Shown here: positions 1-64,000 of the stretch, one piece after another
Numbering within the stretch: the first letter of the stretch is position 1
Layout of the letters: each line of letters begins with the position of its first letter
Origin: Gillisia mitskevichiae
GTDB lineage: Bacteria; Bacteroidota; Bacteroidia; Flavobacteriales; Flavobacteriaceae
Direction of reading: 5' to 3'
Assembly: GCF_003634585.1 (NCBI RefSeq)
Contig: NZ_RBLG01000002.1
Span: 310,001-374,000, forward strand
Length of the DNA stretch: 64,000 nt
Program-made: the position numbers and the translations under genes
Notes under the pieces: model-generated
What the model was told of the DNA's origin: nothing
The model's database searches: none
Seen by the model: the letters and a program-made list of their open reading frames with translations, nothing else

Positions 1-213
1 ACAAGGCTTATTTGGTTCCCAACATACTAGCTCCACTAATTCTTGAAAGTCTTGTTCTAGAATTACTAAATTACTTTCTACAGGAGTATCCCCATCAAAT
101 AGTGTATAGAATAACTTATGCGTGAAAGTCTCCGTTTTTTCACGAATTATGTACCTTAAATTAGGTAGCTGCTTCTGCTCTTGAATTTTATTGATAATCT
201 CACTTTTTTCCAT
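1..213 (-). CDS. Probable serine O-acetyltransferase, N-terminal part (runs off the left edge)
   Basis: An open frame on the minus strand starts at ATG 213 and continues past base 1, giving 71 residues. It begins MEKSEIINKIQEQ and contains FTHKLFYTLFD and a CWEPNKPC segment. These resemble, from memory, the helical N-terminal domain of Bacteroidota serine acetyltransferases, which acetylate L-serine with acetyl-CoA as the first step of cysteine synthesis. The left-handed hexapeptide-repeat catalytic domain would lie outside the window, so the call rests on the N-terminus alone. A TAACTTTG box on the minus strand at 278-271 fits a promoter about 50 nt upstream of the start. Confidence 0.5.
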   Translation of the reverse strand, partial: MEKSEIINKIQEQKQLPNLRYIIREKTETFTHKLFYTLFDGDTPVESNLVILEQDFQELVELVCWEPNKPC

Positions 214-270
214 CATTAAACCATGTGTTTAGCCGGTACTAAGCCGTCTAGTAATTTGCTCTTATTTATT

Positions 271-278
271 CAAAGTTA
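271..278 (-). promoter_or_regulatory. -7 box for the leftmost gene
   Basis: Read on the minus strand the bases are TAACTTTG, a perfect match to the Bacteroidota -7 consensus TAnnTTTG. No TTG lies at ideal -33 spacing, so only the -7 element is claimed. The rest of the 214-439 gap is AT-rich with no gene I can support. Confidence 0.45.
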
Positions 279-439
279 TGGATTTCCCATATACCCATAA
301 GGGATCAAAATTTAAATTTGAAACCTAAATTTTAAGTTTAAAAATTTAACATCACACTTCAGTTAAAATTATATTAATATCCAAAATATTATTTCCAAAA
401 TTCTGTAAATTAGCGTGTTAACCAAATAAAAAATATATT

Positions 440-544
440 ATGGCACAATCACAGAATCCTCAAAAAGGGAATCAAAAACAAGATCCTAAAAAGTCAGATC
501 AAAAGAAACAGGATCAAAAGAAAACTCAACAGCCTAAACGTTAA
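440..544 (+). CDS. Small Lys/Gln-rich basic peptide, 34 aa
   Basis: ATG at 440 opens a 34-codon frame ending at TAA 542-544. The peptide begins MAQSQNPQKGNQKQ and consists almost entirely of Q, K, D, N and P with no hydrophobic segment, so it should be disordered, basic and cytosolic. A compact hairpin terminator follows 30 nt after the stop, and an A-rich stretch typical of flavobacterial start regions precedes the ATG, so this looks like a complete single-gene transcription unit. A TAAATTAG sequence at 406-413 is a possible imperfect -7 box. I know no function. It could be a nucleic-acid-binding or stress-related small protein, or a non-coding transcript with a chance frame. Confidence 0.5.
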   Translation: MAQSQNPQKGNQKQDPKKSDQKKQDQKKTQQPKR

Positions 545-574
545 TTAGGTTAAAATTTTTTTATTAAATTTTGG

Positions 575-602
575 AAGCCACCTTTTAAAGGTGGCTTTTT
601 GT
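575..602 (+). terminator. Intrinsic terminator after the small peptide gene
   Basis: The arms AAGCCACC and GGTGGCTT pair around a short TTTTAAA-type loop and are followed by a T run. The hairpin also lies just downstream of the FUSC gene on the minus strand and may serve both. Confidence 0.8.
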
Positions 603-618
603 TGAGTGTATGCCAAGT

Positions 619-2877
619 TTAATTTTTTGGTAAATCAATTTTTGAGGTCCTTATTATTATTTTTTCGCTTAAAGCATATAACCATTTTAACTGTGAGGTA
701 ATCAATTGAACTTCCTGCAATTGCTCTGTATTGCTAATATTAATTAATTTATCCTTGGTTTTTGTTTCTTCATGAGTCTTATTTAACAACTCAAAACGAT
801 TATCAAAATAATACTGTGCTTCCTTTCTAATGTTAGAGTCTAAAGTTTTATCATACACCTTTTCTGTAATAAGACCATTGGCAATATTAAGATTATGAGA
901 TATCCCTTCTATATAATTATTAAAATAATTGGAGGCCTCTGTAGTAGGGTGGTTTTGAATATATGTACCCATAGATGCGAGAGAAGAAAGAAATGTATGA
1001 TTTAGTACAACAACTTCATAAAACTTATCCAAATGCATTTGTTTAGATTTCGGTTCCTGCGTCATTCTTTGAAAGGTTGTACTTAAATTCCCACTTGCTA
1101 AAAAAGCTCTTTTTCTAGCCAACTTATAAGAGGTTGGAACAGGCCCCTTCTCCTGATAATATTTCTGAATTGAAAAAAGGTATTCAATATTTGCTTTTAA
1201 ACTCTCCCCAATTACCGCATTTAGGCTAAAATATTCCCAAGAAGGCCAAAGTATAGCATTCCCTAATGCCGCCAATCCTGCACCCAATATGGTATCTACA
1301 ATTCTAAACTGGATTACATTAAGCACATCTGGTTTTAAAAGCGCATAAATAAAAACCACGCTTAACGTAATAAAAGTTGCAGAGGTCTTATAATTTCTTT
1401 GCACCATTGAAAAAGCAATTATCAAACTTAATATCCCTAGAATGGCGTATACTGTAGTATCCTGAATTAACAAAACTATACCAGTTGCAATTATCCCTCC
1501 CAATAAAGTACCTATGATACGTTGTTTAGATCGCTGCTTAGTTAGTCCATAATTTGGACGCATAATAACTATGATTGTAAGTAAGATCCAATAGGCATTC
1601 TGTAAAGAAAAATATGCGCCAATGCTAAATCCAACCATAACCACAAGAGCTAATCTTAAGGAATGTTTGAAGATTGTTGATTTTAAAGTAAAATTTTCAA
1701 TTAATATATTAAGATCGTATTCTTGATGCGAGATAAAGCGTTGAGCATCTCCACTTTTCGCAAAACCTAAATCCTTAAAATCCTTATTACTTAAAATACG
1801 TTCTACTTTAATGATTTTTTCTACCTGCTTGCATTGGTAATCATATAAATTTTTAAGCAGAATAGAATTTTGTAAGGCCCCAACATCTCTAGATGGTGAT
1901 ACTTCTTCTATTTGATCCTTTATGTTTTGAAGATATTTTTCTAGTAAATTCGCGTTATTTAATCCTTTAGATTGTATAATTATTTTCGAAATGTACTTCA
2001 TTCTGGCAGCCATTTCGAATGTTAAAGTTTGAAATGACAATCTTTTTTCTGACTGCTTAGAAAGGATCTCATCCATTTTTTCATAGTCTACTGGGTTAGC
2101 CATAGCTAATTCCAAAATATCTATAAGTTGAATGAAGATTAGAAATCGTTTACGTTCAAAATTGGAACTTCCAGAAGATTTTCTAGAAGAGATTAAAATA
2201 TCCCGTAAAGTTTCATGATTTACATTGAGATCTGCTTGAAGCTCTAACATCCTTTTCTGCAATTCCTCTCTATTGGAATTAGGATCCAATAATTTGCCTC
2301 GAATTTCTAAATATTGTGAGGTTAGATCTAATCCTTGAGAAAGGAACTGTTCAGTTTCTGCTTTGGGATTGATTTTGTGCCATATGATGGTTAAAAATAA
2401 ATACCAAATTCCGCCCAACCCTATAAAAAGTGCACGTTCGTAAAATTCTAGTACTACAGATATATTTGCAAAACTTAAAACAAGAGCAAATAATCCCGAA
2501 AAGCTTATTAAAGAAGCTCTAAAACCATAAACTGCAAAATAGGAGAAGGCAAACATGATTATACCTAATATTGGAATGGTAATCCAGGATGAAGGATTTA
2601 AAAAACCACCAATCAGACTGGCAATAACTGCGAATAAGGCAGATAATAGAATTCCAAAATTTCTATTTCTAAAACTTCCACTAACATTACTTGGGGAGCT
2701 TAGTAAAGAACCTAGGGCTAAGGCAAGGCCAATCTCAAAATAACCAGAATAGATTCCAATCAATATTGGAACAATAATTCCTAGCGCCAATATTATAGCC
2801 TTAGTAAAGTCGGTGCTTTTTAAGAAAAGTATAGATTCTTTATAAGATTCTGTAAGATTAAACTTCAAATAATTCAA
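619..2877 (-). CDS. FUSC-family inner-membrane protein (YccS/YhfK-like), 752 aa
   Basis: An integral membrane protein of the FUSC/YccS superfamily, related to aromatic-acid efflux components (AaeB) and p-hydroxybenzoate exporters; the substrate is unknown. Two clusters of hydrophobic helices (about residues 25-170 and 405-540) flank a long charged cytosolic region, the usual two-repeat architecture. The second cluster carries the characteristic segment IMRPNYGLTKQRSKQRIIG, and a charged C-terminal domain follows. Length is normal for the family. The start at 2877 is supported by a TACCTTTG -7 box about 24 nt upstream. The gene appears monocistronic. Confidence 0.88.
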   Translation of the reverse strand: MNYLKFNLTESYKESILFLKSTDFTKAIILALGIIVPILIGIYSGYFEIGLALALGSLLSSPSNVSGSFRNRNFGILLSALFAVIASLIGGFLNPSSWITIPILGIIMFAFSYFAVYGFRASLISFSGLFALVLSFANISVVLEFYERALFIGLGGIWYLFLTIIWHKINPKAETEQFLSQGLDLTSQYLEIRGKLLDPNSNREELQKRMLELQADLNVNHETLRDILISSRKSSGSSNFERKRFLIFIQLIDILELAMANPVDYEKMDEILSKQSEKRLSFQTLTFEMAARMKYISKIIIQSKGLNNANLLEKYLQNIKDQIEEVSPSRDVGALQNSILLKNLYDYQCKQVEKIIKVERILSNKDFKDLGFAKSGDAQRFISHQEYDLNILIENFTLKSTIFKHSLRLALVVMVGFSIGAYFSLQNAYWILLTIIVIMRPNYGLTKQRSKQRIIGTLLGGIIATGIVLLIQDTTVYAILGILSLIIAFSMVQRNYKTSATFITLSVVFIYALLKPDVLNVIQFRIVDTILGAGLAALGNAILWPSWEYFSLNAVIGESLKANIEYLFSIQKYYQEKGPVPTSYKLARKRAFLASGNLSTTFQRMTQEPKSKQMHLDKFYEVVVLNHTFLSSLASMGTYIQNHPTTEASNYFNNYIEGISHNLNIANGLITEKVYDKTLDSNIRKEAQYYFDNRFELLNKTHEETKTKDKLINISNTEQLQEVQLITSQLKWLYALSEKIIIRTSKIDLPKN

Positions 2878-2900
2878 ATTCTAGTTAAAATTTTGAAATA

Positions 2901-2908
2901 CAAAGGTA
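2901..2908 (-). promoter_or_regulatory. -7 box of the FUSC gene
   Basis: On the minus strand this reads TACCTTTG, a perfect TAnnTTTG match, giving a leader of under 20 nt before ATG 2877. The 2878-3193 gap otherwise holds only an unconvincing 81-codon frame that this promoter cuts through. Confidence 0.5.
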
Positions 2909-3193
2909 ACTGCAAAAGACACGGGGAGCGTTAAACTTTTCTGAAAAAACTTCTTTTTAAAAGTTTGAAAAACTAAGAGGGAAATATTTTTGTGTAAACC
3001 CATATTTAAACTTCTATGAAGAAAAGTATCTAAATGCAAGGTTTTACAGTGAGAAATTTTAACAAACCCTACAGCCCATTTAAAATCTTTTTTTGAAAGA
3101 TAGAATAATGCTAAAATGCTTATCAAAATTAAATCGATATTCCTTCATTTCTCTAATATTTACATAACGAAATACTAATCTCTCGAATACCCT

Positions 3194-3598
3194 TCAATCC
3201 CAAATAGAATCTCCCGTCATCTTATTCCATATAGTATTATCATCTAGTCTTTTTATCTGATTTGAATTAATAATTTGGAATACTAAAGTTTCTTCTGGCA
3301 GTTCAATATTATCATCAAAAGTTACAAGAATATTTTTCTTCACAATAGAATATTCTCCTCTCCAAATAATATCTGTAAGAATAATTTCAGCAATACCATT
3401 TTCTAGAAAACTTATTTCTGAATGGCAATTGATAAAAAAATCTGATGGTTGGGCATCTAAACATTCTTTTTCAGATTTAAAATAAAGAAAAACATAAGTT
3501 TCATTCTCTAAAGAATTCTTGTTCTTAGGCAATTCATTTCTCTCACAAAAACTTGCCATAAAAAAAAGCGAACACAAAAAAAGTAATTTTATTTTCAT
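3194..3598 (-). CDS. Small exported protein, possible lipoprotein, 134 aa
   Basis: Not a family I recognise. The N-terminus (MKIKLLFLCSLFFMASFC) has a basic start, a hydrophobic core and a Cys at residue 18, so this is an exported protein. The residues before the Cys (ASF) are a poor lipobox, so lipidation is uncertain. The mature part is about 115 residues, mixed and charged, with several short beta-like stretches and aromatic residues near the C-terminus (WNKMTGDSIWD). It lies alone between the FUSC and SDR genes. Codon use and length suggest a genuine but lineage-specific gene. Confidence 0.6.
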   Translation of the reverse strand: MKIKLLFLCSLFFMASFCERNELPKNKNSLENETYVFLYFKSEKECLDAQPSDFFINCHSEISFLENGIAEIILTDIIWRGEYSIVKKNILVTFDDNIELPEETLVFQIINSNQIKRLDDNTIWNKMTGDSIWD

Positions 3599-3721
3599 AA
3601 TTTAAGATTTAAGGATAGCTGTCTTTAAATTACTAAATATCAGTTAATTATCATATTATTTTTAAGCTTTTAATTATCCTATTTAAGGCTGAAAAATTTA
3701 ATTAAAAACTTAGCTTAGCTA

Positions 3722-3761
3722 TAAAAAAATATGCCATCAGAATTTAAATCTAATGGCATAT
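3722..3761 (-). terminator. Intrinsic terminator of the SDR gene
   Basis: The arms TATGCCAT (3730-3737) and ATGGCATA (3753-3760) form a hairpin. Read on the minus strand it is followed by a run of seven T residues (3729-3722). It lies about 50 nt beyond the SDR stop. Confidence 0.7.
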
Positions 3762-3811
3762 TGAATAATGATTCCTAAAATATATTTAAAACAATTCAGA
3801 AGAAAATTAAT

Positions 3812-4531
3812 TTAAGAATTTGGTGGCATGGATGGTCGCACCTCAATTTTGCTTGGTAAACTTCTAGGGTTCATTTTTAATAGGTCTACAACCAATTCTC
3901 CAATATCCTCTTTCTGAATTTTCCATGCATCTTCTTTACTTGGCACATGATCATTAAAATGCGTTGCCACAGATCCTGGCATAATTGTACTCACTTTAAT
4001 TCCATATTTTCTAAGATCTAACATTGCAGCTTGAGTAAATCCTGTAACGCCAAATTTACTTGCATTATAAGCAGTTCCTCCTGCAAAGAAATTAGTCCCC
4101 GCTAAGCTTGAAATAGTAATAATATATCCTTCAGATTTTTTTAAGCCTTCCAAGCTAGATTTTACACTGTAAAAAACGCCGGTAAGATTGGTGTTTATAG
4201 TAGATTGCCAATCTTCTATACTCAATTCATCTATAGGTGCAAAATGACCAACTCCCGCGTTAGCAACTAAAACATCCAGCTGCCCCCAAGTATCGATCAC
4301 TTTATTAACAGCAATTTCTTGACTTTTATATTCCTGTACATCTGCTTCTAAAGCTAAGACCTCTCCACTTCCAATACTTTTAAGCTGTGCAGCAGCCTTT
4401 TCTGCCGATTCCAGCTTTCTACTTGTAATTGCCACTCGCATTCCAAGTTTTAATAATGCCTCTGCAACTCCAAAGCCTATTCCTTTACTCCCGCCGGTAA
4501 TTAAAGCAACTTTCTGATTATAATTTTCCAT
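3812..4531 (-). CDS. SDR-family NAD(P)-dependent oxidoreductase, 239 aa
   Basis: Classical short-chain dehydrogenase/reductase. The cofactor motif TGGSKGIG is at residues 12-19, NAG at 91-93, the catalytic Ser within TISS near 141, and the catalytic pair YNASK with Tyr155 and Lys159. The arginine and lysine after the second beta strand (TSRKL) favour NADP(H). The sequence resembles the 3-ketoacyl-ACP reductase/FabG-like group, but nothing nearby fixes the substrate. The full Rossmann domain is present without extensions. The gene is a single unit with its own terminator. Confidence 0.85.
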   Translation of the reverse strand: MENYNQKVALITGGSKGIGFGVAEALLKLGMRVAITSRKLESAEKAAAQLKSIGSGEVLALEADVQEYKSQEIAVNKVIDTWGQLDVLVANAGVGHFAPIDELSIEDWQSTINTNLTGVFYSVKSSLEGLKKSEGYIITISSLAGTNFFAGGTAYNASKFGVTGFTQAAMLDLRKYGIKVSTIMPGSVATHFNDHVPSKEDAWKIQKEDIGELVVDLLKMNPRSLPSKIEVRPSMPPNS

Positions 4532-4719
4532 TTTCTAATTTTTATTGAATAAGCTTAAAACTACTAAACATCCCGTGCTACAGAAAATATTAGAGACTAA
4601 TAAATTGTTAATTATTAATTGAATTAAAGCGAAAATGCTTGATATGAACGCTTTAAAAGACACAATAAATTCTTTTATAATTATTAGCTAAAATGGTTTC
4701 AAAAAAACTTTAAAGGAGT

Positions 4720-4727
4720 AACTTTGC
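4720..4727 (+). promoter_or_regulatory. -7 box upstream of the acidic-protein gene
   Basis: TAACTTTG matches TAnnTTTG exactly and precedes the TTG start at 4776 by about 48 nt, leaving a leader of roughly 40 nt. The 4532-4775 gap holds no other feature I can support. Confidence 0.5.
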
Positions 4728-4775
4728 TAGCACCCTTAAAAAGCGCTTAAAATGAGTTGATTTAGGGTTTAGAAT

Positions 4776-5180
4776 TTGACAATAACACAAAACATATACA
4801 AGTTGAAAAATCCAAAAGCTCAAAAACTAATAGATAAAATACAACGCGATTTAATGCGTAACGGATTAGTTGTTAATACTCTTGTAGAAGATTTAAAACA
4901 GTTAAGACCTTTTGCTATCGAAGAAGAAAATCCTCTTTTAGCAAAAGTGATCCGTTTAACTTTTGAACATATTGAAAACACCAATTCTTTTGAAATTTCA
5001 ATTCCTGATGATGAACCATTAGATGAGAATGATGAAGAAGAATCAATAGCTATGGAATCTTCTCCACAAGAAAGTTTAGATTATCTTTTATCATTGATGC
5101 ATGATACTTCAATAAAAAATAATGTAAGCGATCTACGTGAATACAGTCGTGCCTTAGCTGAATATGCTGAAGAAAATTAA
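4776..5180 (+). CDS. Conserved acidic hypothetical protein, 134 aa, probable TTG start
   Basis: I do not recognise a named domain. The protein starts MTITQNIYKLKNP, is predicted mostly helical, and has a very acidic centre (DDEPLDENDEEES) around residues 77-90. No signal peptide or membrane segment is visible. No ATG precedes the conserved-looking N-terminus in frame. The TTG at 4776 lies downstream of a clear -7 box, so TTG is the best start; the first in-frame ATG would remove about 26 residues. It precedes a DedA-like gene on the same strand but is separated from it by an inverted repeat. Function unknown. Confidence 0.65.
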   Translation: MTITQNIYKLKNPKAQKLIDKIQRDLMRNGLVVNTLVEDLKQLRPFAIEEENPLLAKVIRLTFEHIENTNSFEISIPDDEPLDENDEEESIAMESSPQESLDYLLSLMHDTSIKNNVSDLREYSRALAEYAEEN

Positions 5181-5189
5181 TTGAATCTT

Positions 5190-5232
5190 AGTGCTATTAC
5201 AAAAGTGGTCAAACCGTTTTTTTAATAGCACT
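5190..5232. repeat. Inverted repeat between the acidic-protein and VTT genes
   Basis: A 10-bp perfect inverted repeat (AGTGCTATTA at 5190-5199, TAATAGCACT at 5223-5232) encloses a 23-nt loop containing a T7 run. The hairpin is not followed by T residues on the plus strand, so it is not a standard terminator. It could be a weak terminator, an RNA stability element or a protein site. Confidence 0.45.
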
Positions 5233-5260
5233 TTGATATCCTTAACTAAATTAACCATGA

Positions 5261-5878
5261 ATGAAAAAGGAAGCGAAATCTAAAAAGAAATCGCGCGCGC
5301 GTTTACTTCATCAGTATTATAGTTATACCGGTTTTTATAAGTTTGTAGCTAAGAGCGTAAAAAAGGCAATTATCCCAATACTCCTTTTTATAGCAGCCAT
5401 TTTTGCTTTGGATTATTTTGTTTTGGATCTTGATAAGTTATTAGTTACAGTTACAGAAACTTATTCTCCAATAGGGATTCTTAGCGTTTTTTTCGCATCA
5501 GAATCGTTACTTGGTATCATCCCTCCAGAGCTATTCATTGCTTGGGCAGGAAAGTCTGAATTTCCTATATTTTATTTATCCCTTTTAGCTGCGGCATCCT
5601 ATATGGGTGGAATCGTCTCTTACTTTATTGGAGTTGGTATTACTAAAATTCCAGTAGTACACAAACAAATAGAGACTAACATGGCGAAGCATATAAAGAA
5701 CACACGAAAATGGGGAGGTTTTCTAATAATCGTTGGAGCTTTACTTCCTATACCATTCGCAATGACAAGTATTGCTGCAGGAATAATCCGGTTCCCATTT
5801 ATGAGCTTTCTAATGTATGGGTTATTGCGATTTGTAAGATTCTATGCATATGCTTTGGTCATTTTTGAAATGGTTTAA
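5261..5878 (+). CDS. VTT-domain (DedA/YqaA-like) membrane protein, 205 aa
   Basis: A polytopic protein of the VTT/SNARE-associated (DedA-like) superfamily, members of which act in membrane lipid homeostasis, probably as scramblases or flippases. A lysine/arginine-rich cytosolic N-terminus is followed by a helix near residues 35-55, then a re-entrant-type segment FASESLLGIIPPELFIAWAG and the glycine-rich GGFLIIVGALLPIPFAMTS with the family's conserved glycines, prolines and acidic residue. The length suits the YqaA-like subgroup. Start choice: ATG 5261 gives MKKEAKSKKK; the ATG four bases earlier is out of frame. Confidence 0.72.
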   Translation: MKKEAKSKKKSRARLLHQYYSYTGFYKFVAKSVKKAIIPILLFIAAIFALDYFVLDLDKLLVTVTETYSPIGILSVFFASESLLGIIPPELFIAWAGKSEFPIFYLSLLAAASYMGGIVSYFIGVGITKIPVVHKQIETNMAKHIKNTRKWGGFLIIVGALLPIPFAMTSIAAGIIRFPFMSFLMYGLLRFVRFYAYALVIFEMV

Positions 5879-5943
5879 AAAACATCTTTTCTTCAAATAA
5901 TTTCTTCCGAATATAAAATGACGATAAATTTAATTGTAATATA

Positions 5944-6711
5944 ATGAGCCTTTTAAAAAATATAGCTAGAACTGGTTATATTGCCAAAGGTTGTATTTAT
6001 TTGGTAACAGGTGTTCTTACATTTATGGCTGCGATTAATATTGGCGGTCAGAAAGCAGGGAAAGAAGAAGTTTTAGGGTTTATTAGAAAGCAAGAATTAG
6101 GAAGTACTTTATTAATATTATTATCTATTGGACTTCTTTGTTATGCAACTTGGAGATTTGCACAAGCATTTGTAGATCCTCAAAAACGGCATGGAAAACC
6201 CAAAAATAAAGGTCAGCGCTTTGCATTATTTATAAGTGGGATAACTTATGTGGGTTTAGCCGGTCTTGCAGTCTTAGCAGCTGGTGGAAGTATTGGTAAT
6301 TCTGGAATAAAAAATTCAAGTATTTTAACTACTGCATTGGGTTTATGGATTTTAGCTGGAATTGGCTTAATTTTCATTGGCAGAGGAGTATACCAAATCA
6401 CTAGATTATTCAAAACAAATTTTATTAGAAAGTTCGATCTGGATTCGATGACAGACGAGAAGAAAAGAAAAACTATAAAGAATTCTGCATATTTAGGAAT
6501 GTCTGCCCGGGCTGTAATATTTCTTACAATTGGATATTTTGCATTAAAAGGAGCAATAACTGCTAATCTGAATGAAATTAAGGATACTTCAGATGTATTC
6601 TCTTTTATAGAAACCTCCTTTTGGGGATCTTTTCAATTGGGGATAGTAGCTCTTGGTTTTATTTGTTATGCTATTTATATGTTTCTGTCTGCCAAATATA
6701 GAAGTTTCTAA
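5944..6711 (+). CDS. DUF1206 membrane protein, copy 1, 255 aa
   Basis: A six-helix membrane protein made of three repeats of a two-helix unit, as in the DUF1206 family. The first unit starts NIARTGYIAKGCIY, with the arginine, glycine and AKG residues the family conserves. The third unit begins at about residue 178 (YLGMSARAVIF). A charged loop with KNKGQR separates units one and two. The next gene is a diverged paralogue, so the pair came from tandem duplication. No biochemical role is established for the family, and I assign none. Confidence 0.82.
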   Translation: MSLLKNIARTGYIAKGCIYLVTGVLTFMAAINIGGQKAGKEEVLGFIRKQELGSTLLILLSIGLLCYATWRFAQAFVDPQKRHGKPKNKGQRFALFISGITYVGLAGLAVLAAGGSIGNSGIKNSSILTTALGLWILAGIGLIFIGRGVYQITRLFKTNFIRKFDLDSMTDEKKRKTIKNSAYLGMSARAVIFLTIGYFALKGAITANLNEIKDTSDVFSFIETSFWGSFQLGIVALGFICYAIYMFLSAKYRSF

Positions 6712-6872
6712 TATTTCAAATTTTAGTCACTTACCATTTCCTACACTCAAGGTGTTTGCTTTTACGAATATTTTGAAGCACTAGAAATCTGCTTACCAAT
6801 CATAATTTAATTATAAAGGTTTTTATAGTTCCTAAGTTTTCTAATATATTTAAACACCAACTAAATAATATT

Positions 6873-7652
6873 ATGAATAAAAAACTTAAAAACATCGCTC
6901 GAACTGGACTTGCAGCCAAGGGAATAATATATGGGATTATTGGGATTCTAACCTTTCTCGCAGCCTTTAATATGGGTGGACAAAAAGCTGGAAAACTACA
7001 AGTTATAGATTTTTTAGAAAAACAAACTTTTGGAAAAATCCTATTAGTGATAATAGCGCTAGGGCTGTTATGTTATGCTTTTTGGAAATTTACTCAAGCT
7101 ATTAGAGATCCCGAAAATATTGGTACCGATAAAAAATCTAAAGCCAAGCGAATAAGCTATTTTATTAGTGGAATAATATATCTGGGTCTTGGAGTATTTT
7201 CATTTCTTGATGCTGTTGGTTCGGCAGATAATTCTGGATCTTCAGGAAAGAATAGCAGTTTTTTAGCAACAGATGTTGGGTTGATCGTATTAGGAATTGT
7301 TGGTGTTATATTAATTGGAATTGGCATCTATCAATTTACAAGGATAAAGGAAGACACCTTCGAAAAGAAATTTAGTGCCAAAGCTTTAAGTGAGAAAAAA
7401 CGCAAAAAAACGATTTATAATTCGGCGTATTTCGGACTTGCTTCTAGAGGAGTGATCTTTTTGATCTTAGGCTTTTTTGCTATCAAAGCCGCTTTTACAT
7501 CCAATCCAAGCGAAATAAAAACCACCGCCGAGGTCTTCTCCTTTTTAGAAGATTCCTCATATGGCTCTTATTTATTGGGAATAGTGGCTGCAGGTTTAAT
7601 AGCTTACGCCATATACACTTTTATGCTAGCAAAATATAGACGATTTAACTAA
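6873..7652 (+). CDS. DUF1206 membrane protein, copy 2, 259 aa
   Basis: Paralogue of the preceding gene with the same three two-helix repeats. The N-terminal units align closely (NIARTGLAAKGIIY against NIARTGYIAKGCIY, then GGQKAGK in both, then GLLCYAFWKF against GLLCYATWRF). Roughly half of aligned residues look identical by eye. The 161-bp gap between the two genes is long enough for a separate promoter, though I see no perfect -7 box. Function unknown; probably an inner-membrane protein. Confidence 0.82.
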   Translation: MNKKLKNIARTGLAAKGIIYGIIGILTFLAAFNMGGQKAGKLQVIDFLEKQTFGKILLVIIALGLLCYAFWKFTQAIRDPENIGTDKKSKAKRISYFISGIIYLGLGVFSFLDAVGSADNSGSSGKNSSFLATDVGLIVLGIVGVILIGIGIYQFTRIKEDTFEKKFSAKALSEKKRKKTIYNSAYFGLASRGVIFLILGFFAIKAAFTSNPSEIKTTAEVFSFLEDSSYGSYLLGIVAAGLIAYAIYTFMLAKYRRFN

Positions 7653-7657
7653 TCCTC

Positions 7658-8767
7658 TTATTTAATTTTAGTGAACTTAATACCTAGTTCTTTTTCTAAT
7701 TCAAAGATCTTTCTAGCTTCTTTTGGGTTTACTAAAACCAACGAAACTCCAGTATTACCAGCTCTAGCAGTTCTACCACTTCTATGTGTATAATATTCAG
7801 TTTGATCTGGCAATTGGTAATGAACTACAAAAGCCAAATTATCTACATCTATTCCTCTTGCAGCAACATCTGTAGAGACCAATAATCGCAGACTTTTATT
7901 TTTAAAAGCGCGCATTACCTTGTCTCTATCTTTTTGATGCATATCTCCTTCTAACAAACCAACCTCATAATTTTTTGCATGAAGTTGCTTAGCAAGAATT
8001 TTTGCTGCTGCCTTGGTTTTAGTGAAAATTATTCCTCTTTGTTTTCCTTGGGATTTTAAGAAAGATGCTAAAGTATCTAGCTTATTATTATCATCCCCAG
8101 AAACATATTGATGTACTATTCCAGTATTTACAGAATCATTTTTATCTATAGAAATTCTCAAAGCATCTTTAGACACATAATTCTCTATGATTTCATTTAA
8201 TTCTTTAGGAATTGTTGCAGAAAATAACCACACATTACGCTCTCCTTTTGTTTTACTTAGAATCTTGGTAAGATCATCTTTAAATCCCATACTTAGCATT
8301 TCATCTGCTTCATCTAGGACTAAGGTGCTTATTTTTGAAATATCTAAAGCCTTACGGTTCATAAGATCTATAAGTCTTCCTGGGGTGGCAACAACAATAT
8401 GAGTTGGTCTATTTAATCTATTAATTTGAATATCTATTTTTTCACCTCCATAAACTGCTTCAGTAAAAACCTGTTCAGAATATTTTGTGAATTTAAACAG
8501 TTGTTTTGCAATTTGCTGTCCTAATTCTCGTGTGGGAGCTAAAACCAATGCTTGAATATAATCTTTACTGGTGTCTACTCTTGCTAATAATGGTAAACCG
8601 AAAGCAGCCGTTTTACCTGTTCCTGTTTGAGCCTGACCTACAAAATCTATATTCTCTACAGATAATACAGGAATGGCAGCCATTTGTATTTTTGTAGGTG
8701 TTATTATCCCTAATTCATTTAATCCTTTATCAATATCTTTTGATACACCAATTGCAGTAAAACTCAT
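7658..8767 (-). CDS. DEAD-box RNA helicase, 369 aa
   Basis: ATP-dependent RNA helicase with both RecA-like domains. The Q motif ITPTKIQ is at 22-28, motif I AQTGTGKT at 46-53, DEAD at 152-155, SAT at 183-185, ARGID at 303-307 and motif VI HRSGRTAR at 328-335. It stops soon after motif VI, so it is a minimal helicase lacking the basic C-terminal RNA-binding tail of RhlE, CshA or DeaD. I chose ATG 8767 (MSFTAIGVS) because a TATCTTTG -7 box lies just upstream and overlaps the more upstream in-frame start. It likely acts in ribosome assembly or RNA decay. It ends 5 nt from the convergent DUF1206 gene. Confidence 0.92.
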   Translation of the reverse strand: MSFTAIGVSKDIDKGLNELGIITPTKIQMAAIPVLSVENIDFVGQAQTGTGKTAAFGLPLLARVDTSKDYIQALVLAPTRELGQQIAKQLFKFTKYSEQVFTEAVYGGEKIDIQINRLNRPTHIVVATPGRLIDLMNRKALDISKISTLVLDEADEMLSMGFKDDLTKILSKTKGERNVWLFSATIPKELNEIIENYVSKDALRISIDKNDSVNTGIVHQYVSGDDNNKLDTLASFLKSQGKQRGIIFTKTKAAAKILAKQLHAKNYEVGLLEGDMHQKDRDKVMRAFKNKSLRLLVSTDVAARGIDVDNLAFVVHYQLPDQTEYYTHRSGRTARAGNTGVSLVLVNPKEARKIFELEKELGIKFTKIK

Positions 8768-8785
8768 AATTCTTATTTGAATCTG

Positions 8786-8793
8786 CAAAGATA
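8786..8793 (-). promoter_or_regulatory. -7 box of the DEAD-box helicase
   Basis: The minus strand reads TATCTTTG, exact TAnnTTTG. Transcription would start near 8779, between this box and ATG 8767, which decides against the upstream start at 8788. Confidence 0.6.
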
Positions 8794-8893
8794 CCTTTTC
8801 TATTTCAGAATAAGTATTCCTAAAGTGAAGTTATAATTAGTTAAATAATAGCTAAACCAAAATGAAAAATATGGGATTCTACAAGGGATTAGC

Positions 8894-8901
8894 TAATTTC
8901 G
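8894..8901 (+). promoter_or_regulatory. -7-like box of the Pmp3/YqaE gene
   Basis: TAATTTCG, one mismatch from TAnnTTTG. A transcript starting about 7 nt later would exclude the upstream ATG at 8862 and leave ATG 8925 as first start. Confidence 0.4.
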
Positions 8902-8924
8902 AAAAAAACCAAAAAACCAATATT

Positions 8925-9080
8925 ATGTCTTTAGTAACTATTATAATAAATATACTATTACCGCCACTAGCTGTTTTCTTAAAACATGGCTTAGGAGTAA
9001 CTTTTTTAATTAGCTTATTGCTTACTGCTTTAGGTTGGATTCCTGGAGTGATTCATGCGTTCTATGTTAATGGAAAATAG
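8925..9080 (+). CDS. Pmp3/YqaE-family small membrane protein, 51 aa
   Basis: A two-helix membrane peptide of the Pmp3/YqaE (UPF0057) family, which in yeast and plants influences membrane potential and salt tolerance and in bacteria is often stress-induced. The sequence starts MSLVTIIINILLPPLAVFL, with the family's conserved PP pair in helix one, and ends in a second helix with LGWIPGVIHAFYV. Using ATG 8925 gives 51 residues, the usual family size. The in-frame ATG at 8862 would add 21 residues that do not resemble the family and would start upstream of the likely promoter. It shares a terminator with convergent galE. Confidence 0.85.
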   Translation: MSLVTIIINILLPPLAVFLKHGLGVTFLISLLLTALGWIPGVIHAFYVNGK

Positions 9081-9088
9081 TAAGTATT

Positions 9089-9120
9089 AAAAAAGCCACT
9101 TAGAAATAAGTGGCTTTTTT
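9089..9120. terminator. Bidirectional terminator between yqaE-like gene and galE
   Basis: Near-perfect hairpin with arms AAAAAAGCCACTTA and TAAGTGGCTTTTTT. T runs on both strands make it functional for both convergent genes. Confidence 0.85.
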
Positions 9121-9147
9121 AATATATAAAGAGGGTTTAGCAAATTA

Positions 9148-10179
9148 CTATTCCTCACTTTTAAATACCTTCTTCTCCCATTTCCATGCACTTTCCAAAG
9201 CTTCATCTAAACTATGTTCTGCTCTCCAGTTTAACCCGCTATTTGCCTTATTAGTATCTGCGTACGCCGCAGTAATATCACCTTCTCGCCTATCCACGAT
9301 TTTATAAGCTAACTTTTTTCCCGTTGATCTTTCAAAAGATTCAATTACCTCTAATACAGAATTTCCTTTTCCAGTTCCTAAATTAAAAACATCATAATTT
9401 TTCTCTGTAGTTTCGTCTAATAATTTTTCTAGTGCTACAACATGAGCTTTGGCTAGATCCATTACATGTATATAATCCCTTACACAAGTACCATCACTAG
9501 TAGGATAATCATTGCCAAAAACTGAAAGCTTTTCTCTTTTCCCAATTGCCGTTTGCGTAATAAAAGGCACAAGGTTTTGAGGAGTACCTATAGGTAATTC
9601 TCCAATTTCTGTACTTGGATGAGCTCCTATGGGATTGAAATATCTAAGAGAAATAGCTTTTAAATTTGGATAGACTTTACAAGTATCCATAATTATCTCT
9701 TCTCCAATCTGTTTAGTGTTACCATATGGTGACATTGCTTTTTTTACGGGTGCATTTTCATTGATTGGTAAACTATCTGCCTGACCATAAACGGTGCAGG
9801 AAGAACTAAAAATAAAGCTGGCTTTATCTTTTTTGCTTAGTTGTTGTAAAATATAAACCAGAGTAGATAGATTATTCTCATAATATAACAACGGGTTTTC
9901 AACACTCTCACCTACGGCTTTAGAAGCTGCAAAATGTATAACCCCAGAGATATCCTGATGTTTTTCAAAAAAATCGATGACAGCCTCTTTATTTCTAAGA
10001 TCTATATTTTCAAAGCTAGGAGGGATTTGTGTTATTTTAGTTATCCCCGCAAGGACATCTATAGAAGAATTTGATAGATTATCTATTATAATAACTTCAA
10101 ATCCTTGCTGCTGAAGCGCCACTACAGTGTGCGACCCAATAAACCCAAGTCCGCCGGTAACTAATATTTTAGATTTCAT
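9148..10179 (-). CDS. galE: UDP-glucose 4-epimerase, 343 aa
   Basis: Extended SDR epimerase that interconverts UDP-glucose and UDP-galactose, feeding galactose use and polysaccharide precursors. The NAD-binding motif GGLGFIG is at 9-15, the catalytic Ser lies within SSSCT (125-129), and Tyr152 and Lys156 form the YxxxK pair in SPYGNTK. The segments RYFNPIGAHPSTEIGE and the TSDGTCVRDYIHVMDLA block are highly characteristic of GalE. The length is standard. No other sugar gene is adjacent, so it is a stand-alone housekeeping copy. Confidence 0.93.
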   Translation of the reverse strand: MKSKILVTGGLGFIGSHTVVALQQQGFEVIIIDNLSNSSIDVLAGITKITQIPPSFENIDLRNKEAVIDFFEKHQDISGVIHFAASKAVGESVENPLLYYENNLSTLVYILQQLSKKDKASFIFSSSCTVYGQADSLPINENAPVKKAMSPYGNTKQIGEEIIMDTCKVYPNLKAISLRYFNPIGAHPSTEIGELPIGTPQNLVPFITQTAIGKREKLSVFGNDYPTSDGTCVRDYIHVMDLAKAHVVALEKLLDETTEKNYDVFNLGTGKGNSVLEVIESFERSTGKKLAYKIVDRREGDITAAYADTNKANSGLNWRAEHSLDEALESAWKWEKKVFKSEE

Positions 10180-10336
10180 TTTCTCTTTTTCTAATTCCGT
10201 GCAAAATAGTGAAATTGTAAAAAAAGAAGACTCTTTAAATTATATTCTTATTTTTTATTAGTAGAGTTTTAACAAGGAATTCCTTTCTAAATAGATTTTA
10301 TTGGATGGATTTTTTACCTACTCTAAGTATTAAATT

Positions 10337-10344
10337 TATCTTTG
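10337..10344 (+). promoter_or_regulatory. -7 box of the DUF3817 / channel / EEP operon
   Basis: TATCTTTG, an exact TAnnTTTG. It overlaps the upstream in-frame TTG at 10342, supporting ATG 10360 as the true start. Confidence 0.55.
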
Positions 10345-10359
10345 CTGAAATTTATATTA

Positions 10360-10644
10360 ATGAACGATCATATTCAAATAAAGGTTTTTAAATGGGTTAG
10401 CATTTTAGAAGGACTTTCCTTTTTATTGTTGCTGTTTATAGCAATGCCCTTAAAGTATTTATTTAATCTTCCACAAATGGTTGAAGTAGTTGGAATGGCT
10501 CACGGAATCCTTTTTATGTCCTACCTTGTAGGCGCTATAATAGTGTATAATATATTGGATTGGAAATTTAAGACCTTATTACTTGCCATTGCTTGTTCGG
10601 TAATTCCTTTTGGTCCATTTTATATAGAAAAAAAGTATTTATAA
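10360..10644 (+). CDS. DUF3817 integral membrane protein, 94 aa
   Basis: Three-helix membrane protein of the DUF3817 family. Family hallmarks visible are the ILEGLSFLLLL helix, the AMPLKYLFNLP motif near residues 29-39, and GMAHGILFMSYLVGA in the second helix. Function is unknown; family members often sit beside transport or osmotic genes. A TTG 18 nt upstream is in frame but falls inside the probable -7 box, so ATG 10360 is preferred. The stop is followed after one base by the ATG of the channel gene, indicating an operon. Confidence 0.8.
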   Translation: MNDHIQIKVFKWVSILEGLSFLLLLFIAMPLKYLFNLPQMVEVVGMAHGILFMSYLVGAIIVYNILDWKFKTLLLAIACSVIPFGPFYIEKKYL

Positions 10645-10645
10645 T

Positions 10646-11953
10646 ATGTTCGAAGAGATTTTTGATTTTAAACCTGCAAGCTGCTTTCTTGAAAATTATT
10701 TTATTGAACAAGGAATGAATACCGTTGCGGCAGGTTATTTAAATTTAGCAATTAATCTCCTCGTCCTTTTTGGAGTAGTACATTTTATAAATTATATTTT
10801 AAGAAGATTTGTAATAGAATCTTTTAAAGCCTTTACCAATAAAACCAAAACCACTTTTGACGATTTTTTAATAAAGAGTAATTTCCCTAAATATGTAGGA
10901 AGAATTATTCCTATTCTAGTGATCTATGCTACAATTCCTGTTATACTAATAGACCATCAATTTGCTTTAAAAGTTGTTATATTTTTAACTAACCTCTATA
11001 TAATAATTTTAGTGGTTTGGATCTTTAGAAGTTTATTGCGTACTAGCAAAAATTATCTAAAGACGAGAGAAGAATTTTTTGACAAACCTCTAGATAGTTA
11101 TATACAAGTTCTCATGATCTTTATTTGGATCGTGGGGATTATGTTTATTTTTTCTGAAATAACCGGAAAATCTGTAATTAATTTCGCGATCTCTTTAGGA
11201 GCTGCCTCTGCCGTTATTTTATTGATCTTTAAAGATACTATCATGGGGTTCGTAGCCTCTATTCAGGTTTCAGTAAATGATATTGTGCGAATTGGAGATT
11301 GGATAACATTTAGCAAATATGGAGCCGATGGAGATGTAACTGAAATTAATCTGGCAACTGTAAGAGTTCAGAATTTTGATAATACTTTTACAACTATTCC
11401 TACTTATAGTCTAATTGCAGACTCCTTTCAAAACTGGAGGGGAATGCTGGAATCACCAGGAAGACGTATTAAGAGAGCAATAAATATTAAACAAAATTCA
11501 GTAAAATTTGTCACTTTAGAAGACCTAGAGCAACTAAAATCGATTACTCTTATCGCCCCTTATTTGGAACATCGTCAAAAAGAGGTGAATAAGTATAATA
11601 AAAAAAATAATATAGACACTACACTTCCTATAAATGGTAGAAACCAAACTAATTTAGGGATCTTCAGAAAATATGCCGATGCATATTTACATGATCATCC
11701 AGGGATTAATAAAGAATTATACCTAATGGTTAGGCATCTAGCTCCAACACCACAGGGAATCCCACTAGAGGTTCTATGCTTTAGTAGTGATAAACGTTGG
11801 GAAAGTTATGAATATATTGCAGCCGATATTTTTGACCATCTAATAGCCGCACTACCCTATTTTGGACTTCAGCTTTTTGAAGCTCCCTCTGGAGATGATC
11901 TAAAATATTTAGCACATAATATGAATCAGAATTCACCTAAAACTCAAGTATAA
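10646..11953 (+). CDS. MscS-superfamily channel of the YbdG type, 435 aa
   Basis: Mechanosensitive channel protein with a long N-terminal membrane region (about five helices to residue 190), then the pore helix and MscS beta domain. The segment SLGAASAVILLIFKDTIMG marks the pore-lining helix. DGDVTEINLATVRVQNFDN and the following TIPTYSLIADSFQNWRGM are typical of the YbdG/MscM miniconductance group rather than classical MscS. Such channels release solutes during osmotic down-shock or tune the response to hyperosmolarity. Start one base after the DUF3817 stop; 21 nt to the next gene. Confidence 0.88.
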   Translation: MFEEIFDFKPASCFLENYFIEQGMNTVAAGYLNLAINLLVLFGVVHFINYILRRFVIESFKAFTNKTKTTFDDFLIKSNFPKYVGRIIPILVIYATIPVILIDHQFALKVVIFLTNLYIIILVVWIFRSLLRTSKNYLKTREEFFDKPLDSYIQVLMIFIWIVGIMFIFSEITGKSVINFAISLGAASAVILLIFKDTIMGFVASIQVSVNDIVRIGDWITFSKYGADGDVTEINLATVRVQNFDNTFTTIPTYSLIADSFQNWRGMLESPGRRIKRAINIKQNSVKFVTLEDLEQLKSITLIAPYLEHRQKEVNKYNKKNNIDTTLPINGRNQTNLGIFRKYADAYLHDHPGINKELYLMVRHLAPTPQGIPLEVLCFSSDKRWESYEYIAADIFDHLIAALPYFGLQLFEAPSGDDLKYLAHNMNQNSPKTQV

Positions 11954-11974
11954 CAAACAAATTATACCCTATCC

Positions 11975-13066
11975 ATGAAATTAAAACCTTTCTTACAAGG
12001 CTTTGGCCTTTTTGCTGTTCTATTAACTTTAATTCCACTTGCTGCAGCAGATTTCTGGTGGATAAGAATGTTTGATTATCCTCATATTCAACTTACTATT
12101 CTAACCTTTGTAGCTATAGTGGTTTATTTTATAGAATTCGATATAAAATGGGCTGAAGATTACTTATTTGTTGCCGTTTTAGTAATGTGTTTTTCTTTCC
12201 AGATGTATAAGATTTTTCCCTACTTACCTCATGGGAAGCATGAAGTAGAAAAAGTTTCTGAAAATATAGATCAGGCAGATGTTCTAAAATTTTATGCTGC
12301 AAATGTTTTACAAAAAAACACCAATCCAAATCTTCTAATTAAGGAAATAGAAGATAAAGATCCAGATATATTATTACTTACAGAAACAAACCAGCGCTGG
12401 ATGAATGATGTTCATGATGCGGTTGCAAAATATCCATATCGCGTAGAAGTGCCAATTAATAATACTTATGGGATGTTGCTGTATTCTAAATTTGAGATGA
12501 AAAATCCACAAAAGAGATTTTTAGTAGACGACAGTATTCCATCTATACATACAATTTTAGTTTTAAGATCAGGGAAAGAGATCATGTTGCACGCAATACA
12601 TCCTACCCCGCCAATGCCACAAGAAAACCCAACATCTACAGATAGAGATGCAGAAATGATGATGGTGGCTAAAATGGCTTTAGAAAGAGATTTACCAACC
12701 ATTGTAGCAGGAGATTTTAACGATGTTGCTTGGTCTGCAAGTTCATCTTTGTTTAAAGATGTAAGTTCACTTCTAGACATTCGCAAAGGAAGAGGCTTTT
12801 TTAATTCATTTAATGCTACTAGTTTTATAATGAAATGGCCGTTAGACCATTTCTTTGTTTCTGAAGAGTTTAGATTAGTTGAAGTTAAAACTGGAGAAAA
12901 CATAGATTCAGATCACTTCCCTTTTTACATCAGTTTAAGCTTAGAGCCAGATAAAGCTGCAGAGCAAAAAATTGAAGGCCCTACAGAAAAGCAATTGGAA
13001 AAGGCTAATAAACAAATTGAAGACGCTCTACAAGAACAGAAGGAAAAAAGGAGTAAGGGAGAATAA
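11975..13066 (+). CDS. Membrane-anchored endonuclease/exonuclease/phosphatase-family protein, 363 aa
   Basis: EEP-superfamily metal-dependent phosphoesterase. Three N-terminal hydrophobic segments (about 7-25, 33-50, 60-78) anchor it. The catalytic domain, residues 100-325, shows LLLTETN (metal-binding Glu), GDFND (catalytic Asp/Asn) and a terminal SDHFP (Asp-His pair). The last 35 residues are a charged K/E/Q-rich tail. The catalytic domain should face the periplasm if the three helices are counted from a cytosolic N-terminus. Targets in the family include nucleic acids, phosphoinositides and sphingomyelin, and the sequence does not say which. Last gene of a three-gene operon. Confidence 0.8.
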   Translation: MKLKPFLQGFGLFAVLLTLIPLAAADFWWIRMFDYPHIQLTILTFVAIVVYFIEFDIKWAEDYLFVAVLVMCFSFQMYKIFPYLPHGKHEVEKVSENIDQADVLKFYAANVLQKNTNPNLLIKEIEDKDPDILLLTETNQRWMNDVHDAVAKYPYRVEVPINNTYGMLLYSKFEMKNPQKRFLVDDSIPSIHTILVLRSGKEIMLHAIHPTPPMPQENPTSTDRDAEMMMVAKMALERDLPTIVAGDFNDVAWSASSSLFKDVSSLLDIRKGRGFFNSFNATSFIMKWPLDHFFVSEEFRLVEVKTGENIDSDHFPFYISLSLEPDKAAEQKIEGPTEKQLEKANKQIEDALQEQKEKRSKGE

Positions 13067-13085
13067 TTCTTCCTAAAACATAGCT

Positions 13086-13131
13086 ACCACATTACATTCG
13101 TTCGAGAGAATTAATGAATGTGGTTTTTTTA
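13086..13131 (+). terminator. Intrinsic terminator after the EEP gene
   Basis: Arms ACCACATT (13086-13093) and AATGTGGT (13117-13124) are followed by a run of T residues. It separates the operon from the MscS gene downstream. Confidence 0.7.
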
Positions 13132-13175
13132 TTAACTTCAAATATTATAATTCAAGCCATATAAAGCCATTATAA

Positions 13176-14111
13176 ATGCAAGCAAGTACTGAAGACTCCT
13201 TAAGCTTACAAGATTCATTTACTCATTTTTATGAAAGTATAATTGCACAATTACCAGGAATTGGCTTAGGATTACTAATAATTATTCTAGGAGTTTTAAT
13301 TGGCTCTTGGATTGGGAACTTTGCAAGAACGAGGATCTCAAACCGTACAAACGATCCATTAATGAGTCGGTTTTTAGGTAAAACAATTAAAATAATATCT
13401 CTATTAATAGCAATAATGTTAGCCTTAAGAGCAGCGGGATTAGGTGGTATAGCGACCGCAATCCTCACTGCAGCCGGCGCAAGTGCAGTTGTTCTTGGTT
13501 TCGCATTTAAAGACATTGGAGAGAATTTTATTGCAGGGATCATTCTTGCATTTAACAGACCTTTCGACATAAATGATACTGTGGAAATAGGCGATAACTT
13601 CGGAAAAGTAAAAGCCTTAGAATTTAGATACACCAAGCTAAAGACATTTGATGGAAAAGATGTATATATTCCAAATAGTGATGTCCTTACAACACCTGTT
13701 ACCAATTATACCGAAGATGGTTTCTTTAGATGGAATTTTGTAATTGGAATTGCTTATGAAGATAACATTGAAGGCGCAAAAGCGACAGTCATGGAAGCTT
13801 TAAGAAAAGAGCCAAACGTAATTGAAGATGAGGAACATGAAAATTTTGTAATTGAAGATGAACTGGCTACAAGTACCGTAAATCTAAAGGTATTCTTTTG
13901 GGTAGATACCAAAGATTTTAGAAGAATGGCACTCACAACCAAAGGAAACGTGGTAAGAGCCGTTAAAGAGGCCTTAGAAGACAATGGATATTATATGCCA
14001 GCAGATATCCAAGAAATAAAGATCTATGGAGGAAACAAGGATGTAGATCTTCCAATACGATTATCATCCCAGCAACAAAATAAAAATGCAGATAAAAAAA
14101 TTAATCCTTAA
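13176..14111 (+). CDS. Small-conductance mechanosensitive channel (MscS family), 311 aa
   Basis: Classical MscS architecture: three transmembrane helices within the first 130 residues, the glycine/alanine-rich pore helix TAAGASAVVLGFAFKDIGEN near 95-115, then the beta domain with NRPFDINDTVEIGDNFGKVKALEF and an alpha/beta C-terminal domain. It relieves turgor by opening on membrane tension. A short polar N-terminal segment precedes helix one. It has its own transcription unit after a terminator. Its 3' end overlaps the convergent thioesterase gene by 11 bp, so the two stop codons lie inside each other's last codons. Confidence 0.9.
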   Translation: MQASTEDSLSLQDSFTHFYESIIAQLPGIGLGLLIIILGVLIGSWIGNFARTRISNRTNDPLMSRFLGKTIKIISLLIAIMLALRAAGLGGIATAILTAAGASAVVLGFAFKDIGENFIAGIILAFNRPFDINDTVEIGDNFGKVKALEFRYTKLKTFDGKDVYIPNSDVLTTPVTNYTEDGFFRWNFVIGIAYEDNIEGAKATVMEALRKEPNVIEDEEHENFVIEDELATSTVNLKVFFWVDTKDFRRMALTTKGNVVRAVKEALEDNGYYMPADIQEIKIYGGNKDVDLPIRLSSQQQNKNADKKINP

Positions 14112-14490
14112 GTCTATCCTTCACAAATTCAATTTCAGACTTTCCATGAGCTTGTGGTTTTCCAAGTTCATCTAGACTTACCATTACAATATTCTCTATG
14201 GAGATTATCGTTTCTCGTGTCATCTTATTCCTAACTTCACAGCGCAAGGTTAGGGATGCATTCCCAAATTTAACAACATCAATTCCAATTTCAATTATAT
14301 CCCCCTGACTTGCAGAGCTCTTAAAATTAATTTCACTCATAAACTTGGTAACTACTTTCGGATTTTCTAATTGAATGATAGAGTAAAGAGCGCATTCTTC
14401 ATCTATCCATTCCAATAATCTGCCTCCAAATAAAGATGCGTTAGGATTAAGATCTTGTGGTTTTACCCATTTTCTAGTGTGAAATCTCAT
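14101..14490 (-). CDS. Hotdog-fold acyl-CoA thioesterase, 129 aa
   Basis: Acyl-CoA hydrolase of the YciA/cytosolic thioesterase type. The start MRFHTRKWVKPQDLNP leads into SLFGGRLLEWIDEECAL, the hotdog central helix with the conserved Gly-Gly and the Asp-Glu that position water. MSEINFKSSASQGDIIEIG matches the following strand pattern. It hydrolyses CoA esters to control free CoA and acyl pools; the chain-length preference cannot be read from sequence. It lies 10 nt downstream of the Nudix gene and is the last member of a probable four-gene minus-strand operon. Confidence 0.85.
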   Translation of the reverse strand: MRFHTRKWVKPQDLNPNASLFGGRLLEWIDEECALYSIIQLENPKVVTKFMSEINFKSSASQGDIIEIGIDVVKFGNASLTLRCEVRNKMTRETIISIENIVMVSLDELGKPQAHGKSEIEFVKDRLKD

Positions 14491-14500
14491 GTATTATAAT

Positions 14501-14926
14501 TTATAAGTTATTATTCTCAAAGTATATTTTTGCATCTATAATTATTTTAGAATGATCAAATGCAAGTTCTGGCAATTCCTCTAAATTAAACCATTTTGCT
14601 TCTTTAGCATCATCACCCGCCTTTATATTAATTTCATGATTTATAATGCCAATAAAAGCTATAGAGATTGTTCTACCTCTAGGATCTCTCTTTAGATCGC
14701 CATAGGTTCTTAATTGCTTTAAACCTTCTATTTCTACACCTGTTTCCTCAAGCAATTCTCTCTTTGCTCCATTTATTAAATTTTCGTTTACTTCTAGAAA
14801 ACCTCCAGGTAAAGCCCACGTATGTTTAAAAGGCTCATTCTTTCTTTTAATTAAAAGTATACTGGTAGAAGATTTTAAATCCTTTAATATTACAGCGTCT
14901 ACCGTAATTGCTATTTCTTGCCTCAT
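14501..14926 (-). CDS. Nudix hydrolase, 141 aa
   Basis: The Nudix box GX5EX7REUXEEXGU is complete at residues 42-64 (Gly42, Glu48, Arg56-Glu57, Glu60-Glu61, Gly63). HTWALPGGFLEVNE before it and the TYGDLKRDPRGR segment after it resemble the ADP-ribose pyrophosphatase and NrtR-like groups. It probably hydrolyses a nucleoside diphosphate derivative. Without the C-terminal winged helix of NrtR it is an enzyme, not a regulator. Gaps of 21 nt to the upstream SRAP gene and 10 nt to the thioesterase indicate co-transcription. Confidence 0.85.
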   Translation of the reverse strand: MRQEIAITVDAVILKDLKSSTSILLIKRKNEPFKHTWALPGGFLEVNENLINGAKRELLEETGVEIEGLKQLRTYGDLKRDPRGRTISIAFIGIINHEINIKAGDDAKEAKWFNLEELPELAFDHSKIIIDAKIYFENNNL

Positions 14927-14947
14927 TTAGTTTAAAGTTTTTTGCGC

Positions 14948-15676
14948 TTAATTAAATAAAGAAGGAGATTGAAAAGGTTCTACAGCTCTAATTGTTGATT
15001 CCTCATTACTTCCTTTATATAATTGATTTGATACTGGATGGGCATAAAACTTATCTTTTGTAAATCCATTAGCTACTAAATCCAGAATCATAGTTTTAGG
15101 TTGATCCTTTAAGAGCCACTTTTCACGTAAACTAGTATCCAATACAAGAGGCATTCTTTTTTGTTTATTATGAATTTCAGAAAAAAAATCGTTAGCCTCC
15201 GTGGTAATTAAACTCACATAATACTCATCTTGAATTTTGGAATATATCCCTGCAATAGTCAATATCTGTCTTTTTGAAATAGATCTTCCTTCTGGGATAT
15301 AACAAAAATAAGGTTGTTGAATTTTAGGAGAATGATAGTGAGGTTCAAAAAATCCATCAAACAAGATCCAACATCGCTCATTTACCACATGGTCTTTATA
15401 TGATGGAGTTTCATATAGATCCTCGCCTCTAGCATTATTAGTATACTGTTTTTTGCTCAAAAACCCCTTGGGATCATTTGTTTTCCAGTTTGGAACTAAG
15501 CCCCAAACACCAAGATTAATAACATCTGGATCATCCTGAGCAACAATATATATTTGCGGATTTGCAAAAGCATTTATGTTATAGGAAGGAGTGTATTTAA
15601 TCTTATCCTTAAAATTTCTGGACACCCGATCCTGAATTCTTCTTTCCTCTGCAGCAATACTTCCTTTATAACACAT
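14948..15676 (-). CDS. SOS-response-associated peptidase (SRAP/HMCES/YedK family), 242 aa
   Basis: SRAP proteins shield abasic sites in single-stranded DNA through a thiazolidine crosslink made by Cys2 after removal of Met1. Cys2 is present (MCYKGS). Asn81 in the NARGED motif, Glu111 in DGFFEPHYH and His169 in IHNKQKRMP fill the other active-site positions known from YedK. The usual DGFYEW reads DGFFEPH here, keeping the glutamate but losing the aromatic pair. Length is normal. The gene sits 40 nt after the aldehyde dehydrogenase in what looks like a damage-control operon. Confidence 0.9.
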   Translation of the reverse strand: MCYKGSIAAEERRIQDRVSRNFKDKIKYTPSYNINAFANPQIYIVAQDDPDVINLGVWGLVPNWKTNDPKGFLSKKQYTNNARGEDLYETPSYKDHVVNERCWILFDGFFEPHYHSPKIQQPYFCYIPEGRSISKRQILTIAGIYSKIQDEYYVSLITTEANDFFSEIHNKQKRMPLVLDTSLREKWLLKDQPKTMILDLVANGFTKDKFYAHPVSNQLYKGSNEESTIRAVEPFQSPSLFN

Positions 15677-15716
15677 TTCTCTGCTCTTCTTTTAAGATTC
15701 AATATCTTCCAAAGGC

Positions 15717-17069
15717 TTAACTTATATATACAGTTTTCTTATTAACAAACTCTCTAATTCCGTGAATAGATAATTCTCTTCCATATCCAGATATTTTTGT
15801 TCCACCAAAAGGCAACCTAGGATCACTCTTAACTAATTCATTTATGAACACCGCTCCATCATCGAATTCTGGGCATATTTTTTCTGCAAATTCAAGATCT
15901 TCGGTAAAAACAGAAACTCCCAATCCAAAATCTGAAAAATTCACGAGTTCTACAGCCTCTTTTTCATCTTTAAAAGTTGTTACAGAAATTACTGGCCCAA
16001 AGGTTTCTTCTTTAAATACGGTCATTTCCTTAGTAACGCCCGTTATAATTGTAGGTTCATAATAAGTGCCGTTTCTAACACCTCCTAAATGAATCTTTGC
16101 TCCTTGCTTTACAGAGGCTTCTACTTGCTTTTCAAGATCTTCTGCAAGATCTTCTCTTGCTAAAACTCCAATATATGTCTCTTTATCCATAGGGTCCCCG
16201 CTTTTCAGCTCTCTCACCTTCTTAGAGAACAGTTCTAAAAATTCTTCCGCTATAGAATCGTGTAATAAAAGTCTTTTTCCTGCAATACAGCTTTGACCAG
16301 TATTCTGAAATCTTGCTTGAACGCAGATATCCACTGTCTTTTTTATATTAGCATCTTTAAAAACCACCAAAGCATTGCTCCCGCCTAATTCTAAAACAGA
16401 TTTTTTTATCTCTTCTGCAGCAACCGAAGCTACCGCACTACCTGCAGGTTTACTTCCTGTAAGGGTAACCGCTTTAATTCTAGGATCTCTAATTATATCT
16501 TCCACTTGCTTACTGCCAATAGGAAGGTTTTGAAAACAAGCTTTTGGAAAACCTGCTCTTTCAAATATTTTCTGAATATTGTTTGCAGATTGCATTACGT
16601 TACTAGCATGTTTTAACACACCTATGTTTCCTGCCATTAATGCCGGAGCTGCAAATCTAAAAACTTGCCAGAAAGGATAATTCCATGGCATTACCGCAAG
16701 TACGATCCCTATAGGTTCAAAGGAGGTATAACTCTTTCTAGCATCTGTATTAATCATTTCTTTAGCTAAAAATTGCTCTGCATTTTCAGCATAATATTCA
16801 CATACCCATGCACATTTTTCTACTTCTGCAATGGACTGAGTAATTGGCTTTCCCATTTCCAAGGTAATGGTTTCAGCATATTCTTGCTTATTCTTTTTTA
16901 ATTCTTTTGCAGCTGCCATCATCAATTTGGCACGTTCACTAAGGGATGTGTGTTTCCAACTTTGATATCTTTCGTTGGCTGCTTCTAATGCACTATCTAT
17001 ATCTTTTTTAGAAAATTCTTTGATACTGGCTACTTCTTGACCATTATAGGGATTTCGGGATACGATCAT
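15717..17069 (-). CDS. NAD(P)-dependent succinate-semialdehyde dehydrogenase-like enzyme, 450 aa
   Basis: Aldehyde dehydrogenase superfamily. Asn130 in PWNYPFW, Lys153 in VLKHASN, Glu227 in LELGGSN and the nucleophile Cys261 in NTGQSCIAG are all present, as is EETFGPV. Closest by eye to the short succinate-semialdehyde dehydrogenases of the Sad/YneI type (about 455 residues), but the substrate is inferred. It oxidises an aldehyde to the acid, consistent with gamma-aminobutyrate use or aldehyde detoxification. First gene of a probable operon with the SRAP, Nudix and thioesterase genes. Confidence 0.85.
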   Translation of the reverse strand: MIVSRNPYNGQEVASIKEFSKKDIDSALEAANERYQSWKHTSLSERAKLMMAAAKELKKNKQEYAETITLEMGKPITQSIAEVEKCAWVCEYYAENAEQFLAKEMINTDARKSYTSFEPIGIVLAVMPWNYPFWQVFRFAAPALMAGNIGVLKHASNVMQSANNIQKIFERAGFPKACFQNLPIGSKQVEDIIRDPRIKAVTLTGSKPAGSAVASVAAEEIKKSVLELGGSNALVVFKDANIKKTVDICVQARFQNTGQSCIAGKRLLLHDSIAEEFLELFSKKVRELKSGDPMDKETYIGVLAREDLAEDLEKQVEASVKQGAKIHLGGVRNGTYYEPTIITGVTKEMTVFKEETFGPVISVTTFKDEKEAVELVNFSDFGLGVSVFTEDLEFAEKICPEFDDGAVFINELVKSDPRLPFGGTKISGYGRELSIHGIREFVNKKTVYIS

Positions 17070-17230
17070 AACTTTTTTTCAATTTGATTAAAGATAAAAA
17101 GAACATGGCAAAAGGCTAAGTGATTAAGACACTTTTAACTGAGCAATTTGTTTATAAATCGGTTTAAAAGTCGACTAGTCTATTTTATAATCTGGCTATA
17201 TTTTAATTAAATTTAATAAACTTCATAACT

Positions 17231-17638
17231 ATGAATCATCGAGATACTGAATTGCTTCGTCTAAGACCAGAAATTCCATCGGCAAGAGTTTCAGAAAAAA
17301 TGAGTCGTGATGAACATTTTCAAAACAAAACCCTCCGCCCCGTTATTAAACTTCAAAATGAGCTCTTTGTTGAAGTCTTCAGGAACTACATTAAGAAACA
17401 CAAAAACAGCTTTCATTCTTATTCTGTACAAAAGAAATTGAGCTTTATTGAAAATGCCATTCAACGGGATATTAAATTTAGAAATAGCTTAAAAGGGATC
17501 GTTATGGGCCAATTTACAATAGAAGAATATCTATTATATATAGAAAATTCTTCGGCCCTAAATAAGCGAATGATGAATCTCGTTAAAGAACGAATGTTTA
17601 GCAATATTCAATTACTAGAACAAGAAATGGCTTACTAA
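17231..17638 (+). CDS. Conserved hypothetical protein, 135 aa
   Basis: Not assigned to a domain. The protein is basic, cytosolic, and predicted almost entirely helical. It starts MNHRDTELLRLRPEIP and has a middle segment rich in Lys, Phe and Asn (KKHKNSFHSYSVQKKL), with no signal peptide or membrane helix. I recall similar proteins being widespread in flavobacteria and sometimes labelled glyoxalase, a label nothing in this sequence supports: the metal-binding pattern of that fold is absent. The last 24 bp overlap the convergent DUF3307 gene. The start is well placed after a 161-bp AT-rich gap. Confidence 0.6.
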   Translation: MNHRDTELLRLRPEIPSARVSEKMSRDEHFQNKTLRPVIKLQNELFVEVFRNYIKKHKNSFHSYSVQKKLSFIENAIQRDIKFRNSLKGIVMGQFTIEEYLLYIENSSALNKRMMNLVKERMFSNIQLLEQEMAY

Positions 17639-18334
17639 TAATCCTAGAAGGATTGTTATGGTAAAGCTTATTAGAGTTCCTATAAGCACATATTCTGTTT
17701 GCTTCCTAGCTCCTGTTTCAGATTTATCACTAAATCTTAGAATAGACTTGGCTGCGATTAAAAAACCGATTGCAGAGAAATTACTTGTAAGTATAAATGT
17801 TAGAACAAGGATCCTTTCAAAAATCCCAATATAGCGACCGGCATCATCTAGACTGGTCTTTTTATTGGTCTCTTCAATTTCATTTTGCCATCTTTTGGTG
17901 GCTTTTCCAATTAAAAACCCTGCTGGGAAGATCACAAATAGATAAGATCCTAAGATCGTAAGTATAGTTATAGAATTAAATATTTCTTTTAAAACGGGAA
18001 GGATCCTGGAATATCCATTTATTAAGTATAACCATACTATAACTATTATTAATAAATGAAAGATCTGATCTAGAATAAAATATTTTAAGTTGTCTTTTTT
18101 CTGATTTAGTTTCCACCAATCTATTAAAAAATGTGTGATGCTTATAACTAAACCTATATACCACCACTCTAATTGCTGTAAAAATAGTACCGTTAGCACT
18201 CCTGCGATTATGGCATGAATGATCAAAAAATAAGATCTTACCTTATATTTTCTTTTGTGCTTTATCCAGCTTGTGGGCTGAAGCGCAAAATCGGTTAAGA
18301 GATGTGCTATCAATAATTGTATTAAAATAAGCAT
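17615..18334 (-). CDS. DUF3307 membrane protein, 239 aa
   Basis: Polytopic membrane protein of the DUF3307 family. The diagnostic N-terminus is MLILIQLLIAHLLTDFALQP, and the second hallmark is ITHFLIDWWK near residues 86-95, then DQIFHLLIIV. About seven hydrophobic segments are visible. Its start lies one base after the stop of the SatD-family regulator, so the two are one transcript. This pairing is, as I recall it, common in Bacteroidota, which suggests SatD controls it. The molecular role is unknown. Confidence 0.85.
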   Translation of the reverse strand: MLILIQLLIAHLLTDFALQPTSWIKHKRKYKVRSYFLIIHAIIAGVLTVLFLQQLEWWYIGLVISITHFLIDWWKLNQKKDNLKYFILDQIFHLLIIVIVWLYLINGYSRILPVLKEIFNSITILTILGSYLFVIFPAGFLIGKATKRWQNEIEETNKKTSLDDAGRYIGIFERILVLTFILTSNFSAIGFLIAAKSILRFSDKSETGARKQTEYVLIGTLISFTITILLGLLVSHFLF

Positions 18335-18335
18335 G

Positions 18336-19010
18336 TTATCTTCTGTTTTCTAACTTGTTCGTGATCACTGTTCTATACCTATTTAATAAAACCGAAATAG
18401 CATCCCATCCAGCAGCCTTTTTACGCTGATTTACGGCAGACTGACTAATATTAATAGCTTCTGCCACTTCTCGTTCCTTAAGGTCTTTTAAAAGATAGTA
18501 TACTACTTCTGCAGATGCTGTACTCCATTTATCTGTAATGGTATCTAACAGGAATAGAGAGGTATTAAATTCATCATTTATTTCCTCAGAATTGGTCTTT
18601 AATTTAGTTTTTCTATGTTCGGTTTTCATTTCATCTAAGGTTCGGCCTGAAAACTGAAACGCTGGACCATTAGACTCTGCAATTGATTCTCGTTCTAATT
18701 CTTGCTCTCCAATCCCTATAGCTATCTTAAAATCTGCGATTTTTGAATAGGCTTTATTCTTAACCGTTTCCTTAAAATGAATTCTGTTTATTGCTGTTTT
18801 TATTTGTAATGCGATTTTTAAGGCGTTCTCAGGATTTTTAATTATTCCTTGAAAACTGTCTCCTCTGTAAATTTCAAGACGTATTTCATTCTTGCCATAT
18901 TCCTCTGCGATGTCTTTAAACTCTTGCTTAAGAGTATCTAATACTTCTTGCAGGACATTCTCTTCGTAGAGAGAAGAATCTATTAAGTCTGCTGTTAAAA
19001 CTGCTATCAT
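18336..19010 (-). CDS. SatD-family transcriptional regulator, 224 aa
   Basis: N-terminal domain (1-150) of the SatD type with MIAVLTADLIDSS, YRGDSFQG (48-55) and IAIGIGE (97-102), followed by a C-terminal helix-turn-helix at about 180-205 (EREVAEAINISQSAVNQRKK). I chose ATG 19010 because MIAVLTADLIDS is the natural beginning of the fold; the upstream in-frame start at 19055 would place the -7 box and one operator-like dyad inside the gene. With this start the -7 box TATATTTG lies only 5 nt upstream, implying a leaderless or nearly leaderless mRNA. Three phased dyads upstream suggest autoregulation. DUF3307 partner downstream. Confidence 0.85.
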   Translation of the reverse strand: MIAVLTADLIDSSLYEENVLQEVLDTLKQEFKDIAEEYGKNEIRLEIYRGDSFQGIIKNPENALKIALQIKTAINRIHFKETVKNKAYSKIADFKIAIGIGEQELERESIAESNGPAFQFSGRTLDEMKTEHRKTKLKTNSEEINDEFNTSLFLLDTITDKWSTASAEVVYYLLKDLKEREVAEAINISQSAVNQRKKAAGWDAISVLLNRYRTVITNKLENRR

Positions 19011-19015
19011 AACTT

Positions 19016-19023
19016 CAAATATA
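19016..19023 (-). promoter_or_regulatory. -7 box of the satD promoter
   Basis: The minus strand reads TATATTTG, exact TAnnTTTG, with five bases (AAGTT) before ATG 19010. The first operator-like dyad lies in the -7/-33 spacer. Confidence 0.5.
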
Positions 19024-19031
19024 TAAAATTT

Positions 19032-19107
19032 ATTAGTCTGAAGCCTTATAAACATAAAATATTAGTCTGTAGACTTATAAATAACTAATATAAGCCTATG
19101 GACTTAT
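19032..19107. promoter_or_regulatory. Three phased operator-like dyads upstream of satD
   Basis: Three related dyads with pattern TAAGNCT-NN-AGNCTTA are centred at 19040.5, 19069.5 and 19098.5, exactly 29 bp apart. The middle one has perfect 5-bp arms (AGTCT-GT-AGACT); the outer two are imperfect (AGTCT-GA-AGCCT, AGCCT-AT-GGACT) with flanking TTATA. The array covers the satD promoter, so SatD itself is the likeliest ligand. Confidence 0.6.
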
Positions 19108-19204
19108 ATATAATGGATGAATTGGAAAATTATCAATTATTAAAATTTTGCAAATAATTATATCAGTTAAAAAGTGATACCTACTTTTAATTAAAACTAT
19201 AAAA

Positions 19205-19657
19205 ATGATACCAAATAAAACCCAATTATTCAATAATAGCTTAGATGCTATAAATAAGCAAATACAACGTTACAAGGCAGAAATGGATACTATAAAAGAG
19301 TCTATGGAAGCAAATGATGTACATACAGATTATGATGAAGAAGGAAGTAAGGGAGAATTATTAGGGGATTTCGAAAAATATGCAAAATATCTTGATACTG
19401 CGCAAAATATGAAACTCACGCTTAATAAAGTAGATAGAGAACATTATAGCGAGTCCATAAAATTTGGAAGCATCATTGAAACCGAAAATAATTATTACTT
19501 TATTGCTTGTGCTTTAGGAAAAATTAATATGGACGATGGCAGTAGTGTATATGTGATCTCTACCGAAGCGCCTATTTATGAAAAACTAAAGGGTAAGAAA
19601 GCGGGAGAAACATTTATGTTAAACGAAAAAGAAATAAAAATACTTGAAGTTCGCTAG
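19205..19657 (+). CDS. GreA/GreB-like protein, 150 aa
   Basis: The N-terminal 75 residues form a long charged helical region (LDAINKQIQRYKAEMDTI) as in the Gre coiled coil. The C-terminal part (about 85-150) resembles the GreA/GreB C-terminal domain: VYVISTEAPIYEKLKGKKAGETFML matches the S-P-(I)-x-x-x-L-x-G-K-K-x-G-D pattern that binds RNA polymerase beside the secondary channel. The acidic pair at the coiled-coil tip that stimulates RNA cleavage is not obvious, although DYDEEGSK lies about where the tip should be. It could be a true elongation factor or a Gre-fold relative acting otherwise. Monocistronic; tail-to-tail with the PgpH gene. Confidence 0.6.
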   Translation: MIPNKTQLFNNSLDAINKQIQRYKAEMDTIKESMEANDVHTDYDEEGSKGELLGDFEKYAKYLDTAQNMKLTLNKVDREHYSESIKFGSIIETENNYYFIACALGKINMDDGSSVYVISTEAPIYEKLKGKKAGETFMLNEKEIKILEVR

Positions 19658-19659
19658 CG

Positions 19660-21705
19660 CTATTCTGGATATTCTACTCTTAAATGGAAAATATTTTTCA
19701 GTTTTTGTTTCAATATTTTTTTGATTAGCTGGATCTCTTTAAAAGTGATATTTGCGTTTAAGAACTGAGCTTCATCCATTTGTTTATTAATGATCCTTTC
19801 TACAAAATCGTCGATTTTCGCGGTAGTTGGTTCCTTTAAACTCTTACTGGCAGCTTCTACACTGTCACACATCATTAAAATGGCAGTTTCCTTGCTAAAA
19901 GGAATTGGACCAGGATATCTAAAATCCAAAGTGGAAACTTTATCATTCATTTCCTTTTCTTTCATATAAAAGAAATACACCAAAGATGTACCATGATGAG
20001 TTCTAATAAAATCTATCACCCTATCTGGCAGATTGTTTTTTCTAGCTATTTCTATTCCATGGATCACGTGATTAATAATTACTTCAGCACTTTCTGCCGG
20101 AGATAACTCATCATGAGAATTCACAGAACTTGTTTGATTTTCAGAAAAATAGGTAGAGTTTTCCATTTTACCAATATCATGATATAAGGCTCCTACCCTA
20201 GCCAACATAGCATTTGCCCCAATTTCATTGGCGGCAGCTTCAGCTAAGTTTGCAACATTTAGAGAATGATGGAAAGTACCTGGAGCTTTCTCTGCCAATT
20301 CTTTTAGTAGTTTAGAATTAGTATCAGACAATTCTAATAGGGACATATCTGAAACCAAACCGAAAAGTTTTTCATATATATATATTAGCGGCTGCACGAA
20401 TAAAGTTGCCAATCCACCTAAGATAAACGTAAGAAACATTTCAGAATTAAGATCCTGTATATTTCCTTCTTGAATAATGGTGAAAGCAAAATAAACTAGA
20501 ATATAAATAAAGGTTATTTGTCCTACTGAAATAAATAAATTAGCTCTCTTATACAATTCTGAAACTGTAAGAATAGTAACGATCCCAGCGATGATTTGAA
20601 GGAACATATACTCGTAACTATTAGGAACTACAAAACCCAAAATAAGCACGGTGATCACATGAGCGAACAGTCCCAATCTGGAATCAAAAAAAGCCTTTAA
20701 GGTTAAGGGTAGTATACAAAGCGGAACGATATATAGATATTTTGCCTCGAATTTTACAACTAATGTGGTTAAAAAAACCATCAATAAAATATTAAAGAAA
20801 ATAAAAGAAACCTTCACATTATTATCGAAAATATCTCTTCTATTTCTTCTAATAAATAAAAGCAACATCAACAAGGCAAGACAAACTAGTATACTGTAAC
20901 CAAATAAGATCCAATTGTAACTAGAATCACTCCATACTTGAGATTCATATTCAGATTTAAGTGAGGTTAAAATATCTAAAGTTTCCCCTTCTACTATTTC
21001 CCCTTTAGAAATTATTATAGTTCCACGTTCTATACTTCCTCGAGTGTAAGAAATAGAACTTAATTTACTATCCAATTCCTTTTGAGTAAACCCAGAATCG
21101 TAGGTAACATTAGGCTTAATTATATTATAAAAGAACTCTAATAACTCGGGCTTTAGTGAAGAGAGATTACTTTTGTCTATTTGAACATTTAAATAGGGGC
21201 GAATTTCATCTTGAAGTAATAATTTGTCATAATTAACTTCAAACGCCTCGTTTCCTCTTTTTAAATAAACCAGTTTATTTGCGTCGGCAGGTTTTCCTTC
21301 AAGTAAAACTCCATATTCATAGATGTTATCTAGGGTCTTATCTATAAAACCAGATAACTGCCCTCTTTTCCTTTTTAAAATACTATCGGTGAAGGTTTTC
21401 CCTAATTGTTCAGGAACTTTAGACCTTACCAGTTCTACCATATTCTTATTAACCGTGTAATAAGGAATATGGTTGGTATTTATCTGAAGCTTTTCTTTAA
21501 CTATTTCAGCATCACTTTTTAAGATCGCAAAATCAAATGGCGCATATAGATTTTCATATTGCCAAGGCTTGCCTTTAGTGATCTCATATTTAAATTTACC
21601 TCCTTTTGGAAGAAGATAAACTATTAAAACCGTCGTGACTATAAACAGAAAAATCTTGTAGAATAATGCTTGATTTTTGTAAAAGTTGTTTACGAAATTC
21701 TTCAT
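19660..21705 (-). CDS. PgpH-type 7TM-HD phosphodiesterase, 681 aa
   Basis: One N-terminal helix (15-32), an extracytoplasmic 7TMR-HDED domain (about 35-260), seven hydrophobic helices (265-450) and a cytosolic HD domain (475-650). The metal ligands appear as HHSLN (479-483), HDIG (509-512), further His residues in VIINHVIHG, and IRTHHG. This is the architecture of PgpH, which degrades cyclic di-AMP and links it to potassium and osmotic balance. Neighbouring channels fit an osmotic role, but activity on c-di-AMP is inferred from the family. It is transcribed divergently from the thiolase. Confidence 0.88.
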   Translation of the reverse strand: MKNFVNNFYKNQALFYKIFLFIVTTVLIVYLLPKGGKFKYEITKGKPWQYENLYAPFDFAILKSDAEIVKEKLQINTNHIPYYTVNKNMVELVRSKVPEQLGKTFTDSILKRKRGQLSGFIDKTLDNIYEYGVLLEGKPADANKLVYLKRGNEAFEVNYDKLLLQDEIRPYLNVQIDKSNLSSLKPELLEFFYNIIKPNVTYDSGFTQKELDSKLSSISYTRGSIERGTIIISKGEIVEGETLDILTSLKSEYESQVWSDSSYNWILFGYSILVCLALLMLLLFIRRNRRDIFDNNVKVSFIFFNILLMVFLTTLVVKFEAKYLYIVPLCILPLTLKAFFDSRLGLFAHVITVLILGFVVPNSYEYMFLQIIAGIVTILTVSELYKRANLFISVGQITFIYILVYFAFTIIQEGNIQDLNSEMFLTFILGGLATLFVQPLIYIYEKLFGLVSDMSLLELSDTNSKLLKELAEKAPGTFHHSLNVANLAEAAANEIGANAMLARVGALYHDIGKMENSTYFSENQTSSVNSHDELSPAESAEVIINHVIHGIEIARKNNLPDRVIDFIRTHHGTSLVYFFYMKEKEMNDKVSTLDFRYPGPIPFSKETAILMMCDSVEAASKSLKEPTTAKIDDFVERIINKQMDEAQFLNANITFKEIQLIKKILKQKLKNIFHLRVEYPE

Positions 21706-21769
21706 GTATTTTAATACTATTTTTCAAATGTAGTAAAAAAACACGGTGCACCTAGAAGCCTTGGTTTGT

Positions 21770-21800
21770 TCTTGATAAAATCACTAAATTCGCATCAAGA
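21770..21800. promoter_or_regulatory. Dyad around the probable thiolase promoter
   Basis: The arms TCTTGAT (21770-21776) and ATCAAGA (21794-21800) are perfect 7-bp inverted repeats with a 17-bp spacer. The spacer holds TAAATTCG (21785-21792), a one-mismatch -7 box for the thiolase gene. The placement suits a repressor or fatty-acid-responsive regulator. Confidence 0.4.
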
Positions 21801-21820
21801 GAAAATTAAAATTTTAAGTT

Positions 21821-22999
21821 ATGAATAAGGAAGTAGTAATTGTAAGTGCTGCAAGAACACCAATAGGAAGTTTTCTAGGTGGATTATCTACAGTACCAGC
21901 AACAAAATTAGGTTCTATCGCAATTCAAGGAGCTTTAAATAAAATAGGATTAAAACCAGAAATGGTAGATGAAGTATTAATGGGTAACGTAGTACAAGCC
22001 GGTGTTGGACAAGCGCCAGCTAGGCAAGCTGCATTAGGTGCCGGAATCCCGGATACTGTACCCTGTACTACAATAAATAAAGTATGTGCCAGTGGAATGA
22101 AAGCTGTAATGCAAGGTGCACAAGCTATCATGCTTGGTGATGCCAACATTGTTGTTGCCGGAGGAATGGAAAACATGAGTTTGATCCCACACTATATGCA
22201 TTTAAGATCTGGTCAAAAATTTGGTCCAGCTACCATGATCGATGGAATGCAAAAAGATGGACTAGTAGATGCGTACGATCATAATGCAATGGGAACCTGT
22301 GCAGATCTATGTGCTACAGAACATAATTTTAGTAGAGAAGATCAAGATGCTTTTGCGGTTCAATCTTATGAGCGTTCTGCTAAAGCATGGAAAGATGGAA
22401 AATTTGATAATGAAGTTGTTCCTGTAGAAGTTCCTCAAAGAAAAGGAGACCCTATTGTAATTAAAGAAGATGAAGAATTCAAGAATGTAAGAATGGATAA
22501 AATCTCTTCTTTACGTCCTGCATTTTCTAAAGATGGTACTGTTACTGCAGCAAATGCTTCAACAATTAATGATGGAGCTGGTGCAGTGATCTTAATGAGT
22601 CGTGAAAAAGCAGATGAATTAGGATTGAAAGTATTAGCGAGTATAAAAAGTTTCGCAGATGCTGCACAAGAACCAAAATGGTTTACCACTGCACCGTCTA
22701 AGGCCCTTCCAAAAGCATTAGCTAAAGCAGGCATGAATAAGGATGACATAGACTTTTTCGAATTTAACGAGGCTTTTGCCGTTGTTGGATTGGCTAATAT
22801 GAAGATCTTAGGTCTTACAGATAAAAATACCAACGTAAATGGTGGAGCGGTTTCTTTAGGTCATCCTCTAGGATGTTCTGGTGTTAGAATTATTATTACT
22901 CTAATGAATGTTTTAGAGCAAAATAATGCAAAAACCGGAGCTGCTGCAATTTGCAATGGAGGTGGTGGAGCATCTGCAATTGTAATTCAGAGAGACTAA
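21821..22999 (+). CDS. Acetyl-CoA C-acyltransferase (thiolase), 392 aa
   Basis: Thiolase that condenses two acetyl-CoA to acetoacetyl-CoA or cleaves 3-ketoacyl-CoA. The nucleophile Cys89 is in NKVCASGMK, with NEAFA, then His348 in GHPLGCSG and Cys378 in CNGGGGAS: the complete triad at the canonical spacing of biosynthetic and degradative thiolases. Residue length matches. It most resembles AtoB/PhaA-type acetyl-CoA acetyltransferases, though with no companion beta-oxidation genes nearby the direction cannot be settled. The next gene follows after 23 nt. Confidence 0.92.
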   Translation: MNKEVVIVSAARTPIGSFLGGLSTVPATKLGSIAIQGALNKIGLKPEMVDEVLMGNVVQAGVGQAPARQAALGAGIPDTVPCTTINKVCASGMKAVMQGAQAIMLGDANIVVAGGMENMSLIPHYMHLRSGQKFGPATMIDGMQKDGLVDAYDHNAMGTCADLCATEHNFSREDQDAFAVQSYERSAKAWKDGKFDNEVVPVEVPQRKGDPIVIKEDEEFKNVRMDKISSLRPAFSKDGTVTAANASTINDGAGAVILMSREKADELGLKVLASIKSFADAAQEPKWFTTAPSKALPKALAKAGMNKDDIDFFEFNEAFAVVGLANMKILGLTDKNTNVNGGAVSLGHPLGCSGVRIIITLMNVLEQNNAKTGAAAICNGGGGASAIVIQRD

Positions 23000-23022
23000 G
23001 TTAAATTAGCAAGCTTTAATTA

Positions 23023-23772
23023 ATGCAATACGGAATATGCAACTTAAGTATTGTGCCGGTTAGAATTCAGCCGGCCGATACTTCCGAAATGGTTACCCAG
23101 CTCTTGTATGGGGAATATTTTAAAGTTCTTGAGGAACGTGGTAAATGGAGCCGAATTCGTATTGCATTCGATTCTTACGAAGGTTGGATAGATAATCGAC
23201 AATATGTTAAGGTTGAAGAATCAGTTTATTTTGATCTTTCTTCTGAAGAAAGAAGATATTCTGCAGACCTCATCGAATTCATAACAGATGAGCTGGAGGG
23301 TTTAACCACTATTTCTTTGGGTTCTGTCCTTAATAGTAATACACCCCTAAAAAACAGTTTTGACGGAAGTAGTATTTCTGGTGTAAAGGATAAAACTAAT
23401 TTGGTGAAAATTGCACTTTTATACCTTAACGCACCTTACATGTGGGGTGGAAAAACTCCCTTTGGAATAGATTGCAGTGGGTTTACTCAAATGGTATACA
23501 TGCTAAATGGTTATTCTTTGTTAAGAGACGCCTCACAGCAAGCTACACAAGGAGAAGCTCTAAGTTTTATAGAAGAAAGTGAACCAGGAGATCTCGCTTT
23601 TTTTGATAATTCTGAAGGAAAGATCACGCATGTTGGAATTATTATGCATGATAATTATATTATTCATGTTAATGGAAAAGTGAGAATAGATAGAATAGAT
23701 CATTCTGGTATTTTTAATGCAGATCTTAAAAGACATACTCACCAACTAAGAGTGATTAAAAAAATCATTTAA
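23023..23772 (+). CDS. NlpC/P60-family peptidase with SH3-like N-terminus, 249 aa
   Basis: C40-family cysteine peptidase. An SH3-like region (about 8-62, with GEYFKVLEERGKWSRIRI and GWI) precedes a linker and the NlpC/P60 domain with Cys151 in GIDCSGF, His203 in THVGIIM and His215 in YIIHVNG as the third polar residue. The family cleaves gamma-D-glutamyl to diaminopimelate bonds in murein peptides, usually for recycling. No signal peptide is visible, so it may act on imported peptides in the cytosol. The 23-nt gap to thiolase suggests a shared transcript without an evident pathway link. Confidence 0.87.
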   Translation: MQYGICNLSIVPVRIQPADTSEMVTQLLYGEYFKVLEERGKWSRIRIAFDSYEGWIDNRQYVKVEESVYFDLSSEERRYSADLIEFITDELEGLTTISLGSVLNSNTPLKNSFDGSSISGVKDKTNLVKIALLYLNAPYMWGGKTPFGIDCSGFTQMVYMLNGYSLLRDASQQATQGEALSFIEESEPGDLAFFDNSEGKITHVGIIMHDNYIIHVNGKVRIDRIDHSGIFNADLKRHTHQLRVIKKII

Positions 23773-23830
23773 AGGGTAAAGCTTTCACGATTAGTCTATA
23801 AAATAGATATTTTTTAGAATAATATGAAAC

Positions 23831-23864
23831 AAAAAAAGGCTGTCATTAATGACAGCCTTTTTTT
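23831..23864. terminator. Bidirectional terminator
   Basis: Perfect hairpin AAAAAAAGGCTGTCAT / ATGACAGCCTTTTTTT with T runs on both strands, serving the NlpC gene and the convergent TPR gene. Confidence 0.9.
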
Positions 23865-23884
23865 GTAATAAAAATTTACAATTC

Positions 23885-25138
23885 TTATTTGTTTTCCTTA
23901 GCAGTTAATTTTGCTTGTAATGCATCTGCTTTTTCATTATCTCCTAATTGGTAATAGATATTCATAGCAGTTCTAATAGCCTCTAGATTATCAGCATCAT
24001 TTTGCATAACTGTTTCTAAATATGGAAGCGCTTTTCTATAAACGTCTTTACGCTTTCCAGCAAGTTCATCATACTTCTTAGTATCTGCTTTGCTCATTCC
24101 TAAAGTATTCATTTCTTCAACAATCTTAGCTTCGTTAGCTAATATTGCAGCAGCGATATTTAAACGAGCTTCAGTCATTTCTGGCTTATGCTCCAAAGCT
24201 TTTTCGTAATAAGAAATCGCTCCATCATTATCACCCATTTCAAAAGCGGTAACTCCTAAGTTATAGTATAAAGTCCCATTTGTTGGATCTTGAGCTACAA
24301 TCTGCTCCATAATTTCTTTATACTTATCTTTTTTACCCATTTTGTAATACATATCTGCTTCGGTTTGCATTAAGGAAGCGTCATCTGGATTAGCAGCTTT
24401 TGCCGCTTCTAAAGCCTTCACAGCTTCTTCTTCTTTACCTTGCTCAATATATATTAAGGCGATGTTTTTAGTGATCTCTCCCGCTTTAGAAGGAATTACT
24501 CTATCCTCTGGCTGAATATATTCACCAGCTTTAACCATTAAATCACGTTGGGATTTGGACATAGTCTCTTCCTCGCCAGTAGCTTTATTTATTGCTATAT
24601 ACTGAGTTTCAATTCCAGTATAACCAAGCTCCTTAAGATTCTCGTAGTACGTAAGCGCAGTCTCGTAATCTTTCGCAGTTACTGCATTAGAGGCTGCAAA
24701 ATATAGATACAAAGTATCCTTAGGATTCAATTGATATCCTGCATACAATTTTTCAGCAGCTAAATCATATTTCTCAGCATTCTGATCGTTTATTGCACTT
24801 TGGATCAAACTATTTGTAACACCAGATAAACCTTGAGCGGCTGCCTCTGCATTACCTAATTCTTCAGCTTTTTTAAATGCCTCTGAAGCTGTCATTAGGT
24901 CTTTTATAGAAACACCTTCTCCAGTACCTAGATATGCTTGTCCTTTAAAAACGTAAAAGTCTTCTTTAAGATTATCATTAGCATCACCCAACATAGATTC
25001 TGCTTGGGTTAATAAAGTCTTTGCTTCTGCATAACTTCCTTTATCGATTGCTTTACCAGCATCGCGAACTTCTTTTTTCTGGGCAATTGCAACTATGGAA
25101 ATTAGAGACAAGCCTATGGATAAAATATTCTTTTTCAT
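23885..25138 (-). CDS. Exported tetratricopeptide-repeat protein, 417 aa
   Basis: A signal peptide (MKKNILSIGLSLISIVAIAQ, cleavage after residue 19 or 20) is followed by TPR-type helical hairpins. Clear units include AYLGTGEG near 75, NIALIYIEQGKEEEAVKALEAAKAANPDD near 225-255, TLYYNLGVTAFEMGDNDGAISYYEKALEHKP near 285-315, and a last one ending QLGDNEKADAL. These scaffold protein-protein contacts in the periplasm or at the outer membrane. It lies 21 nt downstream of gyrA on the same strand, so it is probably co-transcribed with it. The partner is unknown. Confidence 0.85.
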   Translation of the reverse strand: MKKNILSIGLSLISIVAIAQKKEVRDAGKAIDKGSYAEAKTLLTQAESMLGDANDNLKEDFYVFKGQAYLGTGEGVSIKDLMTASEAFKKAEELGNAEAAAQGLSGVTNSLIQSAINDQNAEKYDLAAEKLYAGYQLNPKDTLYLYFAASNAVTAKDYETALTYYENLKELGYTGIETQYIAINKATGEEETMSKSQRDLMVKAGEYIQPEDRVIPSKAGEITKNIALIYIEQGKEEEAVKALEAAKAANPDDASLMQTEADMYYKMGKKDKYKEIMEQIVAQDPTNGTLYYNLGVTAFEMGDNDGAISYYEKALEHKPEMTEARLNIAAAILANEAKIVEEMNTLGMSKADTKKYDELAGKRKDVYRKALPYLETVMQNDADNLEAIRTAMNIYYQLGDNEKADALQAKLTAKENK

Positions 25139-25159
25139 TCTAATATTGATTTTTGTTAG

Positions 25160-27697
25160 TTATTCATCTTCGTTGTTTTCTACAAATGTTGTGCCATCAG
25201 CATTTTCATCACTGATTTCGGTGTCTGAAAGCTCATCTAGAAGCACTTCTACTTCCTCATCATCCTTCATTACTTTGGCAACTGCTGCAATGGCATCATT
25301 ACTCTTAAGGTTAATAAGTCGAACTCCTTGTGTAGCTCTTCCCATCACTCTTAAATTATCGACGCTCATTCTAATAGCAAGTCCAGATCTATTAATGATC
25401 ATAAGATCATCGTTATCACTAACGTTTTTAATTGCTACTAATTCTCCAGTCTTTTCTGTTACAGAAATTGTTTTAACACCTTTCCCACCACGATTTGTAA
25501 TTCGGTAGTCATCAAGTTTAGAACGTTTTCCATATCCATTTGCAGAAACTACTAAAATATCTGTATCCATTTCATTCACGGCGATCATTCCAACAACCTC
25601 ATCTTCATCACTGGCTAAAGTAATACCTCTAACTCCTGAGGCATTTCTCCCCATTGGTCTGGTTTTTTCTTCCTCAAAACGAATTGCCTTACCACTTTTA
25701 ATTGCCAACATTACATGACTATTACCTGTAGTAAGTTTAGCCTCTAAAAGCTCATCATCTTCACGAATAGTAATGGCATTAATTCCATTTATTCTAGGTC
25801 TAGAATATTGCTCTAAAGAAGTTTTCTTAACCTGACCTTTCTTAGTAGCCATGATCACAAAGTGATTATTTATATACTCTTCATCTTTAAGATCCTGTGT
25901 ACAAATAAACGCTTTCACTTTATCGTCTGGTTCAATATTAATTAAATTCTGAATAGCTCTACCCTTCGAGGTTTTACTTCCTTCAGGAATTTCATAAACA
26001 CGCATCCAGAAACACTTTCCTTTCTGAGTGAAAAAGATCATGTATTGGTGATTGGTTCCTGTGAATAAATGTTCTAAGAAATCTTCATTTCTTGTGGTAG
26101 AACCTTTTTGCCCAACTCCACCTCTATTTTGAGTTTTATATTCTGTAAGAGATGTCCTTTTAATATAACCTGCATGAGATATAGTAATAACTACTTGCTC
26201 ATCTGGAATCATATCTTCTATACTAAGATCTCCTCCTGCATATTCTATAACAGATCTACGCTCATCTCCATATTTATTCTTGATCTCCAACAACTCATCT
26301 GTAATAACTTGCATACGACGTTCTTTTCTAGCAAGAATATCTTTAAGATCCTCAATAGTTTTAATGATCTCGTCATATTCTGAACGCAATTTATCTTGTT
26401 CCAGTCCCGTAAGTTGTCTTAATCGCATTTCTACGATCGCTTTGGCTTGAAGTTCAGATAAGCTGAAACGTTCTATTAATTTAGATCGAGCTTCATCTCC
26501 ATTACTGGAAGATCTAATTAAAGCAATTACTTCGTCTATATTATCTGAAGCAATGATTAATCCCTCTAAAATATGTGCTCTCTCTTCTGCTTTACGCAAT
26601 TCGTATTGAGTACGTCTTACAACAACTTCATGGCGATGTTCCACGAAATGAACGATCATATCCTTCAAATTCAACATCTCAGGTCGACCTTTAACTAAGG
26701 CAATGTTGTTAACACTAAAACTGGTTTGAAGTGCGGTATGCTTAAAAAGTGTATTTAATACGATATTTGGAATCGCATCTCGCTTAAGAATATAAACGAT
26801 TCTCATTCCGTTTCTATCAGATTCATCTCTAATAGTAGAAATCCCTTCGATCTTCTTTTCATTAACAAGATCTGCAGTTTTCTTGATCATATCGGCTTTA
26901 TTCACCTGATATGGTATCTCGGTTACGATAATTGCTTCCCGCCCGTGAACTTCCTCTAAAGTAGATTTAGCACGCATCATCACTCTACCTCTACCAGTCT
27001 TAAAAGCTTCACGAACACCATCGTATCCATAAATCACACCTCCCGTTGGGAAATCTGGGGCTTTAATATGCGTGATCAACTCGTCTATTTCTATATCGTT
27101 GTTCTCAATGTACGCAACGGTACCATCAATAACTTCAGATAAATTATGAGGAGGCATATTGGTTGCCATACCCACTGCAATTCCACTAGCTCCATTTATC
27201 AACAAATTGGGAACTCGTGTAGGTAATACGGTAGGTTCTTCTAAAGTATCATCAAAATTCAATCGGTGGTCTACAGTCTCTTTGTCTATATCTGCCAACA
27301 TATCTTCTGCGATCTTCCGCATTCTGGCTTCCGTATATCGCATTGCTGCAGGACTATCACCATCTATAGATCCAAAGTTACCTTGACCGTCTACAAGCAT
27401 ATATCGTAAACTCCATTCTTGAGCCATACGCACCATAGCGTCGTATACAGAGGTATCCCCGTGTGGGTGATACTTACCTAATACTTCCCCTACAATTCTT
27501 GCAGATTTTTTGTGAGCTCCAGTAGCTCGAATACCTAATTCATGCATCCCGAACAAAACCCTTCTATGAACAGGTTTTAATCCGTCACGAACATCAGGTA
27601 GAGCACGTGACACAATGACCGACATCGAATAATCGATATAAGCCGATTTCATTTCATCTTCAATGTTGATAGGAATTAACTTTTCTCCTTCAGCCAT
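25160..27697 (-). CDS. gyrA: DNA gyrase subunit A, 845 aa
   Basis: Gyrase A subunit, which with GyrB introduces negative supercoils. The catalytic Tyr121 is in AAMRYTE. The quinolone region reads [10 protein letters not shown] with Thr82 and Asp86 at the resistance positions, a residue pair I recall as wild type in flavobacteria. The C-terminal beta-propeller domain begins near 495. The GyrA box is degenerate, QNRGGVG at 523-529, but its position is that of a gyrase. An acidic C-terminal tail follows. It is divergent from clpC and followed by the TPR gene. Confidence 0.95.
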
Positions 27698-27954
27698 ATT
27701 AAATATTTTAATTTAGTTTGAAAATATAACGTGCCAATTTACGGATTTTGCAGTTGTTTTGACTACTATTGACAAGGCTTTGTATAAAATTTATTAACAA
27801 AAAATTAGCGCAGCTTCGTTAATAAGTTAACTATCTTATATTTTGTATATTGAAAGTAATTTTGTCAATTAGCTAGCGACACATTACCTAATAGGTATAA
27901 TTTTTGAACTACCCCCATAATTGTTAATATATAATTTTAGAGAAAGTAAATAAG

Positions 27955-30501
27955 ATGGATGATAATTTTTCTCCCAAAGTAAAGGATGTGATTGCCTATA
28001 GCAAAGAAGAAGCTCTTAGGCTAGGTCACGACTTTATTGGTACAGAACATTTAATGCTAGGGCTATTGCGAGATGGAGATGGTAAAGCCATAAACATATT
28101 GAATGCCCTAGATATAGACTTGAGTCATTTAAGACGAAAAGTAGAAATATTAAGCCCTGCAAACCCAGAATCTTTAGGAATTTCTAATGAAAAAAAGAAT
28201 TTACACCTTACTAGACAAGCAGAGCGGGCTTTAAAAACCACATTTTTGGAGGCTAAACTTTTTCAAAGCACCTCTATAAATACAGCACATTTATTATTGT
28301 GCATTCTAAGAAATGAAAATGACCCTACGACCAAACTTTTAAATAAATTGAAGATTGATTACGATGGAGTTAAAGATCAATTTAAATATATGATTACAAA
28401 TGATGACGATTATCTAGAAGCTCCAAGAGCTGAATCATTTTCAGATGAAGATGCGAATTCAGATGATACAACTAAGGACAATCCTTTTAGCAATGCTGGG
28501 AAAACCAATAAGAAATCTAAAACTCCTGTTTTAGATAACTTCGGAAGAGATCTCACTGCAATGGCAGAGGTAGATAAGTTAGATCCTGTTGTTGGTAGAG
28601 AAAAGGAAATTGAACGTGTGAGTCAAATTCTAAGTAGACGTAAGAAAAACAATCCTCTTTTAATTGGAGAACCAGGTGTGGGTAAATCTGCAATTGCGGA
28701 AGGATTAGCTTTAAGAATTGTACAACGTAAAGTTTCAAGAATTCTTTTCGACAAGCGCGTTGTAACCTTGGACCTTGCAAGTTTAGTAGCTGGAACAAAG
28801 TACAGAGGACAATTTGAAGAACGTATGAAAGCGGTTATGAACGAGCTTGAGAAGAATGATGATATTATTCTTTTTATAGATGAGATTCATACTATCGTTG
28901 GTGCAGGCGGCGCTACCGGAAGTTTAGATGCAAGTAATATGTTTAAGCCAGCCTTAGCACGAGGGGAAATTCAGTGTATCGGTGCTACCACATTAGATGA
29001 GTACAGACAATACATAGAAAAAGATGGTGCCTTAGAAAGAAGATTTCAAAAAGTGATCGTAGAGCCTACCACAGTAGACGAGACTTTAGAGATCTTAAAT
29101 AATATTAAAGGTAAATACGAAGAACATCACAATGTTCTTTATACACCAGAGGCTATAAGTGCCTGTGTAAAATTAACCAATAGATATATTACAGATAGAT
29201 TTCTTCCAGATAAGGCTATAGATGCTTTAGATGAAGCTGGCGCACGTGTTCATATTACAAATATCGAAGTGCCTAAACAAATCTTAGATTTAGAACAAAA
29301 ATTGGAGGCGGTTCGAGAAGATAAAAATGCTGTAGTTAAAAAACAAAAGTATGAAGAAGCTGCGAAGTTAAGAGATGACGAGAAGAATCTAGAGAAACAA
29401 TTAAGTATTGCTCAAGAGAAATGGGAAGAGGAATCTAAATTGCACAAGGAAACTGTTACAGAAGATCATGTTGCAGATGTTGTTTCTATGATGACTGGTG
29501 TTCCAGTAAACAGGATTGCACAAACAGAGATCACTAAACTAGCAGAACTTCCAGATCGTATAAAAGGAAAAGTGATTGGGCAGGATGATGCCGTTAACAA
29601 AGTAGTTAAAGCAATTCAACGAAATAGGGCTGGATTAAAAGATCCTAATAAGCCAATTGGTTCGTTTATTTTCCTAGGGCAAACAGGAGTTGGTAAAACA
29701 CAACTTGCGAAAGTTCTTGCAAAGCAATTGTTTGATAATGATGATACCCTCATAAGAATTGATATGAGTGAGTATATGGAAAAGTTTGCTATCTCTAGAT
29801 TAATTGGTGCACCTCCGGGATACATTGGTTATGAAGAAGGTGGACAATTAACAGAAAAAGTTAGACGTAAACCTTATGCTGTTATCCTACTAGATGAGGT
29901 AGAAAAAGCACATCCAGATGTTTTTAATATGTTATTACAGGTATTGGATGATGGATACCTTACAGATAGTTTAGGTAGAAAGATCGATTTTAGAAATACT
30001 ATTATTATAATGACTTCTAATATTGGATCTAGAAAACTAAAAGATTTTGGACAAGGTGTTGGATTTGGTACCGCTTCTCAAAAATCTCAAATAGATGATA
30101 ATGCTAGAAGTGTTATTCAAAATGCATTAAAGAAAGCATTTGCTCCAGAATTCTTAAATAGGATAGATGATGTGGTGATCTTTAATTCCCTAGATAGAGA
30201 TGATATACATAAGATCATTGATATTGAATTAGAGAAACTTTATTCTAGAATTGGTGTTATTGGTTATACTTTAATACTAAGTGAAAGTGCCAAGGACTAT
30301 ATTGCAGATAAAGGATTCGATAAAGAATATGGTGCACGTCCTTTAAATAGAGCTATTCAAAAATATATAGAAGATGCTTTAGCTGAAGAAATAATAACTT
30401 CTCATCTTGAAGAAGGTGATAAAATATTCATGGATTTAGATAAGGAAAATGATAAGCTTACAATTAAAATTGAAAAAGCTACAGAAGAGAACGAAGTTTA
30501 A
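27955..30501 (+). CDS. clpC: ATP-dependent Clp protease ATPase subunit ClpC, 848 aa
   Basis: AAA+ unfoldase that feeds substrates to ClpP. A double Clp N domain (1-150) precedes the first ATPase module with Walker A GEPGVGKS (238-245) and Walker B ILFIDE (305-310). A UVR-like coiled middle segment lies around 465-485 (KYEEAAKLRDDEKNLE), and the second ATPase module carries GQTGVGKT (575-582). The UVR motif distinguishes ClpC from ClpB and ClpA. Full length. It has its own promoter region in the 257-bp gap shared with divergent gyrA, in which I see no perfect -7 box, and a terminator after it. Confidence 0.95.
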   Translation: MDDNFSPKVKDVIAYSKEEALRLGHDFIGTEHLMLGLLRDGDGKAINILNALDIDLSHLRRKVEILSPANPESLGISNEKKNLHLTRQAERALKTTFLEAKLFQSTSINTAHLLLCILRNENDPTTKLLNKLKIDYDGVKDQFKYMITNDDDYLEAPRAESFSDEDANSDDTTKDNPFSNAGKTNKKSKTPVLDNFGRDLTAMAEVDKLDPVVGREKEIERVSQILSRRKKNNPLLIGEPGVGKSAIAEGLALRIVQRKVSRILFDKRVVTLDLASLVAGTKYRGQFEERMKAVMNELEKNDDIILFIDEIHTIVGAGGATGSLDASNMFKPALARGEIQCIGATTLDEYRQYIEKDGALERRFQKVIVEPTTVDETLEILNNIKGKYEEHHNVLYTPEAISACVKLTNRYITDRFLPDKAIDALDEAGARVHITNIEVPKQILDLEQKLEAVREDKNAVVKKQKYEEAAKLRDDEKNLEKQLSIAQEKWEEESKLHKETVTEDHVADVVSMMTGVPVNRIAQTEITKLAELPDRIKGKVIGQDDAVNKVVKAIQRNRAGLKDPNKPIGSFIFLGQTGVGKTQLAKVLAKQLFDNDDTLIRIDMSEYMEKFAISRLIGAPPGYIGYEEGGQLTEKVRRKPYAVILLDEVEKAHPDVFNMLLQVLDDGYLTDSLGRKIDFRNTIIIMTSNIGSRKLKDFGQGVGFGTASQKSQIDDNARSVIQNALKKAFAPEFLNRIDDVVIFNSLDRDDIHKIIDIELEKLYSRIGVIGYTLILSESAKDYIADKGFDKEYGARPLNRAIQKYIEDALAEEIITSHLEEGDKIFMDLDKENDKLTIKIEKATEENEV

Positions 30502-30521
30502 TAATTTATTTGTTTAATAAG

Positions 30522-30562
30522 AAGACAGCCATAAATTCATATTTATTGGCTGTCTTTTTTTG
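30522..30562 (+). terminator. Intrinsic terminator of clpC
   Basis: Arms AAGACAGCC (30522-30530) and GGCTGTCTT (30548-30556) followed by a T run. Confidence 0.85.
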
Positions 30563-30724
30563 TTGTAATCGCTCATCACACTCTAAATTTTTTAGGGCAA
30601 AACCCCCAAAGCACTTTATTTTGCTGAGGTTCAACAGATTAAATGGTTTATTTTGTAAACAGAAAATCCTTGGTTTTCTTATCCAAAATGTTAAATTTGA
30701 ATTCATAACATTCTCTTATAATTT

Positions 30725-31099
30725 ATGGTAAAATCTGCTCTTGAGCTTGAATTTGGATCGGTAACATTTGTTAATAATATTCAAATAGCCGAACTAAACG
30801 AGGGCATTCTTTTCGATATTCCTCATAATCAAGAACTTTTGGAATTAGCTCGTGACCGATTTAATAACCAACCTTACGGTTATATATCAAATAGAGTGAA
30901 CTCATATTCTGTAAACCCAATGATTCATTTAGAATCTGCTAATGTTTCCAGTCTGGTTGCCATAGCAATTGTGTCTAAAAACCCAGTGGTTAAACAAAAC
31001 TCTATTATAGAAAAACAATTTTTCAGAAATAGAAGTTCTTTTGAATTTTTTGAAAATCTAGACGAAGCTGTTAATTGGATGAAACACCAACTTATCTAA
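30725..31099 (+). CDS. Conserved hypothetical protein, possibly STAS-like, 124 aa
   Basis: Not firmly assigned. A soluble protein starting MVKSALELEFGSVTF, with alternating short strands and helices and a C-terminal amphipathic helix (ENLDEAVNWMKHQL). That order, and the ending resembling SpoIIAA-like/STAS proteins (DEALAWL-type helix), suggest a small alpha/beta regulatory domain, but this is inference. No signal peptide or membrane segment. Its stop overlaps the convergent hutH stop by 4 bp. Upstream lies a 160-bp AT-rich gap with no promoter I can define. Confidence 0.55.
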   Translation: MVKSALELEFGSVTFVNNIQIAELNEGILFDIPHNQELLELARDRFNNQPYGYISNRVNSYSVNPMIHLESANVSSLVAIAIVSKNPVVKQNSIIEKQFFRNRSSFEFFENLDEAVNWMKHQLI

Positions 31100-32607
31100 T
31101 CGAATAAAGCCTGAGGATCAATCTTAAAATTATCGACGAAGGTTTTGGCTGCTTTAATATGTGTAGACATTATTTGATCCTCCAATAATATTGGCACCAC
31201 TTTCCTAAAATCTGCAATTATTTCTTGTAGAAATATAGATGTTTTCTGTGGTTCCCTATAATGCAAGGCTTGGGAGGCATTAAACAATTCTATTGCCAGA
31301 ATAGTCGAAATATTATCTATCACCTTTATGAGTTTAGTAGCCCCGTTAGAGCCCATGCTAACATGATCTTCCTGGCCATTGGAGGAAACTATAGAATCTA
31401 TACTAGAGGGAGTGGCATATTGTTTATTCTGGCTCACAATACTTGCCGCAGTATATTGAGGAATCATAAAGCCACTATTTAATCCCGGATTTTCAACTAA
31501 AAATGTGGGAAGGTCTCTTAATCCTGAAACTAACTGATAGATCCTTCTTTCAGATATATTCCCGATCTCTGCCATTGCAATCGCCATATAATCTAAAGCT
31601 AATGCTAAAGGTTGACCATGAAAGTTGCCACCAGAAATGATCTTATCTGCTTCAATAAAAATATTAGGATTATCTGTTACAGAGTTGATCTCTGTTTTTA
31701 TAGTTTTTCTAGCAAAGGACAATGTGTCTTTACTTGCTCCATGTACCTGTGGGATGCATCTAAAAGAATAAGGATCTTGAACACTAGCCTTCTCCTTCAT
31801 TGCTATTTCACTTCCCTTTAAGAATTCTCTAATTCTTTCTGCCGTTTTTACTTGTCCTCGGTGAGGACGCACCATATGTACAAGTTCATCATAAGGAGAC
31901 ATATTGCAATTAAATGCATCTATAGAAACAGCCCCAATAACATCTGCCAAATAACATAACCTATAAGATTCTATCAAGGCATAAACTCCATGAGCACTCA
32001 TAAATTGAGTTCCATTTAGCAAAGCCAAACCTTCTTTAGATTGCATTACTATTGGTTTCCAATTAAACTTCTCCAATACCATTGCAGCATCTAATTTTTC
32101 GCCCTTAAAATATACTTCTCCTTTCCCGAGTAATGGTAAAGACATATGAGCCAAAGGGGCAAGATCACCAGAAGCTCCCAACGAACCTTGTTCGTAAATT
32201 ACGGGTAAAATATCTTCATTATAAAAATCTATTAATCGCTCTACAGTTTCCAATGCAATTCCACTATTTCCGTAGCTTAAGGACTGGATTTTCAACAATA
32301 ACATCAAACGAATAATTGGCTTGGCAACTAATGCACCCGTACCGCATGCATGAGACATAACTAAATTTTCCTGAAGTTGCGTTAGGTGATCATTGGAGAT
32401 CTTTACATTACACAGAGAACCAAAACCAGTATTAATTCCATATACAGGAACATCACTTTGTTTAATCTTTTCGTCTAAATATTTTCTTGATTTTACAATA
32501 TTTACCCTAGACTCTTCACTCAATTCCAGTTTCAATTTATTTTGAAGGATGTCTTGAATTATTTGCAGATCAAGTACTGCAGAACTTATATAGTGGTATG
32601 AACTCAT
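31096..32607 (-). CDS. hutH: Histidine ammonia-lyase (MIO-dependent), 503 aa
   Basis: Deaminates L-histidine to urocanate. The Ala-Ser-Gly triad that cyclises into the MIO cofactor is at 145-147 in GSLGASGDLAP, and the catalytic Tyr56 lies in YGINTGFG. Ser85-His86 in MSHACGTG matches the histidine-specific pair of bacterial HALs rather than the tyrosine-lyase pattern. I start at ATG 32607 (MSSYHYIS); a TTG two codons upstream is the only alternative. No urocanase or other hut gene is adjacent. The promoter is a good TTG-19-TAGTTTTG. Confidence 0.88.
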   Translation of the reverse strand: MSSYHYISSAVLDLQIIQDILQNKLKLELSEESRVNIVKSRKYLDEKIKQSDVPVYGINTGFGSLCNVKISNDHLTQLQENLVMSHACGTGALVAKPIIRLMLLLKIQSLSYGNSGIALETVERLIDFYNEDILPVIYEQGSLGASGDLAPLAHMSLPLLGKGEVYFKGEKLDAAMVLEKFNWKPIVMQSKEGLALLNGTQFMSAHGVYALIESYRLCYLADVIGAVSIDAFNCNMSPYDELVHMVRPHRGQVKTAERIREFLKGSEIAMKEKASVQDPYSFRCIPQVHGASKDTLSFARKTIKTEINSVTDNPNIFIEADKIISGGNFHGQPLALALDYMAIAMAEIGNISERRIYQLVSGLRDLPTFLVENPGLNSGFMIPQYTAASIVSQNKQYATPSSIDSIVSSNGQEDHVSMGSNGATKLIKVIDNISTILAIELFNASQALHYREPQKTSIFLQEIIADFRKVVPILLEDQIMSTHIKAAKTFVDNFKIDPQALFD

Positions 32608-32693
32608 AAACAATGTGACATTTTATAAAGAAAAGAAATCGAGAACCTTCGCGTTCCTAGAAATTCTTAAAGAATATTTGAGGTTTATTTACG

Positions 32694-32723
32694 CAAAACT
32701 AATTAGCTGCCTTGCTTAAACAA
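32694..32723 (-). promoter_or_regulatory. Promoter of hutH
   Basis: On the minus strand, TTG (32723-32721), a 19-nt spacer and TAGTTTTG (32701-32694), an excellent Bacteroidota promoter. It leaves a leader of about 80 nt, room for regulation, although I see no strong hairpin in it. Confidence 0.6.
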
Positions 32724-32746
32724 GTGCTAAAATAACTGAAAATTCT

Positions 32747-34279
32747 TCAATTCCCTTCAGATTGCATTTCATTTTTAAACAAATCTAAAATTGATCTTCC
32801 AATATTATCAGCAATATCTCCAGCGATCAAACCTTCATAACTCCTTTCTTCAGCAAGTATATCTCCTGTTTTACCATGTAAATAAACCCCAAAAACAGCA
32901 GCAATTAAAGGTTCATATTTTTGAGAGATAAGGGATGTAATTACACCCGATAATACATCTCCGCTTCCTGCAGTTGCCATTCCAGGGTTTCCAGTGTTAT
33001 TTATATAGAGGTCGTCCTTATATACAATAATAGTATGTGCCCCTTTAATTACAACGATCAGCATATGCTTCTTACTTAGTTTTTTAACCTTTTCTAGCTT
33101 ATCAAAATCATCTTTCCATTTCCCAATAAGACGTTCTAACTCTCCAGGATGTGGTGTTAATACAGAATTTTCTGGTAATTCCTCTAACAGTTCTTTTTCT
33201 CTTGATAGAATATTAATTCCATCTGCATCAATAACCATTGGCTTTTTAGTATTATTCAATAACTCCTTAAATGCGACAATAGTTTCCTTGGAAGTTCCTG
33301 CTCCCATCCCAAAGCATATTACATCGGGATCTAGTTCGAATTCTATCTTACTTAGTGTTTCTTCATTTTTATCTGTAATTACCATTGCTTCTGGTAAAAT
33401 ACTTTGAAGTATTTGGTATCCGCATTTTGGAGAAAAAATAGTCACCATTCCGGCGCCTGTTCTTAAAGCAGCTTTAGCACTTAAAGAAATACTTCCTATT
33501 TTACCATAACTACCACCAATAATAAGCGCATGACCAAAATCTCCTTTGTGAGAAAAATTTGTTCTAGGTTTATATAACAGCCGGGCTTCAGGCTTATTGA
33601 TAAGTTGCTTATTTACAATTGCTTTAGCCAAATACTCCCTATCTAAACCTATATCTATAACCTGCATATCACCTACATATTCTGCTGCTTGCGGAAGGAA
33701 AAATATAAGTTTTGGGGATTGAAATGTAATAGTAACATTCGCCTTTATAGCAGGCTGCTTGTTATTCGGGATTTTATCGGCAAACATCCCTGAAGGCATA
33801 TCAATAGATACAGTAAAGGCATTAGAATTATTTATATGCTGCACCAATTTCCCTACCCAATCTTCCAAAGGTCTGTTTAGTCCAATTCCAAACATAGCAT
33901 CTATAATGAAATCCTTTTCTGAAATTTCCGGGAAATCCTTTTCTCCCTTAATAGCGCTTGGCCAATTATTGCTTACCTCCTTAATTCTATCATAATTCAA
34001 CAAAAAATCTTCAGATCTCTTATTGCTATAATTAACCACATAAACCAATACTTGATAGCCGTGCTCTAAAAGCAACCTCCCAATTACTAAACCATCTCCC
34101 CCATTATTGCCAATCCCACAGAAGATCTTAATTGGAATTTGAGCACCATTTAATTTGGAATGAATATCATTGAAAACCAAGGTTGCGGCTCTTTCCATTA
34201 ATTCGGTAGAACTTATTTCTTGTTTTTCGATGGTTACTCTATCAGCTTCAGCAAGCTGTGCTATATCAAATATTTTCAT
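32747..34279 (-). CDS. nnr: Bifunctional NAD(P)H-hydrate epimerase / dehydratase, 510 aa
   Basis: Repairs hydrated NAD(P)H. The N-terminal YjeF_N epimerase domain (about 1-215) contains GNNGGDGLVIGRLL and FIIDAMFGIGLNRP. The C-terminal ribokinase-like dehydratase domain (about 235-505) contains SYGKIGSISLSAKAALRTGAGMV, DADGIN, the TPHPGELERL motif and the phosphate-binding NPGMATAGSGDVLSG. The fusion order is the usual bacterial one. It is divergent from gcvT across an 80-bp spacer holding a TATATTTG box (34313-34306) for this gene. Confidence 0.93.
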   Translation of the reverse strand: MKIFDIAQLAEADRVTIEKQEISSTELMERAATLVFNDIHSKLNGAQIPIKIFCGIGNNGGDGLVIGRLLLEHGYQVLVYVVNYSNKRSEDFLLNYDRIKEVSNNWPSAIKGEKDFPEISEKDFIIDAMFGIGLNRPLEDWVGKLVQHINNSNAFTVSIDMPSGMFADKIPNNKQPAIKANVTITFQSPKLIFFLPQAAEYVGDMQVIDIGLDREYLAKAIVNKQLINKPEARLLYKPRTNFSHKGDFGHALIIGGSYGKIGSISLSAKAALRTGAGMVTIFSPKCGYQILQSILPEAMVITDKNEETLSKIEFELDPDVICFGMGAGTSKETIVAFKELLNNTKKPMVIDADGINILSREKELLEELPENSVLTPHPGELERLIGKWKDDFDKLEKVKKLSKKHMLIVVIKGAHTIIVYKDDLYINNTGNPGMATAGSGDVLSGVITSLISQKYEPLIAAVFGVYLHGKTGDILAEERSYEGLIAGDIADNIGRSILDLFKNEMQSEGN

Positions 34280-34305
34280 TCTTTATTTCTTTTTTCTCGT
34301 ACTTA

Positions 34306-34313
34306 CAAATATA
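34306..34313 (-). promoter_or_regulatory. -7 box of nnr
   Basis: The minus strand reads TATATTTG, an exact match, 26 nt upstream of ATG 34279. Confidence 0.45.
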
Positions 34314-34395
34314 AAATTTCTAGGGCGCAATAATATATAAGCTAGAGATTCTTAAGAATTATGTTTATTTGCACCACTATTAAAATTGAAATAAA

Positions 34396-34403
34396 TAAAT
34401 TTG
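34396..34403 (+). promoter_or_regulatory. -7 box of gcvT
   Basis: TAAATTTG, an exact match, 17 nt before ATG 34421. Its position within the frame of a more upstream in-frame ATG (34361) argues for the downstream start. Confidence 0.55.
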
Positions 34404-34420
34404 CGAAAATTCTAAAAGAG

Positions 34421-35503
34421 ATGAAGAAAATAGCCCTTAACGATATACATCACTCATTAAACGCTAAAATGGTTCCATTTGCAGGTTTTAACATGCCTGT
34501 TTCTTATGAAGGCGTTAATATAGAACATGAAACTGTTCGTAAAGATGTGGGGGTTTTTGATGTTTCTCATATGGGGGAATTTTTGATCTCTGGAGAACAT
34601 GCTCTAGAACTTATTCAAAAGATCGGTTCTAACGACGCTTCAAAATTAATAGATGGGAAAGCGCAATATTCTTGTATGCCTAATGAAGATGGTGGGATTG
34701 TAGACGACCTTATTATCTATAGGATGAATGAAGAAAAATATATTTTAGTTGTTAATGCATCTAATATAGAGAAAGACTGGAACTGGATCGCACAGCATAA
34801 CACCATGGATGCTACCATGAAAGATCTTTCAGATGAATATTCTTTATTGGCGATACAAGGACCTAAAGCAGCAAAAGCAATGCAATCTTTAACCGATGTG
34901 AATTTAGAAGATCTTAAATTTTACACTTTTGAAGTTGCTGAATTTGCCGGAGTTAAAAATGTTATAATATCTGCAACAGGATATACTGGTAGTGGTGGAT
35001 TTGAAATTTATTTCAAAAATGAAGATGCAGAAACTATCTGGAACAAGGTATTTGAAGCCGGAGCCGATTTTGGGATCAAACCAATAGGATTGGCAGCAAG
35101 AGATACTTTACGATTAGAAATGGGTTATTGTTTATATGGAAACGACATTGATGATACTACTTCTCCTATTGAAGCAGGCTTGGGATGGATTACCAAATTC
35201 ACTAAAGATTTTATAAATGCTGAAGCATTAAAAAATCAAAAAGAAGAAGGACCAAAAAGAAAATTGATCGCTTTTGAATTAGATGAAAGAGGGATTCCTA
35301 GACAAGGTTACGATATTGTAGATGCCGAAGGAAAAGTAATAGGTAATGTTACTTCTGGAACGATGTCCCCTTCTTTAGATAAAGGAATAGGAATGGGATA
35401 TATCCCAACAGAAATGGCCAAGGCTAATGATAAGATCTATATTCAAATTAGAAAAAAAGCAGTTCCTGCAACATTAGTGAAATTGCCTTTCTATAAAGGA
35501 TAA
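34421..35503 (+). CDS. gcvT: Aminomethyltransferase, glycine cleavage T protein, 360 aa
   Basis: Transfers the methylene of the lipoyl-bound aminomethyl group to tetrahydrofolate in the glycine cleavage system. It begins [20 protein letters not shown] and contains the diagnostic FDVSHMGEF, the [11 protein letters not shown] segment and [15 protein letters not shown] around residues 225-240. An in-frame ATG 60 nt upstream would add 20 lysine-rich residues and precede the -7 box, so it is rejected. gcvH and gcvP are not in the window. The following SDR gene starts 5 nt later. Confidence 0.93.
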
Positions 35504-35508
35504 ATCTA

Positions 35509-36324
35509 TTGGAAAAAGTACTGATATTAGGAGCAAGCGGCTTTATAGGAAATGCCCTATATAAGGAGCTCTGCTCCTATTTTGATACTTATGGTACCTA
35601 TCATACCAATTCAGATTTCTTTGAAGCAAACCATAAGTTCTATGAATACGACATGGAATCTGAAAATATCGAGATCTTACTAGAGAATCTTAAACCAACC
35701 GTAATTGTCTCTGCACTTCGGGGAGATTTTAATGCTCAGGTAAATACCCATTTTCTAATTATAGATTATATTTTAAGGAACAATAGCAAGTTGCTTTTTA
35801 TCTCTTCAGCAAACGTTTTTGATGCTTTTACCAATTACCCTTCTTACGAATATGATAAAACCTTATCAAAAAGTATTTATGGTAGATTCAAAATTAAAAT
35901 TGAGAACGCACTCCTAAGGCTTCCAAATAATAAGTATAATATATTGAGATTACCAATGGTCTTTGGAGCTAATTCGCCCAGAACCATGGAGATCAAGAAT
36001 AAAATTGAGTTTGGAGAAGCTATAGAAGTTTTTCCTAATGTTGTTGTAAATGCTACAGATATCCTTAGAGTTACTCAACAAATTCATTATATCATTAATC
36101 AAAAAAAGCAAGGTGTTTTTCATTTAGGTAGCGAAGATCTCACCCATCAACATGATCTTATAAAAGATATCGCTTTGGCATTAGGATACAAAAATCCCCT
36201 TTTAAAACAGGTCTACGACTCTAATTATGACCGGTTTCTTGCAGTACTTCCCAAAGATAATCTCTTACCAAAAAATTTACGCATTTCTTTGCAACACGTA
36301 ATAAACTCCTCGGTAGTCATCTAA
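35509..36324 (+). CDS. NAD(P)-binding sugar-nucleotide reductase-like protein (RmlD-type SDR), 271 aa
   Basis: Extended SDR starting MEKVLILGASGFIGNAL with the glycine-rich cofactor loop GASGFIG, SSANVFD in the catalytic Ser region, and KSIYGRFK with a YxxxK pair (Tyr, then Lys four residues later). It resembles dTDP-4-dehydrorhamnose reductases and related sugar-nucleotide reductases, though no rhamnose genes are near. The start is TTG at 35509, five bases after the gcvT stop; no ATG yields a full Rossmann motif. The two genes form a transcriptional pair of unclear logic. Confidence 0.75.
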   Translation: MEKVLILGASGFIGNALYKELCSYFDTYGTYHTNSDFFEANHKFYEYDMESENIEILLENLKPTVIVSALRGDFNAQVNTHFLIIDYILRNNSKLLFISSANVFDAFTNYPSYEYDKTLSKSIYGRFKIKIENALLRLPNNKYNILRLPMVFGANSPRTMEIKNKIEFGEAIEVFPNVVVNATDILRVTQQIHYIINQKKQGVFHLGSEDLTHQHDLIKDIALALGYKNPLLKQVYDSNYDRFLAVLPKDNLLPKNLRISLQHVINSSVVI

Positions 36325-36403
36325 ATTTGTTAAGCTTTAATTAAACTAGAGCACATTTTTTTGAGTTACCCTCTATATTAGTAACTTTAAGAAAATCAAA
36401 TAA

Positions 36404-37114
36404 ATGAATACTCTACAATTCAAAGATCTTAAGGCTGTATTTATAAACTGCACGCTTAAAAAATCCCCAAGGCAAAGTCATACCCGAGGTCTTATAGAAG
36501 TTTCAAAAAATATTATGGAAAAGGAAGGCGTAACTGTAGAAGTCATTCGTGCAGCAGATTATACCTTACCAAACGGAATTCAACCAGATATGGTGAAAGA
36601 AGGGGAAGAAAAAGATGACTGGCCTGCACTATTTAAAAAGATCATAGCTGCAGATATTTTAGTTCTTTGCACACCTATTTGGCTGGGAGAAAGATCTTCC
36701 ATTTGTACTAAGATAATTGAGAGATTGTACGCCATGAGTGCAGAGCAAAATAAGAAGGGACAGTATATTTATTACGGTAAAGTTGGTGGCTGTTTAATTA
36801 CTGGAAATGAGGATGGAGTAAAACATTGTGCAATGAGCATGTTATATTCACTTCAGCATTTAGGCTATTCCATTCCACCTCAGGCAGATTCTGGCTGGAT
36901 TGGGGAAGTTGGACCTGGGCCAAGTTATTTAGATGAAGAATCTAATGCTCAAGAGAATGATTTCACCAATAGGAATACTACCTTTATGACCTATAACCTC
37001 ATGCATTTGGCAAGTATTCTAAAACGATCTGGTGGATTTCCAGAATATGGTAATTTACCAGATGAATGGAAAGATGGCAAAAGATGGGCTTTTGAAAATC
37101 CCGAATACCGTTAA
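36404..37114 (+). CDS. Flavodoxin-like NAD(P)H-dependent FMN reductase, 236 aa
   Basis: Flavodoxin-fold protein. The FMN phosphate loop region is near 14-24 (NCTLKKSPRQSH); the strand-loop LVLCTPIWLGERSS (about 88-100) binds the flavin ring, and GKVGGCLITGNEDG continues the fold. It may reduce quinones, azo compounds or FMN; the group is broad. The next gene, pterin-4a-carbinolamine dehydratase, starts 16 nt later and ends at a terminator, so the two are co-transcribed. A TAACTTTA sequence near 36380-36390 is a one-mismatch promoter candidate. Confidence 0.82.
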   Translation: MNTLQFKDLKAVFINCTLKKSPRQSHTRGLIEVSKNIMEKEGVTVEVIRAADYTLPNGIQPDMVKEGEEKDDWPALFKKIIAADILVLCTPIWLGERSSICTKIIERLYAMSAEQNKKGQYIYYGKVGGCLITGNEDGVKHCAMSMLYSLQHLGYSIPPQADSGWIGEVGPGPSYLDEESNAQENDFTNRNTTFMTYNLMHLASILKRSGGFPEYGNLPDEWKDGKRWAFENPEYR

Positions 37115-37130
37115 TATTTAAATTTATATT

Positions 37131-37418
37131 ATGACAAAATTATCTGAAAAAGAAATAAACGAAAAATTGGAATCTCTAGAAGGTTGGAGCTATACTGATA
37201 ATACATTACAGACTTCTTTTGAGTTTGAAAACTTTAAAGAAGCTTTTACTTTAATGACAAGGATTGCTTTTGAAGCTGAGGCTCAAAACCATCATCCAGA
37301 TTGGAACAATGTATACAATCAATTGGAAATATCCCTATCTACTCATGATGCAGGTGGTGTAACCGAAAAGGATTTTAAACTGGCTAAAGCAATTGAAGGA
37401 ATTGTAAATGCTGAATAA
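37131..37418 (+). CDS. phhB: 4a-hydroxytetrahydrobiopterin dehydratase (PCD/DCoH), 95 aa
   Basis: Dehydrates 4a-hydroxytetrahydropterin formed by aromatic-amino-acid hydroxylases and keeps the pterin cofactor recyclable. The active-site segment is QNHHPDWNNVYNQLEISLST, with His54-His55 and, after the strand, His72-Asp73 in STHDAGG. The length is standard. No phenylalanine hydroxylase is adjacent, although the upstream flavodoxin-like reductase could be functionally linked. Ends shortly before a strong terminator. Confidence 0.92.
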   Translation: MTKLSEKEINEKLESLEGWSYTDNTLQTSFEFENFKEAFTLMTRIAFEAEAQNHHPDWNNVYNQLEISLSTHDAGGVTEKDFKLAKAIEGIVNAE

Positions 37419-37438
37419 ATTATAATTATTTTAATTGT

Positions 37439-37475
37439 CGTTCCATTTTTTTAGTTAGAAATGGAACGTTTTTTT
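37439..37475 (+). terminator. Intrinsic terminator after the pterin dehydratase gene
   Basis: Arms CGTTCCATTT (37439-37448) and AAATGGAACG (37459-37468) followed by a T run. Confidence 0.85.
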
Positions 37476-37501
37476 ATTTTTACACCAGATTTATACTATT
37501 T

Positions 37502-38221
37502 ATGGGAAGAGCATTCGAATTTAGAAAAGCACGTAAAATGAAACGTTGGTCTGCAATGGCCAAGGCATTTACAAGAATTGGTAAGGATATAGTGATGGCC
37601 GTGAAAGAAGGCGGTCCAGATCCTGACACAAATTCCAGGCTTCGTGCAGTTATTCAGAATTCGAAGGCGATAAACATGCCCAAAGATAATGTAGATCGCG
37701 CGATTAAGAGAGCAAGCGATAAAAGCCAAGGAGATTATAAAATAGTTCTATTTGAAGGTTACGCTCCTCACGGGATAGCTGTTCTAGTAGAAACAGCGAC
37801 AGATAACAATAATAGAACGGTTGCAAATGTGCGCATGCACTTTAGTAAAAGCGATGGGAATCTAGGAACTTCTGGTTCTGTGGAGTTCATGTTCGACCAT
37901 ACTTGTAATTTTAGAATACCTGCAGAAGGACAAGATGCCGAAGAATTAGAATTGGAACTGATCGATTTTGGTGCTGAAGAAGTTTTTGAAGATGAAGACG
38001 GAATTTTAATCTATGCTCCTTTTGAAAGTTTTGGTGCTATTCAGAAAGAATTAGAGCATAGAAATATTGAAATTTTATCTTCCGGGTTCGAAAGAATCCC
38101 TCAAGTGACTAAAAAATTATCTGAGGATGAAGTTGCAGATGTGGAGAAATTATTAGAGCGCTTGGAAGAAGATGACGATGTGCAGAACGTATACCACACT
38201 ATGGACGAATCTGAGGACTAA
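37502..38221 (+). CDS. YebC/PmpR-family DNA-binding or translation regulator, 239 aa
   Basis: YebC/TACO1 family, in which some members act as transcription regulators and others help ribosomes through proline stretches. The first domain starts MGRAFEFRKARKMKRW, with KAFTRIGKDI and the NMPKDNVDRAIKRA helix; the later domains include GPHG-type YAPHGIAVLVETATDN and the acidic FEDEDG segment. The N-terminus reads MGRAFEFRK rather than MAGHSKW, so it belongs to the subgroup common in Bacteroidota. Monocistronic, tail-to-tail with the acyltransferase gene. Confidence 0.9.
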   Translation: MGRAFEFRKARKMKRWSAMAKAFTRIGKDIVMAVKEGGPDPDTNSRLRAVIQNSKAINMPKDNVDRAIKRASDKSQGDYKIVLFEGYAPHGIAVLVETATDNNNRTVANVRMHFSKSDGNLGTSGSVEFMFDHTCNFRIPAEGQDAEELELELIDFGAEEVFEDEDGILIYAPFESFGAIQKELEHRNIEILSSGFERIPQVTKKLSEDEVADVEKLLERLEEDDDVQNVYHTMDESED

Positions 38222-38233
38222 AGTTTTCAGATT

Positions 38234-38773
38234 CTAAAATTGATTAGGGAACTTCCCTTGAACATCCTTGTAAAAACTTTTAATTTCTGGGAGATCCTTT
38301 TCAATATCCCCTGTGGTATAATAAGGTTTAGAAAATCTTACTGCTTTTTTACCATAATCAAAGGCTACCATTATTATAGGAACATTGGCGGCTTGTGCAA
38401 TGTAATAAAATCCTGTTCTCCACCTATCTGTTTTTTGCCTAGTTCCTTCTGGAGATAGTGCTAATCTAAAAATATTTTTGGATTCAAAAATAGAAGCTAT
38501 CGCTGCAACCTTCTTTTCTTTAGATACTCTATCTACAGGTGCTCCACCCATCCATTTAAAATACCAACCAAAAGGAGGTTTGAATAACTCTTTTTTTCCG
38601 ACAAAATTAATTTCGATTCCGAGTATATTTCTAGTTATTACTCCAAGAAAAAAATCCCACCAACTGGTGTGAGGAGCTACTATAAATACACATTTTTTAA
38701 TATTTGGATCGAAGACACCTTCAATTCTCCACTTAAAGACCTTATAAAAAATGAACTTAGAAACAAAACTCAT
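38234..38773 (-). CDS. 1-acyl-sn-glycerol-3-phosphate acyltransferase-like protein, 179 aa
   Basis: PlsC-like acyltransferase with the catalytic motif HX4D (His35 to Asp40 in APHTSWWD) and the phosphate-binding SPEGTR at 107-112. It is short for PlsC but complete across motifs I-III, as is usual for small Bacteroidota members that acylate lysophosphatidate or ornithine lipids. It lacks an N-terminal membrane helix. The gene ends 12 nt from convergent yebC and starts 10 nt after the proline dehydrogenase stop, suggesting co-transcription. Confidence 0.85.
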   Translation of the reverse strand: MSFVSKFIFYKVFKWRIEGVFDPNIKKCVFIVAPHTSWWDFFLGVITRNILGIEINFVGKKELFKPPFGWYFKWMGGAPVDRVSKEKKVAAIASIFESKNIFRLALSPEGTRQKTDRWRTGFYYIAQAANVPIIMVAFDYGKKAVRFSKPYYTTGDIEKDLPEIKSFYKDVQGKFPNQF

Positions 38774-38783
38774 GGGATTTATC

Positions 38784-39980
38784 TTATTCTCGGTTACCTT
38801 TAGTAGGCTCCCCTTTTCGGCGCTTTTTTTCTTCTATTAGTAAAGCTAGCTCCCTACCGGTTTGCCCTTTTACAGAAGTATTCTCCTGCGCTCTTCTAAT
38901 TAAATAGGGCACTACATCCCTAACAGGACCAAAAGGTACTAATTTTGCCGTATTATATCCTTTCTTGGCTAAATTTAAACTAATATGATCACTCATTCCG
39001 TATAACTGACTAAACCAAACTCGTGAGTCATTTATAGCGATATTCTTATCCTCCATAATCTGTAAAGCAAGATAATTACTCATTTCATTATGTGTTCCTA
39101 CAAACAATGAAATATCATCTATTTGCCCTAAACAATAAGCTAAAACACCATTAAAGCTTACATCTGTTGCCTCTTTACTTTCACAGATGGGAGTTGGATA
39201 TCCCATTTTATTCGCCCGTTGATTTTCTTTCTCCATATAGGCTCCACGCACGATCTTTGCTCCTACTTTATATCCCGCAGCTTTTGCCTTTAGGTGTAGT
39301 GCTTGTAAGTAGTTTAATCTATCCCATCTATAACACTGCAACGTATTAAATACAATCGCTTTTTCTTGATTATATTTTTCCATCATCTCTTCCATAAGAT
39401 CATCTGCAGCATCTTGCATCCATGATTCCTCACCATCTGCCAAAACACTTATGTCATTTTTATGCGCAGCACCACATATAAGATCAACTCTGTTTTTAAC
39501 ACGCGCCCACTCCTCTTCTTCCTCTTTGCTTAAAGGTTCTTTAGCAGAAACCTTTACCCAAATTTCTAATCTTCCAATTCCTGTAGGTTTAAAAACAGCA
39601 AAAGGAAGTTCTTTCTTTTCTGAAGCAAATTCAATAATACTAATCTTCTTTTTCATGGCAGCATCAAATTGAGCTTCCTCCACTTTCCCTTCTACAGAAT
39701 AATCTAAAATACTATGAACTTTCTTAGTATACATTTTCTCTATAACATCCATACACTCTTCCATAGTCTCACCACCACTAAATTGCTTGAAAATTGTGCT
39801 TTTAATAAGACCTTCTACTGGTAAATGCAGTTTCAATGATATATTTGTAAGATAGGTCCCAATTTTAACCAAGGTTGGTCTATTGATCATACTGAATAAA
39901 AACAGCGCTCTATTAAGATCATCGTTGGATTTTAAGCTGAAAGCAGTCTTGGTATCGTCAAAGATTTTTTGTGTGATCAT
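38784..39980 (-). CDS. Proline dehydrogenase, 398 aa
   Basis: FAD-dependent oxidation of proline to pyrroline-5-carboxylate. Features of the PRODH TIM barrel are visible: FNTLQCYRWDRLNYLQ, KIVRGAYMEKEN (the K-x-x-R-G-A-Y motif), FVGTHNE and the C-terminal PYLIRRAQENTSV with the paired arginines that bind the substrate carboxylate. It is a monofunctional enzyme: the P5C dehydrogenase half of PutA is missing. Start at ATG 39980 is supported by a TATATTTG box that overlaps the alternative TTG at 40001. Proline use links to osmotic balance. Divergent from aroB. Confidence 0.9.
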   Translation of the reverse strand: MITQKIFDDTKTAFSLKSNDDLNRALFLFSMINRPTLVKIGTYLTNISLKLHLPVEGLIKSTIFKQFSGGETMEECMDVIEKMYTKKVHSILDYSVEGKVEEAQFDAAMKKKISIIEFASEKKELPFAVFKPTGIGRLEIWVKVSAKEPLSKEEEEEWARVKNRVDLICGAAHKNDISVLADGEESWMQDAADDLMEEMMEKYNQEKAIVFNTLQCYRWDRLNYLQALHLKAKAAGYKVGAKIVRGAYMEKENQRANKMGYPTPICESKEATDVSFNGVLAYCLGQIDDISLFVGTHNEMSNYLALQIMEDKNIAINDSRVWFSQLYGMSDHISLNLAKKGYNTAKLVPFGPVRDVVPYLIRRAQENTSVKGQTGRELALLIEEKKRRKGEPTKGNRE

Positions 39981-39998
39981 CTGTAGGATATTAAGCCG

Positions 39999-40006
39999 CA
40001 AATATA
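39999..40006 (-). promoter_or_regulatory. -7 box of proline dehydrogenase
   Basis: The minus strand reads TATATTTG, exact, 18 nt before ATG 39980. Confidence 0.55.
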
Positions 40007-40056
40007 ATTATTGAGTTATGATAATTTAATTATTTTCTGCTTATTTTCGATATCTA

Positions 40057-40064
40057 TAAATTTG
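40057..40064 (+). promoter_or_regulatory. -7 box of aroB
   Basis: TAAATTTG, exact, 18 nt before ATG 40083. It lies inside the longer frame that starts at 40011, so that start is unlikely. Confidence 0.55.
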
Positions 40065-40082
40065 AATAAAAACATTTACAAT

Positions 40083-41150
40083 ATGGCTGTTTTAGCTAGT
40101 CAAGCTCCTATTTTTTATAAAGAAAAAGGATATACAGAATTTTCTAATTATCTAAATTCTTCTAAACCGTCTATCATATTTGTTCTGGTAGACTCTAATA
40201 CTCACAATAATTGTTTAAATATTTTTCTTCAGAAGTTAGAAACGGATGTTGTTATTGAGGTAATTGAGATGGAAGCTGGGGAAGAACACAAAAATATTGA
40301 GACCTGTTCCGGCATTTGGGAAACACTTTCTGAACTAGGAGCAGACAGAAAAAGTTTAATCCTTAATCTAGGTGGCGGAGTTGTTACAGATCTTGGCGGA
40401 TTTGTGGCAAGCACATTTAAAAGAGGTATATCTTATATTAATATACCTACTAGCCTACTTGCTATGGTTGATGCTTCTGTGGGAGGAAAATGCGGAGTAG
40501 ATCTGGGGAATTTAAAGAATCAAATAGGAGTTATTAATCAACCTGAAATGGTTTTAATAGACTCTAATTACCTAACTACTTTGCCTGCGAATGAAATGCG
40601 AAGTGGTTTGGCAGAAATTTTAAAACATGGGCTCATTGCAAATGAAGCCTATTGGGAAAAAGCAATAAACCTCGAAGCCTTAACTTTAGAAGATCTTGAT
40701 GATCTTATTATAGAATCTATAGAGATTAAATCCAAGATAGTTAAGGAGGATCCTACTGAAATAAACATACGGAAAACTCTTAATTATGGCCATACTTTAG
40801 GTCATGCCATAGAATCCTATTTTCTAACCAATCCTACTAAAACTACCTTACTTCATGGGGAGGCAATTGCTGCAGGAATGATCATGGCTACTCATCTTTC
40901 ATATATGATATGTGGTTTCCCTGAAAAAAAGCTAAAGGATATCACCAAAAAGCTCAATGAATTGTTTCCGAAGATAAATCTCTTAAAAGAAGACTATGAA
41001 ATAGTGCTTGATTTGCTGAAATTCGACAAGAAAAATTCTCATGGTAACATAAATTTTGTTCTTTTAAAGGATATTGGACAAGCAAAATTGGATGTAATAG
41101 TACCAAATACCAAGCTAATAGAGGCTATGAATTACTATTTGAAAAATTAA
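40083..41150 (+). CDS. aroB: 3-dehydroquinate synthase, 355 aa
   Basis: Second step of the shikimate pathway (DAHP to 3-dehydroquinate). The NAD-binding stretch NLGGGVVTDLGGFVAST and the active-site block PTSLLAMVDASVGGKCGVDL are diagnostic; metal ligands lie in Glu of SGLAEILKHG, the LNYGHTLGHAIES histidine and a later HGEAIAAGM. Length from ATG 40083 (MAVLASQAPIFY) is standard. Upstream in-frame extension of 24 residues (to 40011) is AT-rich sequence containing the promoter. Gene is followed closely by a small acidic protein gene. Confidence 0.94.
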   Translation: MAVLASQAPIFYKEKGYTEFSNYLNSSKPSIIFVLVDSNTHNNCLNIFLQKLETDVVIEVIEMEAGEEHKNIETCSGIWETLSELGADRKSLILNLGGGVVTDLGGFVASTFKRGISYINIPTSLLAMVDASVGGKCGVDLGNLKNQIGVINQPEMVLIDSNYLTTLPANEMRSGLAEILKHGLIANEAYWEKAINLEALTLEDLDDLIIESIEIKSKIVKEDPTEINIRKTLNYGHTLGHAIESYFLTNPTKTTLLHGEAIAAGMIMATHLSYMICGFPEKKLKDITKKLNELFPKINLLKEDYEIVLDLLKFDKKNSHGNINFVLLKDIGQAKLDVIVPNTKLIEAMNYYLKN

Positions 41151-41219
41151 ATTGAAAATTTATTTGACCGCTTGAAAATAATGCTAATTTTACTATAATT
41201 GCATCATCAAATCTTAGTT

Positions 41220-41525
41220 ATGAAAAGAGTCATTGTAGATTACAAAAAGTTAACACCAGAAATTTTAAGCCTATTGGTAGACAAATATCCTGATGGATAT
41301 GATGATGACCATGTGATTTCATTTAAAAACGCTAAAAACGAAACTGTTGAGGCGGTGGAGGTACGCACAGAGGATTCTATTTACTTAGTTAAAGTAAGTA
41401 CTAAGCTAGAGAATAGTATGGCAAATTATGATGAGGATGATTACGATGATTCCGATTTTAATGAACCAATATCGGAAATTCCCGAAAAAGATAACGGTGA
41501 AGATGACGACGACCTGGATAATTAA
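41220..41525 (+). CDS. Small acidic hypothetical protein, 101 aa
   Basis: Not a named family. The first 70 residues (MKRVIVDYKKLTPEILSLLVDKYPDGYDDD) look like a small globular domain; the last 30 are strongly acidic (runs of D and E) and probably disordered. I recall similar proteins being conserved in flavobacteria. I start at ATG 41220, the position that gives MKRVIVDYKK; the upstream in-frame alternative at 41199 gives seven additional residues. A TATAATTG sequence just upstream (about 41193) is a near-match -7 box. A perfect terminator follows. Function unknown. Confidence 0.65.
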   Translation: MKRVIVDYKKLTPEILSLLVDKYPDGYDDDHVISFKNAKNETVEAVEVRTEDSIYLVKVSTKLENSMANYDEDDYDDSDFNEPISEIPEKDNGEDDDDLDN

Positions 41526-41531
41526 TCAAAT

Positions 41532-41568
41532 AAAAAAAGCGGCCTATAAATATATAGGCCGCTTTTTT
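41532..41568. terminator. Bidirectional terminator
   Basis: Long perfect hairpin (AAAAAAGCGGCCTATA pairing with TATAGGCCGCTTTTTT) between the acidic protein gene and convergent PfpI-like gene. T runs on both strands. Confidence 0.9.
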
Positions 41569-41585
41569 ATGCTCTAAATTTAAAA

Positions 41586-42134
41586 TTAGGCATGTTGTAA
41601 ATCATGTTTTCCTTCGTTTATCTCTTCAATAAGCTTCGCATTAAATGCTGGAAGATCATCTGGATTTCTACTGGTTACTAAAGCCTCATCTACTACAACT
41701 TCTTTATCTTCCCATAGTGCTCCTGCATTCACAAGATCTGTCTTTATAGAATTAAAAGATGTCATTTTTCTGCCTTTCACCACATCTGCCTCAATTAAGG
41801 TCCATGAAGCATGGCAAATTGCTGCTACTGGTTTCTTTTGTTTGAAAAAATCTCTCACAAAAGTTAAAGCATCTTCTTCCCTTCTTAATTTATCTGGATT
41901 TATAACTCCTCCAGGTAGAACAAGCGCATTGTAATCTTTAGCGCTTACTTCGTTTAAGGTTTTATCCACCTTATATTCACTAGACCAATTACCATCTGCC
42001 CATGATTTTATATTTCCAGATTTCAAACTAACTATCTCTACCTGAAAACCTTCCTTTTCCATTGCATCTTTTGGAGATTTCAACTCACTTTCTTCAAATC
42101 CATCTGTTGCCAAAATGGCTATTCTCTTTTTCAT
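41586..42134 (-). CDS. DJ-1/PfpI-family protein (YhbO-like deglycase/amidotransferase fold), 182 aa
   Basis: Class I glutamine-amidotransferase-like fold. The nucleophile Cys107 sits in the elbow AAICHAS, followed by His108, and an acidic residue in DGFEE (about 14-15) is positioned to polarise it, as in PfpI/YhbO. Members degrade glyoxal-type damage or act as stress chaperones; the protease label is historical. TSFNSIKTDLVNAGALW is typical of the YhbO-type subgroup. The gene appears to be monocistronic with a shared terminator. Confidence 0.88.
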   Translation of the reverse strand: MKKRIAILATDGFEESELKSPKDAMEKEGFQVEIVSLKSGNIKSWADGNWSSEYKVDKTLNEVSAKDYNALVLPGGVINPDKLRREEDALTFVRDFFKQKKPVAAICHASWTLIEADVVKGRKMTSFNSIKTDLVNAGALWEDKEVVVDEALVTSRNPDDLPAFNAKLIEEINEGKHDLQHA

Positions 42135-42263
42135 AATTGTTGGTTTTAAAATTAAACTTTTAATTATTTCAAAGATACCTTCTATGGCTTTTAAACTTTA
42201 TTAAGGGGTTTATAAAAAACAGCTCATTAAGGTTAAACATCTGCTAAAAATGATATTGAATTG

Positions 42264-43238
42264 TTAATCGGTTTTAGAAGAATTAGTTTCCAAATCCTCC
42301 CTAATCTTGTCATCCTTCTTTAATTTTTCCTTTTTCTCTTCCAGTTTTTCCATTTCCTGATGAATTGCTGGTTCGCCAAATTCCGTTGGGACTATTTTTT
42401 CTTTCTTATATCTTGCATATTGAACAGTAAATTCTGCTCCAAAAAACATAATTAAACAAGTATAATTCACCCAAAGTAAAATAAGTACCATAGAAGATGC
42501 TCCTCCGTAGACTGAAGCTGGATCTGTTCTTCCAAAATAGATCCCAATAAGATATTCCCCAATTAAAAATAAAACCGTAGTAAGCGTAGCACCATATATA
42601 GTGACCTTCCATCTAATCTTGATATCTGGTAATAATTTAAATATGGAGCCGAATAGTAAGGTTATAAACACAAGGGAAAGCAGTGAATTAACTAAATCTA
42701 AACCTAAAGCGGTTAATGCGGGAGCATAACTTTCTATATAATCACTAAGTGTTCTAATAATCGCAGAAACAATCAAGCCCAAAAGCATTAAAAACCCTAT
42801 CACCAGGATCATTCCAAAAGAAATGACTCTATCTATGAACATTCTAAAATAAGTGTCTTTCCTTTCAGTAACATTCCAGATATTGTTCATCGCTTTTTTG
42901 AGCTGGAAAAACACCCCTGTAGCTCCAAAGATTAGCATAAATACGCCAAAAATCACCGCTATAGTAGAATTACTACTTAAAGCAGCATTGCTTATCATAT
43001 TTTCTACAATGTTTGCAGAATCTTTACCAATAAATTCTGCTATTTGTCCGGTAATTCTACCCTGTACTGCATCTCTTCCAAAAAAATAACCAGCTATACT
43101 CACCACAATTATGAGTAAAGATGGTAACGAAAATAAGGTGTAATACGCAATTATAGCACTTCTTGCCCATGGGTCATTACCATTCCAACTTACATAAGCC
43201 TTTTTTAAAAGTTCCCAAAAAACTTTAAGTTTTCTCAT
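42264..43238 (-). CDS. YihY/BrkB-family inner-membrane protein, 324 aa
   Basis: Six-helix membrane protein of the YihY/virulence factor BrkB family. Family features: DPWARSAIIAYYTLFSLPSLLII at the first helix, a GKDSANIVENMISNA amphipathic stretch, then GATGVFFQLKKAMNNIWNV and a SVYGGASSMVLILLWVNYTCLIMFFGAEF near the last helix. The highly charged C-terminal 50 residues are K/E rich. Role is uncertain; the family is not a ribonuclease as once labelled. Its ATG overlaps the DinB stop (ATGA), so the two are translationally coupled. Confidence 0.9.
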   Translation of the reverse strand: MRKLKVFWELLKKAYVSWNGNDPWARSAIIAYYTLFSLPSLLIIVVSIAGYFFGRDAVQGRITGQIAEFIGKDSANIVENMISNAALSSNSTIAVIFGVFMLIFGATGVFFQLKKAMNNIWNVTERKDTYFRMFIDRVISFGMILVIGFLMLLGLIVSAIIRTLSDYIESYAPALTALGLDLVNSLLSLVFITLLFGSIFKLLPDIKIRWKVTIYGATLTTVLFLIGEYLIGIYFGRTDPASVYGGASSMVLILLWVNYTCLIMFFGAEFTVQYARYKKEKIVPTEFGEPAIHQEMEKLEEKKEKLKKDDKIREDLETNSSKTD

Positions 43239-43753
43239 AAACCATAATGGGTTTTGAATAATAACAAATGATGTTTTTGATGTCCAGCTAAAATAAAACC
43301 AGCTGCTCTTGGAGTTAATTGCGAATTGCTGGCTTCTCCAAATTTCCCAGACATCTCATCATCTAAGCTCTCAAAAAGTGCAATTCCAGCATCTCTTACA
43401 CATTCGAATTCTTTAATAAAACTGGAAAGACTTCTTCTTTCTGCTTTAGACGAAGGTACATAAGCATCTTGATCGAATCCTGGAAGTGGAGTTAGATCTT
43501 CACGAGCAATTGTTAAAGCTCTATATTGAAAAATTCTCTCTGTATCTATAATATGTTGAAGCACTTGCGCAACAGTCCATTTTCCTTCAGCATAAAAGTG
43601 TTTTAAATCTTCTTCTTCCAAACCTTGGAGAAAAGCTACAAATTCTTCTTTTAGATCCTTCATTATAGAGATGAGATCTTCATTAGGTAGTTTATCTATA
43701 TAGGTCTGATAAAAGGCATTGTATTCTGAAGTTTGCAATTGCGATCTTGTCAT
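43235..43753 (-). CDS. DinB-family metal-binding protein, 172 aa
   Basis: DinB/YfiT-like four-helix bundle. The three metal-ligand histidines of the fold are present: His67 in VLQHIID, and His158 and His162 in GHQKHHLLLF. Members include thiol S-transferases (bacillithiol/mycothiol) and proteins of unknown role; the DNA-damage name reflects gene induction in Bacillus. The stop overlaps the YihY start by 4 bp, so the genes are co-translated. No promoter hexamer clearly stands out upstream. Confidence 0.85.
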   Translation of the reverse strand: MTRSQLQTSEYNAFYQTYIDKLPNEDLISIMKDLKEEFVAFLQGLEEEDLKHFYAEGKWTVAQVLQHIIDTERIFQYRALTIAREDLTPLPGFDQDAYVPSSKAERRSLSSFIKEFECVRDAGIALFESLDDEMSGKFGEASNSQLTPRAAGFILAGHQKHHLLLFKTHYGL

Positions 43754-43782
43754 AATTTAATTAATTTTATTTTAACTTCAAG

Positions 43783-43824
43783 GTATAAAAAAACCCTCTA
43801 GTCCAAATGGAATAAAGGGTTTTA
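43783..43824 (-). terminator. Intrinsic terminator of the Lrp/AsnC gene
   Basis: On the minus strand AAACCCT (43822-43816) pairs with AGGGTTT (43797-43791) and a T run follows. It separates lrp from dinB. Confidence 0.75.
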
Positions 43825-43840
43825 TGAAAAAATAAATATT

Positions 43841-44320
43841 TTACAATTCTTTAAAAATAGAATGCATTAAACGTTTTTTATCGTTCATGCTTTCTTCTAG
43901 AGAAATCATAGTTTCAGTTCTATAAACTCCCTCAATATCATCTAATTGAAAAATTATATCCTTGGCATGTTGCGTATTCTTAGCACGGATTTTACAGAAA
44001 ACATTAAATTTCCCTGTAGTAACGTGAGCAACAGTTACAAATGGAATATCGTTAATACGTTCTAAAACAAATTTTGTTTGAGAAGTATTCTTCAAAAATA
44101 TACCAACGTAAGCTATAAAAGCATAACCTAATTTCTCGTAGTTAAGTGTTAGTGTAGAACCCAAAATTATTTGCGCTTCTTCCATCTTCTTAACACGCAC
44201 ATGAACGGTTCCTGCAGATATATTCAATTTTTTAGCAATATCAGTAAACGGAGTACGCGTATTCTCGATTAGCATATCCAGAATCTGATGGTCGGTTTCG
44301 TCTAATTTATATTTTGCCAT
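43841..44320 (-). CDS. Lrp/AsnC-family transcriptional regulator, 159 aa
   Basis: Feast/famine regulator: an N-terminal winged helix-turn-helix (about 8-60; FTDIAKKLNISAGTVHVRVKKM) and a C-terminal RAM/ASNC effector domain (65-150; IAYVGIFLKNTS, then VTVAHVTTGKFNVFCKI and ETMISLEES). Such proteins sense amino acids and form octamers. Target unknown; the neighbouring carboxypeptidase and its own regulator are not obviously linked. It has its own TAATTTTG -7 box (44354-44347) and terminator. Confidence 0.9.
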   Translation of the reverse strand: MAKYKLDETDHQILDMLIENTRTPFTDIAKKLNISAGTVHVRVKKMEEAQIILGSTLTLNYEKLGYAFIAYVGIFLKNTSQTKFVLERINDIPFVTVAHVTTGKFNVFCKIRAKNTQHAKDIIFQLDDIEGVYRTETMISLEESMNDKKRLMHSIFKEL

Positions 44321-44346
44321 AATTCTTAAAGTCTTTTAATGAAATA

Positions 44347-44354
44347 CAAAATTA
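44347..44354 (-). promoter_or_regulatory. -7 box of the Lrp/AsnC gene
   Basis: The minus strand reads TAATTTTG, an exact match, 26 nt upstream of ATG 44320. Candidate TTG elements lie 16 and 23 nt further up. Confidence 0.5.
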
Positions 44355-44398
44355 GTACAATTTCACTAGACAATTAGCAAGGAAATTTAATTTTTTTC

Positions 44399-45550
44399 CT
44401 AATTTATCATTAAAACTTCATCATTTAGAAGAATCTTATCAACTATAACGTTTTCGATGAGTGGTTTGTTGTCGGATAGACTAAGATTCTGAAAATTGCA
44501 TTGAATTTCCTTATGTGCAAAGAACGCCAATTCTGCAGAGATGTTTTCTACGATTGGTAAAAACTTAACCTCTTCCCTATTTAATATTTCTTTGTACTGA
44601 ATTGCTACATCTACGGTTTCACCCTCTATCACGGCGTTTCGCAATATGAGATCGTAAAATAGTTTCTCATTTTCAGGAATATTAAAATAGACAGAAGTAT
44701 TCATTTTCTTATAACACTGTGTAGCAATAGCGTTTAAGGCTGAAAAAAGCGCATAAAACACATATTCCCTGGTTTTCTCCCGATCATAATCCTCTTTAGA
44801 ATGACCTGCTTCAAACAAAATAGTTGGCACTCCCATACTTTGGAAAGCATCTCCCGTGCAATTAGCATTATAACCATCATCATATCTTCCAATTCTCTTA
44901 GGAATAAGCTTAGAAAGATCTTTATAAATAGCAGTTATAACTTTCATAGATTCTTCCCTTGAAGGCGTAAGAGACCTCTCATTGTCTTCTGATGGAGTTA
45001 AAAACGATAAAGTGGCTGGAGATTTTACATTTCCTGCACTAAATATAGTACGTTGATCATGAAGATTTAAGCAGAAATCTGGTTGAATATCATTAAACAT
45101 CTTTCTTAGAATTTTACTTTCTACTTGAGTTAGATTCTTTGCATCTCTGTTTAGATCGATCTCATTTGCATTTACACGTGTATAAGCTCTGGCTCCATCC
45201 GGATTTAACATCGGGATTATAAATAAGGTACAACTACTTAAAATGTCATTTACTACAGGATCATTAAACTGATCTTTAAAAACATTAAGTAAATCAAAAA
45301 CAGCTTTTGTAGTGGTAGATTCATTTCCGTGCATTTGAGACCACATAAGAATTTTCAACTTTCCAGAACCAAGTTTAATAGAATGGATTGGTTCCCCTAA
45401 TGTTGATTTCCCTAAAACTTCAAGTTCAAATTTAGAAGTCAAATTTCTTAAAGGTTCAGAAATATGTGTTGCATTTATATACCTACCAGAAAGAGTAGCT
45501 TCTTTAAAAGTGTGGTAATCTTTAATTATAGTTGAGAGTGTATTTATCAT
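44399..45550 (-). CDS. M14-family zinc carboxypeptidase, 383 aa
   Basis: Metallocarboxypeptidase domain (about 35-265) with zinc ligands His74 and Glu77 in MHGNEST, His164 in NLHDQRT, and the catalytic Glu247 in ILFEAGHS; LNRD (133-136) supplies substrate-binding residues. The last 110 residues form a separate C-terminal region. No signal peptide is visible, so it should act on peptides in the cytosol, unlike most exported M14 enzymes. It is divergent from the HTH regulator at 45831. Its -7 box TACTTTTG (45563-45556) lies in one operator-like dyad, just 5 nt before the ATG, so the transcript may be leaderless. Confidence 0.88.
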   Translation of the reverse strand: MINTLSTIIKDYHTFKEATLSGRYINATHISEPLRNLTSKFELEVLGKSTLGEPIHSIKLGSGKLKILMWSQMHGNESTTTKAVFDLLNVFKDQFNDPVVNDILSSCTLFIIPMLNPDGARAYTRVNANEIDLNRDAKNLTQVESKILRKMFNDIQPDFCLNLHDQRTIFSAGNVKSPATLSFLTPSEDNERSLTPSREESMKVITAIYKDLSKLIPKRIGRYDDGYNANCTGDAFQSMGVPTILFEAGHSKEDYDREKTREYVFYALFSALNAIATQCYKKMNTSVYFNIPENEKLFYDLILRNAVIEGETVDVAIQYKEILNREEVKFLPIVENISAELAFFAHKEIQCNFQNLSLSDNKPLIENVIVDKILLNDEVLMIN

Positions 45551-45625
45551 GTTTACAAAAGTAAATAATCATTAATTTACAATTGTAAACATCTAAATAC
45601 AGCATCATTGTTTACATTAGTAAAC
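45551..45625. promoter_or_regulatory. Three dyads at the M14 peptidase promoter
   Basis: Dyads of form TTTAC-N4-GTAAA are centred at 45558.5, 45582.5 and 45617.5 (24 and 35 bp apart). The third has perfect GTTTAC and GTAAAC arms (45610-45615, 45620-45625). The first overlaps the -7 box TACTTTTG and touches the start codon region. The second contains a possible -33 TTG. Confidence 0.75.
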
Positions 45626-45754
45626 AAGTCGCCAAAAACTTTTAAGTCGGGAAGTGGAAATATTCCATAAGGTTATAATAAATATCATAAATAACTATTT
45701 GTTAGTTGTTTATATCGTTTTAATTAAATAAAAGATTTAGTATTTAAAAGATTA

Positions 45755-45839
45755 ATTACAATTGTAACTTGTTATATTGAGGACATTACTTTACATTTGT
45801 AAACATATTAAAATCAAATTTTAATTTACAATGGTAAAC
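45755..45839. promoter_or_regulatory. Three dyads at the HTH-regulator promoter
   Basis: Further copies are centred at 45761.5, 45796.5 and 45831.5, exactly 35 bp apart. The middle dyad holds TACATTTG (45792-45799), a perfect -7 box, with TTG (45769-45771) 20 nt upstream beside the first dyad. The third spans the regulator's ATG at 45831. Confidence 0.75.
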
Positions 45840-46256
45840 AGTGAAGAGTTCTCGAAAAGACTGCAAATAATCCTAGATTATTATGATATTTCGGCTGCAG
45901 TTTTTGCAGATGCCATCCAAGTTGGTCGCTCTTCTATCTCCCATATTTTATCTGGAAGAAATAAACCTAGCTTAGATTTTGTGCTTAAAATTGTTCAAAC
46001 TTACCCAGAGGTAGAATTGTATTGGCTACTAAATGGGAAGGGAGATTTCCCAAAGTCAGATGTTAAAAAACCTCCATTGACCCCTAAACCAGATTCTCCT
46101 GCCCCAGTAATTAGTGATGAGAAACTAAAAAATGCTACAGAAATTGAAAGCTCAACAATAGCGAAGAGCTTTTCCGGAAGTGAATTTTCAGCAAAAAAAA
46201 TTAAACGCGTTGTACTATTTTATGAAGATGGCACTTTTGAAGCCTTCGAAAATTGA
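45831..46256 (+). CDS. Helix-turn-helix (XRE-type) regulator, 141 aa
   Basis: An N-terminal XRE/Cro-type helix-turn-helix (about 7-63; the recognition helix lies in GRSSISHILSGRNKPS) is followed by a proline-rich linker (PPLTPKPDSPAPV) and a short conserved C-terminal segment, IKRVVLFYEDGTFEAFEN, that may dimerise or bind a ligand. By position it is the likely ligand of the six flanking dyads, including one covering its own start codon, so it is probably autoregulated and controls the divergent M14 peptidase. Target specificity is inference. Start ATG is unambiguous in context. Confidence 0.85.
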   Translation: MVNSEEFSKRLQIILDYYDISAAVFADAIQVGRSSISHILSGRNKPSLDFVLKIVQTYPEVELYWLLNGKGDFPKSDVKKPPLTPKPDSPAPVISDEKLKNATEIESSTIAKSFSGSEFSAKKIKRVVLFYEDGTFEAFEN

Positions 46257-46284
46257 TGTTTAGATTAAAAAATCTTTATTTTTG
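46253..46284 (+). promoter_or_regulatory. Promoter of the lipoprotein gene
   Basis: TTG (46253-46255), 21 nt, TATTTTTG (46277-46284), an exact Bacteroidota match. The -33 element overlaps the stop of the HTH gene. A leader of about 85 nt follows, with a small ATGCC/GGCAT hairpin (46293-46308). Confidence 0.55.
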
Positions 46285-46375
46285 CAGCATACATGCCATA
46301 AAAGGCATTTAATAGTATCGATCCAATTGCTTGTAGTGCTACCGCATATTCCTAGATCGCTGAAATTTTATCTAA

Positions 46376-46753
46376 ATGAAAAAGAATTTTCTCTACCTCT
46401 GTCTCTTATCCCTATTTACCTCCTGCTATTCTCCCGAAAAAGACTGCACAAAATTCCAAACGGGGACTTTTAAGTTTGAATCTTATTTAAATGGAGAGCT
46501 GGTAACTTCTACTTTCACCAGAAATGATACTTTGGAAGTAGATATCTTCCAAGGTGCCGTAGACACCTCCTCTGTAAGGTGGATAAACGATTGTGAGTAT
46601 ATAATAAAGAATCTGCACCCCAAAAATATTGCAGAAAGAAAACCTTTGCATATTAAAATTCTTACTACTAAAGATGATTCTTATACTTTTGAGTATGGCT
46701 TGGTTGGAGATCCGAAGAAAAAGAAAGGAACTGTTACTAAAATAGCCGATTAA
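46376..46753 (+). CDS. Small lipoprotein, 125 aa
   Basis: A type II signal peptide MKKNFLYLCLLSLFTSC ends in the lipobox L-F-T-S-C, placing the lipidated Cys at 17. The mature part (about 108 residues) has a beta-rich pattern (FKFESYLNGELVTSTFTRNDTLEV) and charged C-terminus, resembling small Bacteroidota lipoproteins; similar proteins are at times mislabelled topoisomerase IV because of location next to parC. No topoisomerase motif is present. The last 4 bp overlap the convergent mscL stop. Confidence 0.75.
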   Translation: MKKNFLYLCLLSLFTSCYSPEKDCTKFQTGTFKFESYLNGELVTSTFTRNDTLEVDIFQGAVDTSSVRWINDCEYIIKNLHPKNIAERKPLHIKILTTKDDSYTFEYGLVGDPKKKKGTVTKIAD

Positions 46754-47205
46754 AGCTCGCCTTTTCTGTTTTTAAGCAGTTCATTCTGTTCTTGCATTAA
46801 ATCTGTTAGATCAGACAGTAACTGAATCTCCTTTGGAGTTTCAACAGTTTTATCTTTGGGATCTTGTGCTTTTCTTCTGAATCTATTCATGAATTTTACG
46901 ACCAGGAAAATAGTAAACCCAATGATCACAAAATCTAACATCGCTTCTATTAGTGCTCCGTAGCCTATAGCAACTTCTTTCACCTCTTCAGCACCTGCCT
47001 GAGTAGCTGCAATCCCATCTCGAAGTATAATTCTTCTATCCGCAAAGTTAATCCCATCTGTAAGCATTGAAAGCGGTGGAAGTACCACTTGCTTAACCAA
47101 AACATCTACAACCTTATTGAAAGCGGTACCAATAATGATACCTACCGCCATATCTATCATGTTGCCCTTAACGGCAAATTCCTTGAATTCCTTAAACAAA
47201 CCCAT
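46750..47205 (-). CDS. mscL: Large-conductance mechanosensitive channel, 151 aa
   Basis: Emergency turgor valve. The N-terminus MGLFKEFKEFAVKGNMIDMAVGIIIGTAFNKVV is the family signature with the pore-lining helix; a periplasmic loop and the second helix (ALIEAMLDFVIIGFTIFLVVKFMN) follow, then a charged C-terminal bundle. Its ATG overlaps the parC stop as TAATG, so translation is coupled to topoisomerase IV. Such coupling is unusual by function but structurally clear. Third mechanosensitive channel gene in the window. Confidence 0.95.
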   Translation of the reverse strand: MGLFKEFKEFAVKGNMIDMAVGIIIGTAFNKVVDVLVKQVVLPPLSMLTDGINFADRRIILRDGIAATQAGAEEVKEVAIGYGALIEAMLDFVIIGFTIFLVVKFMNRFRRKAQDPKDKTVETPKEIQLLSDLTDLMQEQNELLKNRKGEL

Positions 47206-49871
47206 TACTCATCAAATAATTTTGTCTGACTTTCCTCGCTATTATTTTTCTCTTTATAAATGATCCCTGAAGAATTAGGATCTAGCTTCTTATTTTCCAA
47301 CCCATCCACAATTTCTTCATCCTGAACTTCCACCTCTTCAAGAGCCACTTCCTCTACTTCATAAGGTGCAGGATCTAATAAATTTATTTGTTTTATTTTT
47401 TCAGTAGTTAACTGGTTTCCAAGAGCTTTAACACCCTTAACCGAAATAAATTCTTCAATATTAATAATTTGATTTTCCTTGCTGTCTTTTCCTCTAATCT
47501 TAGAAAAAACTAGTTCTACTTGCGGAATATAGTCTGTAGAAACCAATTCTAAATATGACTTTTCGTGATCCCCTATAAACTGTTCTTCTCTATCTACGTG
47601 TTCGATCAAGAAGCGCTTTACATAATAGCGTTCCTTCTCTGCCTCCCAATAAACTGCAGAAATAGGTTTCTTAGGAACCCATTTTTCAAGGATTATAAAT
47701 TCATCATCAAATCTGGTAGTTAATTCTGGTTTAATGGTTTTAGCAACTCCATCTTGAGTTACAAGTAATAACCTATCCTCACCTTTAAATTCTCCAAGCA
47801 AATCTCCACGTTCATCTACATTTAACCTCTTCACACTATCATCAAACCAAATTCTTCGAGGTTTAAGCGTAGAAACTCCTTCTTCTTTTAGTTCTATCTT
47901 CTTAACCGCATACTTAGTAACAATATTTCCTTTTACATTTCGGCCTTTAATTGCCATATCTGCAAAGTCTATTTCAAACTTAAGCTTCTTAATACTACCT
48001 ACTTGCCTTAAATACACTGTTACAACCTCAGCTTCCCCATTTGGATTTGCTGAAAAGTATAAGATCTTAGACTCCTTTTTACCCTGAGAAATAGGATATT
48101 CCCGATCTCTAGTTATAGAAGTTACAGCAAATCTTTTTATATAAGAGGAACCACCTTTACCATCTCGGTATATTAAATTATAGATAGTACGTTTATCTTT
48201 CTTTTTAAAGACAGCAACGTGAACTATATCTTTCCCTATAAAGGTTTTGGAATCTACTTTTGTAACCATCATTACACCATCTGCAGTAAAACAAATGATA
48301 TCATCTATATCTGAACAATCTGCAACGAATTCATCCTTTTTTAAAGAGGTTCCAATAAAGCCTTCTTTTCTATTTACATAGAGCTTTGTGTTGTGCATAG
48401 CCACTTTAGAGGCTTCTATATCTTCAAATAGTTTAAGCTCAGTCTTGCGCGCTCTACCTGCTCCATATTCCTTTTTCAATCTTGTGAAATAAGCAATAGC
48501 AAAGTCTACTAAATGATCTAAATGATGCTTTACTTGAGCAATTTCGTCTTCTAAGGCATCAATTTTCTGTTGCGCCTTGTCTATATCAAACTTAGAGATC
48601 CTCTTAATTCTAATCTCCGTTAATCTAGTTATATCTTCTTCTGTAACTGCACGTTTTAAATGTGTAGTATGTGGCTTTAAACCCTTATCTATAGCACTTA
48701 TAACGCCTTCCCAAGTCTCTTCTTCTTCAATATCCCGATAGATCCTGTTTTCAATAAAAATTCTCTCCAGCGAAGCAAAATGCCATTGCTCTTCAAATTC
48801 CTCTAATCGAATCTCCAAATCGCTCTTAAGAAGGCTTAAAGTATGATCTGTAGAGCGTTTCAGCATTTCAGAAACCCCAAGAAAGATCGGTTTATTATCT
48901 ATGATCACACATCCTAACGGAGAAATAGAATTCTCACAAGTTGTGAAAGCATATAACGCATCTATCATTTTATCTGGAGACACATTTGGGGGTAAGTAGA
49001 TCAAGATCTCTACAAACTCGGCAGTGTTATCTTCAATTCTCTTGATTTTTATCTTTCCTTTCTCGTTCGCTTTTAAGACAGATTCTATTAAAGAAGTGGT
49101 TGTAGTACCAAAGGGTATCTCTGTTATAGCCAGCGTATTCTTATCGTATTGAGATATTTTTGCGCGAACTCTAACTTTACCTCCACGTTTCCCATCATTG
49201 TAATTTGAAACATCTGCTTCTCCTCCTGTTGGGAAATCTGGAAACAGCTTAAAACTCTTTCCTTTTAAATGCTTTATAGAAGCATCTATAAGTTCTATAA
49301 AGTTATGTGGTAAAATACGAGTACTTAATCCTACCGCAATTCCTTCAGCACCTTGTGCAAGTAATAAAGGAAATCTTACAGGTAAATTTACAGGCTCTTT
49401 CTTTCTACCATCATAAGATAGCTGCCAATTGGTTATTTTAGGATTATAAATAACCTCCAAGGCAAATTTGGACAATCTCGCCTCAATATATCTAGGTGCG
49501 GCAGCCCGGTCTCCTGTAAAAACATTCCCCCAGTTACCCTGCATATCTATTAATAGGTCTTTTTGACCTACTTGAACCATGGCATCACCAATACTAGCAT
49601 CTCCGTGAGGATGATACTGCATTGTATGTCCTACGATATTGGCTACTTTATTATACCTTCCATCATCCAGATCTTTCATAGAATGCATGATCCTGCGCTG
49701 TACTGGTTTAAAACCATCCTCTACAGCGGGAACAGCACGTTCTAAAATTACGTAAGAAGCATAATCTAAAAACCAATCCTTGTACATTCCTGTTACCCGA
49801 ATAAGCGTCTCTTTAGACTGCTCCTTTTCTTCTGGTGCTTCCTGCGAATTATCCTGATATTCTAAATCCAT
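47205..49871 (-). CDS. parC: DNA topoisomerase IV subunit A, 888 aa
   Basis: Type IIA topoisomerase A subunit that decatenates chromosomes. The catalytic Tyr128 is in AAAPRYIEAR. The quinolone region HPHGDASIGDAMVQ keeps Ser93 and acidic Asp96. Compared with GyrA in this window it lacks a GyrA box, and its C-terminal domain diverges, as expected for ParC. The C-terminus has a long acidic/charged tail. It is coupled on both sides: TAATG overlaps with the upstream membrane gene and with mscL downstream. Confidence 0.95.
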   Translation of the reverse strand: MDLEYQDNSQEAPEEKEQSKETLIRVTGMYKDWFLDYASYVILERAVPAVEDGFKPVQRRIMHSMKDLDDGRYNKVANIVGHTMQYHPHGDASIGDAMVQVGQKDLLIDMQGNWGNVFTGDRAAAPRYIEARLSKFALEVIYNPKITNWQLSYDGRKKEPVNLPVRFPLLLAQGAEGIAVGLSTRILPHNFIELIDASIKHLKGKSFKLFPDFPTGGEADVSNYNDGKRGGKVRVRAKISQYDKNTLAITEIPFGTTTTSLIESVLKANEKGKIKIKRIEDNTAEFVEILIYLPPNVSPDKMIDALYAFTTCENSISPLGCVIIDNKPIFLGVSEMLKRSTDHTLSLLKSDLEIRLEEFEEQWHFASLERIFIENRIYRDIEEEETWEGVISAIDKGLKPHTTHLKRAVTEEDITRLTEIRIKRISKFDIDKAQQKIDALEDEIAQVKHHLDHLVDFAIAYFTRLKKEYGAGRARKTELKLFEDIEASKVAMHNTKLYVNRKEGFIGTSLKKDEFVADCSDIDDIICFTADGVMMVTKVDSKTFIGKDIVHVAVFKKKDKRTIYNLIYRDGKGGSSYIKRFAVTSITRDREYPISQGKKESKILYFSANPNGEAEVVTVYLRQVGSIKKLKFEIDFADMAIKGRNVKGNIVTKYAVKKIELKEEGVSTLKPRRIWFDDSVKRLNVDERGDLLGEFKGEDRLLLVTQDGVAKTIKPELTTRFDDEFIILEKWVPKKPISAVYWEAEKERYYVKRFLIEHVDREEQFIGDHEKSYLELVSTDYIPQVELVFSKIRGKDSKENQIINIEEFISVKGVKALGNQLTTEKIKQINLLDPAPYEVEEVALEEVEVQDEEIVDGLENKKLDPNSSGIIYKEKNNSEESQTKLFDE

Positions 49872-50359
49872 TAAGACTCTACTTTGTTTTTCTCAAGTAC
49901 TTTTCTAAGCGACTCGATCATTCCTCTTTTCTTCTTCTTGTTTAAAAAGGTAATATTGAAGGTATATTTTCTTGGTCCTTTTTTTCTTCTACTTCTAATA
50001 TAAATTTTGAGTGTGGCATAAAAAAAGAAATCTGTCACTTTGAAATCTATTAGTTTGCCTTTCGGAAATTCCGCTCTCTTTACACGGTATTCCATGAATT
50101 TGGAAAAAAATAATCCGTTGTTTTTAAAATTCAGGGTTTCTCCATCACTATCAAAATCGAAAAGCTGACCGATCCTGTGGAAATAAATCCCGAAAACAAG
50201 AAGTAAAATATTTGGCAGAAAATGACTGAAGGTGATGGTACTTTCATTGTCTGAAGCCATTAACTCTAAATTCACAAAGATATTTGTTACAAAAGCTGCT
50301 ACAATTAACATATAGATAGATGGAACAAGCTTAGTTTCACTAGTATTTTTAAACCTCAT
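49871..50359 (-). CDS. Membrane protein with two helices and basic C-terminus, 162 aa
   Basis: Not a named family. Two hydrophobic helices (about 12-32 and 46-62) precede a beta-rich, basic soluble part of roughly 95 residues (KGKLIDFKVTDFFFYATLKIYIRSRRKKGP) that could be PH-like and faces the cytosol by charge. It is wedged between parE (3-nt gap) and parC (TAATG overlap), so it is co-translated with topoisomerase IV. A role in DNA segregation at the membrane would be attractive but is only inference from context. Confidence 0.7.
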   Translation of the reverse strand: MRFKNTSETKLVPSIYMLIVAAFVTNIFVNLELMASDNESTITFSHFLPNILLLVFGIYFHRIGQLFDFDSDGETLNFKNNGLFFSKFMEYRVKRAEFPKGKLIDFKVTDFFFYATLKIYIRSRRKKGPRKYTFNITFLNKKKKRGMIESLRKVLEKNKVES

Positions 50360-50362
50360 AGG

Positions 50363-52216
50363 CTATTCCTCTATCAAATCGAGTTCAACTTTTAAATTAT
50401 CAATTATAAACTCCTGTCTGTCGGGTGTGTTCTTACCCATATAAAAACTCAACAACTCTTCAATAGACATTTCCTTATCTAACATTACAGGATCCAATCT
50501 AATATTTTCCCCTATAAAATGCTTGAACTCATCTGGAGAGATCTCTCCAAGACCCTTAAATCGGGTGATCTCTGCTTTTCCTGTTAATCTATCTTGAGCT
50601 TGTTGCTTTTCAAACTGACTGTAGCAATATATTGTTTCCTTTTTATTCCGAACCCTAAATAACGGAGTTTGTAAAATATATAAATGATTTTCTTTTATAA
50701 GCTCAGGAAAGAATTGAAGGAAAAAAGTAATTAATAACAGCCTAATGTGCATTCCATCTACATCGGCATCGGTTGCGATTACTATATTGTTATATCTTAA
50801 ATCTGCAATGGACTCTTCAATATTTAATGCCGCTTGCAGTAAATTGAACTCTTCATTCTCATAAACGATCTTTTTAGAAAGGCCATAACTATTTAATGGC
50901 TTCCCTTTTAAACTGAAAACCGCTTGCGTATTCACATCTCTGGATTTAGTGATACTACCACTCGCAGAATCTCCCTCGGTTATAAATAAAGTGGATTCTA
51001 AATATCTCTCTTTTTTACTATCTCCTAGATGTATTCTACAATCCCTAAGCTTCTTATTATGTAAACTCGATTTTTTAGCTCTGTCTTTAGCCAATTTTCT
51101 AATTCCAGATAATTCCTTACGCTCGCGTTCTGCTTGCAAGATCTTTCTCTGCAATTTCTCGGCAGTTTCTGGATTCTTATGAAGATAATTATCTAGATAT
51201 TTCTTTAAAAAATCGTTTATATAAGTTCGCACTGTTGGAAGATCTCCTCCCATATCTGTAGAACCCAACTTTGTCTTTGTTTGACTTTCAAAGACCGGTT
51301 CCATCACTTTTATACTAATTGCCGTAACAACAGATTTTCGAATATCTGAAGATTCATAGTTCTTCCCGAAGAATTCACGGATCGTTCTTACCAATGATTC
51401 TCTATAGGCTATTAAATGTGTTCCGCCTTGAGAAGTATTTTGCCCGTTTACAAAAGAATGATATTCCTCAGAATATTGAGTTTTACTGTGTGTTAAAGCA
51501 ACCTCTATATCTTCACCTCTAAGATGGATAATTGGGTATAATTGATCCTCCTCATTAATACTATCTCCCAGAAGATCCTTTAATCCATTTTCAGAATAAA
51601 ATTTCTCACCATTAAACATGATGGTAAGCCCAGGATTTAAATACACATAATTTTTGAGCATTTTTTCGATATACTCATTACGATATTTAAAGTTTTTGAA
51701 GATAGCAACATCTGGAGTAAAAGATACTTTTGTCCCTCTTCGTCTCGAAGTTTCATCAAGTTCTTCTTCATTCACTAAATTACCCTGCTCAAATTCCGCA
51801 GATTTAGATCTGCCATCTCGGGTAGATTCAACTTTAAAATTGGAGGACAATGCATTCACGGCTTTTGTACCAACTCCATTTAATCCTACAGATTTCTTAA
51901 ATGCTCTAGAGTCATACTTACCTCCAGTATTCATTTTAGAAACCACATCCACTACTTTTCCCAATGGAATACCTCGACCATAATCCCGAACAATAACTCG
52001 CTGGTTTTGTACTGAGATCTCAATGGTCTTACCGGTTCCCATCACGAATTCATCTATACTATTATCTAAAACTTCTTTAAGTAAAATATAGATACCATCA
52101 TCTGCGGTAGAACCGTCACCAAGTTTTCCAATATACATTCCAGGACGCATTCTAATGTGCTCCTTCCAGTCTAAAGAACGAATATTATCTTCGGTATACT
52201 TAGTTTCTTCGATCAT
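50363..52216 (-). CDS. parE: DNA topoisomerase IV subunit B, 617 aa
   Basis: ATPase subunit of topoisomerase IV. The GHKL motifs are seen as DNSIDEF, the glycine-rich loop DYGRGIPLG and [14 protein letters not shown]; the TOPRIM metal motifs are ITEGDSASG and [12 protein letters not shown]. It lacks the extra insertion of Gram-negative GyrB proteins, and its pairing with parC confirms ParE. First gene of a four-gene operon. The gap upstream to 52431 contains a weak terminator for ychF and no clear promoter that I could mark with confidence. Confidence 0.95.
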
Positions 52217-52371
52217 AAATAGTTTGTGCCGTTGAGTCGCTAATATAAGGCTTACATTAAAAAATTAAAACAGGTTGCCAACAAAGTAATTAACAAAGAA
52301 ATTAAGAATAATTTAATAAGTATTGGCTATTATTTTTCTAGAGAAATCAAATTGAAATTTCTTCACTTCTG

Positions 52372-52396
52372 AAAAACAGAAAATCTCACATTTCTG
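52372..52396 (-). terminator. Weak terminator of ychF
   Basis: On the minus strand CAGAAA (52396-52391) pairs with TTTCTG (52382-52377) around an 8-nt loop and is followed by five T residues. AU-rich stem, so strength is doubtful. Confidence 0.4.
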
Positions 52397-52431
52397 CAAG
52401 ATTTACATTCTGATGATATTTTATTTTTGAA

Positions 52432-53526
52432 TTACACGTTAAATCTAAAATGCATTACATCTCCATCTTTAACTATATATTCTTTTCCTTCAACCCTCAT
52501 TTTACCTGCTTCTTTCACTTTAGCTTCGCTCCCAAAAGAAACAAAATCTTCATAAGCGATCACCTCAGCACGAATAAATCCTTTTTCAAAATCGGTATGA
52601 ATAACTCCTGCAGCTTGAGGCGCACTAGATCCAACTGGAATGGTCCAGGCTCTCACTTCTTTAACTCCTGCGGTAAAATAAGTTTGAAGATTAAGAAGCC
52701 TATAAGCTCCACGAATAAGTTTTGCTGAACCTGGTTCATCCAAACCTATATCCTGAAGAAACATTTTTCTTTCCTCATAATCGTCCAGCTCAGTAATATC
52801 AGCTTCAGTTCCTACTGCTAAAACAATAACCTCAGCATTTTCATCTTTCACAGCCACTTTTACCTGCTCTACAAATGCATTTCCGTCTACAGCTGCCTTC
52901 TCATCTACATTACAAACATACATTACCGGTTTATCTGTAATAAGTTGAAGATTCCTAATGAATTCTTCTCTTTCAGATTCTGTAAGATCTAAAGCTCTAA
53001 CAGATTTACCTGCTTCTAATCCAGCTTTCACCTTCAATAAAGCTGCTTCTTCCTTTTGTGCATCTTTATTTCCAGTTCTAGAGGCTCTTTTAACTTTCTC
53101 TAATTTCTTATCTATAGTTTCAAGATCTTTTAGCTGAAGCTCCATATCTATGGTCTCTTTATCCCTAACAGGATCCACAGAACCATCTACATGAATAATA
53201 TTATCATCTTTAAAACAACGCAAAACATGTAGAATTGCATCTGTTTCACGAATATTTCCTAAAAACTGATTCCCTAATCCTTCTCCTTTACTTGCTCCTT
53301 TTACAAGACCAGCTATATCTACTATATCCACTGTTGCAGGTAGTACACGCTCGGGATGCACTAAAGATTCCAACTTTTGAAGTCTCATATCTGGTACATT
53401 TACAACCCCAATATTAGGTTCTATAGTACAAAACGGAAAGTTTGCACTTTGCGCTTTGGCATTAGATAAACAATTAAAGAGTGTTGATTTTCCAACATTA
53501 GGTAATCCTACAATTCCAGCTTTCAT
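52432..53526 (-). CDS. ychF: Redox-regulated ribosome-binding ATPase YchF, 364 aa
   Basis: Obg-family P-loop protein that binds ribosomes and prefers ATP. The P-loop GLPNVGKS lies at 7-14, the switch segment [10 protein letters not shown] follows, then [23 protein letters not shown] and the NVDE variation of the usual NKxD motif that explains the ATP preference. The C-terminal TGS domain ends in [18 protein letters not shown] start at ATG 53526 ([10 protein letters not shown]); an in-frame upstream ATG would add 12 residues that precede the family N-terminus. Confidence 0.95.
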
Positions 53527-53559
53527 AAAATATAATTTAATGCTATGTTTTTGCGGCTG

Positions 53560-53567
53560 CAAAGATA
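53560..53567 (-). promoter_or_regulatory. -7 box of ychF
   Basis: The minus strand reads TATCTTTG, exact, 34 nt upstream of ATG 53526. It also overlaps the upstream in-frame ATG at 53562, which is therefore not the start. The remainder of the 53527-53836 gap is AT-rich leader for the TonB gene with no further clear signal. Confidence 0.55.
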
Positions 53568-53836
53568 GGTTTTAATCTTGGAAGTATAAAGTGTGTATAT
53601 AGCAAAGAAGAGGAAGTTATCTCATTTCCATTTTTACAAATATAGCTTGGTCTGAAATTATTAAAATATAAGTTTAATAAGCTCCAAAATTTCATCTCAA
53701 AATATGAATGAAATGTATAACAATCTTATAATTATTAATTAATCTTCAATGTTTTGAAGGTATTTAACAGTTATTATTCGTTTGTTTTTTAAATTTTTAT
53801 CAATTTTATTATTAACTCACCATCTAAATTATAATT

Positions 53837-56554
53837 ATGAACAAAATCTTATTATTTTTTGTGCTAATTTTTGCACCTGGCTTTCTAATGGCCCAGCAGA
53901 TTACAGGAACGGTAACCGATAATTCCGGAGTTCCACTCCCGGGGGTTAATGTTTTTGAAAAGAATACTAATAATGGTACAACAACAGATTTCGACGGAAA
54001 TTACAACATCACAGTAAGTGAAAATGCCAGTTTAGTATTTAGCTATGTTGGTTTTGAGCAAACCGAAGAGGTTGTTGCAGGCAGAACGACGATTAATGTT
54101 TCTTTAGCAGATGGAGTTTCCTTAGGCGAAATTCAATTGGTAGGATCTAGAAGTCCTAACAGAACAGCAACAGATACTCCAGTGGCTATAGATGTCATAG
54201 ATGTTTCCTCAGTTACCACACAAACTGGTAGAATTGAAGTAAATGAGTTATTGCAATATGCTGCACCTTCATTTAATGCAAATAAACAATCTGGATCTGA
54301 TGGAGCAGATCATATAGATCCTGCATCCTTAAGAGGATTAGGACCAGACCAAACTTTAGTATTAATAAATGGTAAAAGAAGACACCAATCTTCGCTTATC
54401 AATATTTTTGGGACTAGAGGAAGAGGAAATACAGGTACAGATCTTAACGCGATACCAGCTTCAGCAATAAAAAGAATTGAGATCTTGAGAGATGGCGCTT
54501 CTGCACAGTATGGATCTGATGCAATTGCCGGAGTAATAAATATCGTATTGAACGATAAGGTTGGTGAATTCACAGGAAATGTAAATTATGGTTTTTACAG
54601 CAATAACCCACAAGGGGATTTTCCTGAAGGAACTGCAAATACAGATGGGAATAGATTAGACACAGAAAAAGATGGAAATCAAATTGGAGACGATAAATCT
54701 TTTGATGGCGGTTCGGTTAAAGTGACAGCCAACTATGGGGTAGGAATTGGAGAAGAAGGTTATGCCAACTTTACTACAGAATACATTAGCAAGAATAAAA
54801 CTCTTAGACCTGGATTCGATTTTAGAAGGGGTTTTGGAGAAGCGGCAATAGATGGTTTTAATTTCTTCGGAAATGTAGCAGTTCCTTTGACAGATAATTC
54901 TGAATTCTACGCATTTGGAGGTAGAAATTATAGAGATACAGATGCTTATGCTTTTACAAGAGATAGTTCTACAGATAGAAATGTACCAAGTATCTATCCA
55001 GATGGTTTTACTCCAAGAATAACTTCAATTATTACAGATAATTCTGTTGCTGCTGGTTTTAGAACCGAAACAGCAAGCGGTTGGAAAATAGATGTGAGTA
55101 ATACTTGGGGAAAGAACTTCTTTCACTATTATATTAAAGGAACTTTAAATGCCTCCCTTCAAGGAAGCTCACCAACTAATTTTGATGCAGGTGGTCATAG
55201 CTTAAGTCAGAATACGATTAATCTCGATTTCTCTAAATATTATGAAGATATATTAGAGGGTGTAAACTTTGCTTTTGGAGCTGAATATAAAACGGAAAAC
55301 TTTGTGATCTTCGCTGGAGAAGAGGGTTCTTATGCTACTTATGATGGTACCGGAATTGTAAATAATGCTTATGATGATGTGGTAAGAGATAATAATGGCG
55401 AACCTGTTTTAGATGAGAATGAAGATCCTATTCCAAATCCAATTACAGCATTATTACCAGCTGGACCTGGTGGATCTCAAGGATTTCCTGGATATGGACC
55501 AGCAAACGAAGTAGACAGAAGTAGATCTAACATTTCCCTATATGTAGATGGGGAATTTGATATCACCGATAAATTCTTAGTGGCGGCTGCAGCGAGATTT
55601 GAAGATTATAGCGATTTTGGAAGTACACTTAATGGGAAGTTAGCTGCACGTTATAAAGTTTCAGACGATGTTAATATTAGAGGTTCTGTAAGTACAGGTT
55701 TTAGAGCACCGTCTTTGGCGCAGATCTATTACAACTTAAAATTCACCAATTTTGTGGGTGGAGAAGCTTTAGAATCTTTATTATCTCCAAATAATAGTCC
55801 GGTTACAGCCTCCTTCGGAATTGGACCTTTACAAGAGGAAACTGCATTAAACGCTTCTTTAGGATTTACTGCTAATATTGGAAGTTTTACAGCTACTGTA
55901 GACGGATATTTTATAGAAATTCAAGACCGTATAGTTCTTACAGGTAACTTTGATGCTCCAGAAATAGAAAATGTTGAAGCAGCACAATTCTTTGCAAACG
56001 GCGCAGACACTGAAACTCTAGGTTTAGACATTGTACTTTCACATAAAGCAAGGTTAGGAGCGGGAACTTTTACTTCTAGTCTTATTGGAAATATTAATAG
56101 TATGAAAATTACCGATGTTAAGAATGGGATTTTAGATGAACAAACTTTCTTTGGAGAACGTGATAAAGCATTCTTATTAGCGTCTGCTCCAGATAGTAAA
56201 TTTATTTTAAACTTAAAGTATGAGATCAATAAGTTTGATATTGCCGTAGGTATAAATAGATTTAGTGAAGTGAAATTATTAGATTTTCAAACTTTTGAAG
56301 ATGTGTCTGAATATGGAACATTTGAAGACCAGATCTTAGCCGCTACAGATACTTATGACGCTAAGATCACTACAGATTTGAACTTAGGATATAAAATTAG
56401 TGACAACCTAAAATTGAATATTGGTAGTAACAACCTTTTCAACGTATATCCAGATCAACAAGATGACTGGGTAGAAGGTGGTGGATATTGGGATTCTGTA
56501 CAAATGGGATTTGGAGGAGCATATTATTATGCTAAATTGAATCTTCAATTTTAG
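53837..56554 (+). CDS. TonB-dependent outer-membrane receptor, 905 aa
   Basis: Signal peptide 1-19 (cleavage after LMAQ), then a carboxypeptidase-regulatory-like beta domain (about 21-105; ITGTVTDNSGVPLPGVNVF), the plug (110-240; LINGKRRHQSSL and IEILRDGASAQYGSDAIAGVINIVL), and a 22-strand barrel ending in an aromatic C-terminal residue (LNLQF). Imports a ligand at the expense of proton motive force through TonB/ExbBD. No SusD follows, so it is not a classical SusC pair; siderophore, vitamin or peptide uptake is possible. The ligand cannot be read from the sequence. Monocistronic. Confidence 0.93.
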   Translation: MNKILLFFVLIFAPGFLMAQQITGTVTDNSGVPLPGVNVFEKNTNNGTTTDFDGNYNITVSENASLVFSYVGFEQTEEVVAGRTTINVSLADGVSLGEIQLVGSRSPNRTATDTPVAIDVIDVSSVTTQTGRIEVNELLQYAAPSFNANKQSGSDGADHIDPASLRGLGPDQTLVLINGKRRHQSSLINIFGTRGRGNTGTDLNAIPASAIKRIEILRDGASAQYGSDAIAGVINIVLNDKVGEFTGNVNYGFYSNNPQGDFPEGTANTDGNRLDTEKDGNQIGDDKSFDGGSVKVTANYGVGIGEEGYANFTTEYISKNKTLRPGFDFRRGFGEAAIDGFNFFGNVAVPLTDNSEFYAFGGRNYRDTDAYAFTRDSSTDRNVPSIYPDGFTPRITSIITDNSVAAGFRTETASGWKIDVSNTWGKNFFHYYIKGTLNASLQGSSPTNFDAGGHSLSQNTINLDFSKYYEDILEGVNFAFGAEYKTENFVIFAGEEGSYATYDGTGIVNNAYDDVVRDNNGEPVLDENEDPIPNPITALLPAGPGGSQGFPGYGPANEVDRSRSNISLYVDGEFDITDKFLVAAAARFEDYSDFGSTLNGKLAARYKVSDDVNIRGSVSTGFRAPSLAQIYYNLKFTNFVGGEALESLLSPNNSPVTASFGIGPLQEETALNASLGFTANIGSFTATVDGYFIEIQDRIVLTGNFDAPEIENVEAAQFFANGADTETLGLDIVLSHKARLGAGTFTSSLIGNINSMKITDVKNGILDEQTFFGERDKAFLLASAPDSKFILNLKYEINKFDIAVGINRFSEVKLLDFQTFEDVSEYGTFEDQILAATDTYDAKITTDLNLGYKISDNLKLNIGSNNLFNVYPDQQDDWVEGGGYWDSVQMGFGGAYYYAKLNLQF

Positions 56555-56572
56555 ATAAAACTTTATAAATTT

Positions 56573-56606
56573 AAAAAGGCGAGAACAAATGTTCTCGCCT
56601 TTTTTG
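56573..56606. terminator. Bidirectional terminator after the TonB receptor
   Basis: Perfect hairpin AAAAAGGCGAGAACA / TGTTCTCGCCTTTTTT between the convergent TonB and helical-protein genes. Confidence 0.9.
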
Positions 56607-56637
56607 TTATGAATAAATAATATAAATTGCCTTTATC

Positions 56638-57831
56638 CTACTCTACTATATACATTTCATTAGAAGCTTTGATATAATCTTGTGGATTAAATGTAGATTC
56701 AAAACTATTTCTAACCAAACTCAGCTTTAAATCCAATTGACCCACCTTATCCTTTAAATATTCGTCTTCTTTATATTTTGTAATTAGCAGTTTATATTTA
56801 TCCAGATTCTCAAGAATTCTAAAGGTCAAGGTTCCAAATCTTATTTTCAAATTCTGAACGGTCACCATCTGATTATAAAAATCTTGTTTCCAATTCTCTG
56901 CGTTTTTACTACGCTCTTCTACGATTTTATCTTCAGCAATTTTAGAGATATCTAATATATACTGCGTTCTTTTTTTGGCATCTGTTTCATCTGTAAAACG
57001 CTTTTTAAATTCGTTTTTATTTATACCCAGTATATTTACGATATTCTCATTCATAGATTTTTCCTGAAGCGCTTTTAACTCATCTAAACTTTTAGCAATT
57101 GCATTCCACTCTGTTTCTATAAGATCCTTATCATGAGTAAATTGAGAAACAGATGTAGTTAGCTTGAACATTTTCATGCTTTTTTCTCTAAGATCCTTGT
57201 CTCTCCTACCTAAACTATTAACAAAACTGCCTATACCGTCAAACAAACTCCCTGCAAACATGCCGGTAAATGGAGTCCCTTCTGCCAAGTTCCCAGTAAC
57301 CTGTATTATATGGCTTAGCGCATCTAATCTTGCCTCGTCTTTTTTATTCTCCTCAATATATTTTTCGAATTCTTTAAACCATGCAGCATATCCCTCATAG
57401 TTCATAGGATTGCTCACTTTATCTAAGGTAGTATAAAAATCTCGGGAGCTATTAAAAAGATTTAGAGGTTTGATCTCTCTTTCCATTGAAGCTAAATTTA
57501 AAACAGCCGAGCTAAAATTGTATTTATACACACTAACTACATTTTTGTCTAATTCCTGCTGCTTCTCTTCCAGGATTTGCACTCGTTCTATAAGTTTATC
57601 TACTTTTTCTGTTGAAGAGCTGGTATTGCGAATGCTTTCATCCAGATTAGTGATCTTAGCATCCATTAGTTTGATCCTATTGTCTACGTTTTCTTTAAGT
57701 AAAGACCTTTCCTTATTCAGCTGATAAAGCACCAGTTCAGACACCGATTTATTTTCATCTAAAGTTTGGCTGAAACTTATAAGAGGTAAAAATAATCCTA
57801 GGAAGAAAAGGAAATAAATATTTTTTTTCAT
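56638..57831 (-). CDS. Exported mostly helical protein, 397 aa
   Basis: Unknown. Signal peptide 1-21 (MKKNIYFLFFLGLFLPLISF, cleavage near SQ). The mature protein is almost wholly charged alpha-helix with strong coiled-coil pattern at about 30-100 and 210-330, broken at 180-208 by a glycine-rich hydrophobic segment (EGTPFTGMFAGSLFDGIGSFV). Two helical halves around a short hydrophobic hairpin resemble the layout of alpha-helical pore-forming proteins (ClyA/HBL-like), but no sequence signature was recognised; a scaffolding or structural role is equally possible. Single gene sharing a terminator with the TonB gene. Confidence 0.65.
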   Translation of the reverse strand: MKKNIYFLFFLGLFLPLISFSQTLDENKSVSELVLYQLNKERSLLKENVDNRIKLMDAKITNLDESIRNTSSSTEKVDKLIERVQILEEKQQELDKNVVSVYKYNFSSAVLNLASMEREIKPLNLFNSSRDFYTTLDKVSNPMNYEGYAAWFKEFEKYIEENKKDEARLDALSHIIQVTGNLAEGTPFTGMFAGSLFDGIGSFVNSLGRRDKDLREKSMKMFKLTTSVSQFTHDKDLIETEWNAIAKSLDELKALQEKSMNENIVNILGINKNEFKKRFTDETDAKKRTQYILDISKIAEDKIVEERSKNAENWKQDFYNQMVTVQNLKIRFGTLTFRILENLDKYKLLITKYKEDEYLKDKVGQLDLKLSLVRNSFESTFNPQDYIKASNEMYIVE

Positions 57832-58020
57832 TTTATATAGTTAGTAAGCATTAAAAACTGATAACGAAGAACTTAATTTCATATTTTGGACCATTAAAAC
57901 ATTAACAAAAAAAATGTAAGAATTTAGATTGAATTTATTCAAAATCATTTAATAAAAAATAAAAGATGTGTATTTCGTCGATAAATAAGCATCTTTTAAC
58001 TGATTAACAAGGAAGTGTCC

Positions 58021-58028
58021 TATATTTG
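58021..58028 (+). promoter_or_regulatory. -7 box of the T9SS protein gene
   Basis: TATATTTG, an exact match; a leader of about 57 nt precedes the start at 58093. The rest of the 57832-58092 gap shows no other feature. Confidence 0.5.
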
Positions 58029-58092
58029 CTAAATTAAATTCAGCATTCAATTAACCAATTAAATATATAATATTAACCAAAAAAACTTTTAC

Positions 58093-58545
58093 ATGATGAA
58101 AAAACTACACCAGAATATTTTTGCTTATGTTGCTTTTAGTTTACTTGGAGTTTACTCTATGAATGCTCAAACGGTAACGAATACCACAGATCATTCACAC
58201 TCTGGAGGGAATAATGCACATACCCACGCCGTTTCTGGAATGGATAATCTTGTGGACGATTCTTTCTCTATGCATTTTTGCCCTTGTATTGAAGGGGAAG
58301 AGATCATTAGTGTGAAAATGGCTCCAAATCCTACTTCAGAACATATTGGAATTGCAATGTCTAATTCCCATATTAAATCTATAGCCGTATATAATTTAGA
58401 GGGCAAAAGATTGGTTGATACTAAATACAATTCTTCTGGACATACAGCTACTCTAGATGTATCCAATCTAAGTAAAGGTTTAATGATCATACAAATTGAA
58501 ACAGATAATGGAAAAATCCATTCAAAAAGGTTTATGAAAAAATAA
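58093..58545 (+). CDS. Small T9SS cargo protein with His-rich N-terminal part, 150 aa
   Basis: Signal peptide 1-26 (cleavage near MNAQ-T). The mature N-terminal part is only about 50 residues with histidines 34, 36, 43, 45 and 61 and HFCPC (Cys63 and Cys65), a pattern fit to bind metal. Residues 75-150 are a type IX secretion C-terminal sorting domain: APNPTSEHI, VYNLEGKRL, LSKGLMIIQI and the terminal KRFMKK. So the protein is exported to the surface through T9SS and the tag removed. Start could be the first or second Met (58093 or 58096). No partner gene visible. Confidence 0.82.
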   Translation: MMKKLHQNIFAYVAFSLLGVYSMNAQTVTNTTDHSHSGGNNAHTHAVSGMDNLVDDSFSMHFCPCIEGEEIISVKMAPNPTSEHIGIAMSNSHIKSIAVYNLEGKRLVDTKYNSSGHTATLDVSNLSKGLMIIQIETDNGKIHSKRFMKK

Positions 58546-58563
58546 ACTTATTATCATACAAAT

Positions 58564-58595
58564 GAAAAGCCGGAAATTAATTTCCGGCTTTTTTA
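58564..58595 (+). terminator. Intrinsic terminator of the T9SS protein gene
   Basis: Perfect hairpin AAAAGCCGGAAATT / AATTTCCGGCTTTT followed by T residues. Confidence 0.85.
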
Positions 58596-58741
58596 TTTTA
58601 ATATCATTACCATACCCAGACTACAAAGTTCCATTCCTTCACTTGTACCGAAAAGTATCTTCCAATCTCATTTAAAACCTATTAAGTTATAAATATTTAT
58701 AGAACGTATATTTCCTGTTGCTATATTTATAATTTAGAAAT

Positions 58742-58828
58742 CAAACTTGTCCTGCTATTGTCTTATAATACATATAATTATTTACAACCTTTTCCTACGC
58801 AAACTTGTCCTGTAATTAAATTATAATA
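58742..58828. repeat. Pair of imperfect direct repeats in a 430-bp gap
   Basis: CAAACTTGTCCTG followed at the same distance by TTATAATA occurs at 58742-58770 and again at 58800-58828, 58 bp apart. The 8 bp between the two conserved blocks differ. They lie upstream of the 58976 gene and could be regulator sites. Nothing else in the 58596-58975 gap can be assigned. Confidence 0.4.
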
Positions 58829-58975
58829 GTTCGCAATTAAATATAAGATTTGGAAAGATCTCTTTAAATAAGACTGAAATAAGCAAGAACATTAATCCGA
58901 AAATAAACTTAATAATTTAGTAAAAATCAATATATTAGTGGGTATTCAGCTTACTTTAATTTAAAACATTTAGCT

Positions 58976-60277
58976 ATGAAAACGCAATTTAGTGTCTTTC
59001 AATTTCACCCATTTATATTTTTAATCTGTCTGTTATTTATAATCTCCATTCCAACTACAGGTAGTTCAAGAACTTTTCAGCAAAACATAGAAGTAAACAA
59101 ATTTCAATATATTGAATTTAAAGGGGAGGTTGTAGATGAAAGGAATGGAGACCCTATAAATTCTGCGCATCTTACCGTAGATGGTAGTAATATTTCTACC
59201 ATTACAAATAGTGATGGTGAGTTTTCTTTAAAGATCCCAGCAGATCTTATGAATTCTAATTTAACAGTTTCGTATTTAGGCTATAAAAGCAAGAATATTC
59301 CCATAAACACCTTAACCAAAGAAAATAACCGAATAAGCTTACAAGAATCTGTAGAGGTTTTAACTGAGGTTAGCATTTTTAAATCCAAGGATGCCAAAAA
59401 GCTGGTTTCAGAAATGCTGGAAAATAGAGGTTCTAATTATTTTAGTTCTCCAACATTAATGACGGCGTTCTATAGAGAAACTATAAAGAAAAGACGTAAG
59501 AACGCCTCCCTTTCAGAAGCTGTTATTAAGATCTATAAACAACCTAATAGTTCACCTAAAAAGGATGCTGTTGCCATTTTTAAAGCTAGAAAAAGCACCG
59601 ATTATGACAGACTGGATACATTGGCGCTCAAATTAAGAGGTGGTCCCTTTAATACGCTTTATGTAGACCTTATGAAATACACGGAGTTCGTCTTTGAGAC
59701 TGATAATATTGAGGAATATAAATTCAGTTTTGATAGGCCTACCAAAATTAATAATAGGTATGTGTATGTTGTAGATTTTGAAGAGATAAATAAATCTTTA
59801 CCTTGGTATTATGGAAAACTTTTTATAGATGCTGAAACCCATAGTTTAGTGAAAGCATCTTACAAACTTAATGTAGATGATAAAGATGCAGCGTCTAAAA
59901 TGTTTGTAAAAAGCAAACCTAATAGAGCTAGGGTTTTTCCAATAGATGTTAATTATGAAATAGACTATTTACAAAGCAATGGGAAATGGTACTATAGCTA
60001 TGGAAATGCGCTTTTAGAGTTTGTAGTGGATTGGAATAAACGCCTGTTTAATTCCAGATATACTTTAAACAGTGAAATGGTAGTAACAAACTGGGAAGAT
60101 TACACCAATAAAGAAGCCCCAAATGACCTTAATTATATTAGACCTTCTGTAGTTATGGTAGACGATATTTCCGGATTTTCTGACCCTGAATTCTGGGGAA
60201 ATAATAATATAATAGAGCCTGAAAAGTCTATTCAAAATGCAATAGAAAAAATTCAGCGCCAATTAAAGAAAGAATAG
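58976..60277 (+). CDS. Exported protein with carboxypeptidase-regulatory-like domain, 433 aa
   Basis: Signal peptide near 1-31 (LICLLFIISIPTTG). A carboxypeptidase-regulatory-like beta domain (about 47-125; GEVVDERNGDPINSAHLTV, DGEFSLKIP, VSYLGYKSKNI) is followed by a 300-residue region resembling the soluble part of DUF5686-type proteins (FYRETIKKRRKNASLSEAVIKIYK, LRGGPFNTLYVDLMKY, FIDAETHSLVKASY). It lacks the outer-membrane barrel usually attached to that region, so it is likely periplasmic or surface anchored. Function unknown; single gene with its own terminator. Confidence 0.75.
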   Translation: MKTQFSVFQFHPFIFLICLLFIISIPTTGSSRTFQQNIEVNKFQYIEFKGEVVDERNGDPINSAHLTVDGSNISTITNSDGEFSLKIPADLMNSNLTVSYLGYKSKNIPINTLTKENNRISLQESVEVLTEVSIFKSKDAKKLVSEMLENRGSNYFSSPTLMTAFYRETIKKRRKNASLSEAVIKIYKQPNSSPKKDAVAIFKARKSTDYDRLDTLALKLRGGPFNTLYVDLMKYTEFVFETDNIEEYKFSFDRPTKINNRYVYVVDFEEINKSLPWYYGKLFIDAETHSLVKASYKLNVDDKDAASKMFVKSKPNRARVFPIDVNYEIDYLQSNGKWYYSYGNALLEFVVDWNKRLFNSRYTLNSEMVVTNWEDYTNKEAPNDLNYIRPSVVMVDDISGFSDPEFWGNNNIIEPEKSIQNAIEKIQRQLKKE

Positions 60278-60295
60278 TTCACTTTAAAATATAAA

Positions 60296-60331
60296 CATAT
60301 AAAACCCCACAAGAATGTGGGGTTTTATATG
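60296..60331 (+). terminator. Hairpin terminator after the 58976 gene
   Basis: Long perfect hairpin with arms CATATAAAACCCCAC and GTGGGGTTTTATATG. T residues are mainly inside the stem. Confidence 0.65.
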
Positions 60332-60424
60332 TTTAAAATTGAACAATTTATTTATTCCTGATGCATGAATCAAAATTTCTCTAAAAGCTCAGCTTATATT
60401 AAGTAACATTTATACTACGCAATT

Positions 60425-60466
60425 ATGATTATTATCATGTTCAAAAATAATTACAACTATTATTTT
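60425..60466. promoter_or_regulatory. Two adjacent dyads upstream of nhaA
   Basis: ATGAT-TATT-ATCAT (60425-60438) and AAAATAAT-N7-ATTATTTT (60444-60466) lie about 100 bp before nhaA, in an AT-rich 280-bp gap. They may be chance or a binding site; the first slightly resembles Fur-type half sites. Confidence 0.3.
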
Positions 60467-60557
60467 AGCCTATATGCTAAACACTTCCTTTTTACTTAGA
60501 AATCAAGTTTTGTTGTATTTATTTAAATCTTTATTTATTAGTCAAATCTATTAAATA

Positions 60558-61967
60558 ATGAAAAAATCATCGCTCGATACATACCTCTTATTACCAATAA
60601 AGAGTTTTATTAATAAGCAAACATCTGTTGGGATCTTGATCATTATCTCTGCCATATTAGCAATGATCGTTGCTAATTCTCCTTTAGCAGAAATTTATCA
60701 TAACATCTGGAAGCAGGAACTTTATATAGGTTACAATAATGCAGTTCTTAACAAAACCATTCTGCACTGGATCAATGATGGATTGATGTCTATTTTCTTT
60801 TTTATGGTAGGTCTAGAATTAAAGAAGGAAATTATGAGTGGAGAATTATCCAGTTTTAGAAAAGCCCTCTTGCCCATTTTTGCGGCCATTGGAGGAATGA
60901 TCTTTCCAGCATTAATCTTCTTCTTTTTTAATTTTGGATTAGATTCTTTTAATGGTTGGGGAATTCCAATGGCTACAGATATAGCATTTGCCCTAGGAGT
61001 TTTATATCTTTTAGGTAATAAGGTACCTCTATCATTAAAGATATTTCTTACTGCCATCGCGGTAATAGATGACCTGGGAGCTATATTGGTAGTAGCTTTC
61101 TTTTACACTTCAGAAATTATGATGAATAATTTAGCGATGGGAGGTGTTTTTCTAATGGTACTCGTTTTTGCTAATTTTATAGGTATAAGAAATCCTGTAT
61201 TTTACGCTATAGCCGGTATAGGAGGTTTATGGATGGCTATAATGCTATCCGGAGTTCATGCCACCATAGCTGCTGTACTTGCTGCCTTCGCTATACCTAC
61301 AAGTAAAAAGATAAACACACCTTTATTTCTTAGAAAAGTAAAAATGCTTTCTTACAAGATCAAACAAAAATTAAATGCTACAAGTTCGAGTAAGAATAAG
61401 ACCGAAGATGAAATAACACTTCTAATAGAAAAATTTTCTTTGCTTACTCAGGATGCTACTCCCCCTTTACAGAGATTAGAATCTGGATTGCATTCATTAG
61501 TGAGTTTTATAATATTACCGATTTTTGCCTTTGCCAACGCAGGAGTTACCTTAGATTCCAATTCCTTCGATTATATCTTTAGCGATGTAGCCATAGGGAT
61601 CATACTTGGATTGTTAATTGGTAAATTTTTTGGAATTGTGCTTTTTACAAAACTTATGGTGTTTTTTAAAATCTCAAAATTACCACCAAATGTAAAATGG
61701 AAACACGTATATGGTATTGGATTTCTCGCAGCGATGGGATTTACCATGTCCTTGTTTATAACTGAACTTGCTTTTGAGAATGAAGTTTTATTAACTCAAG
61801 CCAAAATAGGAATTCTGTCTGCCTCTGTCATTGCCGGATTAATTGGGTATATCTATCTAAGATTTATTTCAAGAAAAATAATTAATGAATCTATTAGCGC
61901 AAAGGGTTTAAAAACTACAAATTTGGAATTTGGTCGAAAAGAAAATATAATAAAAAATCCCGCTTAA
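60558..61967 (+). CDS. nhaA: Na+/H+ antiporter NhaA, 469 aa
   Basis: Exchanges Na+ or Li+ for protons for pH and salt homeostasis. The ion-site aspartates are Asp141 (MATDIAFALG) and Asp171-Asp172 (VIDDLGAILV). The first helices, the GLELKKEI motif and the GAHAT-type SGVHATIAA segment fit the family. Compared with E. coli NhaA (about 388 residues) it is longer, with a charged insert near residues 255-310 between helix groups (KIKQKLNATSSSKNKTED), as in many marine Bacteroidota versions. A terminator for the convergent ferredoxin overlaps its 3' end. Confidence 0.93.
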   Translation: MKKSSLDTYLLLPIKSFINKQTSVGILIIISAILAMIVANSPLAEIYHNIWKQELYIGYNNAVLNKTILHWINDGLMSIFFFMVGLELKKEIMSGELSSFRKALLPIFAAIGGMIFPALIFFFFNFGLDSFNGWGIPMATDIAFALGVLYLLGNKVPLSLKIFLTAIAVIDDLGAILVVAFFYTSEIMMNNLAMGGVFLMVLVFANFIGIRNPVFYAIAGIGGLWMAIMLSGVHATIAAVLAAFAIPTSKKINTPLFLRKVKMLSYKIKQKLNATSSSKNKTEDEITLLIEKFSLLTQDATPPLQRLESGLHSLVSFIILPIFAFANAGVTLDSNSFDYIFSDVAIGIILGLLIGKFFGIVLFTKLMVFFKISKLPPNVKWKHVYGIGFLAAMGFTMSLFITELAFENEVLLTQAKIGILSASVIAGLIGYIYLRFISRKIINESISAKGLKTTNLEFGRKENIIKNPA

Positions 61968-61983
61968 AAGAATTAAACGGGAT
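61950..61983 (-). terminator. Terminator of the ferredoxin gene inside the nhaA 3' end
   Basis: On the minus strand ATCCCG (61983-61978) pairs with CGGGAT (61962-61957) and a T run follows (61956-61951). The stem spans the nhaA stop codon. Confidence 0.6.
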
Positions 61984-62008
61984 GGTATAAAATTAATAAA
62001 GTTATTAA

Positions 62009-62425
<417 letters not shown>

Positions 62426-62464
62426 TCACTGATTTATAGGCGATTTTAATTCTATAACTTTTAA

Positions 62465-62472
62465 TTTCGCCA
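62465..62472 (+). promoter_or_regulatory. -7-like box of the acyl-CoA reductase gene
   Basis: TAATTTCG, one mismatch from TAnnTTTG, 44 nt before ATG 62516. Confidence 0.35.
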
Positions 62473-62515
62473 GCACAAATTTAAAGCCAAAACAATTCAT
62501 AACCAAATAAGCCTT

Positions 62516-63574
62516 ATGTCAATCGAACTGCGAAAATCACATTTAATAGAACTCGGTAAGTTTTTAAACCAATTTCGAAGAAATGGGATAGAACAGAATG
62601 AGGATGTAAAGAATAACGAGGAGTTTTTCGAAGAATTTAAAGAGCAAATAGAAAGAGCTATTCATCACAACGGATGGTTCACACCAGATAATATACTTTT
62701 TGCACTGGAAGGCTGGAGCGATTCTCTTAATAGTTCCAATCTAGACAAGTGGCTAAAACCTTATAATTTTGATGCAGTAGAACCAAAAACCGTAGGTATT
62801 ATTATGGCAGGGAACATTCCTTTGGTTGGTTTTCATGATTTTATTTCGGTTTTAATTGCAGGGCATAAAGTATTGGTAAAGCAATCTTCAAATGATATGA
62901 AATTGTTACCTATCCTAGCGAATTACCTTATTTCTTTAGATTCAGATTATAAGAATAAAATAGAGTTCACAGAGAATAGAATGAATGATTTTGAAGCTAT
63001 AATTGCTACAGGTAGTAATAATACCTCCAGATATTTCGAATATTACTTTGCTAACAAGAAATCCATCATTAGAAAAAACAGAAATTCTGTTGCTATATTA
63101 ACAGGCAATGAAACTACTGAAGATCTGGTAGCTTTAGGTCACGATATTTTTAGATATTTTGGTTTAGGCTGTAGAAGTGTTTCTAAATTATACGTGCCAG
63201 AAGATTATGATATAGATGCTTTTTATAAGGCCCTAGCTCCATGGGCAAGCTTAATGGATCATGCAAAATATGCCAATAATTATGATTACAATAAGGCGGT
63301 CTATTTAATGAGTGAATTTAAAATGCTGGATAATGGATTCTTAGTATTAAAGGAAGATCAAAATTTTGGATCTCCTATTGCTACAGTTTTTTATGAAAAA
63401 TATTCCAATTTAGAAGCATTAAAAGCTACGATCAACAATAATAAAGAAAATCTACAATGTGTTGTTGCTAATAATTTTATGGAGTCAGAAATTCCTTTTG
63501 GAAAAACTCAATATCCACAATTATGGGATTACGCAGATAATATTGACACGTTAGAATTTCTAGAGAATATTTAA
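62516..63574 (+). CDS. LuxC-like acyl-CoA reductase, 352 aa
   Basis: Acyl-CoA reductase of the LuxC fold (aldehyde dehydrogenase superfamily). It starts MSIELRKSHLIELG; the cofactor stretch is VGIIMAGNIPLVGFHDF (about 93-109), the ATGSNNTSRYF segment lies at 164-174, and the probable nucleophile Cys219 sits in FGLGCRSV. It would reduce an acyl-CoA with NADPH to an aldehyde. No LuxD/E or luciferase genes are near, so it is not for light production; the fatty aldehyde may feed wax, alcohol or other lipid synthesis. Sits between ferredoxin (divergent) and serC. Confidence 0.82.
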   Translation: MSIELRKSHLIELGKFLNQFRRNGIEQNEDVKNNEEFFEEFKEQIERAIHHNGWFTPDNILFALEGWSDSLNSSNLDKWLKPYNFDAVEPKTVGIIMAGNIPLVGFHDFISVLIAGHKVLVKQSSNDMKLLPILANYLISLDSDYKNKIEFTENRMNDFEAIIATGSNNTSRYFEYYFANKKSIIRKNRNSVAILTGNETTEDLVALGHDIFRYFGLGCRSVSKLYVPEDYDIDAFYKALAPWASLMDHAKYANNYDYNKAVYLMSEFKMLDNGFLVLKEDQNFGSPIATVFYEKYSNLEALKATINNNKENLQCVVANNFMESEIPFGKTQYPQLWDYADNIDTLEFLENI

Positions 63575-63682
63575 AAAATATTATTAGAGAAAACTCCTAA
63601 TAATGTCCGATTTTAAATTTTTTCTTGTGTTTCTAACACGCCAATTATACTTTTAATAACACAATTTCACAGGAACTTTTAG

Positions 63683-63690
63683 CATCTTTG
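63683..63690 (+). promoter_or_regulatory. -7-like box of serC
   Basis: CATCTTTG, one mismatch from TAnnTTTG, 25 nt before the serC start. Confidence 0.3.
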
Positions 63691-63707
63691 TTACAAACTA
63701 CATTTTT

Positions 63708-64000
63708 ATGAAAAAACACAACTTTAGTGCAGGTCCATGTATTCTTCCGCAGGAAGTTTTTCAAGAAGCTTCACAAGCAGTTATAAACTTTAATAACACA
63801 GGCTTATCTATACTGGAGATCTCACATAGAAGCAAAGAATTTGTTGCTGTCATGGAAGATGCAAGACAGCTAGCATTGGAATTACTAGGCTTAGAAGGGA
63901 AAGGTTATAAAGCTCTTTTTTTGCAAGGAGGAGCAAGTATGGAGTTTTTAATGGTGGCATATAATCTTTTAGAGAAAAAAGCTGCTTATTTAAATACAGG
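63708..64000 (+). CDS. serC: Phosphoserine aminotransferase, N-terminal part (runs off the right edge)
   Basis: PLP-dependent aminotransferase converting 3-phosphohydroxypyruvate to 3-phosphoserine, also used in vitamin B6 synthesis. The visible 97 residues begin [17 protein letters not shown], the family signature, and contain [12 protein letters not shown] and the phosphate-binding LFLQGGAS. The PLP lysine lies past the edge. Together with a probable serine acetyltransferase at the other end of the window, the two genes are part of serine and cysteine metabolism but 63 kb apart. Confidence 0.93.

What the first reader, a model, noticed from the sequence alone, without database searches (positions are those of the whole stretch)
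45551..45839. Six copies of a TTTAC-N4-GTAAA dyad flank a divergent peptidase/regulator pair
The 280-bp spacer between a cytosolic M14 carboxypeptidase and an HTH regulator holds six copies of the same dyad, three next to each gene, centred at 45558.5, 45582.5, 45617.5, 45761.5, 45796.5 and 45831.5. Three of the gaps are exactly 35 bp. The motif was not noticed elsewhere in the window. Such dense, phased sites suggest cooperative binding or looping by the adjacent HTH protein, so the two genes form a dedicated regulatory switch I have not seen described.
Basis: partly seen in the sequence, partly recalled or inferred. Interest (0 to 1): 0.72.

Follow-up and report, generated by a model that had tools for sequence, protein, structure and literature searches.

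The report
Phased operator array for an autorepressor
Between two back-to-back genes of a flavobacterium lie six copies of one short DNA mirror motif that very probably bind the neighbouring regulator protein; related bacteria keep the motifs and tend to keep the distance between the two groups in steps of one DNA helix turn, which suggests the regulator folds this DNA into a small loop to silence both genes.

Summary
In detail: five exact TTTAC-N4-GTAAA dyads plus one TTAC-N4-GTAA lie in or at the edge of the 280-bp spacer (0.11 exact matches expected per window).

The array recurs across Flavobacteriaceae and follows the XRE (HTH) gene, not the M14 peptidase or the Lrp/AsnC gene behind it. 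Of 204 genomes searched for paired dyads, 44 have a hit, 43 of them at this locus.

New points. (1) One dyad position per side holds the Bacteroidota -7 box TAnnTTTG pointing at its gene (28 of 28 and 35 of 35 in unselected genera), so binding should block both promoters. (2) One dyad spans the regulator's start codon, with near-fixed synonymous codons. (3) The distance between the groups changes mostly in steps of about 10.5 bp (141 genomes; 25 tree-independent pairs, p about 1e-4; control interval p 0.94).

Best reading: a dedicated autorepressor of itself and a cytosolic M14 carboxypeptidase, probably through a helically phased loop. Signal and substrate are unknown. Four searches of an open-access library found no report of it.

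The parts
44399..45550 (-). M14 zinc carboxypeptidase, 383 aa, no signal peptide seen by eye (no tool run), predicted active
   Evidence: Pfam PF00246 50.2 bits, cut-off 21.6; H74, E77, N134, R135, H164, E247 invariant in 29 aligned relatives; that these are the catalytic residues is recalled
45552..45565 (.). dyad 1 (TTTACAAAAGTAAA), next to M14; contains the M14 -7 box
45556..45563 (-). predicted M14 -7 box TACTTTTG (TAnnTTTG); predicted start at about 45551, i.e. almost leaderless
   Evidence: sequence; in 35 of 35 unselected genera with a dyad 2 the position 24 bp from it has TAnnTTTG toward M14 (27 of the 35 positions still score as a dyad); box position -12 to -5 from PMC9723704, passages read
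45576..45589 (.). dyad 2 (TTTACAATTGTAAA), 24 bp from dyad 1
45611..45624 (.). dyad 3 (TTTACATTAGTAAA), 35 bp from dyad 2
45755..45768 (.). dyad 4 (ATTACAATTGTAAC), seen in the window's genus and a few other genera
45769..45771 (+). possible -33 TTG of the HTH promoter, 20 nt before the -7 box
   Evidence: sequence; TTG at 19-21 nt in 9 of 28 unselected genera
45790..45803 (.). dyad 5 (TTTACATTTGTAAA), contains the HTH -7 box
45792..45799 (+). predicted HTH -7 box TACATTTG; predicted start at about 45804, leader about 27 nt
   Evidence: 28 of 28 unselected genera that have this dyad show TAnnTTTG toward HTH, none reversed
45825..45838 (.). dyad 6 (TTTACAATGGTAAA), spans the HTH start codon
45831..46256 (+). 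XRE-type HTH regulator, 141 aa: N-terminal HTH, variable linker, conserved C-terminal motif IxRIVxFYxDGoFxxY
   Evidence: Pfam HTH_3 32.4 bits, cut-off 23; alignments
43841..44320 (-). Lrp/AsnC-type regulator downstream of M14, possibly in the same operon; rival binder, disfavoured

Best explanation
The HTH (XRE) protein is a dedicated local autorepressor. It binds dyads of consensus RTTTACAWWTGTAAAC. One dyad in each group overlaps the -7 promoter box of the gene on that side, so binding excludes RNA polymerase from both promoters; flanking dyads at 24 and 35 bp add cooperativity, and one over the start codon adds a further block. The two groups sit at a distance held in helical register, so the bound proteins most likely contact each other and close a DNA loop (or wrap) of about 20 turns that couples regulator and peptidase. 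Shown: the array, its conservation, its association with the HTH gene, the embedded -7 boxes, that paired dyads are found only at this locus in nearly all genomes with a hit, helical phasing. Inferred: binding, repression, looping. Unknown: the signal and the substrate of the peptidase.
For: Conservation: 160 near-exact sites in 46 genera against a mean of 5.2 in shuffles; adjacent spacings of 24 (26 times) and 34-36 (27 times). Dyads follow HTH: none within 400 bp upstream of M14 in 6 of 6 genomes (of the 99) with M14 but no HTH; none upstream of AsnC in 7 of 7 loci read where AsnC does not directly follow M14; kept where M14 is lost or moved. Exclusivity: paired exact dyads in 44 of 204 genomes, 43 at this locus; the control pattern hits 1 genome. 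Promoter overlap: 28 of 28 and 35 of 35, none reversed. In G048, which lacks HTH, the M14 gene has a TAnnTTTG box but no intact dyad. Start-codon dyad: Val2 is GTA in 61 of 65 (32% in the rest of these genes), Ile2 ATA in 62 of 65 (25%), Asn3 AAC in 132 of 137 (32%). Phasing: peaks near 190, 203, 213, 223.5, 234, 244 bp; 18 of 25 independent pairs within 2 bp of a multiple of 10.5 (42% expected), p about 1e-4; control interval M14 stop to AsnC start 9 of 29, p 0.94.
Against: No binding, expression or structural data; the structure tool never returned a model. In 45 unselected genera the -34 dyad was missing from its usual place in 17, the start-codon dyad in 7, and a dyad 2 in 10; some have a different layout. 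HTH relatives outside the order: of 8 loci from 7 genomes, 3 have no site upstream (one with the same SSISHILSGRN core) and 1 more only a weak distant one. G097 has HTH and M14 apart and no site upstream of HTH; G067 and G080 have only weak distant sites. The phase test uses tips picked in part because their distance differed from 213; the best period varies from 10.4 to 11.2 between samples and is 11.1 for the tree pairs. Helical phasing between promoters could have another cause than looping. The scoring matrix was trained on loci of the same family.
Confidence: 0.74

Rival explanations
1. The Lrp/AsnC protein encoded behind M14 is the binder; Lrp-type proteins bind phased arrays of dyads and wrap DNA (recalled).
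For: It directly follows M14 in most family loci read; the A/T-rich centre and multiple phased sites resemble Lrp arrays (recalled).
Against: No dyads upstream of AsnC in 7 of 7 loci where it does not directly follow M14, nor upstream of M14 in G048, which has AsnC and M14 but no HTH. Of the 6 genomes (of 99) with HTH and M14 but no AsnC relative at E 1e-30, 5 were read and 4 have dyads upstream of HTH. An Lrp regulator this conserved would be expected to have other arrays; in 43 of 44 genomes with paired dyads none lies elsewhere.
Confidence: 0.06
2. The HTH protein binds each group as an independent cooperative cluster and represses the two genes without looping; the helical phasing reflects something else, such as supercoiling coupling of two divergent promoters or partner proteins.
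For: Within each group the spacing alone (24, 35 bp) would allow local cooperativity; absolute phase over 20 turns cannot be fixed from sequence.
Against: Distance changes mostly by whole helical turns in independent lineages while the neighbouring M14-AsnC interval does not.
Confidence: 0.25
3. A regulator of another family encoded elsewhere, such as a BlaI/MecI/CopY-type repressor (operators with TACA-NN-TGTA, recalled), uses these sites.
For: Similar half-site, from memory.
Against: Sites follow the XRE gene through losses and rearrangements, and paired sites were found elsewhere in only 1 of 44 genomes. BlaI genes were not searched for.
Confidence: 0.03
4. The HTH protein activates rather than represses one or both genes.
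For: Dyad 4 and the M14-side dyads 2 and 3 lie upstream of the promoters.
Against: The promoter-linked dyads lie on the -7 box and one on the start codon, positions typical of repression.
Confidence: 0.1

Closest known systems
Phage lambda CI with its OR1-3 and OL1-3 operators (recalled)
   Same: HTH repressor controlling divergent promoters and its own gene; groups of three operators; cooperative binding and a loop between the two groups
   Different: Here both groups lie within 280 bp, the -7 boxes lie inside the operators, the partner gene is a peptidase, and the CI-repressor Pfam model scores below its cut-off; PHROGs transcriptional-repressor families do match the HTH domain (best phrog_2328, E 3.5e-11)
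Lrp/AsnC regulators with phased dyad arrays (recalled)
   Same: Several regularly spaced A/T-rich dyads, nucleoprotein wrapping
   Different: The binder here is inferred to be an XRE protein; arrays do not follow the AsnC gene
ImmR-ImmA and DdrO-IrrE, XRE repressor plus metallopeptidase pairs (recalled)
   Same: XRE regulator beside a metallopeptidase gene
   Different: The peptidase is M14, an exopeptidase family, not M78-type; the HTH and its array persist where M14 is lost, so the peptidase is not needed for the regulator
Divergons with double sites of GntR-family regulators and phased direct repeats of MocR regulators (PMC4494728, PMC5320631; passages read)
   Same: Comparative evidence for paired sites between divergent genes; repeats two or three helical turns apart
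   Different: Different protein family; no quantised distance between two groups in the passages read
MpaA murein tripeptide amidase and other bacterial M14 peptidases
   Same: M14 family, no signal peptide seen
   Different: MpaA model score 23 against cut-off 157; nearest solved structures only weakly similar, best E 1.5e-4

Membership tests
XRE / HTH_3 DNA-binding proteins | Pfam HTH_3 domain above gathering score | tested here: met
   32.4 bits against 23
XRE / HTH_3 DNA-binding proteins | binds an operator dyad near its own gene | not testable with these tools
   only the comparative association is shown
Phage CI repressor (PF07022) | score above gathering cut-off | tested here: not met
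   20.4 bits against 22
HigA antitoxin | TIGR02607 score above cut-off | tested here: not met
   21.6 bits against 47.7; a HigB toxin gene was not searched for, the divergent neighbour is M14
XRE plus M78-type peptidase pair (ImmR-ImmA, DdrO-IrrE) | partner is an M78-type endopeptidase | tested here: not met
   partner's only Pfam hit is Peptidase_M14
DNA-looping repressor | two operator groups whose distance is held in helical register | tested here: met
DNA-looping repressor | protein oligomer bridging two sites; half-turn insertions relieve repression | not testable with these tools
   needs bench work; no structure model was obtained
Lrp/AsnC-controlled array | sites accompany the lrp/asnC gene | tested here: not met
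   0 of 7 loci where AsnC does not directly follow M14 have sites within 400 bp upstream of AsnC
Peptidase M14 | Pfam score and zinc/catalytic residues | tested here: met
   50.2 bits against 21.6; residues invariant in 29 sequences, their role recalled
MpaA murein tripeptide amidase | NF007897 score above cut-off | tested here: not met
   23 against 157

The most novel reading that the evidence does not exclude
A family-wide, previously undescribed repression loop: an XRE protein whose only paired operators in the genome bracket itself and a cytosolic M14 peptidase, built as up to three plus three dyads, in which the sigma-factor -7 boxes of both promoters are themselves operators, the start codon lies in another operator, and evolution has changed the loop length mostly by whole helical turns.
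Probability: 0.55. Interest if true: 0.75.

Novelty: new variant of a known kind. Interest (0 to 1): 0.62.

Why it matters
Few transcription switches are worked out in Bacteroidota, whose promoters differ from the textbook ones (recalled). This locus gives a regulator, its operator code, both promoters and a testable loop in one 280-bp piece present across a large family. The stepwise distances are, as far as I know, an unusually clear evolutionary record of a helical-phase requirement, so looping can be predicted from genomes alone and then tested with simple insertions. It also gives a handle on an uncharacterised, widely conserved peptidase.

Tried and rejected
Chance: rejected. AsnC as binder: considered from its place behind M14 and rejected by gene-loss cases. 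Toxin-antitoxin and CI-repressor Pfam/NCBIfam models: below cut-off. PHROGs: the HTH domain matches six families, five of them transcription regulation; this fits any XRE repressor and was not taken as phage origin. Defence: no PADLOC hit for HTH or M14; AsnC has weak winged-helix matches to CARF/Csa3/CasR models, not followed. A wider regulon: 52 sites with up to one mismatch to TTTACANNTGTAAA in the genome, 26 in the control, 50 of the 52 listed; among those listed no second cluster was seen. Single-site targets are not excluded, and their contexts were not examined. Dyad 2 as a -33 element of the M14 promoter: would give a 16-nt gap, not taken further. A one-third-turn stagger of the sites: the window's centres give phases near 0, 0.29, 0.62, 0.33, 0.67, 0.00 of a 10.5-bp turn (arithmetic on the stated centres), but absolute phase over 20 turns depends on the pitch, so not claimed. 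Peptidase trimming the regulator's C-terminus: no evidence; the C-terminal motif is kept in G037 and G050, which lack M14 nearby, which fits oligomerisation better. Structure prediction of both proteins: never obtained. In one search the counts for promoter boxes include 80 loci fetched because a pattern required those boxes; the unbiased figures are those. On re-checking, the Val2 count was corrected from 64 to 65.

Full report
Observation. Shuffles give 0.11 exact matches per window. The whole genome has 18 exact sites, five of them here, against 17 for a control pattern; TTTACANNTGTAAA occurs exactly only here, twice. The last dyad overlaps the HTH start codon. The closest named relatives of the HTH protein are from Gillisia.

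Conservation. The HTH gene has one match in its own genome and is found in 81 of 99 genomes, own included, at E 1e-3; the M14 gene in 76 of 99. The order AsnC, M14, spacer, HTH is kept in most of the family loci read. In 46 genera the spacers hold 160 sites with at most one mismatch to TTACANNTGTAA against a mean of 5.2 and maximum of 10 in 50 shuffle rounds; 37 of 46 have at least three. A sample of named genomes found by protein, not by DNA pattern, gives at least one exact site in 77 of 77 loci and at least three near-exact sites in 69 of 77 (3 of the 80 loci were too short). Consensus from 207 sites: RTTTACAWWTGTAAAC.

Which protein. Natural losses separate the candidates (a site is a matrix score of 8 or more, for which column-permuted matrices give 51 hits in 625 kb against 372 observed; the matrix comes from loci of this family). 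M14 without HTH: 6 of 6 such genomes among the 99 (G048, G072, G083, G074, G085, G094) have no site within 400 bp upstream of M14. AsnC not directly behind M14: 7 loci read (G060, G061, G063, G067, G075, G076, G091), no site within 400 bp upstream of AsnC. HTH without M14 nearby: 8 of 12 such genomes were read; G037, G050, G066, G069, G079 and G090 have sites upstream of HTH, G067 and G080 only weak distant ones; in the later search G429 and G467 keep paired dyads beside HTH with no M14. HTH and M14 but no AsnC relative: 5 of 6 such genomes were read; G062, G065, G070 and G089 have sites upstream of HTH, G097 has none. In G040 another gene has come between HTH and M14 and the dyads stay on the HTH side. 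In G048 the M14 gene has a TAnnTTTG box about 23 bp upstream in a sequence resembling half a dyad, but no intact dyad; in so A/T-rich a stretch this may be chance. The sites therefore most likely belong to the HTH protein.

Exclusivity. Two exact TTACANNTGTAA sites with centres 20-50 bp apart occur in 44 of 204 genomes, the control pattern in one. In 43 of the 44 they lie at the HTH/M14 locus (40 seen in fetched DNA, of which G452 shows only the M14 side at a contig end; G427, G406 and G443 by overlap hits); the exception is G442. None of the 44 shows a second such place. Of 59 such pairs, 30 are 24 bp and 14 are 35 bp apart. This does not exclude single-site targets, nor arrays that are not exact.

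Promoters. The sigma-A -7 box of flavobacteria is TAnnTTTG at -12 to -5 (PMC9723704, passages read). In 45 genera not chosen by DNA pattern, the dyad near -34 of HTH is present in 28 and contains TAnnTTTG toward HTH in 28 of 28; a dyad 2 is present in 35, and the position 24 bp nearer M14 contains TAnnTTTG toward M14 in 35 of 35 (27 of these positions still score as dyads); none is reversed. Dyad 2 itself has the box toward M14 in 11 of 35. At the dyad 1 position the three outer bases of the half away from M14 are better kept (2.6 of 3, one of them being part of the box) than those next to M14 (1.8 of 3), which fits the box being the stronger constraint. A TTG 19-21 nt upstream of the HTH box is found in 9 of 28 unselected genera, and in 46 of 115 of a larger, partly selected set against 6% in shuffles. 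From the box position, transcription should start near 45551 for M14, one base before the ATG, so its mRNA would be almost leaderless, and near 45804 for HTH (inference). By the same rule 14 of 16 loci of the genus have a 1-nt leader, while other genera mostly have 13-15 nt.

Start-codon dyad. In 143 loci codon 2 is GTA in 61 of 65 valines and ATA in 62 of 65 isoleucines, and codon 3 is AAC in 132 of 137 asparagines, against 32%, 25% and 32% in the rest of these genes. The DNA, not only the protein, is under selection.

Helical phasing. A pattern with dyad 1, dyad 2 and the -34 dyad and a free gap was run over the same 397 family genomes in three gap windows (126, 15 and 4 genomes with a match). 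All 80 loci fetched from the hits hold the M14-HTH pair. The distance from dyad 2 to the -34 dyad in 141 genomes has peaks near 190, 203, 213, 223.5, 234 and 244 bp, with a few values between; the best period is 10.6 bp with Rayleigh R 0.80. Since 213 dominates, R alone is weak evidence: the 28 distinct values give R 0.54 at 10.5. On a tree of 123 loci from M14 plus HTH proteins, 25 independent pairs differ by 4 bp or more; 18 are within 2 bp of a multiple of 10.5, 42% being expected; p lies between 5e-5 and 3.5e-4 over thresholds 3, 4 and 6 and two nulls; the best period of the pairs is 11.1. The control interval from M14 stop to AsnC start gives 9 of 29 pairs and p 0.94; the start-to-start spacer gives 19 of 35 and p 0.015. 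One-per-genus unselected data give 28 distances with R 0.89; the named sample gives 74 distances, best period 11.2, R 0.78 at 10.5. Steps of one helical turn are the classical mark of a face-of-the-helix requirement, most simply a loop (established knowledge, inference here).

Reach. HTH relatives at E 1e-15 were found in 41 of 296 genomes of the phylum, 7 of them outside Flavobacteriales; 8 loci of those 7 were read: one has two dyads exactly 35 bp apart (L117), one has three (L119), one a single site (L118), one several weak ones (L120), one a single weak distant one (L123), and three none (L121, L122, L136). None has an M14 match within about 4 kb. The operator code is thus probably older than the pairing with M14 (inference).

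Proteins. The HTH protein has an XRE domain with a strongly conserved SSISHILSGRNKPS stretch, a linker of variable length and a C-terminal IxRIVxFYxDGoF motif. The C-terminal motif is kept in G037 and G050, which lack M14 nearby, which suggests oligomerisation rather than recognition by the peptidase (inference). M14 has residues expected to be catalytic, invariant in 29 sequences, and is not MpaA by score. No structure model could be obtained.

Mechanism and likelihood. HTH protein binds the dyads (0.9), represses both promoters by covering the -7 boxes (0.75), and closes a loop between the groups (0.6). What lifts repression is unknown; a product or substrate of the M14 enzyme would be the simplest guess.

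Literature. Searches for XRE with M14 and Flavobacteriaceae (one unrelated listing), metallocarboxypeptidase with Flavobacterium and divergent regulator (none), XRE with Flavobacterium and autoregulation (none) and the literal motif TTTACAAATGTAAA (none) found no report of this system; only an open-access library was searched. Broader searches on looping were seen as listings only, apart from passages of two papers.

Noticed in passing
L069 (G011:C1 end) and L011: G011 carries a second, broken copy of the AsnC-M14-HTH region (stops in M14, HTH cut short) near the contig end besides the intact one; the truncated HTH copy still has its dyads.
   Followed up: no
L070 (G014): In G014 M14, HTH and AsnC all look cut short or interrupted at the same locus, possibly sequencing error or decay.
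   Followed up: no
43841-44320: The Lrp/AsnC protein is extraordinarily conserved (96-99% in 14 of 15 genus relatives; the 15th, G014, is partial) while M14 beside it is only 53-78% identical within the genus.
   Followed up: partly
45550-45563: The predicted M14 transcript starts about one base before the ATG, a near-leaderless mRNA, in 14 of 16 loci of the genus; other genera mostly have a predicted leader of 13-15 nt.
   Followed up: partly
L034, L035, L038, L046, L086: A group of genera has a different layout: start-codon dyad kept, no -34 dyad, and a TACATTTG-containing dyad at about -167 to -179 instead.
   Followed up: no
G045:C45, G016:C12:815529, G011:C1:1651320 and others: Several genomes have a longer M14 paralogue (open frames of about 490-540 codons, 34-39% identity) elsewhere in the genome.
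   Followed up: no
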